This document shows positions 1-43,031 of a DNA stretch of 43,031 nt, piece after piece (position 1 is the stretch's first letter; every line of letters starts with the position of its first letter). Source of the DNA: Anaerolineae bacterium (lineage in GTDB: Bacteria; Chloroflexota; Anaerolineae; Anaerolineales; Villigracilaceae); contig JAFLCE010000027.1 of NCBI GenBank assembly GCA_017303655.1, positions 1-43,031 of the forward strand. Direction: 5' to 3'. Position numbers and translations under genes: made by a program. Below the pieces are notes generated by a model, which was not told the DNA's origin, did not search any database, and saw nothing but the letters and a program-made list of their open reading frames with translations.

Positions 1-16
1 GACGCTCTTCCGATCT
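1..16 (+). other. Residual Illumina adapter at the contig end
   Basis: The first 16 bases (GACGCTCTTCCGATCT) are identical to the 3' end of the Illumina TruSeq universal adapter. The genomic sequence starts at base 17, in the middle of a reading frame. This is library contamination, not biology, and it marks the left edge of an assembled contig. Confidence 0.95.
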
Positions 17-472
17 GGGGACCTCATCGGCGAAATGAGCCTGATCGATAGTGTCGGTCGCTCCGCCAGCGTGGTGACGCTCGAAGACTCGCTCATGTTG
101 TGGATGGACAAGACCACCTTCAATTACATGCTCGATAACTTCCCGCCTGTAGCGCGCAATCTGGTGAGAATCCTCTCTGCCCGCGTGCGTCTCTCTGACC
201 AGATGATCCAATCGCTCGCCACACTCGATGTCAACGGACGAGTGGCACGTCAACTGCTGGCGTTCGCGGAACGGTATTATCAAGAAATGGACGGCGGCAT
301 TAAGATCCGCATCGCGCTGACCCAAAGCGACATTGCCGACCTCGTGGGCGCATCGCGCAAACGTGTGAATCAGGCAATGGTCTTTTTCAAGGAACAAGGT
401 CTGGCAACGACCGATGCCGATGGTCGTATCCTCATTCAAGATAAGGCAGGTTTGGCGAAGTTTTGTAGTTGA
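17..472 (+). CDS. CRP/FNR-family transcriptional regulator (5'-truncated)
   Basis: The reading frame is open back to base 17, directly after the adapter, and reads GDLIGEMSLID there. This is the phosphate-binding-cassette-like turn of cyclic-nucleotide-binding domains, so the Met at 35 is internal and the N-terminal half of the protein lies off the contig. After the end of the beta-roll comes the long dimerisation helix (VARNLVRILSARVRLSDQM). A winged helix-turn-helix of the Crp type follows (LTQSDIADLVGASRKRVNQ). The protein should bind DNA as a dimer in response to a small effector or redox signal. The effector cannot be deduced because most of the sensing domain is missing. A hairpin terminator follows the stop codon. 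Confidence 0.93.
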   Translation, partial: GDLIGEMSLIDSVGRSASVVTLEDSLMLWMDKTTFNYMLDNFPPVARNLVRILSARVRLSDQMIQSLATLDVNGRVARQLLAFAERYYQEMDGGIKIRIALTQSDIADLVGASRKRVNQAMVFFKEQGLATTDADGRILIQDKAGLAKFCS

Positions 473-507
473 GATAGTTATATAGTTAGGTAGCTTTGTA
501 GTTTAGT

Positions 508-540
508 AAAGCCGTGGAGTTTTAGCTCTGCGGCTTTTTA
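508..540 (+). terminator. Rho-independent terminator after the CRP/FNR gene
   Basis: The arms AAAGCCGTGGAG and CTCTGCGGCTTT form a GC-rich stem (with one wobble or mismatch) around a short TTTTAG loop and end in a T run. It lies about 35 nt after the stop at 472. Confidence 0.8.
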
Positions 541-572
541 CTATCGAACTACCCAACTAAGAACTACCAAAC

Positions 573-578
573 TATAAT
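573..578 (+). promoter_or_regulatory. -10 element (TATAAT) for a probably leaderless thioesterase mRNA
   Basis: A perfect TATAAT lies only 6 nt before the ATG at 585. Transcription would then start at or next to the start codon, and no Shine-Dalgarno sequence is present. The -35 match is poor. Confidence 0.6.
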
Positions 579-584
579 CCGCTT

Positions 585-1004
585 ATGACTGACTACAAAT
601 TCTTTCACCCCACCGAAGTCCGCTACGGGGATTTGGACCCGCAGGGACATGTTAACAACGCAAAATACCTGACGTACTTTGAGCAGGCGCGTGTCTACTA
701 TTTCATTCAACTGGGATTGTTCAGCAAAGACCAGTCCTTTATGGAAATCGGCGTCATTGTGGCGGATATTCACGTCGCCTACCAGTCTCCGACTCATTAT
801 GGCGACCCGATCAAGACCGGCGCAAAAGTAACCAAGATCGGCAACAAGTCGATGACGGTGGAGCAGTGTGTGATGAATGCTGAAACCGGCAAAGTGCTGG
901 CAAGCGGCGAAGTGGTGCTGGTCACTTTTGATTATGAAGGCTTGAAGACCATCCCTGTGCCGGATGATTGGAAGAAGAAGATTAGTGAGTTTGAAAGTTT
1001 ATAA
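585..1004 (+). CDS. Acyl-CoA thioesterase, hot-dog fold (4HBT/YbgC type)
   Basis: This 139-aa protein has the full length of a single hot-dog-fold thioesterase. Residues 14-25 (YGDLDPQGHVNN) match the 4HBT signature, in which the Asp of DxxGHVNN (D18) is the catalytic residue and the following helix (about 26-40) packs under the sheet. It should hydrolyse an acyl-CoA thioester in the cytoplasm, but the chain specificity is unknown. The ATG at 585 is chosen because it directly precedes the conserved N-terminal strand and lies 6 nt after a TATAAT, implying a leaderless mRNA. The gene appears monocistronic and is followed by a palindromic repeat. Confidence 0.9.
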   Translation: MTDYKFFHPTEVRYGDLDPQGHVNNAKYLTYFEQARVYYFIQLGLFSKDQSFMEIGVIVADIHVAYQSPTHYGDPIKTGAKVTKIGNKSMTVEQCVMNAETGKVLASGEVVLVTFDYEGLKTIPVPDDWKKKISEFESL

Positions 1005-1010
1005 CAATCA

Positions 1011-1100
1011 TGTCATGCTGAGCGATAGCGAAGCATCTCTACCAACGGGAGTAGAGACCCTTCCCCCTACGGGGACGCCGCGCTACCGCTCAGGGTGACA
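1011..1100. repeat. Palindromic interspersed repeat, TGTCATGCTGAGC...GCTCAGGGTGACA
   Basis: About 90 bp have complementary ends (TGTCATGCTGAGC at 1011 and GCTCAGGGTGACA ending at 1100). The interior is a second set of complementary words (AGCATCTCTAC and GTAGAGACCC). Elements with these ends are, to my knowledge, common in intergenic regions of many environmental bacteria. It lies between two unrelated genes and could fold in RNA or act as a bidirectional terminator. Confidence 0.75.
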
Positions 1101-1117
1101 CATGAAAAGAGAATCCC

Positions 1118-2161
1118 ATGTCCCTCCCAAAAATTGACGAAACGTATTTCACAAATTTCCTCGTTGACCTGCTCAATATCCCTTCGCCGACGGGTTTTGC
1201 CAGCGCGGCAATTGACTTCGTGGAAAAAGAACTTTCCAAGTACAAGCAATTGAAATTGAGTCGCACACGCAAAGGAGCGTTGGTTGCAAAATGGGAAGTG
1301 AAATCTGACCTTCCTCCCGTCGCGTTGACGGCTCACGCCGACACACTTGGCGCGGTAGTTAAAGAAATTAAAGGCAATGGACGCTTGCGCCTGAGTCGCA
1401 TCGGCGGGATTCAATGGCCGACTATTGAAACGGAAGGCGTGTGGGTGTTCACATCTAAAGGCGAAAAGATTCGCGGCTCGGTGTTGATCGATGTGGCATC
1501 TGGTCACATTCACAGTGGAGCTGACATGCCACGCGATGATAAACATCTCGAAGTGCGCCTCGATGCAAAAACTACATCTGAAGCCGAGACACGTGCCTTG
1601 GGAATCAATATCGGCGATTGTGTGGCGTTCGATACTCGCACCGAAGTGACAAATGGATTCATCCGCTCGCGCTTCCTCGACGACAAGGCTTGTGTGGCGA
1701 ATCTCGTCGCAGCGATCAAGTCGATGGTGGAATCAGGTCAAAGTCCGGTGCGAAGCGTGTACTTCCACATTTCCAATTATGAAGAGGTCGGTCACGGCGC
1801 ATCGGCGGGCATCCCTGATGATGTGGCGGAGTTGGTCACGGTCGATATGGCAGTCGTTGGCGAAGGTCAGGAGTCTGATGAATTCCACGCAACCTTGTGC
1901 ATCAAAGACAGCGGCGGACCGTATCACGAAGGCTTGAATAAAAAGATGCGCGGCATTGCCGAGAAACATGGCATTCCATACAAGACCGATGTCTATCCAT
2001 TTTACGGCTCAGACGGTGAAGCCTTCTGGCGTGCAGGCGGTGACGTGGCGCTCGCGTTGATCGGTCCCGGCATCGACGCTTCACACAACTACGAGCGCGC
2101 CCACATGGACGGCTTGAACGCGACGACGAATTGGATCATGGCGTATCTTTTGGAATCTTAA
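1118..2161 (+). CDS. M42-family metallo-aminopeptidase
   Basis: At 347 aa this matches the usual M42 length (glutamyl aminopeptidase/TET-type peptidase). The dinuclear metal site is complete: H73 and D75 in AHADTLG, the bridging Asp in FLDDKA (about 188), the general base and metal ligand E222-E223 in NYEEVGHGA, D243 in VTVDMAVV, and H323 in DASHNYERAH. These are the residues that bind two Zn or Co ions. A PDZ-like insertion lies between about residues 80 and 180. The cytoplasmic enzyme should trim peptides from their N terminus, usually as a dodecamer. The ATG at 1118 begins the conserved N-terminal region, and the purine-rich stretch before it is a weak ribosome binding site. It stands alone between a repeat and the next gene. 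Confidence 0.93.
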   Translation: MSLPKIDETYFTNFLVDLLNIPSPTGFASAAIDFVEKELSKYKQLKLSRTRKGALVAKWEVKSDLPPVALTAHADTLGAVVKEIKGNGRLRLSRIGGIQWPTIETEGVWVFTSKGEKIRGSVLIDVASGHIHSGADMPRDDKHLEVRLDAKTTSEAETRALGINIGDCVAFDTRTEVTNGFIRSRFLDDKACVANLVAAIKSMVESGQSPVRSVYFHISNYEEVGHGASAGIPDDVAELVTVDMAVVGEGQESDEFHATLCIKDSGGPYHEGLNKKMRGIAEKHGIPYKTDVYPFYGSDGEAFWRAGGDVALALIGPGIDASHNYERAHMDGLNATTNWIMAYLLES

Positions 2162-2224
2162 CAAAACGCTAAGGTAATAAATCGGATGGGTATGTTATCT
2201 TTCCAGTGAAGATAGGAATCAGAT

Positions 2225-2719
2225 ATGACCCTCGACTCAATTGAAGCCAAGATCGGCTCGCTCGCCCCAGACTTCAAACTGCTCGCCACCAACGGGCAGA
2301 ATGTTTCGCTGACAGATTTCCGCGGCAAGAACAACGTGATCGTGTTCTTCATCCGCGAAACGACCTGCCCGCAATGCCGCACGCACGTGGCGCAGCTCGG
2401 CAGGATGTATGAGCAATTCAAAGAAGCAGGCGCCGAAGTGATTGTGATCCTTGGCGAAGATACAGAGAAAGCTAAGGAATACGCGGATGGAATTGGTTTG
2501 CCTTTCCCCATCCTCTGCGACCCAGACCGCGCCGTGTATAACTTGTACGAGCTTGAAAAATATTTTCTCCTTTTTCAACGTACGGCTTCCCTCGTTGTGG
2601 ATAAGGATGGCATCGTCCGCTATTTGAAGCGCACTACAGTGCCGAATGTCTGGTTACAAGAGAGTCGCGAACTGCTCGGCTTCATCCTCAGTTTGGATGA
2701 AGGTCAGCCGGTTATGTAA
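2225..2719 (+). CDS. Peroxiredoxin-like (AhpC/TSA family) thiol peroxidase
   Basis: This 164-aa thioredoxin-fold protein starts with the APDFKL and VSLTDFRGK strands typical of AhpC/TSA proteins. The active-site helix carries C48 in ETTCPQC; a second Cys at 51 makes a CxxC, as in atypical peroxiredoxins and thioredoxin-like reductants. The cis-Pro region and C-terminal helix (about 125-160) are present. No signal peptide is visible, so it should act in the cytoplasm on hydroperoxides or as a general thiol reductant. AGGAA upstream of the ATG at 2225 supports the start, and a strong terminator follows. Family assignment is good; substrate is unknown. Confidence 0.88.
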   Translation: MTLDSIEAKIGSLAPDFKLLATNGQNVSLTDFRGKNNVIVFFIRETTCPQCRTHVAQLGRMYEQFKEAGAEVIVILGEDTEKAKEYADGIGLPFPILCDPDRAVYNLYELEKYFLLFQRTASLVVDKDGIVRYLKRTTVPNVWLQESRELLGFILSLDEGQPVM

Positions 2720-2724
2720 ATCTC

Positions 2725-2755
2725 AAAGCCTCGCATATGCGGGGCTTTTTGTTTT
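2725..2755 (+). terminator. Rho-independent terminator
   Basis: The arms AAAGCCTCGCA and TGCGGGGCTTTTT form a stem followed by a T-rich tract, immediately after the peroxiredoxin stop codon. Confidence 0.85.
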
Positions 2756-2760
2756 TAAAT

Positions 2761-2781
2761 GGGGCGGGGAGACCCCGCCCC
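2761..2781. repeat. GC-only palindrome (GGGGCGGGG-AGA-CCCCGCCCC)
   Basis: A perfect 9-bp stem with a 3-nt loop, followed by TACGAA. It resembles the arms of the GTAGGGGCGACC element at 22721-22780, so the two may belong to one repeat family. Confidence 0.65.
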
Positions 2782-2797
2782 TACGAACCATTCCCTA

Positions 2798-2826
2798 TTC
2801 ACTATTCTCTTCTCAAACTGTATACT
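2798..2826 (+). promoter_or_regulatory. Sigma-70-like promoter for a leaderless LLM oxidoreductase mRNA
   Basis: TTCACT (4/6 to TTGACA), a 17-bp spacer and TATACT at 2821-2826. The ATG at 2833 is only 6 nt further on, with no Shine-Dalgarno sequence, so the mRNA is probably leaderless. Confidence 0.6.
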
Positions 2827-2832
2827 TGACCT

Positions 2833-3834
2833 ATGAAACTAGATGCCGCCCTGCCTATCGTTCAACTGAAAGAGATTCCCGCCATTGCGAAAGCCGCCGA
2901 AGAGATCGGTTTCGCCGCGTTGTGGACTCAAGAGACTCAGCATGATCCCTTCCTGCCATGCACTTTGATCGCGGAACACTCTGCAAGCATGGACTTTGGG
3001 ACCGCCATCGCCGTGTCGTTTGCGCGCTCGCCTGCCAACCTCGCCTACACGGCATGGGACCTAGCAGCACAGTCGAACGGACGATTCATTTTAGGTTTGG
3101 GCACTCAGGTCAAGGCGCATATTGAGCGTCGCTTCGGTATGACCTGGCCCGAGTCGGTCACGGGGAAATTGCGCGAGCAAATCCAAGTCATCCGCGCCAT
3201 GTGGGACTGCTGGCAGAACGGCACGAAGTTAAATTTCCGCGGTGAGCATTACAAGATCACACTGATGTCGCCCTTCTTTAATCCGGGCAAGATCGAGAAC
3301 CCGAATATTCCAATTTACATTGCGGGAGTCAACACTGGCTTGGCAAGACTCGCAGGCGAAATGTGTGAGGGATTCCACGCGCATCCATTTAATAGTCCGC
3401 GTTACATGAACGAGATCATCTTGCCCGCGCTGGAAGATGGCTTGCAAAAAAGCGGACGCAAACGCAGTGACATCACCGTTTCGATGACGCCTTTCATTGC
3501 CACCACGCCCGAAGAAGTGGGCTTTGTGCGCATGCAGGTTGCCTTCTACGCATCGACTCCATCCTATAAAGCCGTGATGGATTTGCATGGCTGGGGTGAG
3601 ATCGCTGAAACCCTCTCTGGTTTTGCCGCCAAAGGCGAATGGCATGAAATGCCCATGCTCGTCACCGATGAGATGTTGAACGAGTTCTGCCTGATGACCA
3701 CGCAGGACAATCTCGCCGTAGACTTGAAGAAACGCTTCGGCAGCCTCGCGGATCGCATCACACTTTACACACCCTTCGTCCCCGGGGAAAAGGATGCATG
3801 GTGGAAAAATTTGGCGAAGGCGTTTAATTCGTAA
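2833..3834 (+). CDS. LLM-class F420-dependent oxidoreductase (TIGR03617-like)
   Basis: This 333-aa protein is a bacterial luciferase-like TIM barrel. Features seen are the N-terminal EIGFAALWTQETQHDPF segment, the cofactor-contacting strand TAIAVSFARSP, the NGRFILGLGTQV motif that follows in LLM enzymes, and the IPIYIAG strand around residues 155-165. It most resembles the branch often annotated as F420-dependent oxidoreductases; the electron carrier (F420 or FMN) is inferred from family, not seen. It is probably a cytoplasmic hydride-transfer enzyme with unknown substrate. The start is fixed by a -10 element 6 nt upstream. Confidence 0.88.
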   Translation: MKLDAALPIVQLKEIPAIAKAAEEIGFAALWTQETQHDPFLPCTLIAEHSASMDFGTAIAVSFARSPANLAYTAWDLAAQSNGRFILGLGTQVKAHIERRFGMTWPESVTGKLREQIQVIRAMWDCWQNGTKLNFRGEHYKITLMSPFFNPGKIENPNIPIYIAGVNTGLARLAGEMCEGFHAHPFNSPRYMNEIILPALEDGLQKSGRKRSDITVSMTPFIATTPEEVGFVRMQVAFYASTPSYKAVMDLHGWGEIAETLSGFAAKGEWHEMPMLVTDEMLNEFCLMTTQDNLAVDLKKRFGSLADRITLYTPFVPGEKDAWWKNLAKAFNS

Positions 3835-3865
3835 TAGTCCTCCACTTCGACAAAAAGGATGATTT

Positions 3866-4795
3866 ATGGAAAATGAGGTAAAAACCAGGTTTCTTGAAAA
3901 TGTTACTTCCAAAATTGGAAGACCTGAAAAATTCGGAAATAGCCGTTCCCTTTTCAAAATTCAAGGAAGTGATATTCGGCTTTATTTACGCTATTCAAAG
4001 GTTCACGAAAGAAAGATTGCTTTTTATGGCTTGCGAGATATTGATTTAAAACAGATCGAAGGTTTTCCATCTTTTATTTGTTTTCTATGGGAAGGACAAA
4101 ATGAGCCTTTAATGATTCCCTTCTCTGAATACGAAGAAGTCTTCAAGTCCGCTACTCTTGCAGACGATGGACAATATAAAGTTTTGTTATCTCTTCAAGG
4201 CGACACAACTGAACTCTCCATCTCACGAGTAGGCAAATTTAATGTTGATGGGTTTGTAGGTTGGAGCCAGGCAGAAGCCATCAGGAACGCATCTGGCAAA
4301 CAAATAATTCCCGATTTAACACATTCTCAAGTCCAGACACTCTTAAGTGCAATTGGAACTCATAAGAACTACGACATTTGGATACCTCCAATTGATCGAG
4401 CAAAACTGGATTGGTCATTGACCAAAGAAATATCTCAACGAGAAATATTACCAAATGGATTTGAACGTATATCAGATATATTGGGCGAAGTTGACGTAGT
4501 CTGGCTGCAAAAGGGAAGCAATGAAATCAAAGCTCTTTTTGAAGTAGAACACACTACACCTATTTACTCTGGGTTACTTAGGTTTAACGATATTCATTTA
4601 GGAGCACCAAGCCTTAAAGCAAGATTTAGCATCGTAGCCAATAATGAAAGACGATCTTTATTTATAAAACAAGTAAATCGCCCTACTTTTCAAACAAGTG
4701 GATTAGGTGATCTTTGTACATTTCTTGAATACGCAGATGTTTTCAATTGGCACAATCGGTTAGGAGGTCTAAATGTCCAAAAAACTTCAAGATAA
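3866..4795 (+). CDS. Putative PD-(D/E)XK-type nuclease, BamHI-like ExE variant
   Basis: I do not recognise a named family for this 309-aa protein. The C-terminal half (about 195-260) has the look of a restriction-endonuclease-like fold: an acidic strand GEVDVVWL (E208, D210) followed by IKALFEVEHTT with E226 and E228, then a helix YSGLLRFNDI. The D-x15-E-x-E arrangement matches the active site of BamHI (Asp94, Glu111, Glu113), where Glu replaces the usual Lys. No membrane segment or signal peptide is present. The gene is much more AT-rich than its neighbours, suggesting transfer. A good ribosome site (AAAGGA) precedes the ATG. It overlaps a 57-aa gene, so the two are translated together. Nuclease function is an inference. 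Confidence 0.55.
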   Translation: MENEVKTRFLENVTSKIGRPEKFGNSRSLFKIQGSDIRLYLRYSKVHERKIAFYGLRDIDLKQIEGFPSFICFLWEGQNEPLMIPFSEYEEVFKSATLADDGQYKVLLSLQGDTTELSISRVGKFNVDGFVGWSQAEAIRNASGKQIIPDLTHSQVQTLLSAIGTHKNYDIWIPPIDRAKLDWSLTKEISQREILPNGFERISDILGEVDVVWLQKGSNEIKALFEVEHTTPIYSGLLRFNDIHLGAPSLKARFSIVANNERRSLFIKQVNRPTFQTSGLGDLCTFLEYADVFNWHNRLGGLNVQKTSR

Positions 4796-4946
4796 AAAAT
4801 GGATAGTAGTAGAAGTGCGTAGCGGAATTCCTATTTCAGTTAATATCTTTAGCAAATTAGGACTAGCAGAAAAATATGCTGCAAAACTACGAAAGACAAT
4901 GAATTTAGAAAAGGATGAAACGGGAATATTTCCTATTGAACTTTAA
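4773..4946 (+). CDS. Small 57-aa protein overlapping the nuclease-like gene
   Basis: An ATG at 4773 lies 5 nt after a perfect AGGAGG (4762-4767) and opens a 57-codon frame ending in TAA at 4944-4946. It overlaps the previous gene by 23 nt in another frame. The product begins MSKKLQDKKWIVVEV, then has a Lys/Ala-rich helix (about 30-42) and an acidic end with ETGIFPIEL. Two beta strands around a helix are likely. There is no recognisable domain. Strong ribosome binding site, overlap and equal AT-richness argue that it is a real gene and a partner of the upstream protein. An antitoxin or regulator role is possible but not shown. Confidence 0.7.
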   Translation: MSKKLQDKKWIVVEVRSGIPISVNIFSKLGLAEKYAAKLRKTMNLEKDETGIFPIEL

Positions 4947-4954
4947 CACCAGCT

Positions 4955-4983
4955 AAGACCAGCATGCAAATCATGCTGGTCTT
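4955..4983. terminator. Perfect 12-bp hairpin after the nuclease/small-protein pair
   Basis: AAGACCAGCATG and its exact complement flank a 5-nt CAAAT loop, starting 8 nt after the stop at 4946. No T run follows, so it may act as an mRNA-stabilising hairpin or weak terminator. Confidence 0.6.
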
Positions 4984-5106
4984 CAAATCTAAAACCAATC
5001 TCCAACCGGGGGAGATGCAACACAAGCAACTTCATGCTTTCATAAATAAAGCGTGTAAAATTCCCCACCGAACCAAAAACCATCTCAACACGAATCCGAC
5101 ACCTTT

Positions 5107-6795
5107 ATGCTGACCCAACTTGCCGCAAAACTTCAACACTCCGCCCTCTGGCGACATCTGCTTTTTCTCTCCGCCACCTTCCTCACCATCCTGCTCATCG
5201 GCTACAACTTCGGCACCTTCGACGAAGCCATGCACATCCCCTTCCTAAAATCAACCGTCGACCCATCGCTCTACCCCGGCGACTCGATGATGCAACTGCA
5301 TCGCATCTATTATTCATATTTTTGGTCCTTCTTTGTACCTGCCTTGCAAAACGGCATCCTCGAGCCGGTCTTATTCATCGTCCATTTTGCCAGCATCTAC
5401 TTCACCTTTTGGGCACTCTGGAACTTAAGCCAAACCCTCTTCCACAATTCACTGGCATCCATGTTCAGTGTCGTCGGGTTCATTGTGCCGCATTTCGGCT
5501 TCTCAGGCTTCCCCGTCTTTGAGATCGCGCCATTAAGCCGCACATTCGTATTGCCATTTTTATTGTTCGCCTTGGATCAATTCTTCAAAGGACGCATCCC
5601 ATTCGCCTTTTTCATCGCAGGTGTGATGTACAACATCCACGTCGTATCGGTCAATTTTATTTTGGCGATGTTCGGCTGGGCATGTCTGATGGAATTCAAA
5701 CGCATCGGACTCCGCCGCATCCTGTTCGCTGCCATTTTGTTTTTTGTTTCCGCCTTACCCGTCCTGCTATGGAAAGCAGGCGGCGACCCGCTCGATCTCT
5801 CCCTGCGCCCCGAATGGGTCGACTTCCTCAACCGCACCCTCTTCCTGCATCTGTTCGACATGGTCCGCCCCGACTACCCCGGCAGTTGGGCAATCGCCTT
5901 CGCTGGTCTGACCGCCATCGCCTTATTCTTCATCGCCCTGCCTTCCACAGAAGCTGCAGGCATTAAAGTCACTGCCAGAAACTTCATGGTGGCGGGCATC
6001 ATCGTATTGATCGTACATGTGATCTCGGTGTACTTTTTGCCGATCACCATTTTGATCCAGTCACAAATTTTGCGCATGGGCTTGTGGATCATTATCCTCG
6101 CCTATCTTTTCTTTGCTAATCATCTTGCCAAACTGATTCAAAGCGGCAGCCTGCCATCCGTCAACACCTTGTTGCTGGGGATCGTTTTTATTTTCTCGCC
6201 ATCCTCTGTGCTCGTATTGGCAGCCTGGCTCTTATCGCGGCAGATTCATCGTCCGCGTTTGCTACGAGCATCCCTCTGGGCAGCACCATTCGTCATGGCG
6301 GCTTTATATATCGTCGTCTGGTTCATGGGCTTTTGGCAGCCGGGCATTTACATCTACGGCAAGCCCAGCCCGTGGGTGGATGTGCAACAATGGGCGCGTG
6401 AGAACACTGTCAAAGAAGCGCGCTTCATCACACCGCCTGAAAAATGGGGCGTGCAGGAATCAGACTGGCGCGTCCACTCCGAACGTGCCAGCACCGTGAC
6501 CCTTTCTGAACTTCTGGTGGCTGCCTTTCAGCCCGGCTATGAAGTGGAATGGCAAACCCGCTTCGACATCCTTGCCCCCGGCGCGCTGGCTCAATTCGAC
6601 GGCGACTACTTCCATAACGTCCAATTTACACGTGACGCATACTACAGCCTTACCACCACGGACCTGGTCCACGCCGCCTGCCGATTCGACTCGCAGTACA
6701 TCGTCATCGAAAAACCACATACCCATGACCTGCCAATTGCATACGAAAATACAGCCTTCATCGTGTATGATGTCAGCGCACAGACTTGCCCATAA
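5107..6795 (+). CDS. Polytopic membrane protein, DUF6798/GT-C-like
   Basis: The 562-aa product has about ten hydrophobic segments over residues 15-410, beginning with LLFLSATFLTILLIGY. A roughly 140-aa soluble C-terminal part starts at PWVDVQQWARENT. An early non-cytoplasmic loop with acidic residues (FGTFDEAMHI) after the first membrane segment is typical of GT-C-type glycosyltransferases, which place their catalytic acid there. The C-terminal W.DVQQWARENT...FITPP pattern resembles DUF6798 proteins. A role in transferring sugars from a lipid carrier on the outer face of the membrane is an inference. The start lacks a clear ribosome site and could be slightly downstream. Confidence 0.7.
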   Translation: MLTQLAAKLQHSALWRHLLFLSATFLTILLIGYNFGTFDEAMHIPFLKSTVDPSLYPGDSMMQLHRIYYSYFWSFFVPALQNGILEPVLFIVHFASIYFTFWALWNLSQTLFHNSLASMFSVVGFIVPHFGFSGFPVFEIAPLSRTFVLPFLLFALDQFFKGRIPFAFFIAGVMYNIHVVSVNFILAMFGWACLMEFKRIGLRRILFAAILFFVSALPVLLWKAGGDPLDLSLRPEWVDFLNRTLFLHLFDMVRPDYPGSWAIAFAGLTAIALFFIALPSTEAAGIKVTARNFMVAGIIVLIVHVISVYFLPITILIQSQILRMGLWIIILAYLFFANHLAKLIQSGSLPSVNTLLLGIVFIFSPSSVLVLAAWLLSRQIHRPRLLRASLWAAPFVMAALYIVVWFMGFWQPGIYIYGKPSPWVDVQQWARENTVKEARFITPPEKWGVQESDWRVHSERASTVTLSELLVAAFQPGYEVEWQTRFDILAPGALAQFDGDYFHNVQFTRDAYYSLTTTDLVHAACRFDSQYIVIEKPHTHDLPIAYENTAFIVYDVSAQTCP

Positions 6796-6816
6796 AACAT
6801 CTCAAAAGGACACTCC

Positions 6817-7146
6817 ATGAACTTTAACGATTATCAACAAAAATCTCGCGCCACCGCGCAATATCCCGCCATTGGGCATGCTGTTATTTACCCGGCTCTC
6901 GGTCTCGTCAACGAAGCAGGTGAAGTGGCAGGCAAGATCAAGAAAATCTTCAGAGACAAGCAAGGCGTTATCGGTGAAGCAGAACGTGAAGCCCTCAAAG
7001 CCGAACTCGGCGACGTGCTCTGGTACATTGCCCAAGTCGCCACGGAACTTGACCTTCCGCTCGATGAAATTGCCGAAGCCAACATCACCAAACTTTTAGA
7101 CCGACAATCACGCGGAAAAATCCAAGGCGACGGCGATAATCGCTAA
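6817..7146 (+). CDS. MazG-like nucleotide pyrophosphohydrolase
   Basis: At 109 aa this is a single MazG-type all-alpha NTP pyrophosphohydrolase domain. The metal-binding motif ExxE...ExxD is complete: E33 and E36 in NEAGEVAGKIKK, E63 and D66 in ELGDVLWY. Such enzymes convert (d)NTPs to NMPs plus pyrophosphate and help cleanse non-canonical nucleotides; which nucleotide is used here is unknown. AAAAGGACA before the ATG at 6817 is a good ribosome site. The SMR transporter gene begins 6 nt after its stop, so the two genes are likely co-transcribed. Confidence 0.92.
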   Translation: MNFNDYQQKSRATAQYPAIGHAVIYPALGLVNEAGEVAGKIKKIFRDKQGVIGEAEREALKAELGDVLWYIAQVATELDLPLDEIAEANITKLLDRQSRGKIQGDGDNR

Positions 7147-7152
7147 TCTCGC

Positions 7153-7485
7153 ATGAAAACATTCGTGATACTTTTCTTCGCTATTTTGAGTGAGGTCATT
7201 GCCACATCCTCCCTGAAATATTCAGAAGGGTTTACCAAACCCATCCCCAGTATCATCGTTGCTGTAGGGTACGGATTATCCTTCTATCTTTTATCCATCG
7301 CTTTAAAAACCATGCCCATCGGCGTCGCGTATGCCATTTGGTCCGGCGTGGGGTTGGTGCTGACCGTCATCGCAGGAATCATCCTTTGGCGCGAAACACT
7401 GGACTGGGCAAAGGTCACCGGTATCGCACTTATCCTTGCAGGCATCGTACTCATCAACGTCTTCTCAAAATCAGCAACACATTAA
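7153..7485 (+). CDS. Small multidrug resistance (SMR/EmrE-like) transporter
   Basis: The protein is 110 aa with four transmembrane segments, the exact SMR size. E14 in the first helix (LFFAILSEVIATSSLK) is the conserved carboxylate that binds protons and cationic substrate. The GVAYAIWSGVG motif of helix 3 and the W-R-E-x-L loop before helix 4 are also present. It should work as an antiparallel dimer exporting quaternary ammonium or guanidinium-type cations in exchange for protons. The presence of the GVAYAIWSG motif does not separate drug exporters from guanidinium exporters. It lies 6 nt after the MazG-like gene and ends in a strong bidirectional terminator. Confidence 0.93.
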   Translation: MKTFVILFFAILSEVIATSSLKYSEGFTKPIPSIIVAVGYGLSFYLLSIALKTMPIGVAYAIWSGVGLVLTVIAGIILWRETLDWAKVTGIALILAGIVLINVFSKSATH

Positions 7486-7528
7486 ATCAAAAAGAGGCAG
7501 ATGTGTAAAATCTGCCTCTTTTTGATTT
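7484..7528. terminator. Bidirectional terminator with a 19-bp perfect stem
   Basis: Arms 7484-7502 and 7510-7528 are perfect complements with A and T runs at the base, loop 7503-7509. It serves the SMR gene on the plus strand and the DUF2306-like gene on the minus strand; both stop codons lie at its edges. Confidence 0.9.
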
Positions 7529-8060
7529 AACTACAAGATTCTCTTTTCAATCGCCACGCCGTCATCCAACTCACACCGGCATCGTCAAAACGTTGAACTT
7601 GTTTATCGAAGCGATATCTTCCGCGTCCGCGCACGATAAAGACGCCACCGATCATAAACACAAGCATCGAACCCGCTAAGACCACTCCCAAAAACGGTGA
7701 CGAGGGCATACGTGTTAACACTTCTGAAACCGCGGCAGCCACCAAACCAACATACGACCAGTTCATGAATTCATAATGCAATTCCAGCCAGCCCTTGCGT
7801 GGATAGCGCAAAAACGCTGGGACGAATCCTGCGATCAATGTGATGAAACTGGCAATGGCAGCGCCATGAAACGGACCGAAATGCCCCGTGAGCCGGTAAA
7901 TAAAAAATGCTGAGATGTTCAAGCCAAGCATGTTGAAGAAATACGCATATCCCACTGTTCGATGCAGTCGTGTACCTTTACGCGCAAGCACCACCCACAA
8001 GCCAAACACCAGCGCCGAAACCGAAGCGATAATATGAAATGTAGCAGCAAACTGAAGCAT
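7527..8060 (-). CDS. DUF2306-like four-helix membrane protein
   Basis: This 177-aa protein has four predicted membrane helices. Two conserved-looking His-containing stretches occur: FHIIASVSALVFGLWVVLARKGTRLHRTVGYAY near the N terminus and LHYEFMNWSYVGLVAAAVSEV in the middle. The pattern of an initial H in helix 1, the K/RGT-x-x-HR loop and a later HxxxMNW is that of the DUF2306 family, whose function is unknown; the His residues suggest heme or metal binding. A perfect AAAGGAG precedes the ATG. A second, longer DUF2306 protein is encoded at 13175-13819. Confidence 0.8.
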   Translation of the reverse strand: MLQFAATFHIIASVSALVFGLWVVLARKGTRLHRTVGYAYFFNMLGLNISAFFIYRLTGHFGPFHGAAIASFITLIAGFVPAFLRYPRKGWLELHYEFMNWSYVGLVAAAVSEVLTRMPSSPFLGVVLAGSMLVFMIGGVFIVRGRGRYRFDKQVQRFDDAGVSWMTAWRLKRESCS

Positions 8061-8130
8061 GTCAACTCCTTTGTGAAGGCTGCATCATATGCCGAATCAA
8101 AAAGGAACGCACCCTGCCGGAGGATGATTT

Positions 8131-8976
8131 TTATCTCACCACAGGATTGCCCGAATCCGCCGCGCCCCATTCCGTCCACGAACCATCATAGACAGCGAGA
8201 TCTTTATGCCCCGCCTGTTCCGCCGCCAACGCAAGAATGCAAGCCGTGACTCCTGTGCCGCAGCTAAAGATCAATTTTTTATTTTGATATTGCGCGAACA
8301 TCTCACGCAAAAGCGCAGGGGATTTCATTACGCCGTTGGTTTGAGTCTCACCAAAAGGCAGGTTGACAGCGCCGGGCATATGTCCGCCTCTCAACCCTGC
8401 GCGCGGCTCTTTTTCTTGACCTGCGAATCGTCCCGCTGACCGGGCATCCATCACGCTGAAAGCGGAGTCGTTCAAGGCGTGGGTCACGGTATGAGAGTCA
8501 ACGAACAACCCCGGGCGCGGATGTGAAGCGAAGTCTCCGCGTGATTTCGGAGTCGCGAGAGTCGCAATCGTTTCGTATCCGGCATTCATCCATGCAGGCA
8601 AGCCACCATCAAGCACCGCCACGTTAGCATGCCCCATCGCGCGGAACATCCACCACGCGCGCGGGCTGGCATACACGCCAACGTTGTCGTACACGACAAT
8701 GGCGCTGTCTTTGTGGATACCCATCTTTTGCATTTCTTCGGTAAAGAATTCGGGCGTGGGCATCATGTGCGGCAGGGACGTGTTGTGGTCTTTGATCTCG
8801 TTATCGTAATCAAAGCGCAGCGAGCCGGGTATGTAGGTGGGCGTAGTCGGTTCAGAGACACCGATATTCGTCACCGGTTTCATGCTGGCATCAAGGATGA
8901 TGAGATTTTCTGCCGCAAGATTCTCGGCCAGGAATTGTGGAGAGATGAGTGAGTTGGTTAATGTGATGTGAGACAT
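8131..8976 (-). CDS. sseA: 3-Mercaptopyruvate/thiosulfate sulfurtransferase (two rhodanese domains)
   Basis: The 281-aa enzyme has an inactive N-terminal rhodanese domain (about 10-140, containing VVYDNVGVYASPRAWWMFR) and an active C-terminal one (about 155-281). The catalytic loop is CGTGVTA with C239; this form (CG[ST]GVTA) is typical of mercaptopyruvate sulfurtransferases rather than thiosulfate-type rhodaneses. It transfers sulfur to cyanide or thiols as part of cysteine breakdown and sulfide/persulfide metabolism in the cytoplasm. GAGGAACCT upstream supports the start. It reads in the same direction as the DUF2306-like gene, 70 nt apart. Confidence 0.9.
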   Translation of the reverse strand: MSHITLTNSLISPQFLAENLAAENLIILDASMKPVTNIGVSEPTTPTYIPGSLRFDYDNEIKDHNTSLPHMMPTPEFFTEEMQKMGIHKDSAIVVYDNVGVYASPRAWWMFRAMGHANVAVLDGGLPAWMNAGYETIATLATPKSRGDFASHPRPGLFVDSHTVTHALNDSAFSVMDARSAGRFAGQEKEPRAGLRGGHMPGAVNLPFGETQTNGVMKSPALLREMFAQYQNKKLIFSCGTGVTACILALAAEQAGHKDLAVYDGSWTEWGAADSGNPVVR

Positions 8977-9011
8977 AGGTTCCTCTTAGGGCTGTTTCTT
9001 AAAGGCTCTTT

Positions 9012-9083
9012 TACCACGGAGGACACAGGGATCACGGAGAAATCTTAAAAAAACTCTGTGGTCTCCGTGTCCTCTGTGGTGTA
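9012..9083. repeat. Imperfect palindrome of the ACCACGGAGGACAC type
   Basis: The left arm (TACCACGGAGGACACAGGG...CACGGAG) and right arm (CTCTGTGGTCTCCGTGTCC...GTGTA) are near-complementary around an A-rich centre. This kind of sequence is, as far as I know, widespread in environmental bacterial genomes. It lies between two minus-strand genes. Confidence 0.75.
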
Positions 9084-9093
9084 TGCTTTTCTC

Positions 9094-10344
9094 TTATGTT
9101 GCAGTGGCGAATAGACACTTAAGGTATGCGCCTTCTTTATATTTTATTGGATGATCCAACGCGTGACCAGTACGTTCAATTTCCTCCAGCGGACGGCCCG
9201 TCTCACGAGCAGACTGATGAATGGCGTCGAAAAATTCAACGGTGCTGACACGGCTGGAGCAAGAGGCTTGCACAAGAATGCCACCGCGCTTTAATACGTC
9301 GAGTCCTAAATGTGTTAGACGGCGATAGGCAGCCAACGCGGGTTCGACCTGTGATTGATTCTGCGCGAACATGGGCGGATCAAGAATGACGATATCGAAC
9401 AGACGACCCGATGTTTTCATTTGCGCAAGCGCTTCAAAGGCATCTTGATCAAGCGTTTCAAATTTTGCATTTTTTACATTTGGCTTGTTTTGATTATGTT
9501 TAATGTTTCGTAACGTGGCTTGTGCGGCAGGCGTACTAAAGTCCACGCTGACAACTTCTTTGGCACCGCCATCGGCTGCATACAATGAAAAGCCGCCGGT
9601 GTAGGAAAAAACATTCAGGACCGACTTGCCTTTGGAAAGTTCACGCACACGCTCGCGGTTCTCACGCTGGTCGAGGAAGAAGCCGGTCTTTTGCCCGTTG
9701 ATGGGATCACACTCAAAGGTGAGACCATTTTCCTTGAACAGGATCAAGTTATCGGGAGTCGGAGGCGTAAGCGTCATGCCGTCGCTGAGACCGTGTAAAT
9801 ACTCCGCTTGTTTGTTGAGCGAGCGGTTGAGTCTTAATATCAAACGATTAAATTGTTGCGTTTGTTGCAAGGCAGTGCAAACATCTTTGAGGTGCGGAAC
9901 CCAGGCGGGCGAATAAATTTTGAGGACGAAGGTTTCGGCGTAGCGGTCGATGACCAGACCGGGCAGTCCATCATTCTCGCCGTGGATGAGACGATAGCCG
10001 TTGGTCTCTTGTTCTTTGAGCGGCGCACGGATGGCATCGGCTGTTCTTATTTTTTCATAGAACCAATTCGTGTCAATTGTAGCGGGTTTTATCTTTTGCA
10101 GAACACGCACACGGATGGGCGAAGTGGGGTCGTATAAGCCAACGCCAAGGAAATGGCGTTTGTCATCGAAGATGACGGCAAGGTCACCGGGCGCGCCTTC
10201 GTGACTTTGCTCGGTAATGGACTGATCGAATATCCAGGGATGTCCCTGTTTGAGGGCGCGTTCGGCGGGCGAAGTGATTCGCAATGCAATACGTTGCGAG
10301 GATGGGCTTGGCAGTTGCGAAAGTGCGGCGGGAAGTTCTGTCAT
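9094..10344 (-). CDS. rlmI: 23S rRNA (cytosine-C5) methyltransferase, RlmI type
   Basis: The 416-aa product has an N-terminal PUA domain (about 15-90, with HPWIFDQSI), a middle EEHEE-like domain (about 95-190, GLPGLVIDRYAETF) and a C-terminal Rossmann methyltransferase. The SAM-binding motif is VLNVFSYTGGFSLYAA, motif IV is VILDPPMF and the catalytic Cys lies in VQASCSS. RlmI methylates C1962 of 23S rRNA in E. coli. An in-frame upstream Met (10425) exists, but the extra 27 codons run through a terminator hairpin belonging to the previous gene. The ATG at 10342-10344 is therefore taken as the start, although its ribosome site is weak. Confidence 0.93.
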   Translation of the reverse strand: MTELPAALSQLPSPSSQRIALRITSPAERALKQGHPWIFDQSITEQSHEGAPGDLAVIFDDKRHFLGVGLYDPTSPIRVRVLQKIKPATIDTNWFYEKIRTADAIRAPLKEQETNGYRLIHGENDGLPGLVIDRYAETFVLKIYSPAWVPHLKDVCTALQQTQQFNRLILRLNRSLNKQAEYLHGLSDGMTLTPPTPDNLILFKENGLTFECDPINGQKTGFFLDQRENRERVRELSKGKSVLNVFSYTGGFSLYAADGGAKEVVSVDFSTPAAQATLRNIKHNQNKPNVKNAKFETLDQDAFEALAQMKTSGRLFDIVILDPPMFAQNQSQVEPALAAYRRLTHLGLDVLKRGGILVQASCSSRVSTVEFFDAIHQSARETGRPLEEIERTGHALDHPIKYKEGAYLKCLFATAT

Positions 10345-10385
10345 TGAGGTTGCAAGTATCTTACTATAACTCAGCCGGTCTTCAT

Positions 10386-10422
10386 AAAAAGACAAGCCGC
10401 ATCTTTGCAGGTACGGCTTGTC
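10386..10422 (-). terminator. Rho-independent terminator of phzF
   Basis: On the minus strand GACAAGCCG and CGGCTTGTC (10391-10399 and 10414-10422) form a 9-bp stem followed by five T residues. Its position between phzF and rlmI also argues against the upstream rlmI start. Confidence 0.85.
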
Positions 10423-10452
10423 CATCGTCCATGGTCAATTATCCACGGTCTA
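10420..10452. repeat. Copy of the GGACGATGGAC/ATTGACCAT repeat
   Basis: On the minus strand this reads GTGGATAATTGACCATGG followed by ACGATGGAC. The words are shared with the copies at 28411-28464 and 30512-30541. The phzF stop codon lies at its edge (10450-10452). Confidence 0.7.
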
Positions 10453-11280
10453 CTCGATATGCCGCACTTCACCACTGACCGAAATACTCTCGCCAACTTT
10501 TGATGTGAACGAAACATTTAAGCGCGAAGGCACGCCCATATCTTCACCTTGCAAGATGGTGAACGTTTTCGTGCCCTGCCAGTTAATATCGCGCAAATAC
10601 CCCGCCAAGGCTGCCGCGGCTGCGCCGGTTGCCGGGTCTTCATAGACTCCGCCTGCCGCGAAGGGATTGCGCGAATGAATGACCGAATCCGATTCTTGCC
10701 ATAACAAACTGATGGTGACCAGATTCTGCTCCGCCATCAGCGCGCGGACTTCGTCGAATGGATATTTCATGTCCGCGAGAGTCTGGCGTTCCTTAAAAAA
10801 AATGATTAAGTGAGTTGCTCCCGCTCCCGCAATGCGGACGGGGAAGCGCGCATCCAGTTGGTCTTTTGTTAAATTGAATGCGGCAAGGATTCGGTCTGCA
10901 TATTCCTGTGGCGCATCTTTCGACCAGGTCTCTGGGGATTGCAAGGTAGCAGACATCCCCAAGCTTGATTTTTTCGCACTGACGCTGATCGTGCTGTTAT
11001 TGAGAATTAGGTTATATGTCCCTTCGCCAAAGCGTTCACCAAGGGCTGCGCCTAACGCAATGGTGGCATGACCACAAAACGGAACTTCCAACTCCGGCGC
11101 AAAATAACGGACTCTCCAGCCGTCATTTTGTTTTACGAGAAATGCCGTCTCCGAATAGCCAACTTCCTTTGCGATGGACATCATCTCTTCAGCAGAGGGC
11201 ATCGAGTCATAGAAAGCGACTCCGGCGGGGTTGCCGCCAAGTCCGTTCTGGGAAAAGGCGGCGAGTTTTAGGATAGTCAT
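10450..11280 (-). CDS. PhzF-family isomerase/epimerase-like protein
   Basis: The 276-aa protein has the two-lobed diaminopimelate-epimerase-like fold of the PhzF family: GLGGNPAGV at the N terminus, catalytic-type E44 in YSETAF, the PFCGHATIALGA stretch of the first lobe, and the DPATGAAAAALAGYL phosphate/anion loop in the second lobe. PhzF isomerises a dihydroanthranilate in phenazine synthesis, but most homologues lie outside phenazine clusters, as here, and their substrate is unknown. GGAG precedes the ATG. A truncated copy of its 5' end is found at 11890-11970. Confidence 0.9.
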   Translation of the reverse strand: MTILKLAAFSQNGLGGNPAGVAFYDSMPSAEEMMSIAKEVGYSETAFLVKQNDGWRVRYFAPELEVPFCGHATIALGAALGERFGEGTYNLILNNSTISVSAKKSSLGMSATLQSPETWSKDAPQEYADRILAAFNLTKDQLDARFPVRIAGAGATHLIIFFKERQTLADMKYPFDEVRALMAEQNLVTISLLWQESDSVIHSRNPFAAGGVYEDPATGAAAAALAGYLRDINWQGTKTFTILQGEDMGVPSRLNVSFTSKVGESISVSGEVRHIE

Positions 11281-11296
11281 GAGTACTCCAAAATCA

Positions 11297-11791
11297 TTAT
11301 GAATCTCTTTTACTTTGCAAAAATCTGAATATCTCTTTTATTTCTTCTGAGGTGAAATATTTTTTGGACACCAATATCTCGGACCCGATAAATTCCACAA
11401 TAATATGTTTCTTCGTTTCATTAAATCTCGTCATAGCATTCCATGTATAGTCATTTCGAAAAACTCCACGAACATCAACAATAAAAGATTCTTCTAAAAA
11501 TGATATGCTTTCTGTAATAGTGTTACCTTGTTGAGAAAAAATCGCATTTAGTTTATTTCTCAACATAATGTAAGCTAGAAATTCTCCAAGCAAGCGAATT
11601 GCAAAAATTAAACTCCAAAAGCCACAAAGATATATTGCACCTCCAACATAACGGTTTTTATAATAAATCTCCAATCCTAGAATGATCAAAAAAGCAAGAA
11701 TGATAATTTGCGACTTGTGATCATTGTAAAAAAACAAAGCTGCCTTTTTATCTCTTGCATCACGGGTAATTATTTTTTGAATCGCACTCAT
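11297..11791 (-). CDS. YcxB-like membrane protein
   Basis: This 164-aa product has two hydrophobic segments (about 30-46 and 50-76). A C-terminal soluble domain follows, with alternating strands and a W in NDYTWNAMTRFNE, then HIIVEFIGSEILVSKKYFTSEEIKEIF. That order (W-containing strand, then a Lys-rich x-F-x-S/T-x-E-E ending) resembles the YcxB-like C-terminal domain. No function is known. The gene is clearly more AT-rich than its surroundings and sits between phzF and a phzF remnant, suggesting recent insertion. A short poor ribosome site precedes the ATG. Confidence 0.7.
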   Translation of the reverse strand: MSAIQKIITRDARDKKAALFFYNDHKSQIIILAFLIILGLEIYYKNRYVGGAIYLCGFWSLIFAIRLLGEFLAYIMLRNKLNAIFSQQGNTITESISFLEESFIVDVRGVFRNDYTWNAMTRFNETKKHIIVEFIGSEILVSKKYFTSEEIKEIFRFLQSKRDS

Positions 11792-11889
11792 GAGAACTCA
11801 CCTCACCTGCTGTATTGTTTTCATATTCCAACAAAGTCACACAAAATAATGCAGTATTATACTGCTCGAAATTTAAGCAGGTTATATTA

Positions 11890-11970
11890 TCAAAGCCGCG
11901 ATATTGCTTTGGCGCGGCTGCCACCGAGTCCGTTCTGGGAACAGGCGGCGAGTTTTAATACGTTCGTCAT
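11890..11970 (-). pseudogene. 5' remnant of a second phzF gene
   Basis: Reading from the ATG at 11970 the frame gives MTNVLKLAACSQNGLGGSRA and stops after 26 codons. The first 17 codons closely match the start of the intact phzF (MTILKLAAFSQNGLGGNPA), and DNA similarity includes the region before the ATG. A GGAGG ribosome site is preserved. The sequence then diverges. It is a truncated duplicate or the scar of an insertion at the phzF start. It lies inside an otherwise gene-free stretch (11792-12102) that shows nothing else except the LuxR promoter region. Confidence 0.8.
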
Positions 11971-12087
11971 GGTATACCTCCAAAGTTTTCAAGTAGTAAA
12001 CTGTTGCACACAATTGTAAACTTAAAACAAACAGACCGCAGTCTACCTATACATTATCCCTGCTCTTCCCTCTACAAAAAAATACGA

Positions 12088-12093
12088 TATGAT
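12088..12093 (+). promoter_or_regulatory. Possible -10 element (TATGAT) before the LuxR-type gene
   Basis: TATGAT lies 9 nt before the ATG at 12103 and no Shine-Dalgarno sequence is visible, so a leaderless or nearly leaderless mRNA is possible. No good -35 is seen. Confidence 0.4.
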
Positions 12094-12102
12094 ATTTACA
12101 CC

Positions 12103-13032
12103 ATGGAAGACCTTCAAATCGCTTACTACTTTGCTGTGATCATGATCGGGTTTGCTGCACTTGCCATTTCAGGTTTTTGGGCAGTCAAGACTCAAGATGC
12201 CAGCCTGCGGAATTTTTGCATTCTCTACGCAGCCTTCACACTCATGCTCATACTCTCTGTGCTCATGAAATACCTGACTCTAAACGTCGAAAGTTTTTCT
12301 GGCAGGTCGTGGTATTTACTTTCCGGCATATGTCAGGTGGTCAACTACGGGGTTATCGTCGCCACCGCAAATTACTTCCTTGGGTTAAACCAAACACCCA
12401 CCAAAAAACGGATCGCAATCTTATTCTGGTCCACAATCTTGATCTTTATCGGTTTCATCTTTTCGCCCCTCAGCACCCGCCTGGACGACGCCCAAAACAT
12501 CATTCACCTTGAATCTGGTTTTCAGATTCTCAGCATCTGGTACCTGCTCTCATTCACCTATGCCATCGTTCTGGGTTTCACCGCCCTGCAACAAGCATGG
12601 AACACAGACAAACGAAACTTCACCCTCGGCTTGTTGATCTTCGCAACATTCGGCTATATAGAATCCCTACTTACCTTTTCGGAAAATCTGAGTACATCCA
12701 CTGTATCTCTCACCATCGAAAACGGATTGCTGTTCAGCTCGATCCCATACATGCTATACGGATTTTTCGTCATCCGCCACTTCCTGAGCTTCGCGCCTCC
12801 GACTCCCACTGAGGTGGATACACTTTCAGAAAGCTTTCTCTCCGCCCATGCCATCACCGACCGTGAACGCGAGATCATTTTAAAAGTCATCGAAGGCAAA
12901 AGCAATGCCACCATCGCCAGCGAGCTCTTTATTTCACTTGCCACGGTCAAGACCCATCTGCATAACATTTACACAAAGATCGGCGTAGAAAGCCGCTTCG
13001 ATCTGCTTGCCAGGGTCCGCTCTGCGAAATAG
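12103..13032 (+). CDS. Membrane-bound LuxR-family transcriptional regulator
   Basis: From the ATG at 12103 the protein is 309 aa. The N-terminal two thirds hold about seven transmembrane helices (from residue 6 to about 225). The C terminus (about 240-309) is a GerE/LuxR helix-turn-helix: ITDREREIILKVIEGKSN, ATIASELFISLATVKTHL and HNIYTKIGVESR. Thus a membrane sensor is fused directly to a DNA-binding domain with no kinase or receiver. An in-frame upstream Met (12004) is rejected because the extra residues are not membrane-like and would cross the promoter-like sequence. The following DUF2306 gene is the natural target; repeats that could be its operator lie at 13038-13083. Confidence 0.85.
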   Translation: MEDLQIAYYFAVIMIGFAALAISGFWAVKTQDASLRNFCILYAAFTLMLILSVLMKYLTLNVESFSGRSWYLLSGICQVVNYGVIVATANYFLGLNQTPTKKRIAILFWSTILIFIGFIFSPLSTRLDDAQNIIHLESGFQILSIWYLLSFTYAIVLGFTALQQAWNTDKRNFTLGLLIFATFGYIESLLTFSENLSTSTVSLTIENGLLFSSIPYMLYGFFVIRHFLSFAPPTPTEVDTLSESFLSAHAITDREREIILKVIEGKSNATIASELFISLATVKTHLHNIYTKIGVESRFDLLARVRSAK

Positions 13033-13037
13033 ACATC

Positions 13038-13083
13038 TACATCCAAAGTTGTAGGGGAAATCTAGAAAAATACATCCGAAGTT
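13038..13083. promoter_or_regulatory. Two direct repeats TACATCC(A/G)AAGTT, 33 bp apart
   Basis: TACATCCAAAGTT (13038-13050) and TACATCCGAAGTT (13071-13083) differ at one base and are spaced 33 bp start to start, about three turns of DNA. They lie between the LuxR-type gene and the DUF2306 gene and could be regulator binding sites. Confidence 0.5.
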
Positions 13084-13110
13084 CGATTTTCGATTCCACC
13101 TCCATACGAG

Positions 13111-13153
13111 ATGATAGGGAACAGGACGAGGTTCCACTCGTCCGCTATCTCAT
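13111..13153 (+). promoter_or_regulatory. Leader hairpin before the DUF2306 gene
   Basis: ATGATAG pairs imperfectly with CTATCTCAT, and inside it GGACGAG pairs exactly with CTCGTCC. The structure ends about 20 nt before the ATG at 13175, so it may be part of the 5' UTR or a binding site. Confidence 0.45.
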
Positions 13154-13174
13154 TGGTAAAAGGAAAAGAAGATC

Positions 13175-13819
13175 ATGCAAAATACAACCACTTTAGAAGC
13201 ACAACCGACCACCACCAAAAAGACCTCCAGTTGGAACAGGACTGGCTGGGGACTTATGTTCCTACTAGCTTTACTGTTATTTGTCATCGTCAGCCGCTAC
13301 CTCACACTCGACCCCGAAGTCTACTTTCCTGAGCAACGCGATGTCTACATTGCAAATACCGGCTTCCTGCTCATGCATATCGTCGGCTCCATGCTCGCCC
13401 TCCTCATCGGACCGTTCCAATTCCTTCCAAGAATCCGCACCGGGCGTTTTCTCAATGTCCACCGTTGGCTTGGGGGAATCTATCTGTTGGGAATTCTGAT
13501 CGGCGGCATTGGCGGACTCTACATGGCACAACTTGCTTACGGCGGAGTCGTCACTCACCTTGGTTTCAGCGCTCTTGCGCTCCTCTGGCTATTCAGCGGA
13601 TTTATGGCATATAAAACCATCCGCAAAAAACAACTCGAGATCCACCGAAAATGGATGACCATCAACTACGCTCTGACCTTTGCCGCTGTCACCTTGCGCC
13701 TTTGGCAAATCGTCTTCGGCATCAGCGGCTTGGACTTTCTCACTGGCTATCAGATCGTCTCATGGTTATGCTGGGTTCCCAACCTGCTCGTTGCACTCTG
13801 GATCATCAACCGCAAATAA
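13175..13819 (+). CDS. DUF2306 membrane protein
   Basis: The 214-aa protein has a short cytoplasmic N terminus and about six transmembrane helices. DUF2306 signatures are plain: LMHIVGSMLALLIGPFQFLP, the NVHRWLGGIYL loop and helix, and LEIHRKWMTINYALTFAAVT, each with a conserved His. The His pattern suggests heme or quinone-linked redox chemistry, which is not proven. AAAGGA lies about 10 nt before the ATG. It follows the membrane-bound LuxR regulator by 142 nt and is likely under its control. A strong terminator follows the gene. Confidence 0.85.
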   Translation: MQNTTTLEAQPTTTKKTSSWNRTGWGLMFLLALLLFVIVSRYLTLDPEVYFPEQRDVYIANTGFLLMHIVGSMLALLIGPFQFLPRIRTGRFLNVHRWLGGIYLLGILIGGIGGLYMAQLAYGGVVTHLGFSALALLWLFSGFMAYKTIRKKQLEIHRKWMTINYALTFAAVTLRLWQIVFGISGLDFLTGYQIVSWLCWVPNLLVALWIINRK

Positions 13820-13820
13820 A

Positions 13821-13861
13821 AAAAGGCAAGCCGCATCCATAAGGGATGCGGCTTGCCTTTT
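13821..13861. terminator. Bidirectional terminator, 18-bp stem
   Basis: AAAAGGCAAGCCGCATCC and its complement flank a 5-nt loop between the convergent DUF2306 gene and complex II operon 1. Confidence 0.9.
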
Positions 13862-13885
13862 CACTATCAACTATTCACTGTTCTA

Positions 13886-14593
13886 CTAATCGATCTTCCC
13901 CGTCACCATTGCCAACTTCAATTCACCGATGGCTTTCGTGATCTGAATCTCACGCGGACAGGCTTCGGTGCAGTTATACGCGGTATGACAGCGCACGGTA
14001 CCATCCGTCTCAGCGAGAACCATCAAACGCTGACTCGCGCCTTCGTCACGGCTGTCAAAGATAAAGCGATGAGCCGTCACAAACGCGGCGGGACCGAAGT
14101 ATTCATCGTTCGCCCAGAAGGACGGGCACGCCGATGTACACGCGCCGCACAAAATACACTTGGTCGACTCGTCAAAACGGGCGCGCTGTTCAGGCGACTG
14201 CAAGCGCTCGCGTCCATCTTCAGGCAGCGGCGACTCGTTGATGAGATACGGCAACATCTTCTTATAGTTATCGAAGAAGGGTTCCATATCCACGATCAAA
14301 TCTTTCTTGACCTTCATGCCCAACACCGGCTCGACGGTAATATTTTCGCCCACATCGCGCACAAGCGTCTTGCATGCCAAACGGTTACGACCATTGATGC
14401 GCATCGCATCCGAACCGCAGACGCCATGCGCACACGAACGGCGGAACGCCAACGCGCCGTCGGTCTTGCCCTTGATATGCTCAAGCACATCCAAAATGCG
14501 GTCATTCGGGTCGGCTTCGATTTTGTAGGTCACATAATTGCCGCGCTGGTCTTTCTCGGGGTTGTAACGGAAAACTTTGACTGTAACTTCCAT
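13886..14593 (-). CDS. sdhB: Complex II iron-sulfur subunit B (operon 1)
   Basis: The 235-aa subunit carries the three clusters of complex II. An N-terminal ferredoxin domain holds the [2Fe-2S] Cys residues (SCAHGVCGSDAM and a later LACKT). The C-terminal domain holds CILCGACTSACP for [4Fe-4S] and CHTAYNCTEACP for the [3Fe-4S] site and last [4Fe-4S] ligand. It passes electrons from the flavoprotein to the quinone. It is the last gene of the operon, 8 nt after sdhA; AGAGG precedes its ATG. Confidence 0.95.
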   Translation of the reverse strand: MEVTVKVFRYNPEKDQRGNYVTYKIEADPNDRILDVLEHIKGKTDGALAFRRSCAHGVCGSDAMRINGRNRLACKTLVRDVGENITVEPVLGMKVKKDLIVDMEPFFDNYKKMLPYLINESPLPEDGRERLQSPEQRARFDESTKCILCGACTSACPSFWANDEYFGPAAFVTAHRFIFDSRDEGASQRLMVLAETDGTVRCHTAYNCTEACPREIQITKAIGELKLAMVTGKID

Positions 14594-14601
14594 GTTAACC
14601 T

Positions 14602-16395
14602 CTAATAAACTCTGGCTTTCGGTTGATGTTTCGTGATAACGACCGGCTTGTAATTGATCTCAAGCTTTCCATTCTTCTTCGCGATCAAGGTGTGCTTCAG
14701 CCAATTGGAATCATCACGGTCAGGATAATCTTCGCGTGAATGTCCTCCACGGCTTTCTTTGCGGTTCAACGCACTGGCTGCCACCACTTCCGCGATCTCA
14801 AGCAGGTTGCCAAGCTCCCACGCATTCAAGAGCTCAGTGTTGAACATCTTGCCGGTGTCGCTGACTTTCACATCCTTGAAACGCTTCTGAAGTTCATGCA
14901 CCTTTTCAAGCGCCGAAGCCATGTCCTTCTCGTTGCGATAAATACCGACATCCGCGAACATGACGTTCTTCATTTCATTGCCGATGTCGTAGGCGTTTTC
15001 CTTACCGGATGCAGACTTCAACGCCTCCAACTCGGACCGGATGGCTGAGTCAGCGTTCTCGGGCAGTTTCGTCCACTCAGCCGACTTGGCATGTTCTGCT
15101 GCGCGCAGACCCGCATGTTTACCGAACACGACGAGATCAAGCAACGAGTTCGTCCCCAAACGATTCGCACCATGAACAGATACACAAGCACATTCACCCG
15201 CCGCAAAAAGACCGGGAACGTTCGTACCTTTATCGTCCACTACCACTTCGCCATACTTGTTGGTGGGAATACCGCCCATCGCATAATGAGCCGTCGGTTG
15301 AATGGGCATCATTTGGGTAACAGGATCCACTCCGAGGTAGACGCGGCAGAAATCCACGATGTCAGGAATCTTCGTCAGAACGGTTTCACCAGTAATAATT
15401 AAGGGAGAGCCGTCTGGGTTGGTGCGTCCATCTTCGGCTGCAAACTTATTCACCGTCTCAGGGCGGATATCCAAATAGACATAGTTCTTGCCATCGATAC
15501 CGCGACCTTCTTTGATCTCGGTGTAGATCGCGCGTGAAACCACATCACGTGAAGCGAGGTCTTTCACGGTCGGCGCATACTTCGGCATGAAGCGTTCGCC
15601 CTTGCCGTTGATGAGCACCGCACCTTCGCCGCGCGCGCCTTCGGTGATGAGAATGCCAAGCTTGTAAATGCCGGTTGGGTGAAATTGGAAGAACTCCATG
15701 TCTTCAAGTGGAAGTCCCTTGCGCAATAACATCGCCGCGCCGTCGCCGGTGTAAGCATAGGCATTCGAAGTCACTTCAAAGATACGACCAAACCCGCCGG
15801 TGGCAAACACAATGGACTTGGCATGGAAGGTATGCAACTCACCCGTGGCAAGTTCAATTGCCACAATGCCCGCAGCCTTGCCGTCCACCATGATGAAATC
15901 GAGCGCCTGATATTCGTCGAAGAAGGTCACATCATTTTTGATGCATTGCTGATACAGCGTCTGCAGAATCATGTGACCGGTACGGTCCGCTGCATGAGCA
16001 GCTCTTCTCACGGGTTTGCCGGTTTCATTATTGGTGTGCCCGCCAAACGGTCGCTGTGAGATGCGTCCGCTGGGGGTGCGGTCGAAGGGCAAACCCATAT
16101 GTTCCAGTTCCAGCACCGCAGCGATCGCTTCATTCGTCATGAACTCGATAGCATCCTGGTCACCGAGATAATCGGAACCTTTGACGGTGTCATACATGTG
16201 CCACTCGGGTTTGTCTTCTTCATAATTACCAAGCGCCGCAGAGATGCCGCCCTGTGCCGCGCCCGTATGCGAACGGGTGGGATACATCTTGCTAATCACC
16301 GCAGTCTTCGCCGTCTTGGAGGCATATAGACCCGCCATGAGTCCTGCTCCGCCGCCGCCAATCACGATCACTTCAAATTGATGAACATTTGCCAT
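14602..16395 (-). CDS. sdhA: Complex II flavoprotein subunit A (operon 1)
   Basis: The 597-aa subunit begins with a Rossmann FAD motif ([10 protein letters not shown]) and has the covalent-FAD His in [16 protein letters not shown]. Substrate-site residues are seen in [31 protein letters not shown] and the C-terminal [12 protein letters not shown]. It oxidises succinate to fumarate, or the reverse. The FAD loop (SHTGAAQGG) is close to the SdhA type. The start at 16395 is chosen over an upstream in-frame Met (16482) because AAGGAA lies just before it and the extra residues would overlap sdhD. Confidence 0.95.
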
Positions 16396-16406
16396 GAATA
16401 ATTCCT

Positions 16407-16847
16407 TTATGCCGTCCAGATGATATACAACCCGGCAGCCATTACAACAAAGAACATTGCCATGTTGCCGTAGCGGACCCAATTACGACCCGTGGCAGAA
16501 GCAACATAATCATCCAGGATCACGATCACACCGTGGATGCCATGTGCCAAGCCAGTAAGGAACATGCCGCTCGCCAACACACGCCAAAAAACACTTGCCC
16601 ATGGAGCAATATCTGGCACGTTGGTGTATTCCACATGCCCAGGGTTCGAGATCAATGCCCAGCGTACAACCTCAACAAAGGTCATATCGTTCGCTGCGCC
16701 CATCATGATCGCGCCAACCACCGCAACGAAAATGAAGAAATACATACCCAACGCAGTCAGGCGGGTGAAGACCCACATGAAGGTCTCAAAGCTCATGCCG
16801 CGTTTATTGAGGGGGACGATTCGAGGTTTTGCCTGTACGCTGCTCAT
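16407..16847 (-). CDS. sdhD: Complex II membrane anchor D (operon 1)
   Basis: This 146-aa protein has three transmembrane helices. The first follows [17 protein letters not shown], with the R that lines the quinone site in anchor subunits. The second contains [15 protein letters not shown], whose His is the usual heme b ligand. It is translated right after sdhC: the sdhC stop and sdhD start share one base (TAATG). A GGAGG lies before the ATG. Confidence 0.88.
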
Positions 16848-17236
16848 TACAACCTCCCGATCGCGGTGGTGACCACACTAATCGCTGCGAAACCAAACAA
16901 TATAATGAATACAACCCATTCGATCATGATCGCAGTGCGGTGATACGGAATTAATTTCTGGGGAAACAAGTCGAGAATGGTGATGCGCAGTCCGTTCAGC
17001 GCATGGAACAAGACGCAGAAAAGAATGAAGATCTGGAAAGGCGGACTCATATAGATGTCGTTAATGAAGTCGCCAATTGCCCAGCCTTGCTTCTCGACGA
17101 ACGTTGCGAGAATATGCGTAGTGATGAAAATTGCCATTCCCGCCCCGCCAATGCGGTGCAAGATAAATGTCAAATAGGGACCCTGTCCCTTATACCGCAG
17201 TGCAGTCGAGAGCGGTACATTTCTTTTCAAGCCCAT
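16847..17236 (-). CDS. sdhC: Complex II cytochrome b anchor C (operon 1)
   Basis: At 129 aa with three transmembrane helices this is a typical SdhC. Motifs are YLTFILHRIGGAGMAIFITTH (HRxxG at the quinone site) and VLFHALNGLRITILDLF (heme-ligand His followed by NGxR). GGAGG lies before the ATG. It is the first gene of operon 1 (C-D-A-B); promoter candidates upstream are weak. Confidence 0.92.
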   Translation of the reverse strand: MGLKRNVPLSTALRYKGQGPYLTFILHRIGGAGMAIFITTHILATFVEKQGWAIGDFINDIYMSPPFQIFILFCVLFHALNGLRITILDLFPQKLIPYHRTAIMIEWVVFIILFGFAAISVVTTAIGRL

Positions 17237-17346
17237 TGAAGCCTCCGATTGAAATAATTGGAACGTCCTATTTTACTCTCTGATTTCCTGAATCGCGAGT
17301 TAAACAGTGCTAAGTGAAGTTGGACAAATGGCTATACACAAAATAA

Positions 17347-17376
17347 ATAAGCCGTATTCTTAATGATACGGCTTAT
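17347..17376 (-). terminator. Terminator of complex II operon 2
   Basis: ATAAGCCGTAT and its exact complement (17347-17357 and 17366-17376) form an 11-bp stem followed on the minus strand by a T-rich tract. It separates the two tandem complex II operons. Confidence 0.8.
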
Positions 17377-17399
17377 GGGTTACCAGCGAGTTATGCTAC

Positions 17400-18227
17400 T
17401 TACTTTGTTACCGTCCGTGGCGGCGGAGCAAACTCTTCGATCTGCTTGACCACATCCGCTAGCGGCATGACCTTTGAGAGATGCTTCTCCTTTTTACCGA
17501 AGCCAATGCTGTCCAGCACCAACGTGCGCTTCAACAACTGGATGCCAAGAGCCGGGTCCACACCTTTGGGACAGGCTTGCGAACAAGCCCCCGCCATGTG
17601 ACATTGATACGGTCCATGGAATGCGTCCAATGCAACAAGGCGTTCTTGCAAACCACAGTCACGGCTATCGACCGTGTAACGGTAGGCTTGAGCGAGGGCT
17701 TGAGGTCCAAGAAAAAGCGGATCTGTTGCCACGGTAGGACAAGCCGCCAAGCATAATCCGCATTTGATGCAGAAGGTGAATTGGCTGTACTCGTCGCGCT
17801 GTTCAACAGACTGAATGAATTCACCCGTCGGTTCATCAATTTCTTTTGAGTTGGTATGAATGATGAATGGTTTGATTGCCGCGTGCTTTTCGATCAACGG
17901 TTCTAAATTTGGCACAAGGTCTTTGACGTTGTCATAGTTCGGAAGCGGCGCGACCGTGACCACATCGGTATTCAAATGCAACACCTGAGTTTGGCAGGCG
18001 AGCATGGGCAAGTCATTGATGAACATGCCGCACGATCCGCAGACTCCCATGCGGCAGGATGAACGCCATGCGAGAGTCGGCGCCTGTTCAGCTTTGATCT
18101 CGTGCAATGCTTCCAACACAGTCATGCCATCGTGGACGTTAAGTTTATGCTCCTCCCAATGCGGAGCCGTGTCTTTATCCGGGTCGTAGCGGCGAACTTT
18201 GAACGTGATAAGTTTTGTATCAGCCAT
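17400..18227 (-). CDS. sdhB: Complex II iron-sulfur subunit B (operon 2)
   Basis: The 275-aa protein is the second iron-sulfur subunit, longer than the operon 1 copy by a C-terminal extension. Its clusters are all present: CRMGVCGSCGM with MLACQT for [2Fe-2S], CIKCGLCLAACP and CHMAGACSQACPKG for the [4Fe-4S] and [3Fe-4S] centres. The start at 18227 follows CGGAG and lies 2 nt after the stop of the anchor gene; the longer in-frame version (to 18314) would overlap that gene and has no ribosome site. Sequence similarity to the operon 1 copy is low, so it is not a recent duplicate. Confidence 0.94.
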   Translation of the reverse strand: MADTKLITFKVRRYDPDKDTAPHWEEHKLNVHDGMTVLEALHEIKAEQAPTLAWRSSCRMGVCGSCGMFINDLPMLACQTQVLHLNTDVVTVAPLPNYDNVKDLVPNLEPLIEKHAAIKPFIIHTNSKEIDEPTGEFIQSVEQRDEYSQFTFCIKCGLCLAACPTVATDPLFLGPQALAQAYRYTVDSRDCGLQERLVALDAFHGPYQCHMAGACSQACPKGVDPALGIQLLKRTLVLDSIGFGKKEKHLSKVMPLADVVKQIEEFAPPPRTVTK

Positions 18228-18229
18228 GT

Positions 18230-18595
18230 CTATACTCCGGGGTGGGAGAATGTCCACCAGGTAACGTAGGTGCCCAATGCAAAGATCGCAATGCCAACCA
18301 ATAAAATGCCCCAATCCACAACCTTCGCCAATACAGGCGAAAGCGGCAACTCACGGATAATGCCGCGCGTGCCATACAGTCCGTGATACAGACCCGCCGC
18401 CAGCAAAAGGATATACACAACCAATTGCGCCGTATCCTTGCCGCGCGCGATCATCGCTTCGAAGGAACGGGCTTCTTCCACACTCGTCCCGAAAAATACC
18501 GGGGCATAATGCTGAACCGCAAAATGCGCACCAAGCAAAATCGCAATAATGGGGATCACCAAAAGGTGTAAAGACCAAAGACGTGTTTCGCGCAT
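18230..18595 (-). CDS. sdhD: Complex II membrane anchor D (operon 2)
   Basis: The 121-aa protein has three transmembrane helices. It begins with LWSLHLLVIPIIAILLGAHF, has LYHGLYGTRGI in helix 2 (a His followed by GxR, as in heme-binding anchors) and ends with a Trp-rich third helix. GGAG precedes the ATG. It lies 2 nt before sdhB and is separated from sdhC by about 100 nt that hold a palindromic repeat. Confidence 0.82.
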   Translation of the reverse strand: MRETRLWSLHLLVIPIIAILLGAHFAVQHYAPVFFGTSVEEARSFEAMIARGKDTAQLVVYILLLAAGLYHGLYGTRGIIRELPLSPVLAKVVDWGILLVGIAIFALGTYVTWWTFSHPGV

Positions 18596-18616
18596 GAGAA
18601 ATCTCCTAACTTATTC

Positions 18617-18686
18617 AACCGCCAAGCACGCTAAGAACGCCAAGAAAACCTTTTTTCTCTTCGCGCCCTTTGCGCTCTTCGCGGTT
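18617..18686. repeat. AACCGCCAAG palindromic repeat inside complex II operon 2
   Basis: AACCGCCAAGCACGCTAAG at the left and CTCTTCGCGGTT at the right are imperfect complements around an A/T-rich core. Sequences of this type are common in environmental bacterial intergenic regions. Here it fills the 99-nt gap between sdhC and sdhD of an operon whose other gaps are 2 nt. Confidence 0.8.
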
Positions 18687-18694
18687 AATAGGTT

Positions 18695-19135
18695 TTACTC
18701 AAAGAACAAACTTGAACCGCCGAGTGCCATCAACAGACCCGCTAAGAGCATGATGATATAAGTCAACGGGCGGTGCTTCATAACGGATGATTTATATGGA
18801 AATATAGGTTCCTGCGGTTTACCGAGGAAGAAGCCAAGTTCCACCAAAAGCAAGCGCGTGCCATTCATGGCGTGGAAGACCGCCGCCGCAAACAACAAAT
18901 ATTCGATCACTTTGAACGGCGGCGATGCGAACAATGCCATCAACCCCGCCCAGGCTTCTTCACCGCGCATCCGGTTCGCTGTTTCAATAATATGCAGCAC
19001 CATGTAAGCGATCAAGCCCAACCCCGAAAGACGGTGACCGATATACAAGTATCGTTCAAAAGAATATTTACCCGCATACACCCAGCCTTTGAGTCCGAGT
19101 CGATTTTTATAAGCCGTAGGTTTATTCGTTGCCAT
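18695..19135 (-). CDS. sdhC: Complex II cytochrome b anchor C (operon 2)
   Basis: The 146-aa subunit has three transmembrane helices with SdhC motifs: YIGHRLSGLGLIAYMVLHI (HRxSG) and VFHAMNGTRLLLVELG (heme-ligand His and NGxR). It starts 2 nt after the stop of sdhA; AGGAAG inside the end of sdhA serves as its ribosome site. Confidence 0.92.
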   Translation of the reverse strand: MATNKPTAYKNRLGLKGWVYAGKYSFERYLYIGHRLSGLGLIAYMVLHIIETANRMRGEEAWAGLMALFASPPFKVIEYLLFAAAVFHAMNGTRLLLVELGFFLGKPQEPIFPYKSSVMKHRPLTYIIMLLAGLLMALGGSSLFFE

Positions 19136-19137
19136 GA

Positions 19138-20847
19138 TTAGTACTTCCTTTCAACAGGCTTCCACATCGAAATATCCACTTTGCTGTAACTCAGCTTCGG
19201 ACCTGCTTCGCTGTAATCTGCCATGGTGTGCTTCAACCAATTATCATCATCGCGCACTTTGAAATCGCGCCGCGCATGTCCACCGCGAGATTCGGTTCTT
19301 GTCAACGCACCAAGAGTCGCCACTTCGGCCACATCGATCATGAAGCCGGTTTCAATCGCGCGTTCCAAATCGGTGTTGTAACGCAGGCTTTTATCCTTGA
19401 GCGAAATTCTCTTGTAGCGTTCCTTCAACTCGCGAATTTTCTTCAAGCCCGCTTCCATCTGCTCACCGGTGCGGAAGACGCCCATCGTGGCATCGAGATT
19501 TTTTCTCAATTCTTTGCGGATCTGGTAATGGTCTTCTGTGCCAGTGGATGCGATCAACGCCTCGATCTTCCCCCATTCCTGTTCTGCCGTCTTCGGCATT
19601 TCCGGCATCGACGCATTCGCGCAATAGCGAGCCGCTTCTTCACCAGCCACACGTCCCCACACGAGACATTCCGCCGTAGAGTTCGCGCCGAGTCGATTCG
19701 CGCCATGCAGAGATACACACGAAACTTCACCCGCCGCCCAGATATTTTCCACAGGTGTATGTCCTTTGATGTCGGTATGGACGCCGCCCATGGTGTAATG
19801 TGCCACCGGGCGAATCGGAATCGGCTTCTCGATTGGGTCAAGCCCAATGTGTTTGATGGTCACTTCCCGGATGAGTGGGAGGCGTTCCAAGATTTGTTTG
19901 CGTCCGAGGTGACGCAAATCCAAATGGATGTAATCCAAACCTTCGGGACCAGGAAATCCGCGCCCGGCTTCGATTTCGGTCATTTCTGAACGAGAGACCA
20001 TGTCGCGCGGAGCGAGTTCCATCTTCGATGGGGCATACGCGCCCATGAAGCGTTCGTCTTTATTGTTGAGTAACGTCCCGCCTTCACCGCGGCAGGCTTC
20101 GGTCATCAGAATGCCGCTGGGGATTAATCCGGTTGGATGGAATTGGATGAACTCCATATCCTTGAGAGTCAACCCGGCGCGATATGCCATTGCCAAGCCA
20201 TCGCCGGTGACAGTTTCAGAGTAGGTTGTGAAACCGAATATTTGACCCGCTCCGCCCGTCGCGAGGATGAGCGCCTTGCCGCGAATCAAAACGAACTTGC
20301 CATTGATCATGTCGATCATAGCCAAGCCCGCGAAACGATTATTTTCTATAAGAATGGATGTGACGAAGCCTTCATCATAACGATTGATCTTCTTCGTATG
20401 CTTCATTAACGTGTCATACAGGGTCTGCATCTCAAGGTGACCGGTCTTATCCGCCGCGAAGACCGCCCGCGGATAGGTATGCCCGCCGAACGGACGCTGC
20501 GCAATGTGCCCATCTTCTGTGCGCGACCAGGGGATGCCCCAATGGTCGAGGTGCAGAATTTCCTTGGGCATCTCATGCACAAAAAAATCCACAACGTTTT
20601 GGTCCGCCAAAAAGTCTGAACCTTTGACCGTATCCCACGCGTGGAGTTCGTAACTGTCGCCCATGTCCTGTCGCATCACAGCGGCTGTCCCGCCTTCGGC
20701 TGCGACCGAGTGAGCGCGCATCAATTGAAGCTTTGATACGAGTGCAATATCCAACTCCCCCTTGCTTTGCTTGGCAGCTTCCAGCGCAGCTCGTAAGCCC
20801 GCCAGACCCGTGCCCAAGATGATCAGATCGTGATTATAGACTTCCAT
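19138..20847 (-). CDS. sdhA: Complex II flavoprotein subunit A (operon 2)
   Basis: The 569-aa flavoprotein has the FAD motif LGTGLAGLRAAL and a covalent-FAD loop MRAHSVAAEGGTAAV. Catalytic-site stretches are FHPTGLIPSGILMTEACRGEG, RPVAHYTMGG and ESRGGHARRDF. The FAD loop is nearer to FrdA (SHTVAAEGG in E. coli) than to the SdhA-like SHTGAAQGG of operon 1. A division into fumarate reductase (this operon) and succinate dehydrogenase (operon 1) is therefore possible but not proven. GAGGAGAAATAC precedes the ATG. It is the first gene of operon 2 (A-C-D-B). Confidence 0.94.
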   Translation of the reverse strand: MEVYNHDLIILGTGLAGLRAALEAAKQSKGELDIALVSKLQLMRAHSVAAEGGTAAVMRQDMGDSYELHAWDTVKGSDFLADQNVVDFFVHEMPKEILHLDHWGIPWSRTEDGHIAQRPFGGHTYPRAVFAADKTGHLEMQTLYDTLMKHTKKINRYDEGFVTSILIENNRFAGLAMIDMINGKFVLIRGKALILATGGAGQIFGFTTYSETVTGDGLAMAYRAGLTLKDMEFIQFHPTGLIPSGILMTEACRGEGGTLLNNKDERFMGAYAPSKMELAPRDMVSRSEMTEIEAGRGFPGPEGLDYIHLDLRHLGRKQILERLPLIREVTIKHIGLDPIEKPIPIRPVAHYTMGGVHTDIKGHTPVENIWAAGEVSCVSLHGANRLGANSTAECLVWGRVAGEEAARYCANASMPEMPKTAEQEWGKIEALIASTGTEDHYQIRKELRKNLDATMGVFRTGEQMEAGLKKIRELKERYKRISLKDKSLRYNTDLERAIETGFMIDVAEVATLGALTRTESRGGHARRDFKVRDDDNWLKHTMADYSEAGPKLSYSKVDISMWKPVERKY

Positions 20848-21110
20848 GTATTTCTCCTCGTAAAACGATGAAGAATCACCAAATTAGATTTTATTGTAGG
20901 ATTTTTAGAGGTGTTTAGTTAGTGATGATTGTCACCGAATGGGAGGACGGATTGTCAAAATATGGACGATGGGCAGTTAATCCTATTTGGCTACAAAGAC
21001 TAGAATGGGGCATAACCACACAACTTTCAGTCTCCCTGTTTCAATTCAGTACACTATAATTCAAAAACTTAATCCGTCGTTTCGTCACAACATATTTAGG
21101 AGAGATAGTC
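20848..21110. promoter_or_regulatory. Divergent promoter region, complex II operon 2 and DUF4383 operon
   Basis: This 263-nt spacer separates divergent genes. Toward the plus strand a TATAAT is at 21055-21060 with a poor -35, and AGGAG lies before the ATG at 21111. Toward the minus strand a TACAAT-like -10 is near 20895 and AGGAG lies before the ATG at 20847. No clear operator palindrome is seen. Confidence 0.5.
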
Positions 21111-21566
21111 ATGACTAGCATGAATAGGCTAACCCGTTATTTTGCGCTTGTTGTTGGGGTTGCATTTATCATGGCGGGCGTTGCCGGCTTTATTCCCTTC
21201 TTTACCCCGCCCGCACCCGCAGATGCTCCGCACCTGACCATGGATTCAAACTATGGTTTTTTGCTCGGGATGTTTCCCGTCAATACACCACATAGTATCT
21301 TCCATTTTTCAGTTGGGGTCTTTGGTATCTATGCCTTTCGCACGTACTCACTATCACGCATGTTCTCCCGCTTTCTTGGTGTGACTCTTGCCATCCTGAC
21401 CATTATGGGAGCCATCCCGCAACTTCACACCAGTTTTGGCTTTTTCCCGTTATACGGTCACGACATCTGGCTGCATGGGCTGGAAGCCGTACTTGGTTTG
21501 TATTTGGGTTTCTTCGCCCATGCAGATGAGCAGGAGACGAAACATGTTCGACAAATCGCCCAATAA
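21111..21566 (+). CDS. DUF4383 membrane protein
   Basis: The 151-aa protein has four transmembrane helices. The loop after helix 1 and the start of helix 2 contain GMFPVNTPHSIFHFSVGVFGI, the G-x-F/W-P-V-N-x-x-H motif of DUF4383 proteins. Function is unknown. AGGAG precedes the ATG. It overlaps the following gene by 23 nt, so this is the first gene of a three-gene operon with an uncharacterised membrane protein and an FKBP. Confidence 0.85.
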   Translation: MTSMNRLTRYFALVVGVAFIMAGVAGFIPFFTPPAPADAPHLTMDSNYGFLLGMFPVNTPHSIFHFSVGVFGIYAFRTYSLSRMFSRFLGVTLAILTIMGAIPQLHTSFGFFPLYGHDIWLHGLEAVLGLYLGFFAHADEQETKHVRQIAQ

Positions 21567-22392
21567 TCTGCCAGTCCCATCCTTCCTTCGGCTTGTGACA
21601 GGCATCGAATGCTGCGTCGTTTTTACGGCAGCATTTTTATTGTTCTTCCTACCTGACTTTGCTGAAACGGTGTGGGCGTGGTCGATCCCTCCCTTCAATG
21701 CCCGCTTCGTCGGTGCGATCTATTTCGCAGCATATATTCCCCTAATTATTTTCTGGCTACACCCACGTTGGATGCCGGGAAGACTAGTACTCTGGCTGAT
21801 CTTTGTATTCACCAGTCTGATCATGATTGCCATGCTCATACACTGGGATGCTTTTCTCTGGGAACGTCCTGCCACTTACATTGTCTTTTGGCCGCTTTAC
21901 ATTTTCCTGCCCGTCAATTCAGCCATCTTCCTTTACCAGTCGCGTGGAGTTGAAATCTCGAACGCAACAGATATATCCAGGAGTTGGCAGATAACCCTGA
22001 AAGCCTTTGCTTTGCTAACAGGTGCATATGGTTTGGCGCTATTATTCATCCCTGAACTATTGACCCGTTTCTGGCCCTGGACTGTGGATGCCTTCCACGC
22101 CCGCATCTATGCCTCAGCCTTTGTCACACCCGCCGTAGGCGCCTGGATCATTGCCAGTAGACGGAGCGCCGCTTCGGAAATCCTTATCATTGGATTAAAT
22201 CTGCTGGCAGGCGGTATACTGCCCATTCTTGGAATACTCTTAGCAAACACCAGTGTGCCGCCGGAACGTCAGATCGACTTTAACAACCCTGGCACTTGGG
22301 TTTTCCTCCTGATCTTCCTGATGACAGGCATCATGGGCATGATGCAAATCATGTTGGCATTCCAAAACTCAAACAAACTGGAGAACAAATGA
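21544..22392 (+). CDS. Uncharacterised eight-helix membrane protein
   Basis: From the ATG at 21544 (preceded by GCAGGAGACG) the product is 282 aa with about eight hydrophobic helices. Two halves look similar: [25 protein letters not shown] in the first and [24 protein letters not shown] in the second, so an internal duplication of a four-helix unit is likely. No family is recognised. Its stop overlaps the start of the FKBP gene (ATGA). Confidence 0.7.
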
Positions 22393-22724
22393 AAACAGAC
22401 AGCGGACTTGAATACATTGAAGTGGAAACCGGAACCGGCGCCCAAGCCACAGCGGGCAAAACCGTCAGTGTGCATTACACAGGTAAATTTCAGGATGGAA
22501 GCGTCTTCGATAGCTCCATCCCGCGCGGCGAACCGCTCGATTTCAAACTCGGAGCGGGTCAGGTCATCAAAGGCTGGGACGAAGGCATTGCGCTGATGAA
22601 GGTCGGCGGCAAAGCCCAGCTCATCATCCCTGCGAACCTCGCCTACGGCGAACGCGGCGCAGGCGGAGTCATTCCCCCAAATGCGACTTTGGTCTTCGAC
22701 GTTGAATTGGTGGCTGTAAAGTAG
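22389..22724 (+). CDS. FKBP-type peptidyl-prolyl isomerase
   Basis: The 111-aa protein is one FKBP domain without signal peptide: [56 protein letters not shown] and [13 protein letters not shown]. The residues of the proline-binding pocket (Y, F, D, V-I, W, Y, F) are all there. It should catalyse cis-trans isomerisation of Xaa-Pro bonds in the cytoplasm. The ATGA overlap with the preceding membrane protein gene fixes the start. Its stop codon falls at the edge of a palindromic repeat. Confidence 0.93.
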
Positions 22725-22780
22725 GGGCGACCCGTCAAAAACGAATATCACCATGTTACGCAAGGAGAGGGTCGCCCTTC
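22721..22780. repeat. GTAGGGGCGACC palindromic repeat
   Basis: AGGGGCGACCC (22723-22733) and GGGTCGCCCTT (22769-22779) are near-complementary. The TAG stop of the FKBP gene (22722-22724) lies in its first bases. Repeats with this GTAGGGGCGACC end are, to my knowledge, common in Chloroflexota and other phyla. Confidence 0.75.
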
Positions 22781-22786
22781 CGAGTA

Positions 22787-22828
22787 AAATAAAAAGGTCG
22801 GGACTTTTCAGTCCCGACCTTTTTATTT
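22787..22828. terminator. Bidirectional terminator with a 19-bp stem
   Basis: AAATAAAAAGGTCGGGACT and its complement flank a 4-nt loop between the convergent FKBP and MFS genes. Confidence 0.9.
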
Positions 22829-24100
22829 CTGTGCTTCTTCTTGCGTGGACTGTACAAATGTTATCGTCCGTCCGATCCACCAGACCAAGCCAGCCCCGAT
22901 GGCGAACAAGACCATGTTCAATGCAAAAGGCAAGGAACGGTCAATTGCCGAGAGTTGACCGGCAATCCAACCAAAGGGAGAAATCACGAGGATCAACGCC
23001 ACATATACCATCGCCGTGACCCGAGCGCGCTCGTGGGAGTCCATCGAAACCGCCAGCAGGGACTCTGCCATTGGGTTGACGAATGCCGCAGCGACACCTT
23101 CCAAAATCACACTGAGCGACAACCACAAAATAGATTGAGGCGGCATAAAGACCAATAACGCCTGGCTGGCAAAGAAAGCGCCGAAGCCCACCCAAAGCGG
23201 CATGCGATAATTACGAATGTTCGTCAGGCTTGGACCCAGCAAGAAAAACCCGGCAGTCATCACGATGGAGCGTAAGGCGACATAGATTGAGATATCAGAA
23301 TCCGCGAAACCCAGCTTGGTGGTAAACAGCACACCCCAAAAACTTCCGCTGACCGTGGTGTAGATGTTCGTGATGATCATCAAAGACAAGGCGGCGAGAA
23401 TCGGTTTGGAATGCAGCACCTCAAAGAAAACCGTACGATACTCACCCAATAGTTCAGGGATCGAGCGCTGCTTCGTTTCTTGCATGCGTTGCACGCCGCG
23501 TACGGTCTCATGCGAATAGATATACAAGATGATGGCTTTGGCGCTCAAGACAACAAAACCAAAAATGAACAAGCCGCGTACCGCGGGGATCAAGCCGTAA
23601 CGGTTCACGAACCAGCCGCCGATGGGCGCAAAAAAAGCGGAGCTGACCGCGAAGATCATGATCCACGTCCAGATGTGCACGAGATGTCGTTCTTCAGCGT
23701 CCTCGACCATCAGGCAAGTCCATGCCGTATGAGAGATGCGCCATAAACCGTTCATGGCGGCAGCCGCAGCAAAATAGCGGATGTCCTGTGCGACTGCCCA
23801 GATCAGGCAGGGAATGCTCCAGCAGACCAAGTCACCGATAAAGAGCGAAAGCCGCCGCCCGAATTTATCTACAAGGACTCCGCTCAGCAATGCAGAAAAG
23901 ACCTGCAAGACCAGCCCTAAACTGGCAATGCTGCCGATCTGTTGATCGTTCATGCCGAGCGCGATCATGTAGACCGAGAAAAACGGCGCGAATAGATTAT
24001 AGGGAATCCCAAACATCACTTCGGTGAGTACCGTGACGCGCGGATTGCCCTTCAATTCAAACAAGGACTTCATAAGCGGGTGAGTTGTAAGCAATGACAT
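22823..24100 (-). CDS. Major facilitator superfamily transporter
   Basis: From the ATG at 24100 the protein is 425 aa with about twelve transmembrane helices and a central cytoplasmic loop (about 185-205). The MFS loop 2-3 motif is present as SGVLVDKFGRRLSLF (G-x-x-x-D-x-x-G-R-R). A repeat of it between helices 8 and 9 is degenerate. The substrate cannot be told. GGAG lies 9 nt before this ATG; the longer frame to 24154 lacks a ribosome site. Confidence 0.87.
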   Translation of the reverse strand: MSLLTTHPLMKSLFELKGNPRVTVLTEVMFGIPYNLFAPFFSVYMIALGMNDQQIGSIASLGLVLQVFSALLSGVLVDKFGRRLSLFIGDLVCWSIPCLIWAVAQDIRYFAAAAAMNGLWRISHTAWTCLMVEDAEERHLVHIWTWIMIFAVSSAFFAPIGGWFVNRYGLIPAVRGLFIFGFVVLSAKAIILYIYSHETVRGVQRMQETKQRSIPELLGEYRTVFFEVLHSKPILAALSLMIITNIYTTVSGSFWGVLFTTKLGFADSDISIYVALRSIVMTAGFFLLGPSLTNIRNYRMPLWVGFGAFFASQALLVFMPPQSILWLSLSVILEGVAAAFVNPMAESLLAVSMDSHERARVTAMVYVALILVISPFGWIAGQLSAIDRSLPFALNMVLFAIGAGLVWWIGRTITFVQSTQEEAQK

Positions 24101-24215
24101 GAAAAGATTCTCCAAAAGCCGTGTGACTATATCGTATATTTCTCTTCTTGCCAATTAAGTACTGTCAAAAATGAGGAAAACTAGCAGGCACCGTGTGCTT
24201 CTCTGCCGAAAGCTC

Positions 24216-24244
24216 TTGACAGGCTATTTAGCACGAGGTATTAT
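24216..24244 (+). promoter_or_regulatory. Strong sigma-70 promoter of the ArsR-AHSA1 operon
   Basis: TTGACA (24216-24221), a 17-bp spacer and TATTAT (24239-24244). It is the best promoter match in the window. Confidence 0.85.
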
Positions 24245-24253
24245 ACAAACTGG

Positions 24254-24277
24254 TTATTTAACCATTTAGTTAAATAA
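24254..24277. promoter_or_regulatory. Operator palindrome TTATTTAAC-N6-GTTAAATAA
   Basis: A perfect 9-bp inverted repeat with a 6-nt centre starts about 9 nt after the -10 element, over the expected transcription start and just before arsR. Its position and form fit autoregulation by the ArsR protein. Confidence 0.8.
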
Positions 24278-24286
24278 GGAATTGAA

Positions 24287-24634
24287 ATGGAAACCAAGGA
24301 AACAAAATTAGACCGAACTTTTGCCGCGCTGGCAAACCCTACAAGACGAGCCATTTTGGCACGCTTGGTAGATGGTGAAGCGACAGTCAATGAACTTGCG
24401 GCACCATTCAATATGAGCCTACCCGCAATTTCCAAACATATAAAAGTTTTAGAACAAGCCGGGCTAATCACCCAGGGTCAAAAGGCTCAATACCGCCCAT
24501 GCGTGATAAATGTAACTCCGCTAAAAGAAGTATCAACATGGACGGAACAATATCGCCATATTTGGGAAACCAGTTTTGACCGAATGGAAAATTACATCAA
24601 CCAAATAAAGGAAAAGGATAACGAAAATGAGTGA
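24287..24634 (+). CDS. ArsR-family transcriptional regulator
   Basis: The 115-aa winged-helix protein shows FAALANPTRRAILARL, LAAPFNMSLPAISKHIKVLE and a wing QKAQYRPCVI. No Cys cluster of metal-sensing ArsR proteins is seen, which fits the branch coupled to AHSA1 proteins. It probably represses its own operon through the palindrome at 24254-24277. The next gene starts within its last codons (8-nt overlap, ATGAGTGA). Confidence 0.93.
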   Translation: METKETKLDRTFAALANPTRRAILARLVDGEATVNELAAPFNMSLPAISKHIKVLEQAGLITQGQKAQYRPCVINVTPLKEVSTWTEQYRHIWETSFDRMENYINQIKEKDNENE

Positions 24635-25118
24635 AAATGATCAGATCGTAATCGAACGTATTTTCAACGCTCCAACAGGCTTGATCTGGCAAATGTGGAC
24701 GCAACCGATACACTTTCAAAACTGGTACGGTCCCCAGGGTGTAAAAATACCCGTCGCTGAAATGGATGTGCGTGTGGGCGGTAAGCGCCTGGTATGCATG
24801 GAAATGCAGACTCCAAAAGGAGTCATGAAAATGTGGACGACGGGCGAGTATGTTGAGATCGTTCCCAATAAACGCCTCGTCTATACGGAAAGCATGTCAG
24901 ATGAAAACGGCAATGTGATGTCTGCAAGTGACATGGGAATGCCTGAAGATTTTCCCACGACCACACAGGTCATTGTGGAATTGGAAGACTTGGGCAATCG
25001 TACAAAGATGAAGATGACTCATGCAGGTATGCCAGCCAGCCAGGGCGCTGGAGGCGGTTGGGAACAAGCATTTACCAAGATGGAAACTTATATCCAAACG
25101 GTCGATTCCAATAAATAG
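24627..25118 (+). CDS. AHSA1/SRPBCC-family protein
   Basis: The 163-aa helix-grip-fold protein begins with IVIERIFNAPTGLIWQMWTQ and has HFQNWYGPQG, the typical W-x-x-P/G-x-G stretch of AHSA1 proteins. It ends with the long C-terminal helix (about 140-160). Such proteins bind hydrophobic ligands in a deep cavity. Pairing with an ArsR regulator is common in bacteria, and the ligand is not known. Confidence 0.9.
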   Translation: MSENDQIVIERIFNAPTGLIWQMWTQPIHFQNWYGPQGVKIPVAEMDVRVGGKRLVCMEMQTPKGVMKMWTTGEYVEIVPNKRLVYTESMSDENGNVMSASDMGMPEDFPTTTQVIVELEDLGNRTKMKMTHAGMPASQGAGGGWEQAFTKMETYIQTVDSNK

Positions 25119-25149
25119 TCGAACTCAGTAATATCTTGAAAATGCAAAT

Positions 25150-25183
25150 AAAAAGGTCGTGACTGAAAAGTCACGACCTTTTT
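25150..25183. terminator. Bidirectional terminator
   Basis: AAAAAGGTCGTGACT and its complement form a 15-bp stem with a 4-nt loop between the convergent AHSA1 and icd genes. Confidence 0.9.
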
Positions 25184-25202
25184 GATTTACAAATTTTCGA
25201 AC

Positions 25203-26606
25203 TTACGCCATGTGCTTGATGATCGCATCGCCAAACTCGGAGCATTTGATCTCCGTGGCGCCGTCCATCAGGCGGGCAAAGTCGTAGGTGACGGTCTTGG
25301 CGGCGATGGCGCCTTCCATGCCTTTGACGATCAAATCAGCAGCTTCACCCCAGCCCATGTAGCGCAGCATCATCTCACCCGAGAGAATGACCGAGCCGGG
25401 ATTCACTTTATCCAGATCAGCATACTTGGGTGCGGTGCCGTGAGTCGCTTCGAAGATGGCGTGCCCAGTCACGTAGTTGATGTTGGCTCCCGGAGCGATG
25501 CCGATACCGCCAACTTGAGCAGCCAACGCATCGGAGAGATAATCGCCGTTGAGGTTGAGGGTGGCGATCACATCATAATCGCGCGGGCGGATGATGGTGA
25601 ACTGCAACGAGACATCTGCAATGGAGTCTTTGATGAGCAGCATCTTCTTCCACTTGCCTTCGCCGTGGGTATCCCACAACTTCAGCGCTTCTTCCACTTC
25701 GGCTTTGATCTCACCTTGTTGTGCGGGGCTCATCATATCGAAACCGGGGTCGATCAGCTTGGCGTTATCTTCCACGCTCAAATTGGCATTGCCTTCCTTG
25801 TTGCCAAGGATCCAGGTCTCGCGCTCGGTGACGATCTGCCCGCGGAATTCACGTTTGGCGAGGGCATAGCCCCAATCCTTGAACGCGCCTTCGGTGAACT
25901 TCATGATGTTGCCCTTGTGGACGAAGTTCACGCTGCGGCGATGATTGTCCAACGACCACTGAATAGCGGCGCGCACGAGGCGCTCGGTGCCTTCTACAGA
26001 AACTGGCTTGATGCCAAGCCCTGCCGTATCCGGGAAGCGCATCTTGGCGTATTCCTTGGGGAAGGCTTCCTTGAACAGTTCCTTGAATTTCTTATTTTCT
26101 TCGGTGCCGTACGCGAACTCAATACCGGTATAAATATCTTCAGTATTCTCGCGGAAGATAACCATGTCTACATATTCGGGATGGCGCACCGGCGAAGGCA
26201 CACCCTGATACCAACGCACCGGGCGCTGACAGACATACAAATCGAGATTCTTGCGCAGGGCAACATTCAACGAACGGATGCCGCCGCCGATGGGCGTGGT
26301 GAGCGGTCCCTTGATGCCAACCAAAAATTCGCGGAAGGCTTCATTGGTTTCTTCGGGCAGCCAGCTCTGGAACATCTTGAAAGACTTCTCGCCCGCGTAC
26401 ACTTCCATCCAATGAACTTGGCGTTTGCCGCCGTAGGCTTTTTCCACCGCCGCATCGAGCACGCGCACTGAAGCACGCCAAATGTCGCGTCCGGTGCCGT
26501 CACCTTCCACGTAGGGGATGATTGGATTGTTAGGGACGTTCAACTTCCCGTCCTGAATTGAGATCTTCGCCCCGCCTGCGGGGACTTTAACGTTTTCGTA
26601 TGCCAT
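25203..26606 (-). CDS. icd: NADP-dependent isocitrate dehydrogenase
   Basis: The 467-aa protein aligns with the E. coli-type homodimeric enzyme but is about 50 aa longer. Substrate-binding Ser and Arg residues are in [19 protein letters not shown]; the conserved Lys lies in [10 protein letters not shown], and the metal Asp in [14 protein letters not shown]. The cofactor loop [17 protein letters not shown] is of the NADP type (Lys-Tyr after GTAP). It oxidatively decarboxylates isocitrate to 2-oxoglutarate in the TCA cycle. AGAGGTAGATAGAC precedes the ATG. An insertion near residues 165-200 ([14 protein letters not shown]) accounts for part of the extra length. It is monocistronic. Confidence 0.95.
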
Positions 26607-26650
26607 GTCTATCTACCTCTTTTGACTTTTGTTTTGAAATTATCGTGCGG

Positions 26651-26656
26651 ATTATA
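26651..26656 (-). promoter_or_regulatory. -10 element (TATAAT) of icd
   Basis: A perfect TATAAT on the minus strand lies 45 nt before the icd ATG. No clear -35 is visible in the GC-rich upstream bases. Confidence 0.5.
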
Positions 26657-26710
26657 CACCCGCCTCTCACCCCGCCCGCGCCTGATTCGGGTTTCTGAAA
26701 GTTTTTTCTA

Positions 26711-26813
26711 AGCCCAAGCTTGGGCTATATCACCCAAATCCCGAAGGTATGACATGAGTATAGAAATTACGGGAATAAAATTTCAAACCCCGAAGGGGTG
26801 GCATTGTTTTCAG
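26711..26813. repeat. Palindrome and two copies of a CCCGAAGG(G)(G/T)(A/G)TG(A/G)CAT motif
   Basis: AGCCCAAGCTTGGGCT (26711-26726) is a perfect 16-bp palindrome. AAATCCCGAAGGTATGACAT begins at 26736 and a variant, AAACCCCGAAGGGGTGGCAT, at 26785, both followed by related bases (to 26763 and 26813). These are two tandem copies of a motif that I believe recurs in Anaerolineae. They make up most of the spacer between icd and the permease promoter. Confidence 0.65.
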
Positions 26814-26825
26814 CGCCAAAATTCC

Positions 26826-26853
26826 TTGACATCAACGTAAATGGGCGTAAAAT
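26826..26853 (+). promoter_or_regulatory. Sigma-70 promoter of the nucleobase permease gene
   Basis: TTGACA (26826-26831), a 16-bp spacer and TAAAAT (26848-26853). The transcript would start near 26860 and have a leader of about 130 nt. Confidence 0.75.
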
Positions 26854-26938
26854 TCTGCGCAATGTTAACGGATAAATTTCGACATTCATTCCTGCATCCA
26901 CATTTCTTTGGAATGGTTGCCTCTATTTCATGAATTTG

Positions 26939-26968
26939 GAGAGTCGCTTTCGGCGGCTCTCTTTTTTT
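26939..26968 (+). terminator. Leader terminator (attenuator) before the permease gene
   Basis: GAGAGTCGC (26939-26947), loop TTTCG, GCGGCTCTC (26953-26961), then seven T residues. It lies between the promoter and the ribosome site (GAGGAG at 26979-26984), so transcription must pass it to reach the gene. An upstream stem (CATTCC with GGAATG) could take part in an alternative fold. No standard purine riboswitch or PyrR box was recognised. Confidence 0.8.
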
Positions 26969-26991
26969 ATCTCAGAAAGAGGAGAATGCAA

Positions 26992-28407
26992 ATGGCAACA
27001 AAGAATAGCAAGACAAAGCCCAAGGGGAAGAGTCAGCCTACAGGGACGAAACAAGTTGAGGTTAAGCAAGAGGCGGCAGCATCCGGTGTGATGGGCTATC
27101 TGCCCGATGACACTCCGCCCGTTGGCGCGATGTTGAGTCTCGGCTTCCAACAGGTGCTGACGATGTTCCCCGCCACTGTGCTGGTGGCAGTGTTGACGAA
27201 ATTCGATGTCGGCGTGACCTTGCTGGCATCTGGTTTGGGAACCATCATTGCCCTGTTGGTTTCAAAACGTAAGATCCCCATGTATTATGGCTCGTCGTTT
27301 TCTTATATTGCCGTGGTGGTGACGGCGATGAGTTTGTATGCGGGCGATTGTTTCACGAGTGACGCCGCCTATTGCGCCGAAGGGGTGCGGCTGGTGCAAG
27401 TGGGCATCATCGGCACTGCTGTAGTAGAAATTTTAGTGGGCTTGCTCATCATGCGTGTAGGAAAAAGCGCTCTGGATAAAATCCTGCCCCCCATCTTGAC
27501 TGGCACGATGGCAGTCGTAATCGGTATTGCTTTAGCAGGTGCTGCCTTGGGCATGGCAAGCGGAAACTGGCTGGTCGCGTTCGTGACCTTAATAGCCACA
27601 GTTTTGTGTTCTGTCTTTTTACAAAATAAAGGTTTACTCGGAATGCTGCCGATTCTGTTGGGCGCAGTGATCGGTTATGTTTTCTCAGCGGTGCTCGGTG
27701 TAGTGGATTACAGTGTGATCGCCAATGCGGCTTGGTTCCGTGTGCCCGCGATTACATTGCCCGCTTTCGGTGACCCGCGCGCCTGGGAGCTGGTGGTGAG
27801 CATTTCATTGATCGCGATTGCCACCATCCCCGAATCGACGGCACATCTGTATCAGATGAGTCTGTACATTGACACCCTCGCCGAAAAACTTGGACGCAAA
27901 CCCTACAACATCAAAGAACTCATCGGCTTGAACCTCGTTGCCGATGGCGCAGATGACCTCGTGGTTGGTTTCCTCGGCGGCGCGGCAGGCACGAACTACG
28001 GCGAAAACAATTCGCTGATGGCGATTACCCGCAATTACTCCATCCCGGTTTTGATGACGGCTGGCGTGATGGCAATTCTGCTGGGCTTCGTCGGCAAATT
28101 GGCGGGATTGGTTAACTCTATCCCCGTCGCCGTCACGGGCGGACTCGCCATCTATCTCTTCGGCGTGATCGGCATGCAAGGTGTGGCGCTCATCCAATCC
28201 GAAAAAGTGGACTTGTTCAACCCGAAGAATCTCGCCATCGGGTCGGCGATCTTGGTCTGTGGCATCGGCGGCAACCTCGGGCTTGAGAATGGACTGTTCC
28301 CCTTCATGGTGCCGGTGGTATTCCCGCAAGGCATCCCTGCGATCGTGTTCGCCGCCATCGTGGGCATTGTGTTGAATTTGATCTTCGTAATTTTCAAGAA
28401 GGATTAG
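26992..28407 (+). CDS. Uracil/xanthine permease (NCS2 family)
   Basis: The 471-aa protein starts with a Lys-rich cytoplasmic tail (about 40 aa), followed by about 14 membrane segments. Family stretches are LSLGFQQVLTMFPATVLVA, the substrate-loop region IATIPESTAHLYQMS (an Glu-x-x-x-H as in UraA) and GTNYGENNSLMAITR (UraA has a TTYAENIGVMAITR-like sequence). It should import uracil or a related base with protons. The ATG at 26992 follows GAGGAG by 7 nt; the in-frame region upstream (to 26908) runs through a terminator and is not coding. It lies before the pyrimidine biosynthesis region, which fits a pyrimidine role. Confidence 0.9.
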   Translation: MATKNSKTKPKGKSQPTGTKQVEVKQEAAASGVMGYLPDDTPPVGAMLSLGFQQVLTMFPATVLVAVLTKFDVGVTLLASGLGTIIALLVSKRKIPMYYGSSFSYIAVVVTAMSLYAGDCFTSDAAYCAEGVRLVQVGIIGTAVVEILVGLLIMRVGKSALDKILPPILTGTMAVVIGIALAGAALGMASGNWLVAFVTLIATVLCSVFLQNKGLLGMLPILLGAVIGYVFSAVLGVVDYSVIANAAWFRVPAITLPAFGDPRAWELVVSISLIAIATIPESTAHLYQMSLYIDTLAEKLGRKPYNIKELIGLNLVADGADDLVVGFLGGAAGTNYGENNSLMAITRNYSIPVLMTAGVMAILLGFVGKLAGLVNSIPVAVTGGLAIYLFGVIGMQGVALIQSEKVDLFNPKNLAIGSAILVCGIGGNLGLENGLFPFMVPVVFPQGIPAIVFAAIVGIVLNLIFVIFKKD

Positions 28408-28410
28408 TGA

Positions 28411-28464
28411 TATACCATAGACGATGGACGATTGACCATGGTCTGTGGTCAATCGTCCATCGTC
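28411..28464. repeat. 19-bp perfect palindrome of the GACGATGGACGATTGACCA repeat
   Basis: GACGATGGACGATTGACCA (28420-28438) and its exact complement (28446-28464) flank a 7-nt loop. Related copies are at 10420-10452 and 30512-30541. It starts just after the permease stop. Confidence 0.85.
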
Positions 28465-28465
28465 A

Positions 28466-28513
28466 AATCAAAAAGGTGACTGTGCCATCCCGGCATCAGT
28501 CACCTTTTTGATT
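28466..28513. terminator. Bidirectional terminator
   Basis: AATCAAAAAGGTGACT and its complement (28466-28481 and 28498-28513) form a 16-bp stem between the convergent permease and desaturase genes. Confidence 0.9.
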
Positions 28514-28529
28514 CCATGCAAGCAGCAGA

Positions 28530-29540
28530 CTACGAGGTCTTCTGCGATTGCATTTTATATTTCTTGATCGCGTTCCAACCGACAAGCATCTTCTCTTTTT
28601 CATCCCACAGGCGGAAGTACAACGACTTCAAACTGTCACGAAAGGTAAGCGGCTCGATCTGAAATTCAGGGTTTTCCTTGTGGCATTGCTCCAGCTTGTA
28701 ATTCGGGATCTTCGGGCTCAGGTGATGGATGTGATGGAAACCGATATTCCCGGTGAACCACTGCAAGACTTTGGGGAGTTTATAGAAGGAGCTGCCGTCC
28801 ATGCCGGCGTTGAAGAAGCTCCAACTCTGATGGCGTTCCCAATAGGTCGGTTCGAAGTTGTGCTGCACGTAGAACAGCCACACACCCGCACCGCAAGCCA
28901 TGAGCAAGATGGGAAGTTCCACCATCACATACGCCTGCCAACCAATCAGGTGGATCGACCAGCCGACGAAGCCTAGCAGGGTGAGGTTCGTCCAGATCAC
29001 GCTGTTCTTCTCGCGCTTCCCGGCATCCTTGTCCCAAAAGCGGTGACCGACTACGAATACGAGCGTCGCTCCAATGGTAAAGAGGATCATGGGGCTGCGC
29101 ATAATGCGATAGCCGATCTTCTTGTACCACGGCGAGGCGAGATATTCTTCCACCGTCATGGTGTACACGTCACCAATGCCACGGCGGTCGAGGTCACCGG
29201 CGGTGGCGTGGTGAATGGCGTGAGAATGTTTCCAGTTGTAGTAGGGAGTCCAGACTGCCGCGCCGAGTAAAAGCCCCATACGGTCATTGGCAAGTTTGCT
29301 CTCGAAGAACGAGCCGTGGCAGCAGTCATGAAAGATGATGAACATGCGCACCATGAATCCGGCGGCAGGAATGGTCAACAGCAAGGTCAGCCAGTAGCCC
29401 ACTTGCAGGCTGAGATATGCCAGATACCACAGCACGAAAAATGGAATGACCGAATTAAAGACCTGCCACAAACTGCGCCAGGTTTCGGGGTAGGCGTATT
29501 TGGCAACGATGGATTGCCATTTGAATTGTTCAGTGCTCAT
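28530..29540 (-). CDS. Membrane fatty acid desaturase
   Basis: The 336-aa protein has about four to six membrane helices and the three His boxes of the di-iron desaturases: HDCCHGS (about residue 75), HSHAIHH (about 110) and HHIHH (about 275), plus a QHNFE before the last. It should introduce a double bond into an acyl chain, using oxygen and an electron donor. The ATG at 29540 follows GGAGG; the ORF reaches 29576 but that part lacks a ribosome site. It is monocistronic and oxygen-dependent, in line with an aerobic lifestyle. Confidence 0.93.
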   Translation of the reverse strand: MSTEQFKWQSIVAKYAYPETWRSLWQVFNSVIPFFVLWYLAYLSLQVGYWLTLLLTIPAAGFMVRMFIIFHDCCHGSFFESKLANDRMGLLLGAAVWTPYYNWKHSHAIHHATAGDLDRRGIGDVYTMTVEEYLASPWYKKIGYRIMRSPMILFTIGATLVFVVGHRFWDKDAGKREKNSVIWTNLTLLGFVGWSIHLIGWQAYVMVELPILLMACGAGVWLFYVQHNFEPTYWERHQSWSFFNAGMDGSSFYKLPKVLQWFTGNIGFHHIHHLSPKIPNYKLEQCHKENPEFQIEPLTFRDSLKSLYFRLWDEKEKMLVGWNAIKKYKMQSQKTS

Positions 29541-29695
29541 AAGAAAACCTCCGAGGTCTGAGTATGGTGTATACAACCTTATTTTGAGACTGCCGTTACG
29601 CGAATTTCCTGTATTAACGAAAATTGCCGCCCCTTCACGTCTCTACAAATATCATACTGCGAAATAATAAAAATTGTCTGTGAATAAAAAATCTG

Positions 29696-29725
29696 TTTAC
29701 AGTTGCCCTGGTTTCGTCTTATACT
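29696..29725 (+). promoter_or_regulatory. Promoter of pyrC, giving a leaderless mRNA
   Basis: TTTACA (29696-29701), an 18-bp spacer and TATACT (29720-29725), with only 6 nt to the ATG at 29732 and no Shine-Dalgarno sequence. Confidence 0.7.
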
Positions 29726-29731
29726 GGCGGC

Positions 29732-30799
29732 ATGCTAAAACTCCCCGGTTTGATCGACCCCCACGTGCATGTACGCGAACCCGGCGCCACTCATAAAGAG
29801 GATTGGGACACCGTCACCCAAGCCGCCCTTGCCGGAGGTGTAACAACCATCCTAGGCATGCCAAACACAAAACCTCCTATCTTCGATGAAACGACTCTCA
29901 ACCTTGCGCTGGATGCCGCCAAAGCGAAAGCCCGTTGCGACTATGGCCAATACATTGGCGCAGGTCCTGATAACGCGGAACTCGCCGCCTCGCTCGCGCC
30001 GAAAGCTGCCGGGCTAAAGATGTACCTTGACTCCACCTTTGGCGAATTGCGCCTCGACGATATGACCCTGTGGATGCCACACTTCCAAAAGTTCCCCAAA
30101 TCTGCGCCGATGGTGATGCACTCTGAAAGCCGGACGTTGGCTGCGGCGATTTTGTTCTCTGCTATCTATGATAATCCCGTTCACATTGCGCATGTTTCTT
30201 TAAAAGAGGAAATTCTGCTCATCAAAGCTGCAAAAGAGAAGGGCATCAAAGTCACCTGCGAAGTTTGTCCGCATCATTTGTTTCTTTCAAAGGAAGATAT
30301 CCCCGAAATCTCACACGGACACCCCGGTAGAGGCGAAGTCCGCCCACGTTTGGCAACAAAAGAAGATGTCCACAGCCTGTGGACAAATCTGGATGTGATC
30401 GATTGCTTCGCCACAGACCATGCTCCGCATACGCTTGAAGAAAAAGATGGCGAGAATCCGCCGCCGGGCTTCCCTGGGTTGGAGACGATGTTGCCGCTCT
30501 TGCTTACTGCCGTGGACGATGGACGATTGACCATAGACCATATCGTGCAAAAACTCTATACGAACCCCAAACGCATCTTCAATTTGCCTGAACAACCTGA
30601 AACCTGGGTGGAGGTGGATGAGAATGCAGTCTATGAGATCAAAGCCAGTGAAAGTTTCACCCGCTGCGGTTGGACTCCCTTTGAAGGCTGGCAGGTGAAG
30701 GGCAAAGTCCGCAAGGTGGTACTACGCGGCGAGACGGTTTTTGAAGATGGAAAGGTTCTGGCAAAGCCCGGCTCGGGCAGGAATGTGCGAGATTCGTGA
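29732..30799 (+). CDS. pyrC: Dihydroorotase, CAD type
   Basis: The 355-aa enzyme has the amidohydrolase metal site: H11 and H13 in DPHVHVREPG, K96 in GLKMYLDSTFGE as the probable carboxylated Lys, His residues in VCPHHLFLS and HIAHVS, and the catalytic Asp in ATDHAPH. From LPGLIDPHVHVREPG through GFPGLETMLPLLLTA and the C-terminal WTPFEGWQVKGKVRKVVLRG the sequence reads like the dihydroorotase domain of animal CAD. It converts carbamoyl-aspartate to dihydroorotate. A copy of a palindromic repeat word lies in its coding sequence at 30512-30541. The gene starts without a leader. Confidence 0.94.
   Translation: MLKLPGLIDPHVHVREPGATHKEDWDTVTQAALAGGVTTILGMPNTKPPIFDETTLNLALDAAKAKARCDYGQYIGAGPDNAELAASLAPKAAGLKMYLDSTFGELRLDDMTLWMPHFQKFPKSAPMVMHSESRTLAAAILFSAIYDNPVHIAHVSLKEEILLIKAAKEKGIKVTCEVCPHHLFLSKEDIPEISHGHPGRGEVRPRLATKEDVHSLWTNLDVIDCFATDHAPHTLEEKDGENPPPGFPGLETMLPLLLTAVDDGRLTIDHIVQKLYTNPKRIFNLPEQPETWVEVDENAVYEIKASESFTRCGWTPFEGWQVKGKVRKVVLRGETVFEDGKVLAKPGSGRNVRDS
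30512..30541. repeat. Repeat word inside the pyrC coding sequence
   Basis: GTGGACGATGGACGATTGAC and the following CATAGACCAT match the repeat family at 28411-28464 and 10420-10452 but are in frame in pyrC, encoding VDDGRLTIDH. Confidence 0.65.
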
Positions 30800-30809
30800 A
30801 ACAGATGAA

Positions 30810-31335
30810 TCCACAGCCTGATTCTGGGCTGTGGATAAGCGATTGGGCTGATTCGCCATTATTTGTAGGATTGCTATCCGAAATATCAGGTAGACACCCC
30901 ACATTTTGGGTGTGTTGTTTAGACAAGAAAGCCCTTCCCAGACCTCAAAACTGTGGATAAGTGCCACTTATCTGTGGACAACTGCCCTCTCCTGTGGACA
31001 ACATTGCCATTTATGAGAGAAAACGTCCGACAACTTATTTGGGTCATACCCCCAAATATGGGGGGCACATTATGCAAAACCCGAAATATGGAAAATGCCG
31101 AAAAAGTAGGTGCCGAGTCACTTGGGCTGTGGATAAGTTATCCAAACAAACCCACAGGTGCGATTCTTTCGAGGTTGGGCAATCAACCAAAGGCGTAGGG
31201 TGAGGCGCGTGTACTTCATCCAGATATGGGGGGTGAGTCGTGTTATCCACAGTATCCACACCCCCTACTAATATTACGAATCCATAATGATACTTATATA
31301 CCACTTGAATCCAATAAGGGTTTCCTATACAATCC
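30810..31335. other. oriC: Candidate replication origin (DnaA-box cluster)
   Basis: This gene-free stretch (30800-31380) holds four exact DnaA boxes (TTATCCACA or its complement): 30830-30838, 30952-30960 and 31128-31136 on the minus strand, 31243-31251 on the plus strand. Near-matches with one mismatch are at 30973-30981, 30993-31001, 31138-31146 and 31252-31260. An AT-rich segment at about 31265-31320 could be the unwinding element. Small hairpins occur at 30894-30913 and 31048-31065. DnaA is not encoded in the window. The density is far above chance, so it is an origin or another DnaA-binding locus. Confidence 0.75.
31265..31320. other. AT-rich candidate DNA-unwinding element
   Basis: The bases from ACTAATATTACGAATCC to the end of the stretch are clearly AT-rich and lie next to the plus-strand DnaA boxes at 31243-31260. 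Confidence 0.45.
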
Positions 31336-31380
31336 ACAACGTAAGTCCGTTCCCATCTTAGCCAACCTTGGGAGGTTGCC

Positions 31381-31686
31381 ATGGATATGATCAAAGTTTC
31401 AGCCAACTCCCGTACCTCAGCCGTCGCCGGTGCGATCGCAGGGGTCATTCGAGAACATAAACGGGCAGAAGTGCAAGCCATTGGTGCAGGCGCCGTCAAT
31501 CAGGCGGTGAAGGCCTTGGTGCTTGCTACGAGTTATTTGAAGAACGATGGCATCGATGTGATGTGTATGCCTGAGTTCGTGGATGTGGAAATTGAAGATA
31601 AGGTGCGCACCGCCATTAAGTTGGTAGTTGAACTGCGTCCACCTGCTCTACAATCTCCAGTTCCTCCAACGGAACCCGACATGTAG
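31381..31686 (+). CDS. spoVS: SpoVS-family (stage V sporulation S-like) protein
   Basis: The 101-aa protein has the small Alba-like fold of SpoVS: IKVSANSRTSAVAGAIAGVI, AEVQAIGAGAVNQAVKAL, a helix ATSYLKNDG, and a final strand that carries KVRTAIKLVVELRP. SpoVS acts in spore assembly and septation in Bacillus, but homologues occur widely in non-sporulating Chloroflexota and Thermus; nucleic-acid binding is suspected from the fold. GGGAGG precedes the ATG. The gene borders the DnaA-box region, which may or may not be significant. Confidence 0.9.
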   Translation: MDMIKVSANSRTSAVAGAIAGVIREHKRAEVQAIGAGAVNQAVKALVLATSYLKNDGIDVMCMPEFVDVEIEDKVRTAIKLVVELRPPALQSPVPPTEPDM

Positions 31687-31692
31687 CTTTCA

Positions 31693-31724
31693 AAGGTGAC
31701 AGCCTTTCGAAGGGCTGTCACCTT
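31693..31724 (+). terminator. Hairpin after spoVS
   Basis: AAGGTGACAGCC and GGCTGTCACCTT (31693-31704 and 31713-31724) form a 12-bp stem; the following bases are T-rich but not a clean T run. Confidence 0.7.
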
Positions 31725-31774
31725 AACTTATTAGTTTAGCGGTTCCAGGGTGGATTACGTGTACCCGCGAAGGG

Positions 31775-31780
31775 TATAAT
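31775..31780 (+). promoter_or_regulatory. -10 element (TATAAT) before the possible small RNA
   Basis: A perfect TATAAT, with a weak -35 (TGGATT, 18-bp spacer). Confidence 0.5.
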
Positions 31781-31786
31781 TCTGCG

Positions 31787-31916
31787 TGTGGATGCTCGCT
31801 CACGCCCCGCTGTGGGCTGTTTCCACGCCCAAGCTTCTCATGACCCATCGCAATCGGTTCTCTCGCTTTGTGCTTTTGTTACTTACCCTACACACAGTTT
31901 TGTAGTGGTTTTTTTT
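31787..31916 (+). ncRNA. Possible small RNA or terminated leader
   Basis: About 130 nt lie between the TATAAT at 31775 and a hairpin (ACCCTACA with TGTAGTGGT) followed by eight T residues at 31909-31916. The start could fold: GCGTGTGGA with TCCACGC, enclosing GCCC-GGGC. There is no ORF of note. It is either a stand-alone small RNA or a leader with a terminator before the nuclease gene at 31951. No known family recognised. Confidence 0.4.
31885..31916 (+). terminator. Terminator-like hairpin with eight T residues
   Basis: ACCCTACA (31885-31892) pairs with TGTAGTGGT (31901-31909, one bulged base), followed by a T run. Confidence 0.65.
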
Positions 31917-31950
31917 ATATTTTGACTTAGAGAATCAAAAAAAGGGAGTA

Positions 31951-32838
31951 ATGATGTTTTCTTCTAATCTAAACCAAAAAAACAAGAAAAGAAATTTATT
32001 AGTTCTATTTTGTCTAGTTTTTACTAGTGTTATTCTTGCTTGCGGTACTACTCAAGTTGTCGAACCAACCTTGGATGTTGGACTCATATATACACAAGCT
32101 TATGAAAGTGCTATAGCTGACTTTGCGATTAAATCAACTGAAACAGCTTTAGCACTACCTACTCAAACACCTATTCCAACCGTTACCGCCACTTCAATTC
32201 CAACTAACACCCCGGTTTGGATGGGGATAACTAATGCTTTATGTGTGCCGGTCGAAAACATTGAGACTGCAAAAGTAGTTGAGATTGTGGACGGAGATAC
32301 AATTAAGGTGCTTTTAGCGGATAAGGTTTATAGTGTAAGATATATTGGTATTGACACCCCTGAAACGGGTGGAGAATTTTATAATTCGGAAGCAACTCAA
32401 AAAAACACTGAGCTAGTTTACGGGAAAGTAGTATCACTAGTAAAAGATGTTTCTGAAACAGATGTGTACGGACGTCTTCTAAGATATGTAATAGTTGATA
32501 ATAGTTTTGTGAATCATGAATTAGTTCTGAATGGATATGCCCGTGCTTCATCATATCCTCCAGATACTGCCTGTGATCAAGGTTTGAAAGTTGCTGAGCA
32601 AACAGCACAAACAGCCTTAATTGGAATTTGGCAAAGTCCTACTCAGCAACCACAGTTTTTAGTTTTACCTACTGACAGTATTTCTGGAAATTGCGATCCT
32701 TCTTATCCTGGTGTATGTATTCCGCCTTCACCACCAGATTTGGATTGTAAAGACATAAGTTACAGGAGATTTCAAGTTTTGCCGCCTGACCCACACCGTT
32801 TTGATGGAGACGATGATGGAATAGGATGTGAAAGCTGA
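31951..32838 (+). CDS. Secreted staphylococcal-nuclease lipoprotein with Excalibur-like end
   Basis: The 295-aa protein has a Lys-rich N terminus, a hydrophobic stretch (15-30) and a lipobox-like ILAC with C31, so it should be anchored outside the cell. A Thr/Pro linker (about 68-88) leads to an SNase domain (about 105-215): VDGDTIKV, then R130, D135 and E138 in RYIGIDTPE and R175 in YGRLL, matching the catalytic Arg, Asp, Glu and Arg of SNase. The C terminus (DGDDDGIGCES) resembles an Excalibur calcium-binding repeat. It should degrade extracellular DNA or RNA. GGGAG precedes it; the second Met (31954) is as likely a start. The gene is AT-rich. It is followed by the lamin-tail gene. Confidence 0.88.
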   Translation: MMFSSNLNQKNKKRNLLVLFCLVFTSVILACGTTQVVEPTLDVGLIYTQAYESAIADFAIKSTETALALPTQTPIPTVTATSIPTNTPVWMGITNALCVPVENIETAKVVEIVDGDTIKVLLADKVYSVRYIGIDTPETGGEFYNSEATQKNTELVYGKVVSLVKDVSETDVYGRLLRYVIVDNSFVNHELVLNGYARASSYPPDTACDQGLKVAEQTAQTALIGIWQSPTQQPQFLVLPTDSISGNCDPSYPGVCIPPSPPDLDCKDISYRRFQVLPPDPHRFDGDDDGIGCES

Positions 32839-32881
32839 AATATATATACCCTTAATTCAATTTCAATATTTTTATCTCGAT

Positions 32882-35800
32882 ATGTCTTTGAAAAAAAAAT
32901 TCCGTTCACTCTTCACATTTTTCCTCCTTGCTGGCGTACTTGCAGGGACTTTCATGTCGTCTTATGAAGACGTAGATGCAAGTCATTCGAGAGCCTTGGA
33001 TGAGTTGAACATTTTCATTAGTGAATTTCGGTCACGGGGCTTGAATGGAGAATCTGATGAATTTATCGAGATTTTCAATGCTTCAGGAAACACCATTACT
33101 TTAAACAACTGGGGAATAAGAGCATCTGAAGGATGTTCCAACATTTCTCTTCCAATTACTGTTTCTCCAATAAATGTGACTCTTGCCCCTGGACAGTTTT
33201 ATCTGATTGGTAATTCCATTGGATATTCTGGCTCTACTATATTAGATATGAATTTGACTGGTTCAGATTTAATTCAGGATACTGGGGGTATCGCGTTAGT
33301 TAATGATTTGGGAGATATCATTGATCAAGTTGGTATGTGTAATACAACAACCTATAAAGAAAATACTCCTCTTATTGCTCTTACTACCACAACCAATCAA
33401 AGCTATGAGCGCAAATCTGGGGGGAGTGCAGGCAGCTGTAAAGATACTGATAATAACGCCGTAGATTTTATTTTTAATTCATCTACGAGCAACCCACAAA
33501 ATTTTTCAAGCCTAGCTATTCCTTGTTTGGCTGTGATAAATGTCAACTCTTCTGTTGTTAGTCCTGTTACATATCTTGATACAAGTGGCGCAGTTATAGA
33601 TATTCAACTAACTTTCAGTAATGTGGTAACAGTAACCGGTTCACCAACTCTAACAATCGAAACTGGTACAACTGATAGAACGGCAGTATATGCATCTGGT
33701 AGTGGCACGAATGTATTGACCTTTACTTACACAATTACTGCGGGTGACAACACAACTGACTTGGATTATGCCTCTGTGAATGCTCTTGCCTTAAGTGGAG
33801 GTACTATTATTGGTGCCAGTGGTGACGCAGTTCTTTTGCTGCCCAAACCTGGAAACACTGGCTCATTGAGCATAAATGAAGATATCAGTATCGATAATAC
33901 ATCAGCTACTCCAAGCTTAGCTTCTTTTTCACGTCAGGCTCCTACTGCTCAATATACCAATGTTGACAAACTTGTTTTTCGGATAACCTTCAATGAGGCA
34001 GTAACTGGTGTCGATGCATCAGATTTCGTTGTGAATGGACTTGTTGCGCCTACACTTGCATTTTTGAAAATCGAAAATGGCAGAATCTATGACATAGAAC
34101 TAACCAATGGTGGTCTAGCTGGATTGAATGGAATTGTAAGTCTGGATCTAAATACTCCTCATGGAATTACTGATATGGGTGGAAATAATCTTCCTAATAC
34201 CCAACCTGCTATTGATGATCAGTTTAATGTGGATAATACATCTCCCTCAGTGGTCATAAATCAACTTGGTACACAGGTTGACCCAACTAACAGCCTACCA
34301 ATTGTTTTTACGGTTGTTTTTAACGAACCGATCGATGCAACGACCTTTACGGTATCTGATATTAGGCAAAATGGCTCAGCACTTGGCGTAGTTTGGAGCA
34401 TTACAAATTCTGGTGATAATCAGAACTTCACTTTGTCTGCTATTGCGGCAAGTGCAGGAACACTTGCCCCCAGTCTTAACGCAGGTACAGATGCTTTACC
34501 TATTGTGAGAGATAGAGCTGGCAATCATAATACGGCTAGCACCAGCACCGATAATAGTGTCACATTTACTGATACCGCATCTCCCACCCTCACTATCAAT
34601 CAAGTAGGTACTCAGCTAGACCCGACCAGTGCCTTGCCCATCAACTTCACTGTTCAATTTTCCGAACCGATCAATACTGCCACCTTCACAACCGCCGACA
34701 TCACCCAAACTGGCACAGCGACGGGCATTGTTTGGAGCATTATCAACTCTGGCGATAATAGGAACTTTACGCTTTCGGCTACATCCTCTGGGTATGGCAC
34801 CATCATCCCATCCATTGCGGCGAACCGCATAACCGATCTTTCCGGTAACAATAACACTGCCAGCACCTCTTCCGATAATTCAGTCACCTTTGCCGCTTCC
34901 AGCACCCGCTCGGTCATCATTAATGAGGTTGCCTGGGCAGGCACAACCTCTAGCCTGACTTCTGATGAATGGATCGAACTATATAACACCACCAATTCAA
35001 CCATCAACATCACCGGTTGGACGTTGAAAGCAGCAGATGGTTCACCTACTATCACCCTTAATGGCACAATCGCTGCGGGGGGATACTTCCTGCTTGAACG
35101 TGACGATGACAATACCGTCTCTGATTTTCCGGCAGATCAAATCTATACGGGTGACCTTTCCAACAGCGGCGAAGCCTTATCTCTGCTCGATGGAGCGAAT
35201 GTTGTCATCGACACTGCCAATGGAAACGGCGGCAGTTGGCCCGCCGGGAGTTCATCTACGTATGGAACGATGGAACGCAATGGCTCTTCCTCAGATAGCG
35301 ATAGCAACTGGCATACGAATACGGGCGCCAAGAGAAATGGCAAGAACGCAAATAGTGGCGATATTATAGGCACTCCAAAAGCCAGCAATTCTGCATCTCC
35401 CACCACAACGCCCACCCGCACACCCTTACCCACCTCCACGCCAGTCCCCACGCGCATCGTCATCGACCCACGTCCCATCATCAACGAGATTCTTGCACGC
35501 CCCGGCTTTGACTGGAATCAAGACGGCGTAGTGGATGTCTATGATGAATTCATCGAGATCAAGAACCTGACCGCCATTGATGTTTCCCTCAGTGGTTGGA
35601 AGCTTAACACTGTGGATGGCTCCACCTATACCTTGCCGGATGTCACTCTCAAACCCGGTGAGCGCATCGTGTATTATGGCTCGCAAACTCGCATCTTGCT
35701 CAGTGATGGCGGCGAGACCTTACGTCTCGTCAACCCAAGCGGCAAGATCTACGATGCCTTCACCTACGAACTTGCTCGCGCCGAAGACAAATCCTTCTGC

Positions 35801-36079
35801 CGCCTGCCAGATGGCACACCCGGCAACTCTTGGTTCGAAGACTGCATCCCAACGCCCTATCTTAGTAACACGCGCGAAGGCAAAGCCCCTATCGCGCCCG
35901 ATAATGGCGCTTCTCCCGTCTGCAACCTGCCCGATACCATTCCGCTCGATTTCTTCATCCCCGAATGCAACGGCTACGGCGCCGACATTTGGAATCCCTT
36001 CTATTGGGATTTCACCAACTGGCTCGATAAATTATTCGTCCAACAAACTGACGAGAAATGGCGCACCTTCATTGAGTAA
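32882..36079 (+). CDS. Secreted multidomain protein with lamin-tail and Ig-like domains
   Basis: The 1065-aa product has a signal peptide (KKKFRSLFTFFLLAGVLAG). Its domains are: a lamin tail domain (about 25-180: SDEFIEIFNASG); Ig-like domains (about 220-445); two tandem copies of a 113-aa Ig-like unit starting INQLGTQVDPT and INQVGTQLDPT; a second lamin tail domain from 34911 (VIINEVAWAG, DEWIELYN); a Thr/Pro linker; and a third one from 35475 (INEILARPG, DEFIEIKN). Such proteins bind surfaces or nucleic acid outside the cell; no enzyme domain is seen. A GTG at 32828 extends the frame but lacks a signal-like start. The first half is AT-rich and the last third matches the surrounding composition. 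Confidence 0.85.
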   Translation: MSLKKKFRSLFTFFLLAGVLAGTFMSSYEDVDASHSRALDELNIFISEFRSRGLNGESDEFIEIFNASGNTITLNNWGIRASEGCSNISLPITVSPINVTLAPGQFYLIGNSIGYSGSTILDMNLTGSDLIQDTGGIALVNDLGDIIDQVGMCNTTTYKENTPLIALTTTTNQSYERKSGGSAGSCKDTDNNAVDFIFNSSTSNPQNFSSLAIPCLAVINVNSSVVSPVTYLDTSGAVIDIQLTFSNVVTVTGSPTLTIETGTTDRTAVYASGSGTNVLTFTYTITAGDNTTDLDYASVNALALSGGTIIGASGDAVLLLPKPGNTGSLSINEDISIDNTSATPSLASFSRQAPTAQYTNVDKLVFRITFNEAVTGVDASDFVVNGLVAPTLAFLKIENGRIYDIELTNGGLAGLNGIVSLDLNTPHGITDMGGNNLPNTQPAIDDQFNVDNTSPSVVINQLGTQVDPTNSLPIVFTVVFNEPIDATTFTVSDIRQNGSALGVVWSITNSGDNQNFTLSAIAASAGTLAPSLNAGTDALPIVRDRAGNHNTASTSTDNSVTFTDTASPTLTINQVGTQLDPTSALPINFTVQFSEPINTATFTTADITQTGTATGIVWSIINSGDNRNFTLSATSSGYGTIIPSIAANRITDLSGNNNTASTSSDNSVTFAASSTRSVIINEVAWAGTTSSLTSDEWIELYNTTNSTINITGWTLKAADGSPTITLNGTIAAGGYFLLERDDDNTVSDFPADQIYTGDLSNSGEALSLLDGANVVIDTANGNGGSWPAGSSSTYGTMERNGSSSDSDSNWHTNTGAKRNGKNANSGDIIGTPKASNSASPTTTPTRTPLPTSTPVPTRIVIDPRPIINEILARPGFDWNQDGVVDVYDEFIEIKNLTAIDVSLSGWKLNTVDGSTYTLPDVTLKPGERIVYYGSQTRILLSDGGETLRLVNPSGKIYDAFTYELARAEDKSFCRLPDGTPGNSWFEDCIPTPYLSNTREGKAPIAPDNGASPVCNLPDTIPLDFFIPECNGYGADIWNPFYWDFTNWLDKLFVQQTDEKWRTFIE
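34241..34918 (+). repeat. Tandem 113-codon Ig-like repeat inside the lamin-tail gene
   Basis: The units starting at 34241 and 34580 (339 bp apart) encode related sequences: GTQVDPTNSLPIVFTVVFNE and GTQLDPTSALPINFTVQFSE, and both end in STDNSVTF or SSDNSVTF. DNA identity is lower than protein identity, so the duplication is old or the units come from different sources. Confidence 0.75.
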
Positions 36080-36082
36080 AAT

Positions 36083-36121
36083 AAGACCCGAAAGGAAATC
36101 AAAACCTTTCGGGTCTTTTTA
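36083..36121 (+). terminator. Terminator after the lamin-tail gene
   Basis: AAGACCCGAAAGG and CCTTTCGGGTCTT form a 13-bp stem with a T-rich end, just after the stop codon at 36079. Confidence 0.88.
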
Positions 36122-36136
36122 TAACAAGGATAAACT

Positions 36137-36955
36137 ATGGAAACCTTCTTCTCTTTTCTTGAAAAACGCGTCGACGACTCTTCCTCCCTATTGTGCGTTG
36201 GACTCGACCCGCACATCTCCGACCTCCCAAGTCCTACCGCCGCCTCCGCGCTGACCTTCTGCCTGAATCTTGTCAAGCAGACCTCTCGTTACGCTGCGGC
36301 ATTCAAACCCAACGCCGCCTTCTTCGAAGTCTTCGGCGCTGAGGGATGGACGGCTCTCAAGCAGGTTATCGAAGCTATCAACGAAGAATCCGACCGAATG
36401 GGTTCGCGCATCCCCATCATCCTGGATGCAAAGCGGGGTGACATTTCCTCCACAGCCGAAGCCTACGCCCAATCCGCTTTCGAATCCCTTGGCGCAGATT
36501 GCATCACATTGAGTCCTTATCTTGGCAAAGATTCGATTGAGCCATTTCTTGGTCACAAACAAAAAGGCGTGTTCCTGCTTTGCAAGACCTCAAACAAAGG
36601 TTCCGGTGACCTGCAGGATGTAGTCCTTGCAAATGGCGACCCCATGTATATCCACGTTGCAAAACTTGCAGCAGCATGGAATGATAAAAATAATATCGGT
36701 CTAGTCGTCGGGGCGACGCATATCGAAGTGATGAAACAAGTCCGCGCGGCAGTGCCCGACCTGTGGTTTCTTGCACCTGGCGTGGGTGCCCAAGGCGGCG
36801 AATTGGAGATGACGCTCAGATCGGGTCTGCGCGAAGATGGCAAAGGTTTGCTTCTGCCGATCTCACGAGCCATCTCGCGTGCCGATAACCCCGGCAACGC
36901 CGCGGCAGAGATCCGCGATGAGATATTGCGAATCAAACGCGAGTTGAAAAAATAG
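36137..36955 (+). CDS. pyrF: Orotidine 5'-phosphate decarboxylase
   Basis: The 272-aa TIM barrel shows LLCVGLDPH at the first strand, FKPNAAFFE, the signature LDAKRGDI with the catalytic D97, K99 and D102, and the phosphate-binding LAPGVGAQGG near the C terminus. The length and LDAKRGDI pattern place it in the longer type. It converts OMP to UMP. AAGGAT lies before the ATG. First gene of the pyrF-pyrE-(PNPOx-like)-pyrD operon; 8 nt separate it from pyrE. Confidence 0.95.
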   Translation: METFFSFLEKRVDDSSSLLCVGLDPHISDLPSPTAASALTFCLNLVKQTSRYAAAFKPNAAFFEVFGAEGWTALKQVIEAINEESDRMGSRIPIILDAKRGDISSTAEAYAQSAFESLGADCITLSPYLGKDSIEPFLGHKQKGVFLLCKTSNKGSGDLQDVVLANGDPMYIHVAKLAAAWNDKNNIGLVVGATHIEVMKQVRAAVPDLWFLAPGVGAQGGELEMTLRSGLREDGKGLLLPISRAISRADNPGNAAAEIRDEILRIKRELKK

Positions 36956-36963
36956 GAGACACT

Positions 36964-37587
36964 ATGACAAACCAATTACGAATTACGAACCACGATTTAG
37001 CCGCGCTCGCTGATGGACTTCTCGAAGCAGGTTGCATCAAATTTGGTGAATTCACACTTAAGTCCGGACTCAAGTCTCCCATTTATATTGACCTGCGCTA
37101 TATCATTTCGTTTCCAAAATTGCTGGAGCAAATCGGTGCGGCGTATTTGCCTTTGCTTGAAACTCTGCAATTTTCGCGCATTGCGGGTTTGCCTTATGCT
37201 GCCATTCCAATAGCGACTGCCATCAGCCTCGTGGGAAACTATCCTATGATCTACCCGCGCAAAGAAGTGAAGACCTACGGCACCAAGGCTGAGATCGAAG
37301 GTGAATATCATTCCGGTGAGACAGTGGTCGTGATCGATGATCTCGCCACGACCGGCGGCAGTAAATTCGAAGCCATCGAAAAATTGACTGGCGTGGGGCT
37401 GGTGGTGAAAGATGTGGTCGTGCTGGTGGACCGTCAATCTGGCGCGAAAGAGTCTTTGGAGCAGGCAGGCTACAACCTCCATGCTGTGTTGACCATTACG
37501 CAGTTGTTAGATCATTGGGAAGCGAATGGAAAAGTAGCAAAAGAAAAGATCGAAGAGACAAGAGCCTTCTTGAAACAATCGTCATGA
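36964..37587 (+). CDS. pyrE: Orotate phosphoribosyltransferase
   Basis: The 207-aa protein has the PRPP loop VVVIDDLATTGGS at residues 121-133, the N-terminal LKSGLKSPIYIDLR for orotate binding and the flexible KEVKTYGTKAEIEG loop. It makes OMP from orotate and PRPP. GGAG precedes the ATG. It is followed without gap by the flavin-binding gene (ATGA overlap). Confidence 0.94.
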   Translation: MTNQLRITNHDLAALADGLLEAGCIKFGEFTLKSGLKSPIYIDLRYIISFPKLLEQIGAAYLPLLETLQFSRIAGLPYAAIPIATAISLVGNYPMIYPRKEVKTYGTKAEIEGEYHSGETVVVIDDLATTGGSKFEAIEKLTGVGLVVKDVVVLVDRQSGAKESLEQAGYNLHAVLTITQLLDHWEANGKVAKEKIEETRAFLKQSS

Positions 37588-38027
37588 CCTGGCAAATATT
37601 TTCCTCTCAATCTCCTGAACTTGCTGAATTTGCAAGCACGCGGCTTCATAGCAAGGTCGCCTATCTTGCCACCATTCGCAAAGATGGTTCGCCGCGCGTG
37701 CATCCCTTTACACCGATTATTGGTGAGGGACATTTCTTCGTATTCATGGAACCGACCTCGCCCAAAGGACATGACTTGCGCCGCGATCCGCGCTTTGCCA
37801 TTCACTGTTCCGTTTCTGATACGAGCGGAGAAAGTGGTGAAGTCATCGTCACGGGCAGGGCGGAATTTATTGAAGATGCAGGTCTGCGTGCAACAGCTGA
37901 GAGAGTCTCACCTTATAAACCGGCGGCACGCTATATTCTTTTCGAACTCCATCCCGAAGCAGTCACCACAACCGAATACCCAGATGGCGGAAGCCCTATC
38001 CGCACACATTGGAAGATCAACGAGTAG
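37584..38027 (+). CDS. Pyridoxamine 5'-phosphate oxidase-like flavin protein
   Basis: The 147-aa split-barrel protein starts ELAEFASTRLHSKVAYLAT and continues RKDGSPRVHPFTPI, the flavin-contacting strand of PNPOx-like proteins, then LRRDPRFAIHC and VTGRAEFIED. It lacks the C-terminal part of true PdxH. It probably binds FMN, F420 or heme, with unknown function. Its ATG overlaps the stop of pyrE, and pyrD starts 6 nt after its stop, so it is translated within the pyrimidine operon. Confidence 0.85.
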   Translation: MTWQIFSSQSPELAEFASTRLHSKVAYLATIRKDGSPRVHPFTPIIGEGHFFVFMEPTSPKGHDLRRDPRFAIHCSVSDTSGESGEVIVTGRAEFIEDAGLRATAERVSPYKPAARYILFELHPEAVTTTEYPDGGSPIRTHWKINE

Positions 38028-38033
38028 CTGACC

Positions 38034-39050
38034 TTGTATAACTTTCTTCGTCCTCTTCTCTTTCGCCTCAACCCCGAACGTGCGCATGTACTTACACTTC
38101 AAGCTTTGCGCATGTCCGGTAATTTCCCCATTTCACGCAAACTACTTGAACTCATGTATCAAGCGCCATCTAAGCCAGTCCAACTCTTTGGTTTGACTTT
38201 TAAGAATCAAATCGGCTTAGCGGCTGGCTACGATAAAGATGGGCTTGCGATTCGTGGATTAGCCGCTTTAGGCTTTGGGCACGTCGAGATTGGCACGGTC
38301 ACGCCCAAGCCGCAGCCGGGGAATCCGAGTCCGCGGGTGTTTCGTTTGGTGGAAGATGAAGCCGTTATCAATCGCATGGGCTTCCCCTCGCGAGGCGCAG
38401 AATTTGTGAAGAGGCAATTGAATAGAAGATCGAACTGGAACACAATCCTGGGGATAAACATTGGTAAGAATAAAGAGACTCCCAATGAAGCCGCGGAGAC
38501 TGATTATCTTGCTCTGTTGAAACATTTTGCACCCTATGCCGATTATCTGACGGTCAATGTCAGCTCGCCGAATACGGCTGGGCTGAGAGAGTTGCAGGAA
38601 CGCAAGTCGCTTGAGAGTCTGCTTCTGCATTTGCATCAACAACGCATAGTGGAGCAGGAACAGCTAAAGAAACATATTCCTATTCTGGTGAAGTTATCGC
38701 CGGATATGACTGAAGCCGGGTTGGATGAATCACTTGAAGCCATTTTGAATACGCATATGGATGGAGTCATTGTCACGAACACGACTCTTGGGCGCGAGGG
38801 GTTGAGATCGAGCTATCGGGGAGAAACAGGCGGGTTGAGTGGCACTCCGCTCAGGGTTAAGAGTGAGGCGGTTCTTCGTCAAACCATAAAATCTGTAAAT
38901 GGGAAGATTCCTGTGGTGAGCGCGGGCGGCATCATGAATGCGGATGATGCAAAACGCCGCCTCGAGATGGGGGCGGCGCTGGTGCAAGTCTATACAGGTT
39001 TGGTCTATCGTGGACCGGGCTTGGTGCAGGAGATCGTCAGAGCGATCTAG
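38034..39050 (+). CDS. pyrD: Dihydroorotate dehydrogenase (quinone), class 2
   Basis: The 338-aa protein begins with the membrane-associating helices of class 2 (LRPLLFRLNPERAH), then GLAAGYDKDG, EIGTVTPKPQPGNP, the base S178 in NVSSPNTAGLRELQ, and the FMN stretch VSAGGIMNADDAKRRLEMGA. Class 2 enzymes pass electrons to the quinone pool, in agreement with the two complex II operons. The start codon is TTG (38034), chosen because the N-terminal helix is conserved in the family. The stop overlaps the kinase stop on the other strand in a CTAG. Confidence 0.94.
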   Translation: MYNFLRPLLFRLNPERAHVLTLQALRMSGNFPISRKLLELMYQAPSKPVQLFGLTFKNQIGLAAGYDKDGLAIRGLAALGFGHVEIGTVTPKPQPGNPSPRVFRLVEDEAVINRMGFPSRGAEFVKRQLNRRSNWNTILGINIGKNKETPNEAAETDYLALLKHFAPYADYLTVNVSSPNTAGLRELQERKSLESLLLHLHQQRIVEQEQLKKHIPILVKLSPDMTEAGLDESLEAILNTHMDGVIVTNTTLGREGLRSSYRGETGGLSGTPLRVKSEAVLRQTIKSVNGKIPVVSAGGIMNADDAKRRLEMGAALVQVYTGLVYRGPGLVQEIVRAI

Positions 39051-41149
39051 GGTTGTGCCGGGCGCAGGATGGGGTGCGGCGCTTCATTGCGCTCGACAAA
39101 AAAGCGGTCAGGCAGGGGAATGGGTTCTATCTCACGTTGAGTGGAGATCGAATCTGTGGGGATCAGATAAAGGTTGATCGGGCTGGTGCTACCGAGACGA
39201 ATATCTTGAAATGCAAAAATAAAGTGGCTGCTATCAGGGCTGAATGCGGCATCACGATAACAACAATTGCCTTCGAAGGGCGAGGCGTCTTCGGCTTTGT
39301 GGGTGAAGGCGCTGTAGAAAAACAGGTCGCCAAAGCCATTGTTGCGGACGTTGCTATTGATGAAGAAGAGTAGGTCGCCGTCCCAGTCGAAGTTGACGAT
39401 CTCGTTAGCAAACTCAAAGCGACCGCTTGGGAATTCATCGACGATGGAAGTGGGAATGGCTTCGCAATTTTGGGCATCTACAATGCGGATGGCGTCGGCA
39501 AAGACACCTTTGGAGTTGGCAATAAACTCAATGGCAAGGCGTTTGCCATCATCTGACCATTGAATATCTTTGACAGGAATTGCGTTATAGAGACAGCCGT
39601 CCATTTCCAGTAGGGCGCTGCGGCGGGTGGCAAAGCGTAGTTTTAGCAGATCATACGGCACGATGAAAAGCTCACGGTTCACGCTGATGGCAACTAGTTT
39701 GCCGTCTGGTGAAACGCTGAAGCCTTCAAAATATTCCGCTGAAACATAGTTGATGACGACTTCTTCGACTTCGTTTTCAATATTGACGGTCTTGACGGTC
39801 TTGCCAGACATGTAAAGAATGGTGTTGCCGTCTTTCAACCATTGCAAATTGAACTTTGGAAGTTTATCGTTGGTGAGTTGTTTGCGATCACTGCCATCCA
39901 CGTTCATGACCCAGATGTCATTGTCGCGCAGGAAGGCGATCTTATCCGCGCCGCCGATGATGGGCAAGTTGCTGGTGATCGCTTGTGTGGCGATCTCTGG
40001 AGTGCTGGTGACAATGGGTGTGGCTGTCCATTGAATGACAATGGGTGCGAGAGTTTGGGTAGCGGGTCCGCTAGTGGGTGGGACTGAGGTGTTGGTAGGC
40101 GCCGCGAACATCCCTGCCAACATTTCACCGCCGCCGAAGAAGTAAGCCCCACCGCCGAAGACGAGGAGCAAAATCACGCCGCCGATGATGGTGTATGCAG
40201 GGTTGCGCCGTCGGGTTTGGATGGAAGTAGCCGAGTCTGATTGCGCGGCTTTTTGTTTTTTGACTGTAGCCGTCTTATTAAAAGGTGACACTTTTACGGT
40301 GCTAGGCACCATGGACTCGGGAGTTTGTCCGCGTAGGAAAGCTTTGATGGTTTCGACCAGTTCCACTGCAGTCGAGAAGCGGTCTTCCGGGCTTTTTGCC
40401 ATCGCCGTAGAAATGACTTTTTCCATCCAGACTGGCAGGCTGGGGTTGGCTTCGAGAATACGTGGCACGGGCTCGGTGATATGTTTGATCGCCAGCCCAA
40501 GTGGAGTATCGGCTTGATAAGGCTGTTTGCCGGTCACCATTTCATAAAGGATGACGCCCAGCGCGTAAATGTCGGCTCGTCCGTCAATGCCATCACCGGA
40601 AGCTTGTTCGGGTGCCATATACGCCGGTGTGCCGATGATGGCGGAGCCGGTCATATTGCCAGAGACATCGCCCTGAGTGAATTTGGCAATGCCAAAATCT
40701 GAGATGAGCGGAATGTTCTTGGCACTAAAAAGGATGTTGGCGGGTTTTAAGTCGCGATGGATGATGCCTTTGGAATGCGCTTCATCCAACCCCGGCGCAA
40801 TCTGCTCAATGATCCTGACAGTTTCTTCAATGCTGTAGGTTTTGGCTTTAATGCGTTCCGAAAGCGACCCCCCGCTCATGTAGCGCATGACGAAATAAGG
40901 CTGATTGTTCTCTTCGCCTACATCATAGACCGGCACAATGGCGGGATGCTCCAACTGGGCGATGATCTTTGCCTCACGTTCGAAGCGCATTTTGAATTGC
41001 GGGTCGGCGTGCAGCATTTCAGGCGGCATGAGTTTGATGGCAACCTCGCGCTCGAAGCGCGGGTCATAGCCCCGGTATACAGTGGCAAACCCACCCCGCC
41101 CAAGTTCACCTTTGATTTGATAACGCCCGATTTGCTCTGGAACAGCCAT
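39047..41149 (-). CDS. Transmembrane Ser/Thr protein kinase with C-terminal beta-propeller
   Basis: From the ATG at 41149 it has 700 aa. Kinase domain (about 10-265): GRGGFATVY, K39 in VAIKL, the catalytic loop HRDLKPANIL (D133), DFGIA (D151) and YMAPEQ. A basic linker leads to one transmembrane helix (IIGGVILLLVFGGGAYFF, about 325). A Thr/Pro stretch and an extracellular TolB/WD-like propeller (about 400-700) follow: DNDIWVMNVDGSDRKQLTND, SVSPDGKLVAI, IQWSDDGKRLAIE, AAFSPDSSHFIFA. It should sense something outside and phosphorylate cytoplasmic targets. A promoter at 41158-41186 leaves almost no leader. An upstream TTG (41155) is rejected on that ground. Confidence 0.92.
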   Translation of the reverse strand: MAVPEQIGRYQIKGELGRGGFATVYRGYDPRFEREVAIKLMPPEMLHADPQFKMRFEREAKIIAQLEHPAIVPVYDVGEENNQPYFVMRYMSGGSLSERIKAKTYSIEETVRIIEQIAPGLDEAHSKGIIHRDLKPANILFSAKNIPLISDFGIAKFTQGDVSGNMTGSAIIGTPAYMAPEQASGDGIDGRADIYALGVILYEMVTGKQPYQADTPLGLAIKHITEPVPRILEANPSLPVWMEKVISTAMAKSPEDRFSTAVELVETIKAFLRGQTPESMVPSTVKVSPFNKTATVKKQKAAQSDSATSIQTRRRNPAYTIIGGVILLLVFGGGAYFFGGGEMLAGMFAAPTNTSVPPTSGPATQTLAPIVIQWTATPIVTSTPEIATQAITSNLPIIGGADKIAFLRDNDIWVMNVDGSDRKQLTNDKLPKFNLQWLKDGNTILYMSGKTVKTVNIENEVEEVVINYVSAEYFEGFSVSPDGKLVAISVNRELFIVPYDLLKLRFATRRSALLEMDGCLYNAIPVKDIQWSDDGKRLAIEFIANSKGVFADAIRIVDAQNCEAIPTSIVDEFPSGRFEFANEIVNFDWDGDLLFFINSNVRNNGFGDLFFYSAFTHKAEDASPFEGNCCYRDAAFSPDSSHFIFAFQDIRLGSTSPINLYLIPTDSISTQREIEPIPLPDRFFVERNEAPHPILRPAQP

Positions 41150-41157
41150 AGTCAATA

Positions 41158-41186
41158 AGTATACCGAGTCAAAGTGCCAATGGCAA
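41158..41186 (-). promoter_or_regulatory. Sigma-70 promoter of the kinase gene (leaderless)
   Basis: On the minus strand TTGCCA (41181-41186), a 17-bp spacer and TATACT (41158-41163), 8 nt before the ATG at 41149. Confidence 0.75.
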
Positions 41187-41215
41187 GAAAAAACCCTTAC
41201 AAGATTGATTTGGAC

Positions 41216-41845
41216 TTATGTTGTCATGCTTAGCCCGCCGGTTGCTTCCATCCAGTCGGCGATGAGCTCCACAGCGGTGTTGATGTCGTTGTTTGAAATG
41301 TCAATCTCGATCTTGGGCAGGGTCGAATCTGCAAATAATTTGCGGATGAGCACTTGTTCTTCTACGAACAGATTCAAGTCATCATATTGTGATGGGTTGC
41401 CCGAGACTTTCAACCGTTCTGCGCGGGCGGCGGCAAAGGATTCGGGCGAACGAGTCAGCAGCACAAGCCTGAAGTTGAGCGGTTGCAGGCGTTCTTCCAG
41501 CCAGCGGAAGTCGTAATCTTTTTGATAGGTCATGAGTTGATACATGCGCGTGGAAAGGTGAAAGCGATCCACGATCCATGAATAATATTTCTGTAGTTCA
41601 AATAACTTGACCCAGGTGGCGTAGGTCTCCATGGCAAGTGCTTCTTCCTGCGGCTCAAAATTGATCAACCCGCGCCCCCAGGGGAAGTTGGTGAACGCAC
41701 ACCATTCCCCGGAAATGAGCGGCGAATGGTACTTGTATTTGCGCGGACCCACAATACGCGGGTGTTCGTTCAATGCAAAAGCGATGTCGGTTTTGAAGGT
41801 CAGGCGGGTGCCTTCCAGAATGATTTTGGGGGTTAATTTGCTCAT
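41216..41845 (-). CDS. P-loop NTPase, nucleotide/nucleoside-kinase-like, with atypical Walker A
   Basis: The 209-aa protein begins with IILEGTRLTFKTDIAFAL, which occupies the place of a Walker A loop (G12...K18-T19) but has Phe where the second Gly would be. DRFHLSTRMYQ (about 115) looks like the DRx motif that follows the substrate site in thymidylate- and deoxynucleoside-kinase-like proteins, and FRLVLLTRSPESFAAARAER could be the adenine-side Arg region. Phosphotransfer on a small molecule is a guess. The ATG at 41845 follows a TATAAT by 6 nt and lacks a ribosome site. Upstream in-frame sequence (to 42067) is antisense to the next gene and rejected. Confidence 0.6.
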   Translation of the reverse strand: MSKLTPKIILEGTRLTFKTDIAFALNEHPRIVGPRKYKYHSPLISGEWCAFTNFPWGRGLINFEPQEEALAMETYATWVKLFELQKYYSWIVDRFHLSTRMYQLMTYQKDYDFRWLEERLQPLNFRLVLLTRSPESFAAARAERLKVSGNPSQYDDLNLFVEEQVLIRKLFADSTLPKIEIDISNNDINTAVELIADWMEATGGLSMTT

Positions 41846-41851
41846 AACGCG

Positions 41852-41857
41852 ATTATA
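41852..41857 (-). promoter_or_regulatory. -10 element (TATAAT) before the P-loop gene
   Basis: A perfect TATAAT on the minus strand, 6 nt before the ATG at 41845. No good -35 is present. Confidence 0.5.
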
Positions 41858-41942
41858 CGACCGCAAAAGCCAAAAGATTCTGATAAATTTCTGAAATGAT
41901 TCGGCAAGGTACTTGTGGTATATTCCCCACAAGGTAAAAACT

Positions 41943-42305
41943 ATGGAAGACAAAATCACGATTATCGAAGGACCGCCCCCGATCTTTGAGCACGTCAACG
42001 ACGGTTGGGCAATGGGCTTGAACGAAAGCCCGAATCTCTCCATCCCTGCACTGACCCGCCTGCGCACCTTTAACGGTCCCGCCCTTGTGCAGCGCTGCTA
42101 CACTGCATGGAATAACAAGACCTCCATTCACCTACATTACCGCAATGAGACCGGGCTCGAACAAACCGCACCGATCCTCGCTGCCCGTAATGTAGAAACC
42201 AACGAAGGGCATGTCTTGCTTTTATGGGTATATCTGGACGGCGAAACGGTGGAATACGAAACCGATACAGACGACGACCAGTTCGACGATTACCCCGGCG
42301 AATAA
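41943..42305 (+). CDS. Acidic hypothetical protein
   Basis: This 120-aa protein is not recognised. It starts MEDKITIIEGPPPIFEHVND, has a hydrophilic middle with ALVQRCYTAWNNK and HVLLLWVYLDGE, and ends in a strongly acidic tail (DTDDDQFDDYPGE). No signal peptide, membrane segment or Cys cluster. AAGG precedes the ATG and a TATATT lies about 20 nt upstream. It is divergent from the P-loop gene and ends in a good terminator, so it looks like a real expressed gene. Confidence 0.75.
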   Translation: MEDKITIIEGPPPIFEHVNDGWAMGLNESPNLSIPALTRLRTFNGPALVQRCYTAWNNKTSIHLHYRNETGLEQTAPILAARNVETNEGHVLLLWVYLDGETVEYETDTDDDQFDDYPGE

Positions 42306-42315
42306 GAAAGGATTC

Positions 42316-42350
42316 AAATGACAGTCACCTCAAAAGTGACTGTCATTTTT
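42316..42350 (+). terminator. Rho-independent terminator
   Basis: AAATGACAGTCAC and its complement (42316-42328 and 42336-42348) form a 13-bp stem followed by T residues. Confidence 0.88.
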
Positions 42351-42358
42351 TAACTCAC

Positions 42359-43031
42359 ATGACAACGCTTCTCTCCTCACTCCAATCTGGTTCATTAACC
42401 CTGAGCCTTAACCGCCCCGAACGCGCCAACGCCTTCAACTTTGAAATGACCACGGCATTGCAAGATGCCCTCGCCGCTGCCGAAAAAGATTCGCAGGTGC
42501 GTTGTGTGGTCATTACCGGCAATGGCAAAGTCTTTAGTGCCGGGCAGGATATTACTGAAATGAAAAAAGGCGGCGGGGATATTTCGTACGCAGAGCACTT
42601 GGAAAAAACATACAACCCGCTCATTCTACAAATTCGAAAGATAGGTAAGCCAGTCGTTGCCGCTGTCAATGGAGCTTGTGCAGGCGCGGCATTTGGAATC
42701 GCTTTGGCTTGTGATTTGCGTATCGCCCATACAGGCTCATATTTTGTCGTTGGGTTCAGTGGCATTGCGCTTGCGCCGGATTCTGGTGTTTCACTGTTGC
42801 TTCCAAAACTCATTGGGCTCGGGCGGGCGCAGGAATATTTCTACACCAACAAACCCATCCCAGCACAGTTGGCGTATGAGTGGGGCATCGTGAATCGGCT
42901 GGGGGGATTCAACTATCAGAGTGTATTAAGCCAAATGGTTAGCGACCTGGTTCAAGGTCCGCCTGAGGCGTTTGCTTTAGGGAAGCAGGCGTTCAACGAG
43001 GCGATCCTGCCCAATCTGGCAGATGTCTTAC
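42359..43031 (+). CDS. Enoyl-CoA hydratase/isomerase, PaaG-like (3'-truncated)
   Basis: The frame opens at the ATG at 42359 and runs to the window end (224 codons, no stop). It begins LTLSLNRPERANAFNFEM, has the oxyanion-hole loops SAGQDI and VNGACAGAAFGIALACD of the crotonase fold, and the GFSGIALAPDSGVSLLLP region. The Asp in PDSG, without the Glu pair of hydratases, is as in PaaG (epoxyphenylacetyl-CoA isomerase) and Delta3-enoyl isomerases. Function in aromatic or fatty acid breakdown is plausible. The first Met lies 8 nt after the terminator, with no ribosome site. Confidence 0.88.
   Translation, partial: MTTLLSSLQSGSLTLSLNRPERANAFNFEMTTALQDALAAAEKDSQVRCVVITGNGKVFSAGQDITEMKKGGGDISYAEHLEKTYNPLILQIRKIGKPVVAAVNGACAGAAFGIALACDLRIAHTGSYFVVGFSGIALAPDSGVSLLLPKLIGLGRAQEYFYTNKPIPAQLAYEWGIVNRLGGFNYQSVLSQMVSDLVQGPPEAFALGKQAFNEAILPNLADVL

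Follow-up and report, generated by a model that had tools for sequence, protein, structure and literature searches.

The DNA between a pyrC-like gene and spoVS of an Anaerolineae bacterium raises the question of whether a chromosomal replication origin may lie away from dnaA, and of what, apart from DnaA, might act on it. The window (i.e., the whole stretch of 43,031 nucleotides that was analysed) is contig C93 of an assembly of 4.6 Mb in 172 contigs, which is estimated to be 93.6% complete and 5.8% contaminated. Relatives were found through the SpoVS protein encoded in the window and are mostly labelled Anaerolineales, Anaerolineae, or Chloroflexi (genomes, contigs, and loci carry G, C, and L numbers below).

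An earlier note on this DNA had claimed four perfect and at least four near-perfect DnaA boxes, with minus-strand boxes to the left and plus-strand boxes to the right. Our analysis found all of them, eight boxes in 431 bp (four exact copies of TTATCCACA and four with one mismatch, Table 1), and every minus box precedes every plus box. Across the window, we counted 22 copies of TTATCCACA with no more than one mismatch, whereas 200 dinucleotide shuffles gave 8.9 on average; the densest 440 bp hold 8 boxes, the largest value in these shuffles being 3. Since the looser TTATNCACA with one mismatch displayed no clear enrichment over the window as a whole (40 versus 33 occurrences, with 15 of 100 shuffles reaching 40), the signal is a local cluster. 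As to the neighbors, spoVS is as that note had named it, and the pyrC assignment holds with the reservation that the family score of this PyrC-like dihydroorotase falls just below the cut-off. Pyrimidine genes flank the locus on both sides, with pyrF, pyrE, and pyrD lying within 36137-39050.

Table 1. Features of the proposed origin and of its flanks (window positions).
Feature	Position	Strand	Details
pyrC-like gene	29732-30799		dihydroorotase; top match TIGR00857, 269.3 bits, just under the cut-off of 279.05
Proposed oriC overall	30830-31276		DnaA boxes, NrdR-type boxes, and DnaA-trios, between the pyrC-like gene and spoVS
Outlying exact DnaA box	30830-30838	-	outside the conserved array
Left DnaA array, three boxes	30952-31001	-	30952 exact, 30973 and 30993 with one mismatch; spacing of 21 and 20 bp, nearly invariant
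NrdR-type box 1, CCCCCAAATATGGGGG	31049-31064		family consensus CCCCCATATATGGGGG; 19.6 bits, best in the window; conservation 0.93 versus 0.52
NrdR-type box 2, ACCCGAAATATGGAAA	31079-31094		30 bp offset to box 1, the 16-mers being 14 bp apart; core 31080-31091, conservation 0.81
Middle DnaA boxes	31128-31146		31128 exact (-), 31138 with one mismatch (+); less conserved than the outer arrays
Third NrdR-type site, weaker, CATCCAGATATGGGGG	31217-31232		13.5 bits, second-best matrix match of the window; weak conservation (0.68)
Right DnaA pair, tandem TTATCCACA-GTATCCACA	31243-31260	+	31243 exact, 31252 with one mismatch
DnaA-trios CTA-CTA-ATA-TTA	31265-31276	+	3'-GAT-GAT-TAT-AAT-5' on the opposite strand; layout as given in PMC8287927
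Putative spoVS promoter	31305-31333	+	TTGAAT, 17 bp, TACAAT; conservation 0.89 and 0.90; promoter role assigned by eye
spoVS	31381-31686	+	PF04232, 120.4 bits

Conservation of the boxes in relatives, which the earlier note had named as a check, was assessed by searching spoVS loci with at least 395 bp of DNA for three minus-strand boxes spaced by 21 and 20 bp. A SpoVS match occurs in 135 of 150 family genomes, and the 110 loci searched comprise 30 from family genomes and 80 named loci, two sets that may share genomes. This analysis uncovered the three-box signature in 64 of the 110 loci (28 of the 30 in the family set and 36 of the 80 in the named set). Seven named loci have too little upstream DNA, and the other 37, with enough of it, lack the signature; part of the order thus carries spoVS without it. 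After nine duplicate sequences were removed from the 64, an alignment of 55 distinct origins gave a mean major-base frequency of 0.88 for box columns and 0.61 for the other columns, with a mean of 0.52 for columns outside every named element. Column conservation in the left array is 0.93-1.0, save for a single position that varies in boxes 2 and 3. Two loci deserve separate mention. The complete genome G150 (CP075367.1) has a spoVS locus without boxes (L146) and two exact-box pairs at 216.9 and 321.7 kb. In G044, a 15-kb contig bears three exact DnaA boxes within 75 bp close to one of its ends (C6:13725-13799, L266), where a mobile element could have its origin or iterons.

The AT-rich segment that the same note had placed next to the cluster follows the last plus-strand box, as CCCC and then the AT-rich CTACTAATATTACGAATCCATAATGATACTTATATA. 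More specifically, the CCCC spacer (31261-31264) separates the right DnaA pair from the DnaA-trios, with which the AT-rich unwinding element begins before reaching about 31303. The rule for the basal unwinding system (BUS), as worded in PMC8287927, calls for three or more trios with a middle A that start no more than 16 bp from a DnaA box. Here, the box at 31243 is followed after 13 bp by four trios from 31265, with the middle A on the other strand. A box, 3-5 nt, and CTACTA occur in this order in 49 of the 55 distinct origins, and CTACTA is absent in two.

The absence of dnaA and dnaN from the locus, also claimed earlier, stands for this genome in that both are on other contigs: dnaA on C110, and the dnaN match on C135 together with two parS sites, no match to dnaN being present within the window. 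In the six relatives in which both were located, by contrast, dnaN is close to the origin, at distances of about 22 kb (G008 and G044), 18 kb (G063 and G127), 37 kb (G058), and 3 kb (G151, Longilinea arvoryzae). A better box cluster beside dnaA, which would have spoken against an origin at spoVS, was not found, the 19 kb around dnaA holding only two one-mismatch boxes and no cluster; an oriC beside dnaA is therefore rejected. In three relatives assembled as single contigs, spoVS and dnaA lie at 505 and 3068 kb (G008, 4404 kb), 556 and 1486 kb (G063, 4128 kb), and 3906 and 552 kb (G058, 3971 kb), i.e., 1.8, 0.9, and 0.6 Mb apart, respectively, by the shorter way if the chromosomes are circular.

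We also searched for parS-like sites at up to one mismatch, a setting at which a reversed control pattern matched once (in G063). They lie 10-40 kb from spoVS in seven of eight relatives (G008, G063, G058, G041, G127, G044, and G078), and the sole match in G132, an atypical one, is 439 kb away. In the genome of the window, C135 carries two such sites and C35 a further, atypical match. The GC skew, which was sampled and corrected for gene direction, peaks near 2490 kb in G008, 2490 kb in G063, and 1610 kb in G058. Its minimum is broad, covering spoVS in G063 (values no more than 1.5 above the lowest at 350-555 kb) and in G008 (values no more than 4 above the lowest at 70-950 kb, the range being 85). 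The sampled skew of G058 reaches its lowest point at 3450 kb, 455 kb from spoVS, and spoVS itself has only a shallower low, spanning 3760-3927 kb. Given this breadth and a resolution of only some hundred kb, the skew is compatible with an origin at spoVS and is no proof of it. Collectively, the box phasing, the trio module, the nearby parS and dnaN in relatives, the broad but compatible skew minimum, and the absence of box clustering around dnaA indicate that the region of about 30952-31303 is very probably the chromosomal replication origin. This would place the origin in a largely uncultured order, near dnaN while dnaA is far away.

The first reading of this DNA had overlooked a conserved palindrome, CCCCCATATATGGGGG, which is located between both DnaA-box arms and in most cases is followed, 30 bp to its right, by a weaker copy. 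Allowing up to two mismatches, we located the palindrome at 37 places in ten genomes, and the reversed control at one (in G008). Fifteen of the 37 are in G063, where one is at the origin and 14 form seven pairs, 106-145 bp apart, at 1429.7 (L286), 2058.0, 2139.4, 2297.0, 2594.0, 3090.3, and 4094.9 kb; the palindrome is probably carried here by a repeat or a mobile element. The other nine genomes account for 22 places: nine at the origin (two of them in G058), six upstream of dnaA, three upstream of nrdR, and four elsewhere. Because 18 of the 22 places outside the repeat-rich G063 are thus at the origin, dnaA, or nrdR, we set aside the reading of the palindrome as a plain repeat. The genome of the window has it at three places, one at the origin, one at dnaA, and one on contig C99, where the palindrome (C99:11657-11672, L285) is ~100 bp upstream of two ORFs that look polyphosphate kinase 2-like by eye.

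Upstream of dnaA, the palindrome is present in 15 of 16 genomes, scoring 15.6-21.6 bits and lying 332-374 bp before the start (the distance in G132 was corrected for a truncated match); on direct scan, it is absent from this position in G006. All 16 genomes encode nrdR, and all 16 nrdR promoters contain the palindrome core with a weaker partner 29-31 bp away, as found in a partner search limited to 29-33 bp, with some partners two bases off register. The leaders of both genes share additional words. Those of dnaA (L001 and L037-L051) have GGCTGAAAC...TGTTCTA, repeated TTTAACAT-like words, and TGCTAGAAT in common, and those of nrdR (L288-L302) have TTTGTTCTA directly after the second box. These words may possibly be another common regulatory element.

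We built a matrix from the 16 nrdR promoters, taking two boxes from each and making it palindromic; its consensus is CCCCCATATATGGGGG, and its seed core was picked after the origin motif had been seen, with the flanks left open. The two highest-scoring sites in the 43-kb window are both in the origin, at 31049 and 31217. In ~2.0 Mb sampled from G008, G063, and G058, deliberately including their origins and two dnaA genes, six places score at least 18 bits: all three origins, the promoters of two dnaA genes, and a copy of the repeat of G063. The NrdR pair pattern published in PMC12051234 comprises two boxes of the form C.[AT].A[AT].[AT].G that are separated by 14-17 or 24-27 bp, and the NrdRs described there require two boxes. 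Indeed, 46 of the 55 origins contain this pattern, against 1.7 expected from shuffles, and nine lack it; the pair in the window has 14 bp between its boxes. In 42 origins, the spacer (20, i.e., 14 bp between the 16-mers) is identical. In its strict form, the pattern occurs in 3 of the 16 nrdR promoters and is missed by the other 13, and the dnaA site is a single box.

NrdR is a repressor that senses dATP. The one encoded by this genome matches NrdR structures that have been solved (best 2.9e-33) and scores 168.8 bits against a family cut-off of 124.65. According to PMC9110341, R17 is needed for DNA binding by the NrdR of Streptomyces coelicolor. As for the DNA-contacting residues D15 and R17, D15 is kept here, and each of the 15 proteins compared (all but that of G150) has S or T at position 17. 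Because of this replacement, we call the pair NrdR-type and do not regard it as a proven NrdR operator. Positions 5 and 12 of the boxes being C and G, we suspect that the specificity of this NrdR has shifted. With regard to gene order, PMC4898720 states that nrdR usually clusters with ribonucleotide reductase (RNR) genes or with replication genes such as dnaA. The sequence, the conservation, the placement, and the matrix specificity are what was shown here, from which origin activity, NrdR binding, and the sign of NrdR action are inferred; that the locus is an oriC with an NrdR-type pair bound by NrdR is, as the whole explanation, reasonably likely.

A different location of the origin has to be weighed against this, given that the earlier note had allowed for either an origin or a DnaA-titration site. 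A second cluster, at C85:79284-79560 (L005:9285-9561), packs nine boxes, 4 of them exact and 5 near, into 276 bp of a single strand; it is denser than the one at spoVS and is flanked by a gene for sugar-nucleotide metabolism (by eye) and a DUF4260 gene. Clusters in a similar neighborhood lie 355 kb (G008, at 150.4 kb), 237 kb (G063, at 792.6 kb), 330 kb (G127, at 1559.5 kb), 155 kb (G041, at 360.0 kb), and 74 kb (G044, at 460.4 kb of C8) from spoVS, within or near the broad skew minimum. They contain 6-10 DnaA boxes, nearly all on the same strand, in a sugar-nucleotide gene cluster. A DUF4260 match was obtained in 49 of the 150 genomes, G041 and G044 having none. Among 30 DUF4260 loci, 6 of which are cut by contig ends, boxes on the strand of the gene and upstream of it number at least six in 16, three or four in 6, and none in 8; the locus of this type in G058 has one exact and three near boxes. 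That the spoVS locus merely titrates DnaA or regulates, with the true origin elsewhere (e.g., at the C85 cluster), could draw on these box numbers and distances. It is nevertheless highly improbable, since the C85-type boxes are one-stranded, eight of the 30 neighbor-gene loci have no box on the strand of the gene, and parS and dnaN as well as trios and box phasing are all found at spoVS. In addition, the only two exact boxes up to 500 bp apart in the complete genome G058 are at spoVS, as is, among the matches listed, the only exact-box cluster of G078. We therefore reject the C85 cluster as an origin. Of the two readings in the earlier note, the origin suits spoVS, and titration suits the C85 cluster better, which is possibly a DnaA reservoir.

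Even with oriC at this locus, the palindrome could belong to a different regulator that also controls dnaA and nrdR, akin to CtrA, the master regulator in Caulobacter. This is rather unlikely but a serious rival, and it would account for S or T in place of R17, for the single site at dnaA, for the 13 nrdR promoters without the strict pair, and for the 4 of 22 places outside G063 that are at neither the origin, dnaA, nor nrdR. Against it, the box retains the letters that the NrdR pattern demands, as given in PMC12051234, and nrdR itself is preceded by such boxes in pairs, with a spacing of about three helix turns. Alternatively, the pair might be an ordinary spoVS operator with no relation to initiation, given that the boxes are within the upstream region of spoVS and that NrdR is known as a transcriptional repressor (PMC12051234 and PMC12176259). 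We consider this very unlikely because the conserved spoVS promoter is more than 200 bp from the boxes, whereas at nrdR the boxes directly follow a -10-like element (by eye); moreover, the boxes are inside a conserved DnaA array.

Returning to an oriC bound by NrdR, we propose the following sequence of events. DnaA would load on the left three-box array and the right tandem pair and then spread along the DnaA-trios, upon which the AT-rich segment would open. While dATP is plentiful, a dATP-loaded NrdR tetramer on the box pair would sit between the DnaA arms, bend the DNA there, and restrain initiation when dATP is not being consumed. We lean toward such a tetramer binding oriC, bending it, and probably restraining initiation, with further action at dnaA and nrdR. 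The broader proposition, that NrdR of Anaerolineales binds directly both within oriC and in the dnaA promoter, with the dNTP pool thereby controlling initiation itself in addition to RNR expression, seems to us evenly balanced. We favor NrdR as a brake on DnaA assembly rather than a licence for it, since a brake is consistent with RNR repression by NrdR and with the reported finding that raised dNTPs delay S phase in Caulobacter. It is also possible that NrdR is an architectural aid, by analogy with IHF at the oriC of E. coli.

A full-text search, within the portions of text that it covered, returned no statement of NrdR boxes inside oriC; an earlier mention is possible, the 2005 paper that reportedly defined the NrdR boxes being outside the results. 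According to a 2025 review (PMC11853086), that dNTP pools limit initiation at oriC remains to be verified, and the same review asks how dNTP synthesis and initiation are coordinated in species without Hda. If our reading is true, a nucleotide-sensor operator inside the origin would be a direct molecular link from dNTP supply to initiation, hinting that these bacteria couple replication initiation to the availability of dNTPs.

Among known systems, datA is the DnaA reservoir of E. coli. The C85 cluster resembles it in having many boxes, no trios that we noticed, and a distance of 74-355 kb from the origin in five relatives. The spoVS locus differs in its trios and AT-rich segment, and because this unwinding module is present, we do not class it as a datA-type reservoir. 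CtrA, AdpA, and SeqA bind both oriC and the dnaA promoter; here, likewise, one motif is found at oriC and dnaA, with the difference that the candidate NrdR would sense dATP/ATP and also regulate dNTP synthesis. With a Bacillus subtilis-type BUS oriC, as described in PMC8287927, the locus shares tandem boxes, a short G/C spacer, trios with a middle A, and an AT-rich segment. Unlike that origin, it is not beside dnaA (dnaN is 3-37 kb away and dnaA, in three relatives, 0.6-1.8 Mb), and it has an NrdR-type box pair between the DnaA arms. Finally, the NrdR operators of RNR genes, as presented in PMC9110341, PMC12051234, and PMC12176259, share with our sites the 16-bp palindrome, the demanded C, A/T, and G positions, and the pairing about three helix turns apart, and the motif is also upstream of nrdR here. 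The sites described here differ from them in having C and G at box positions 5 and 12, in facing an NrdR with S or T and not R at residue 17, and in their placement inside the origin and upstream of dnaA.
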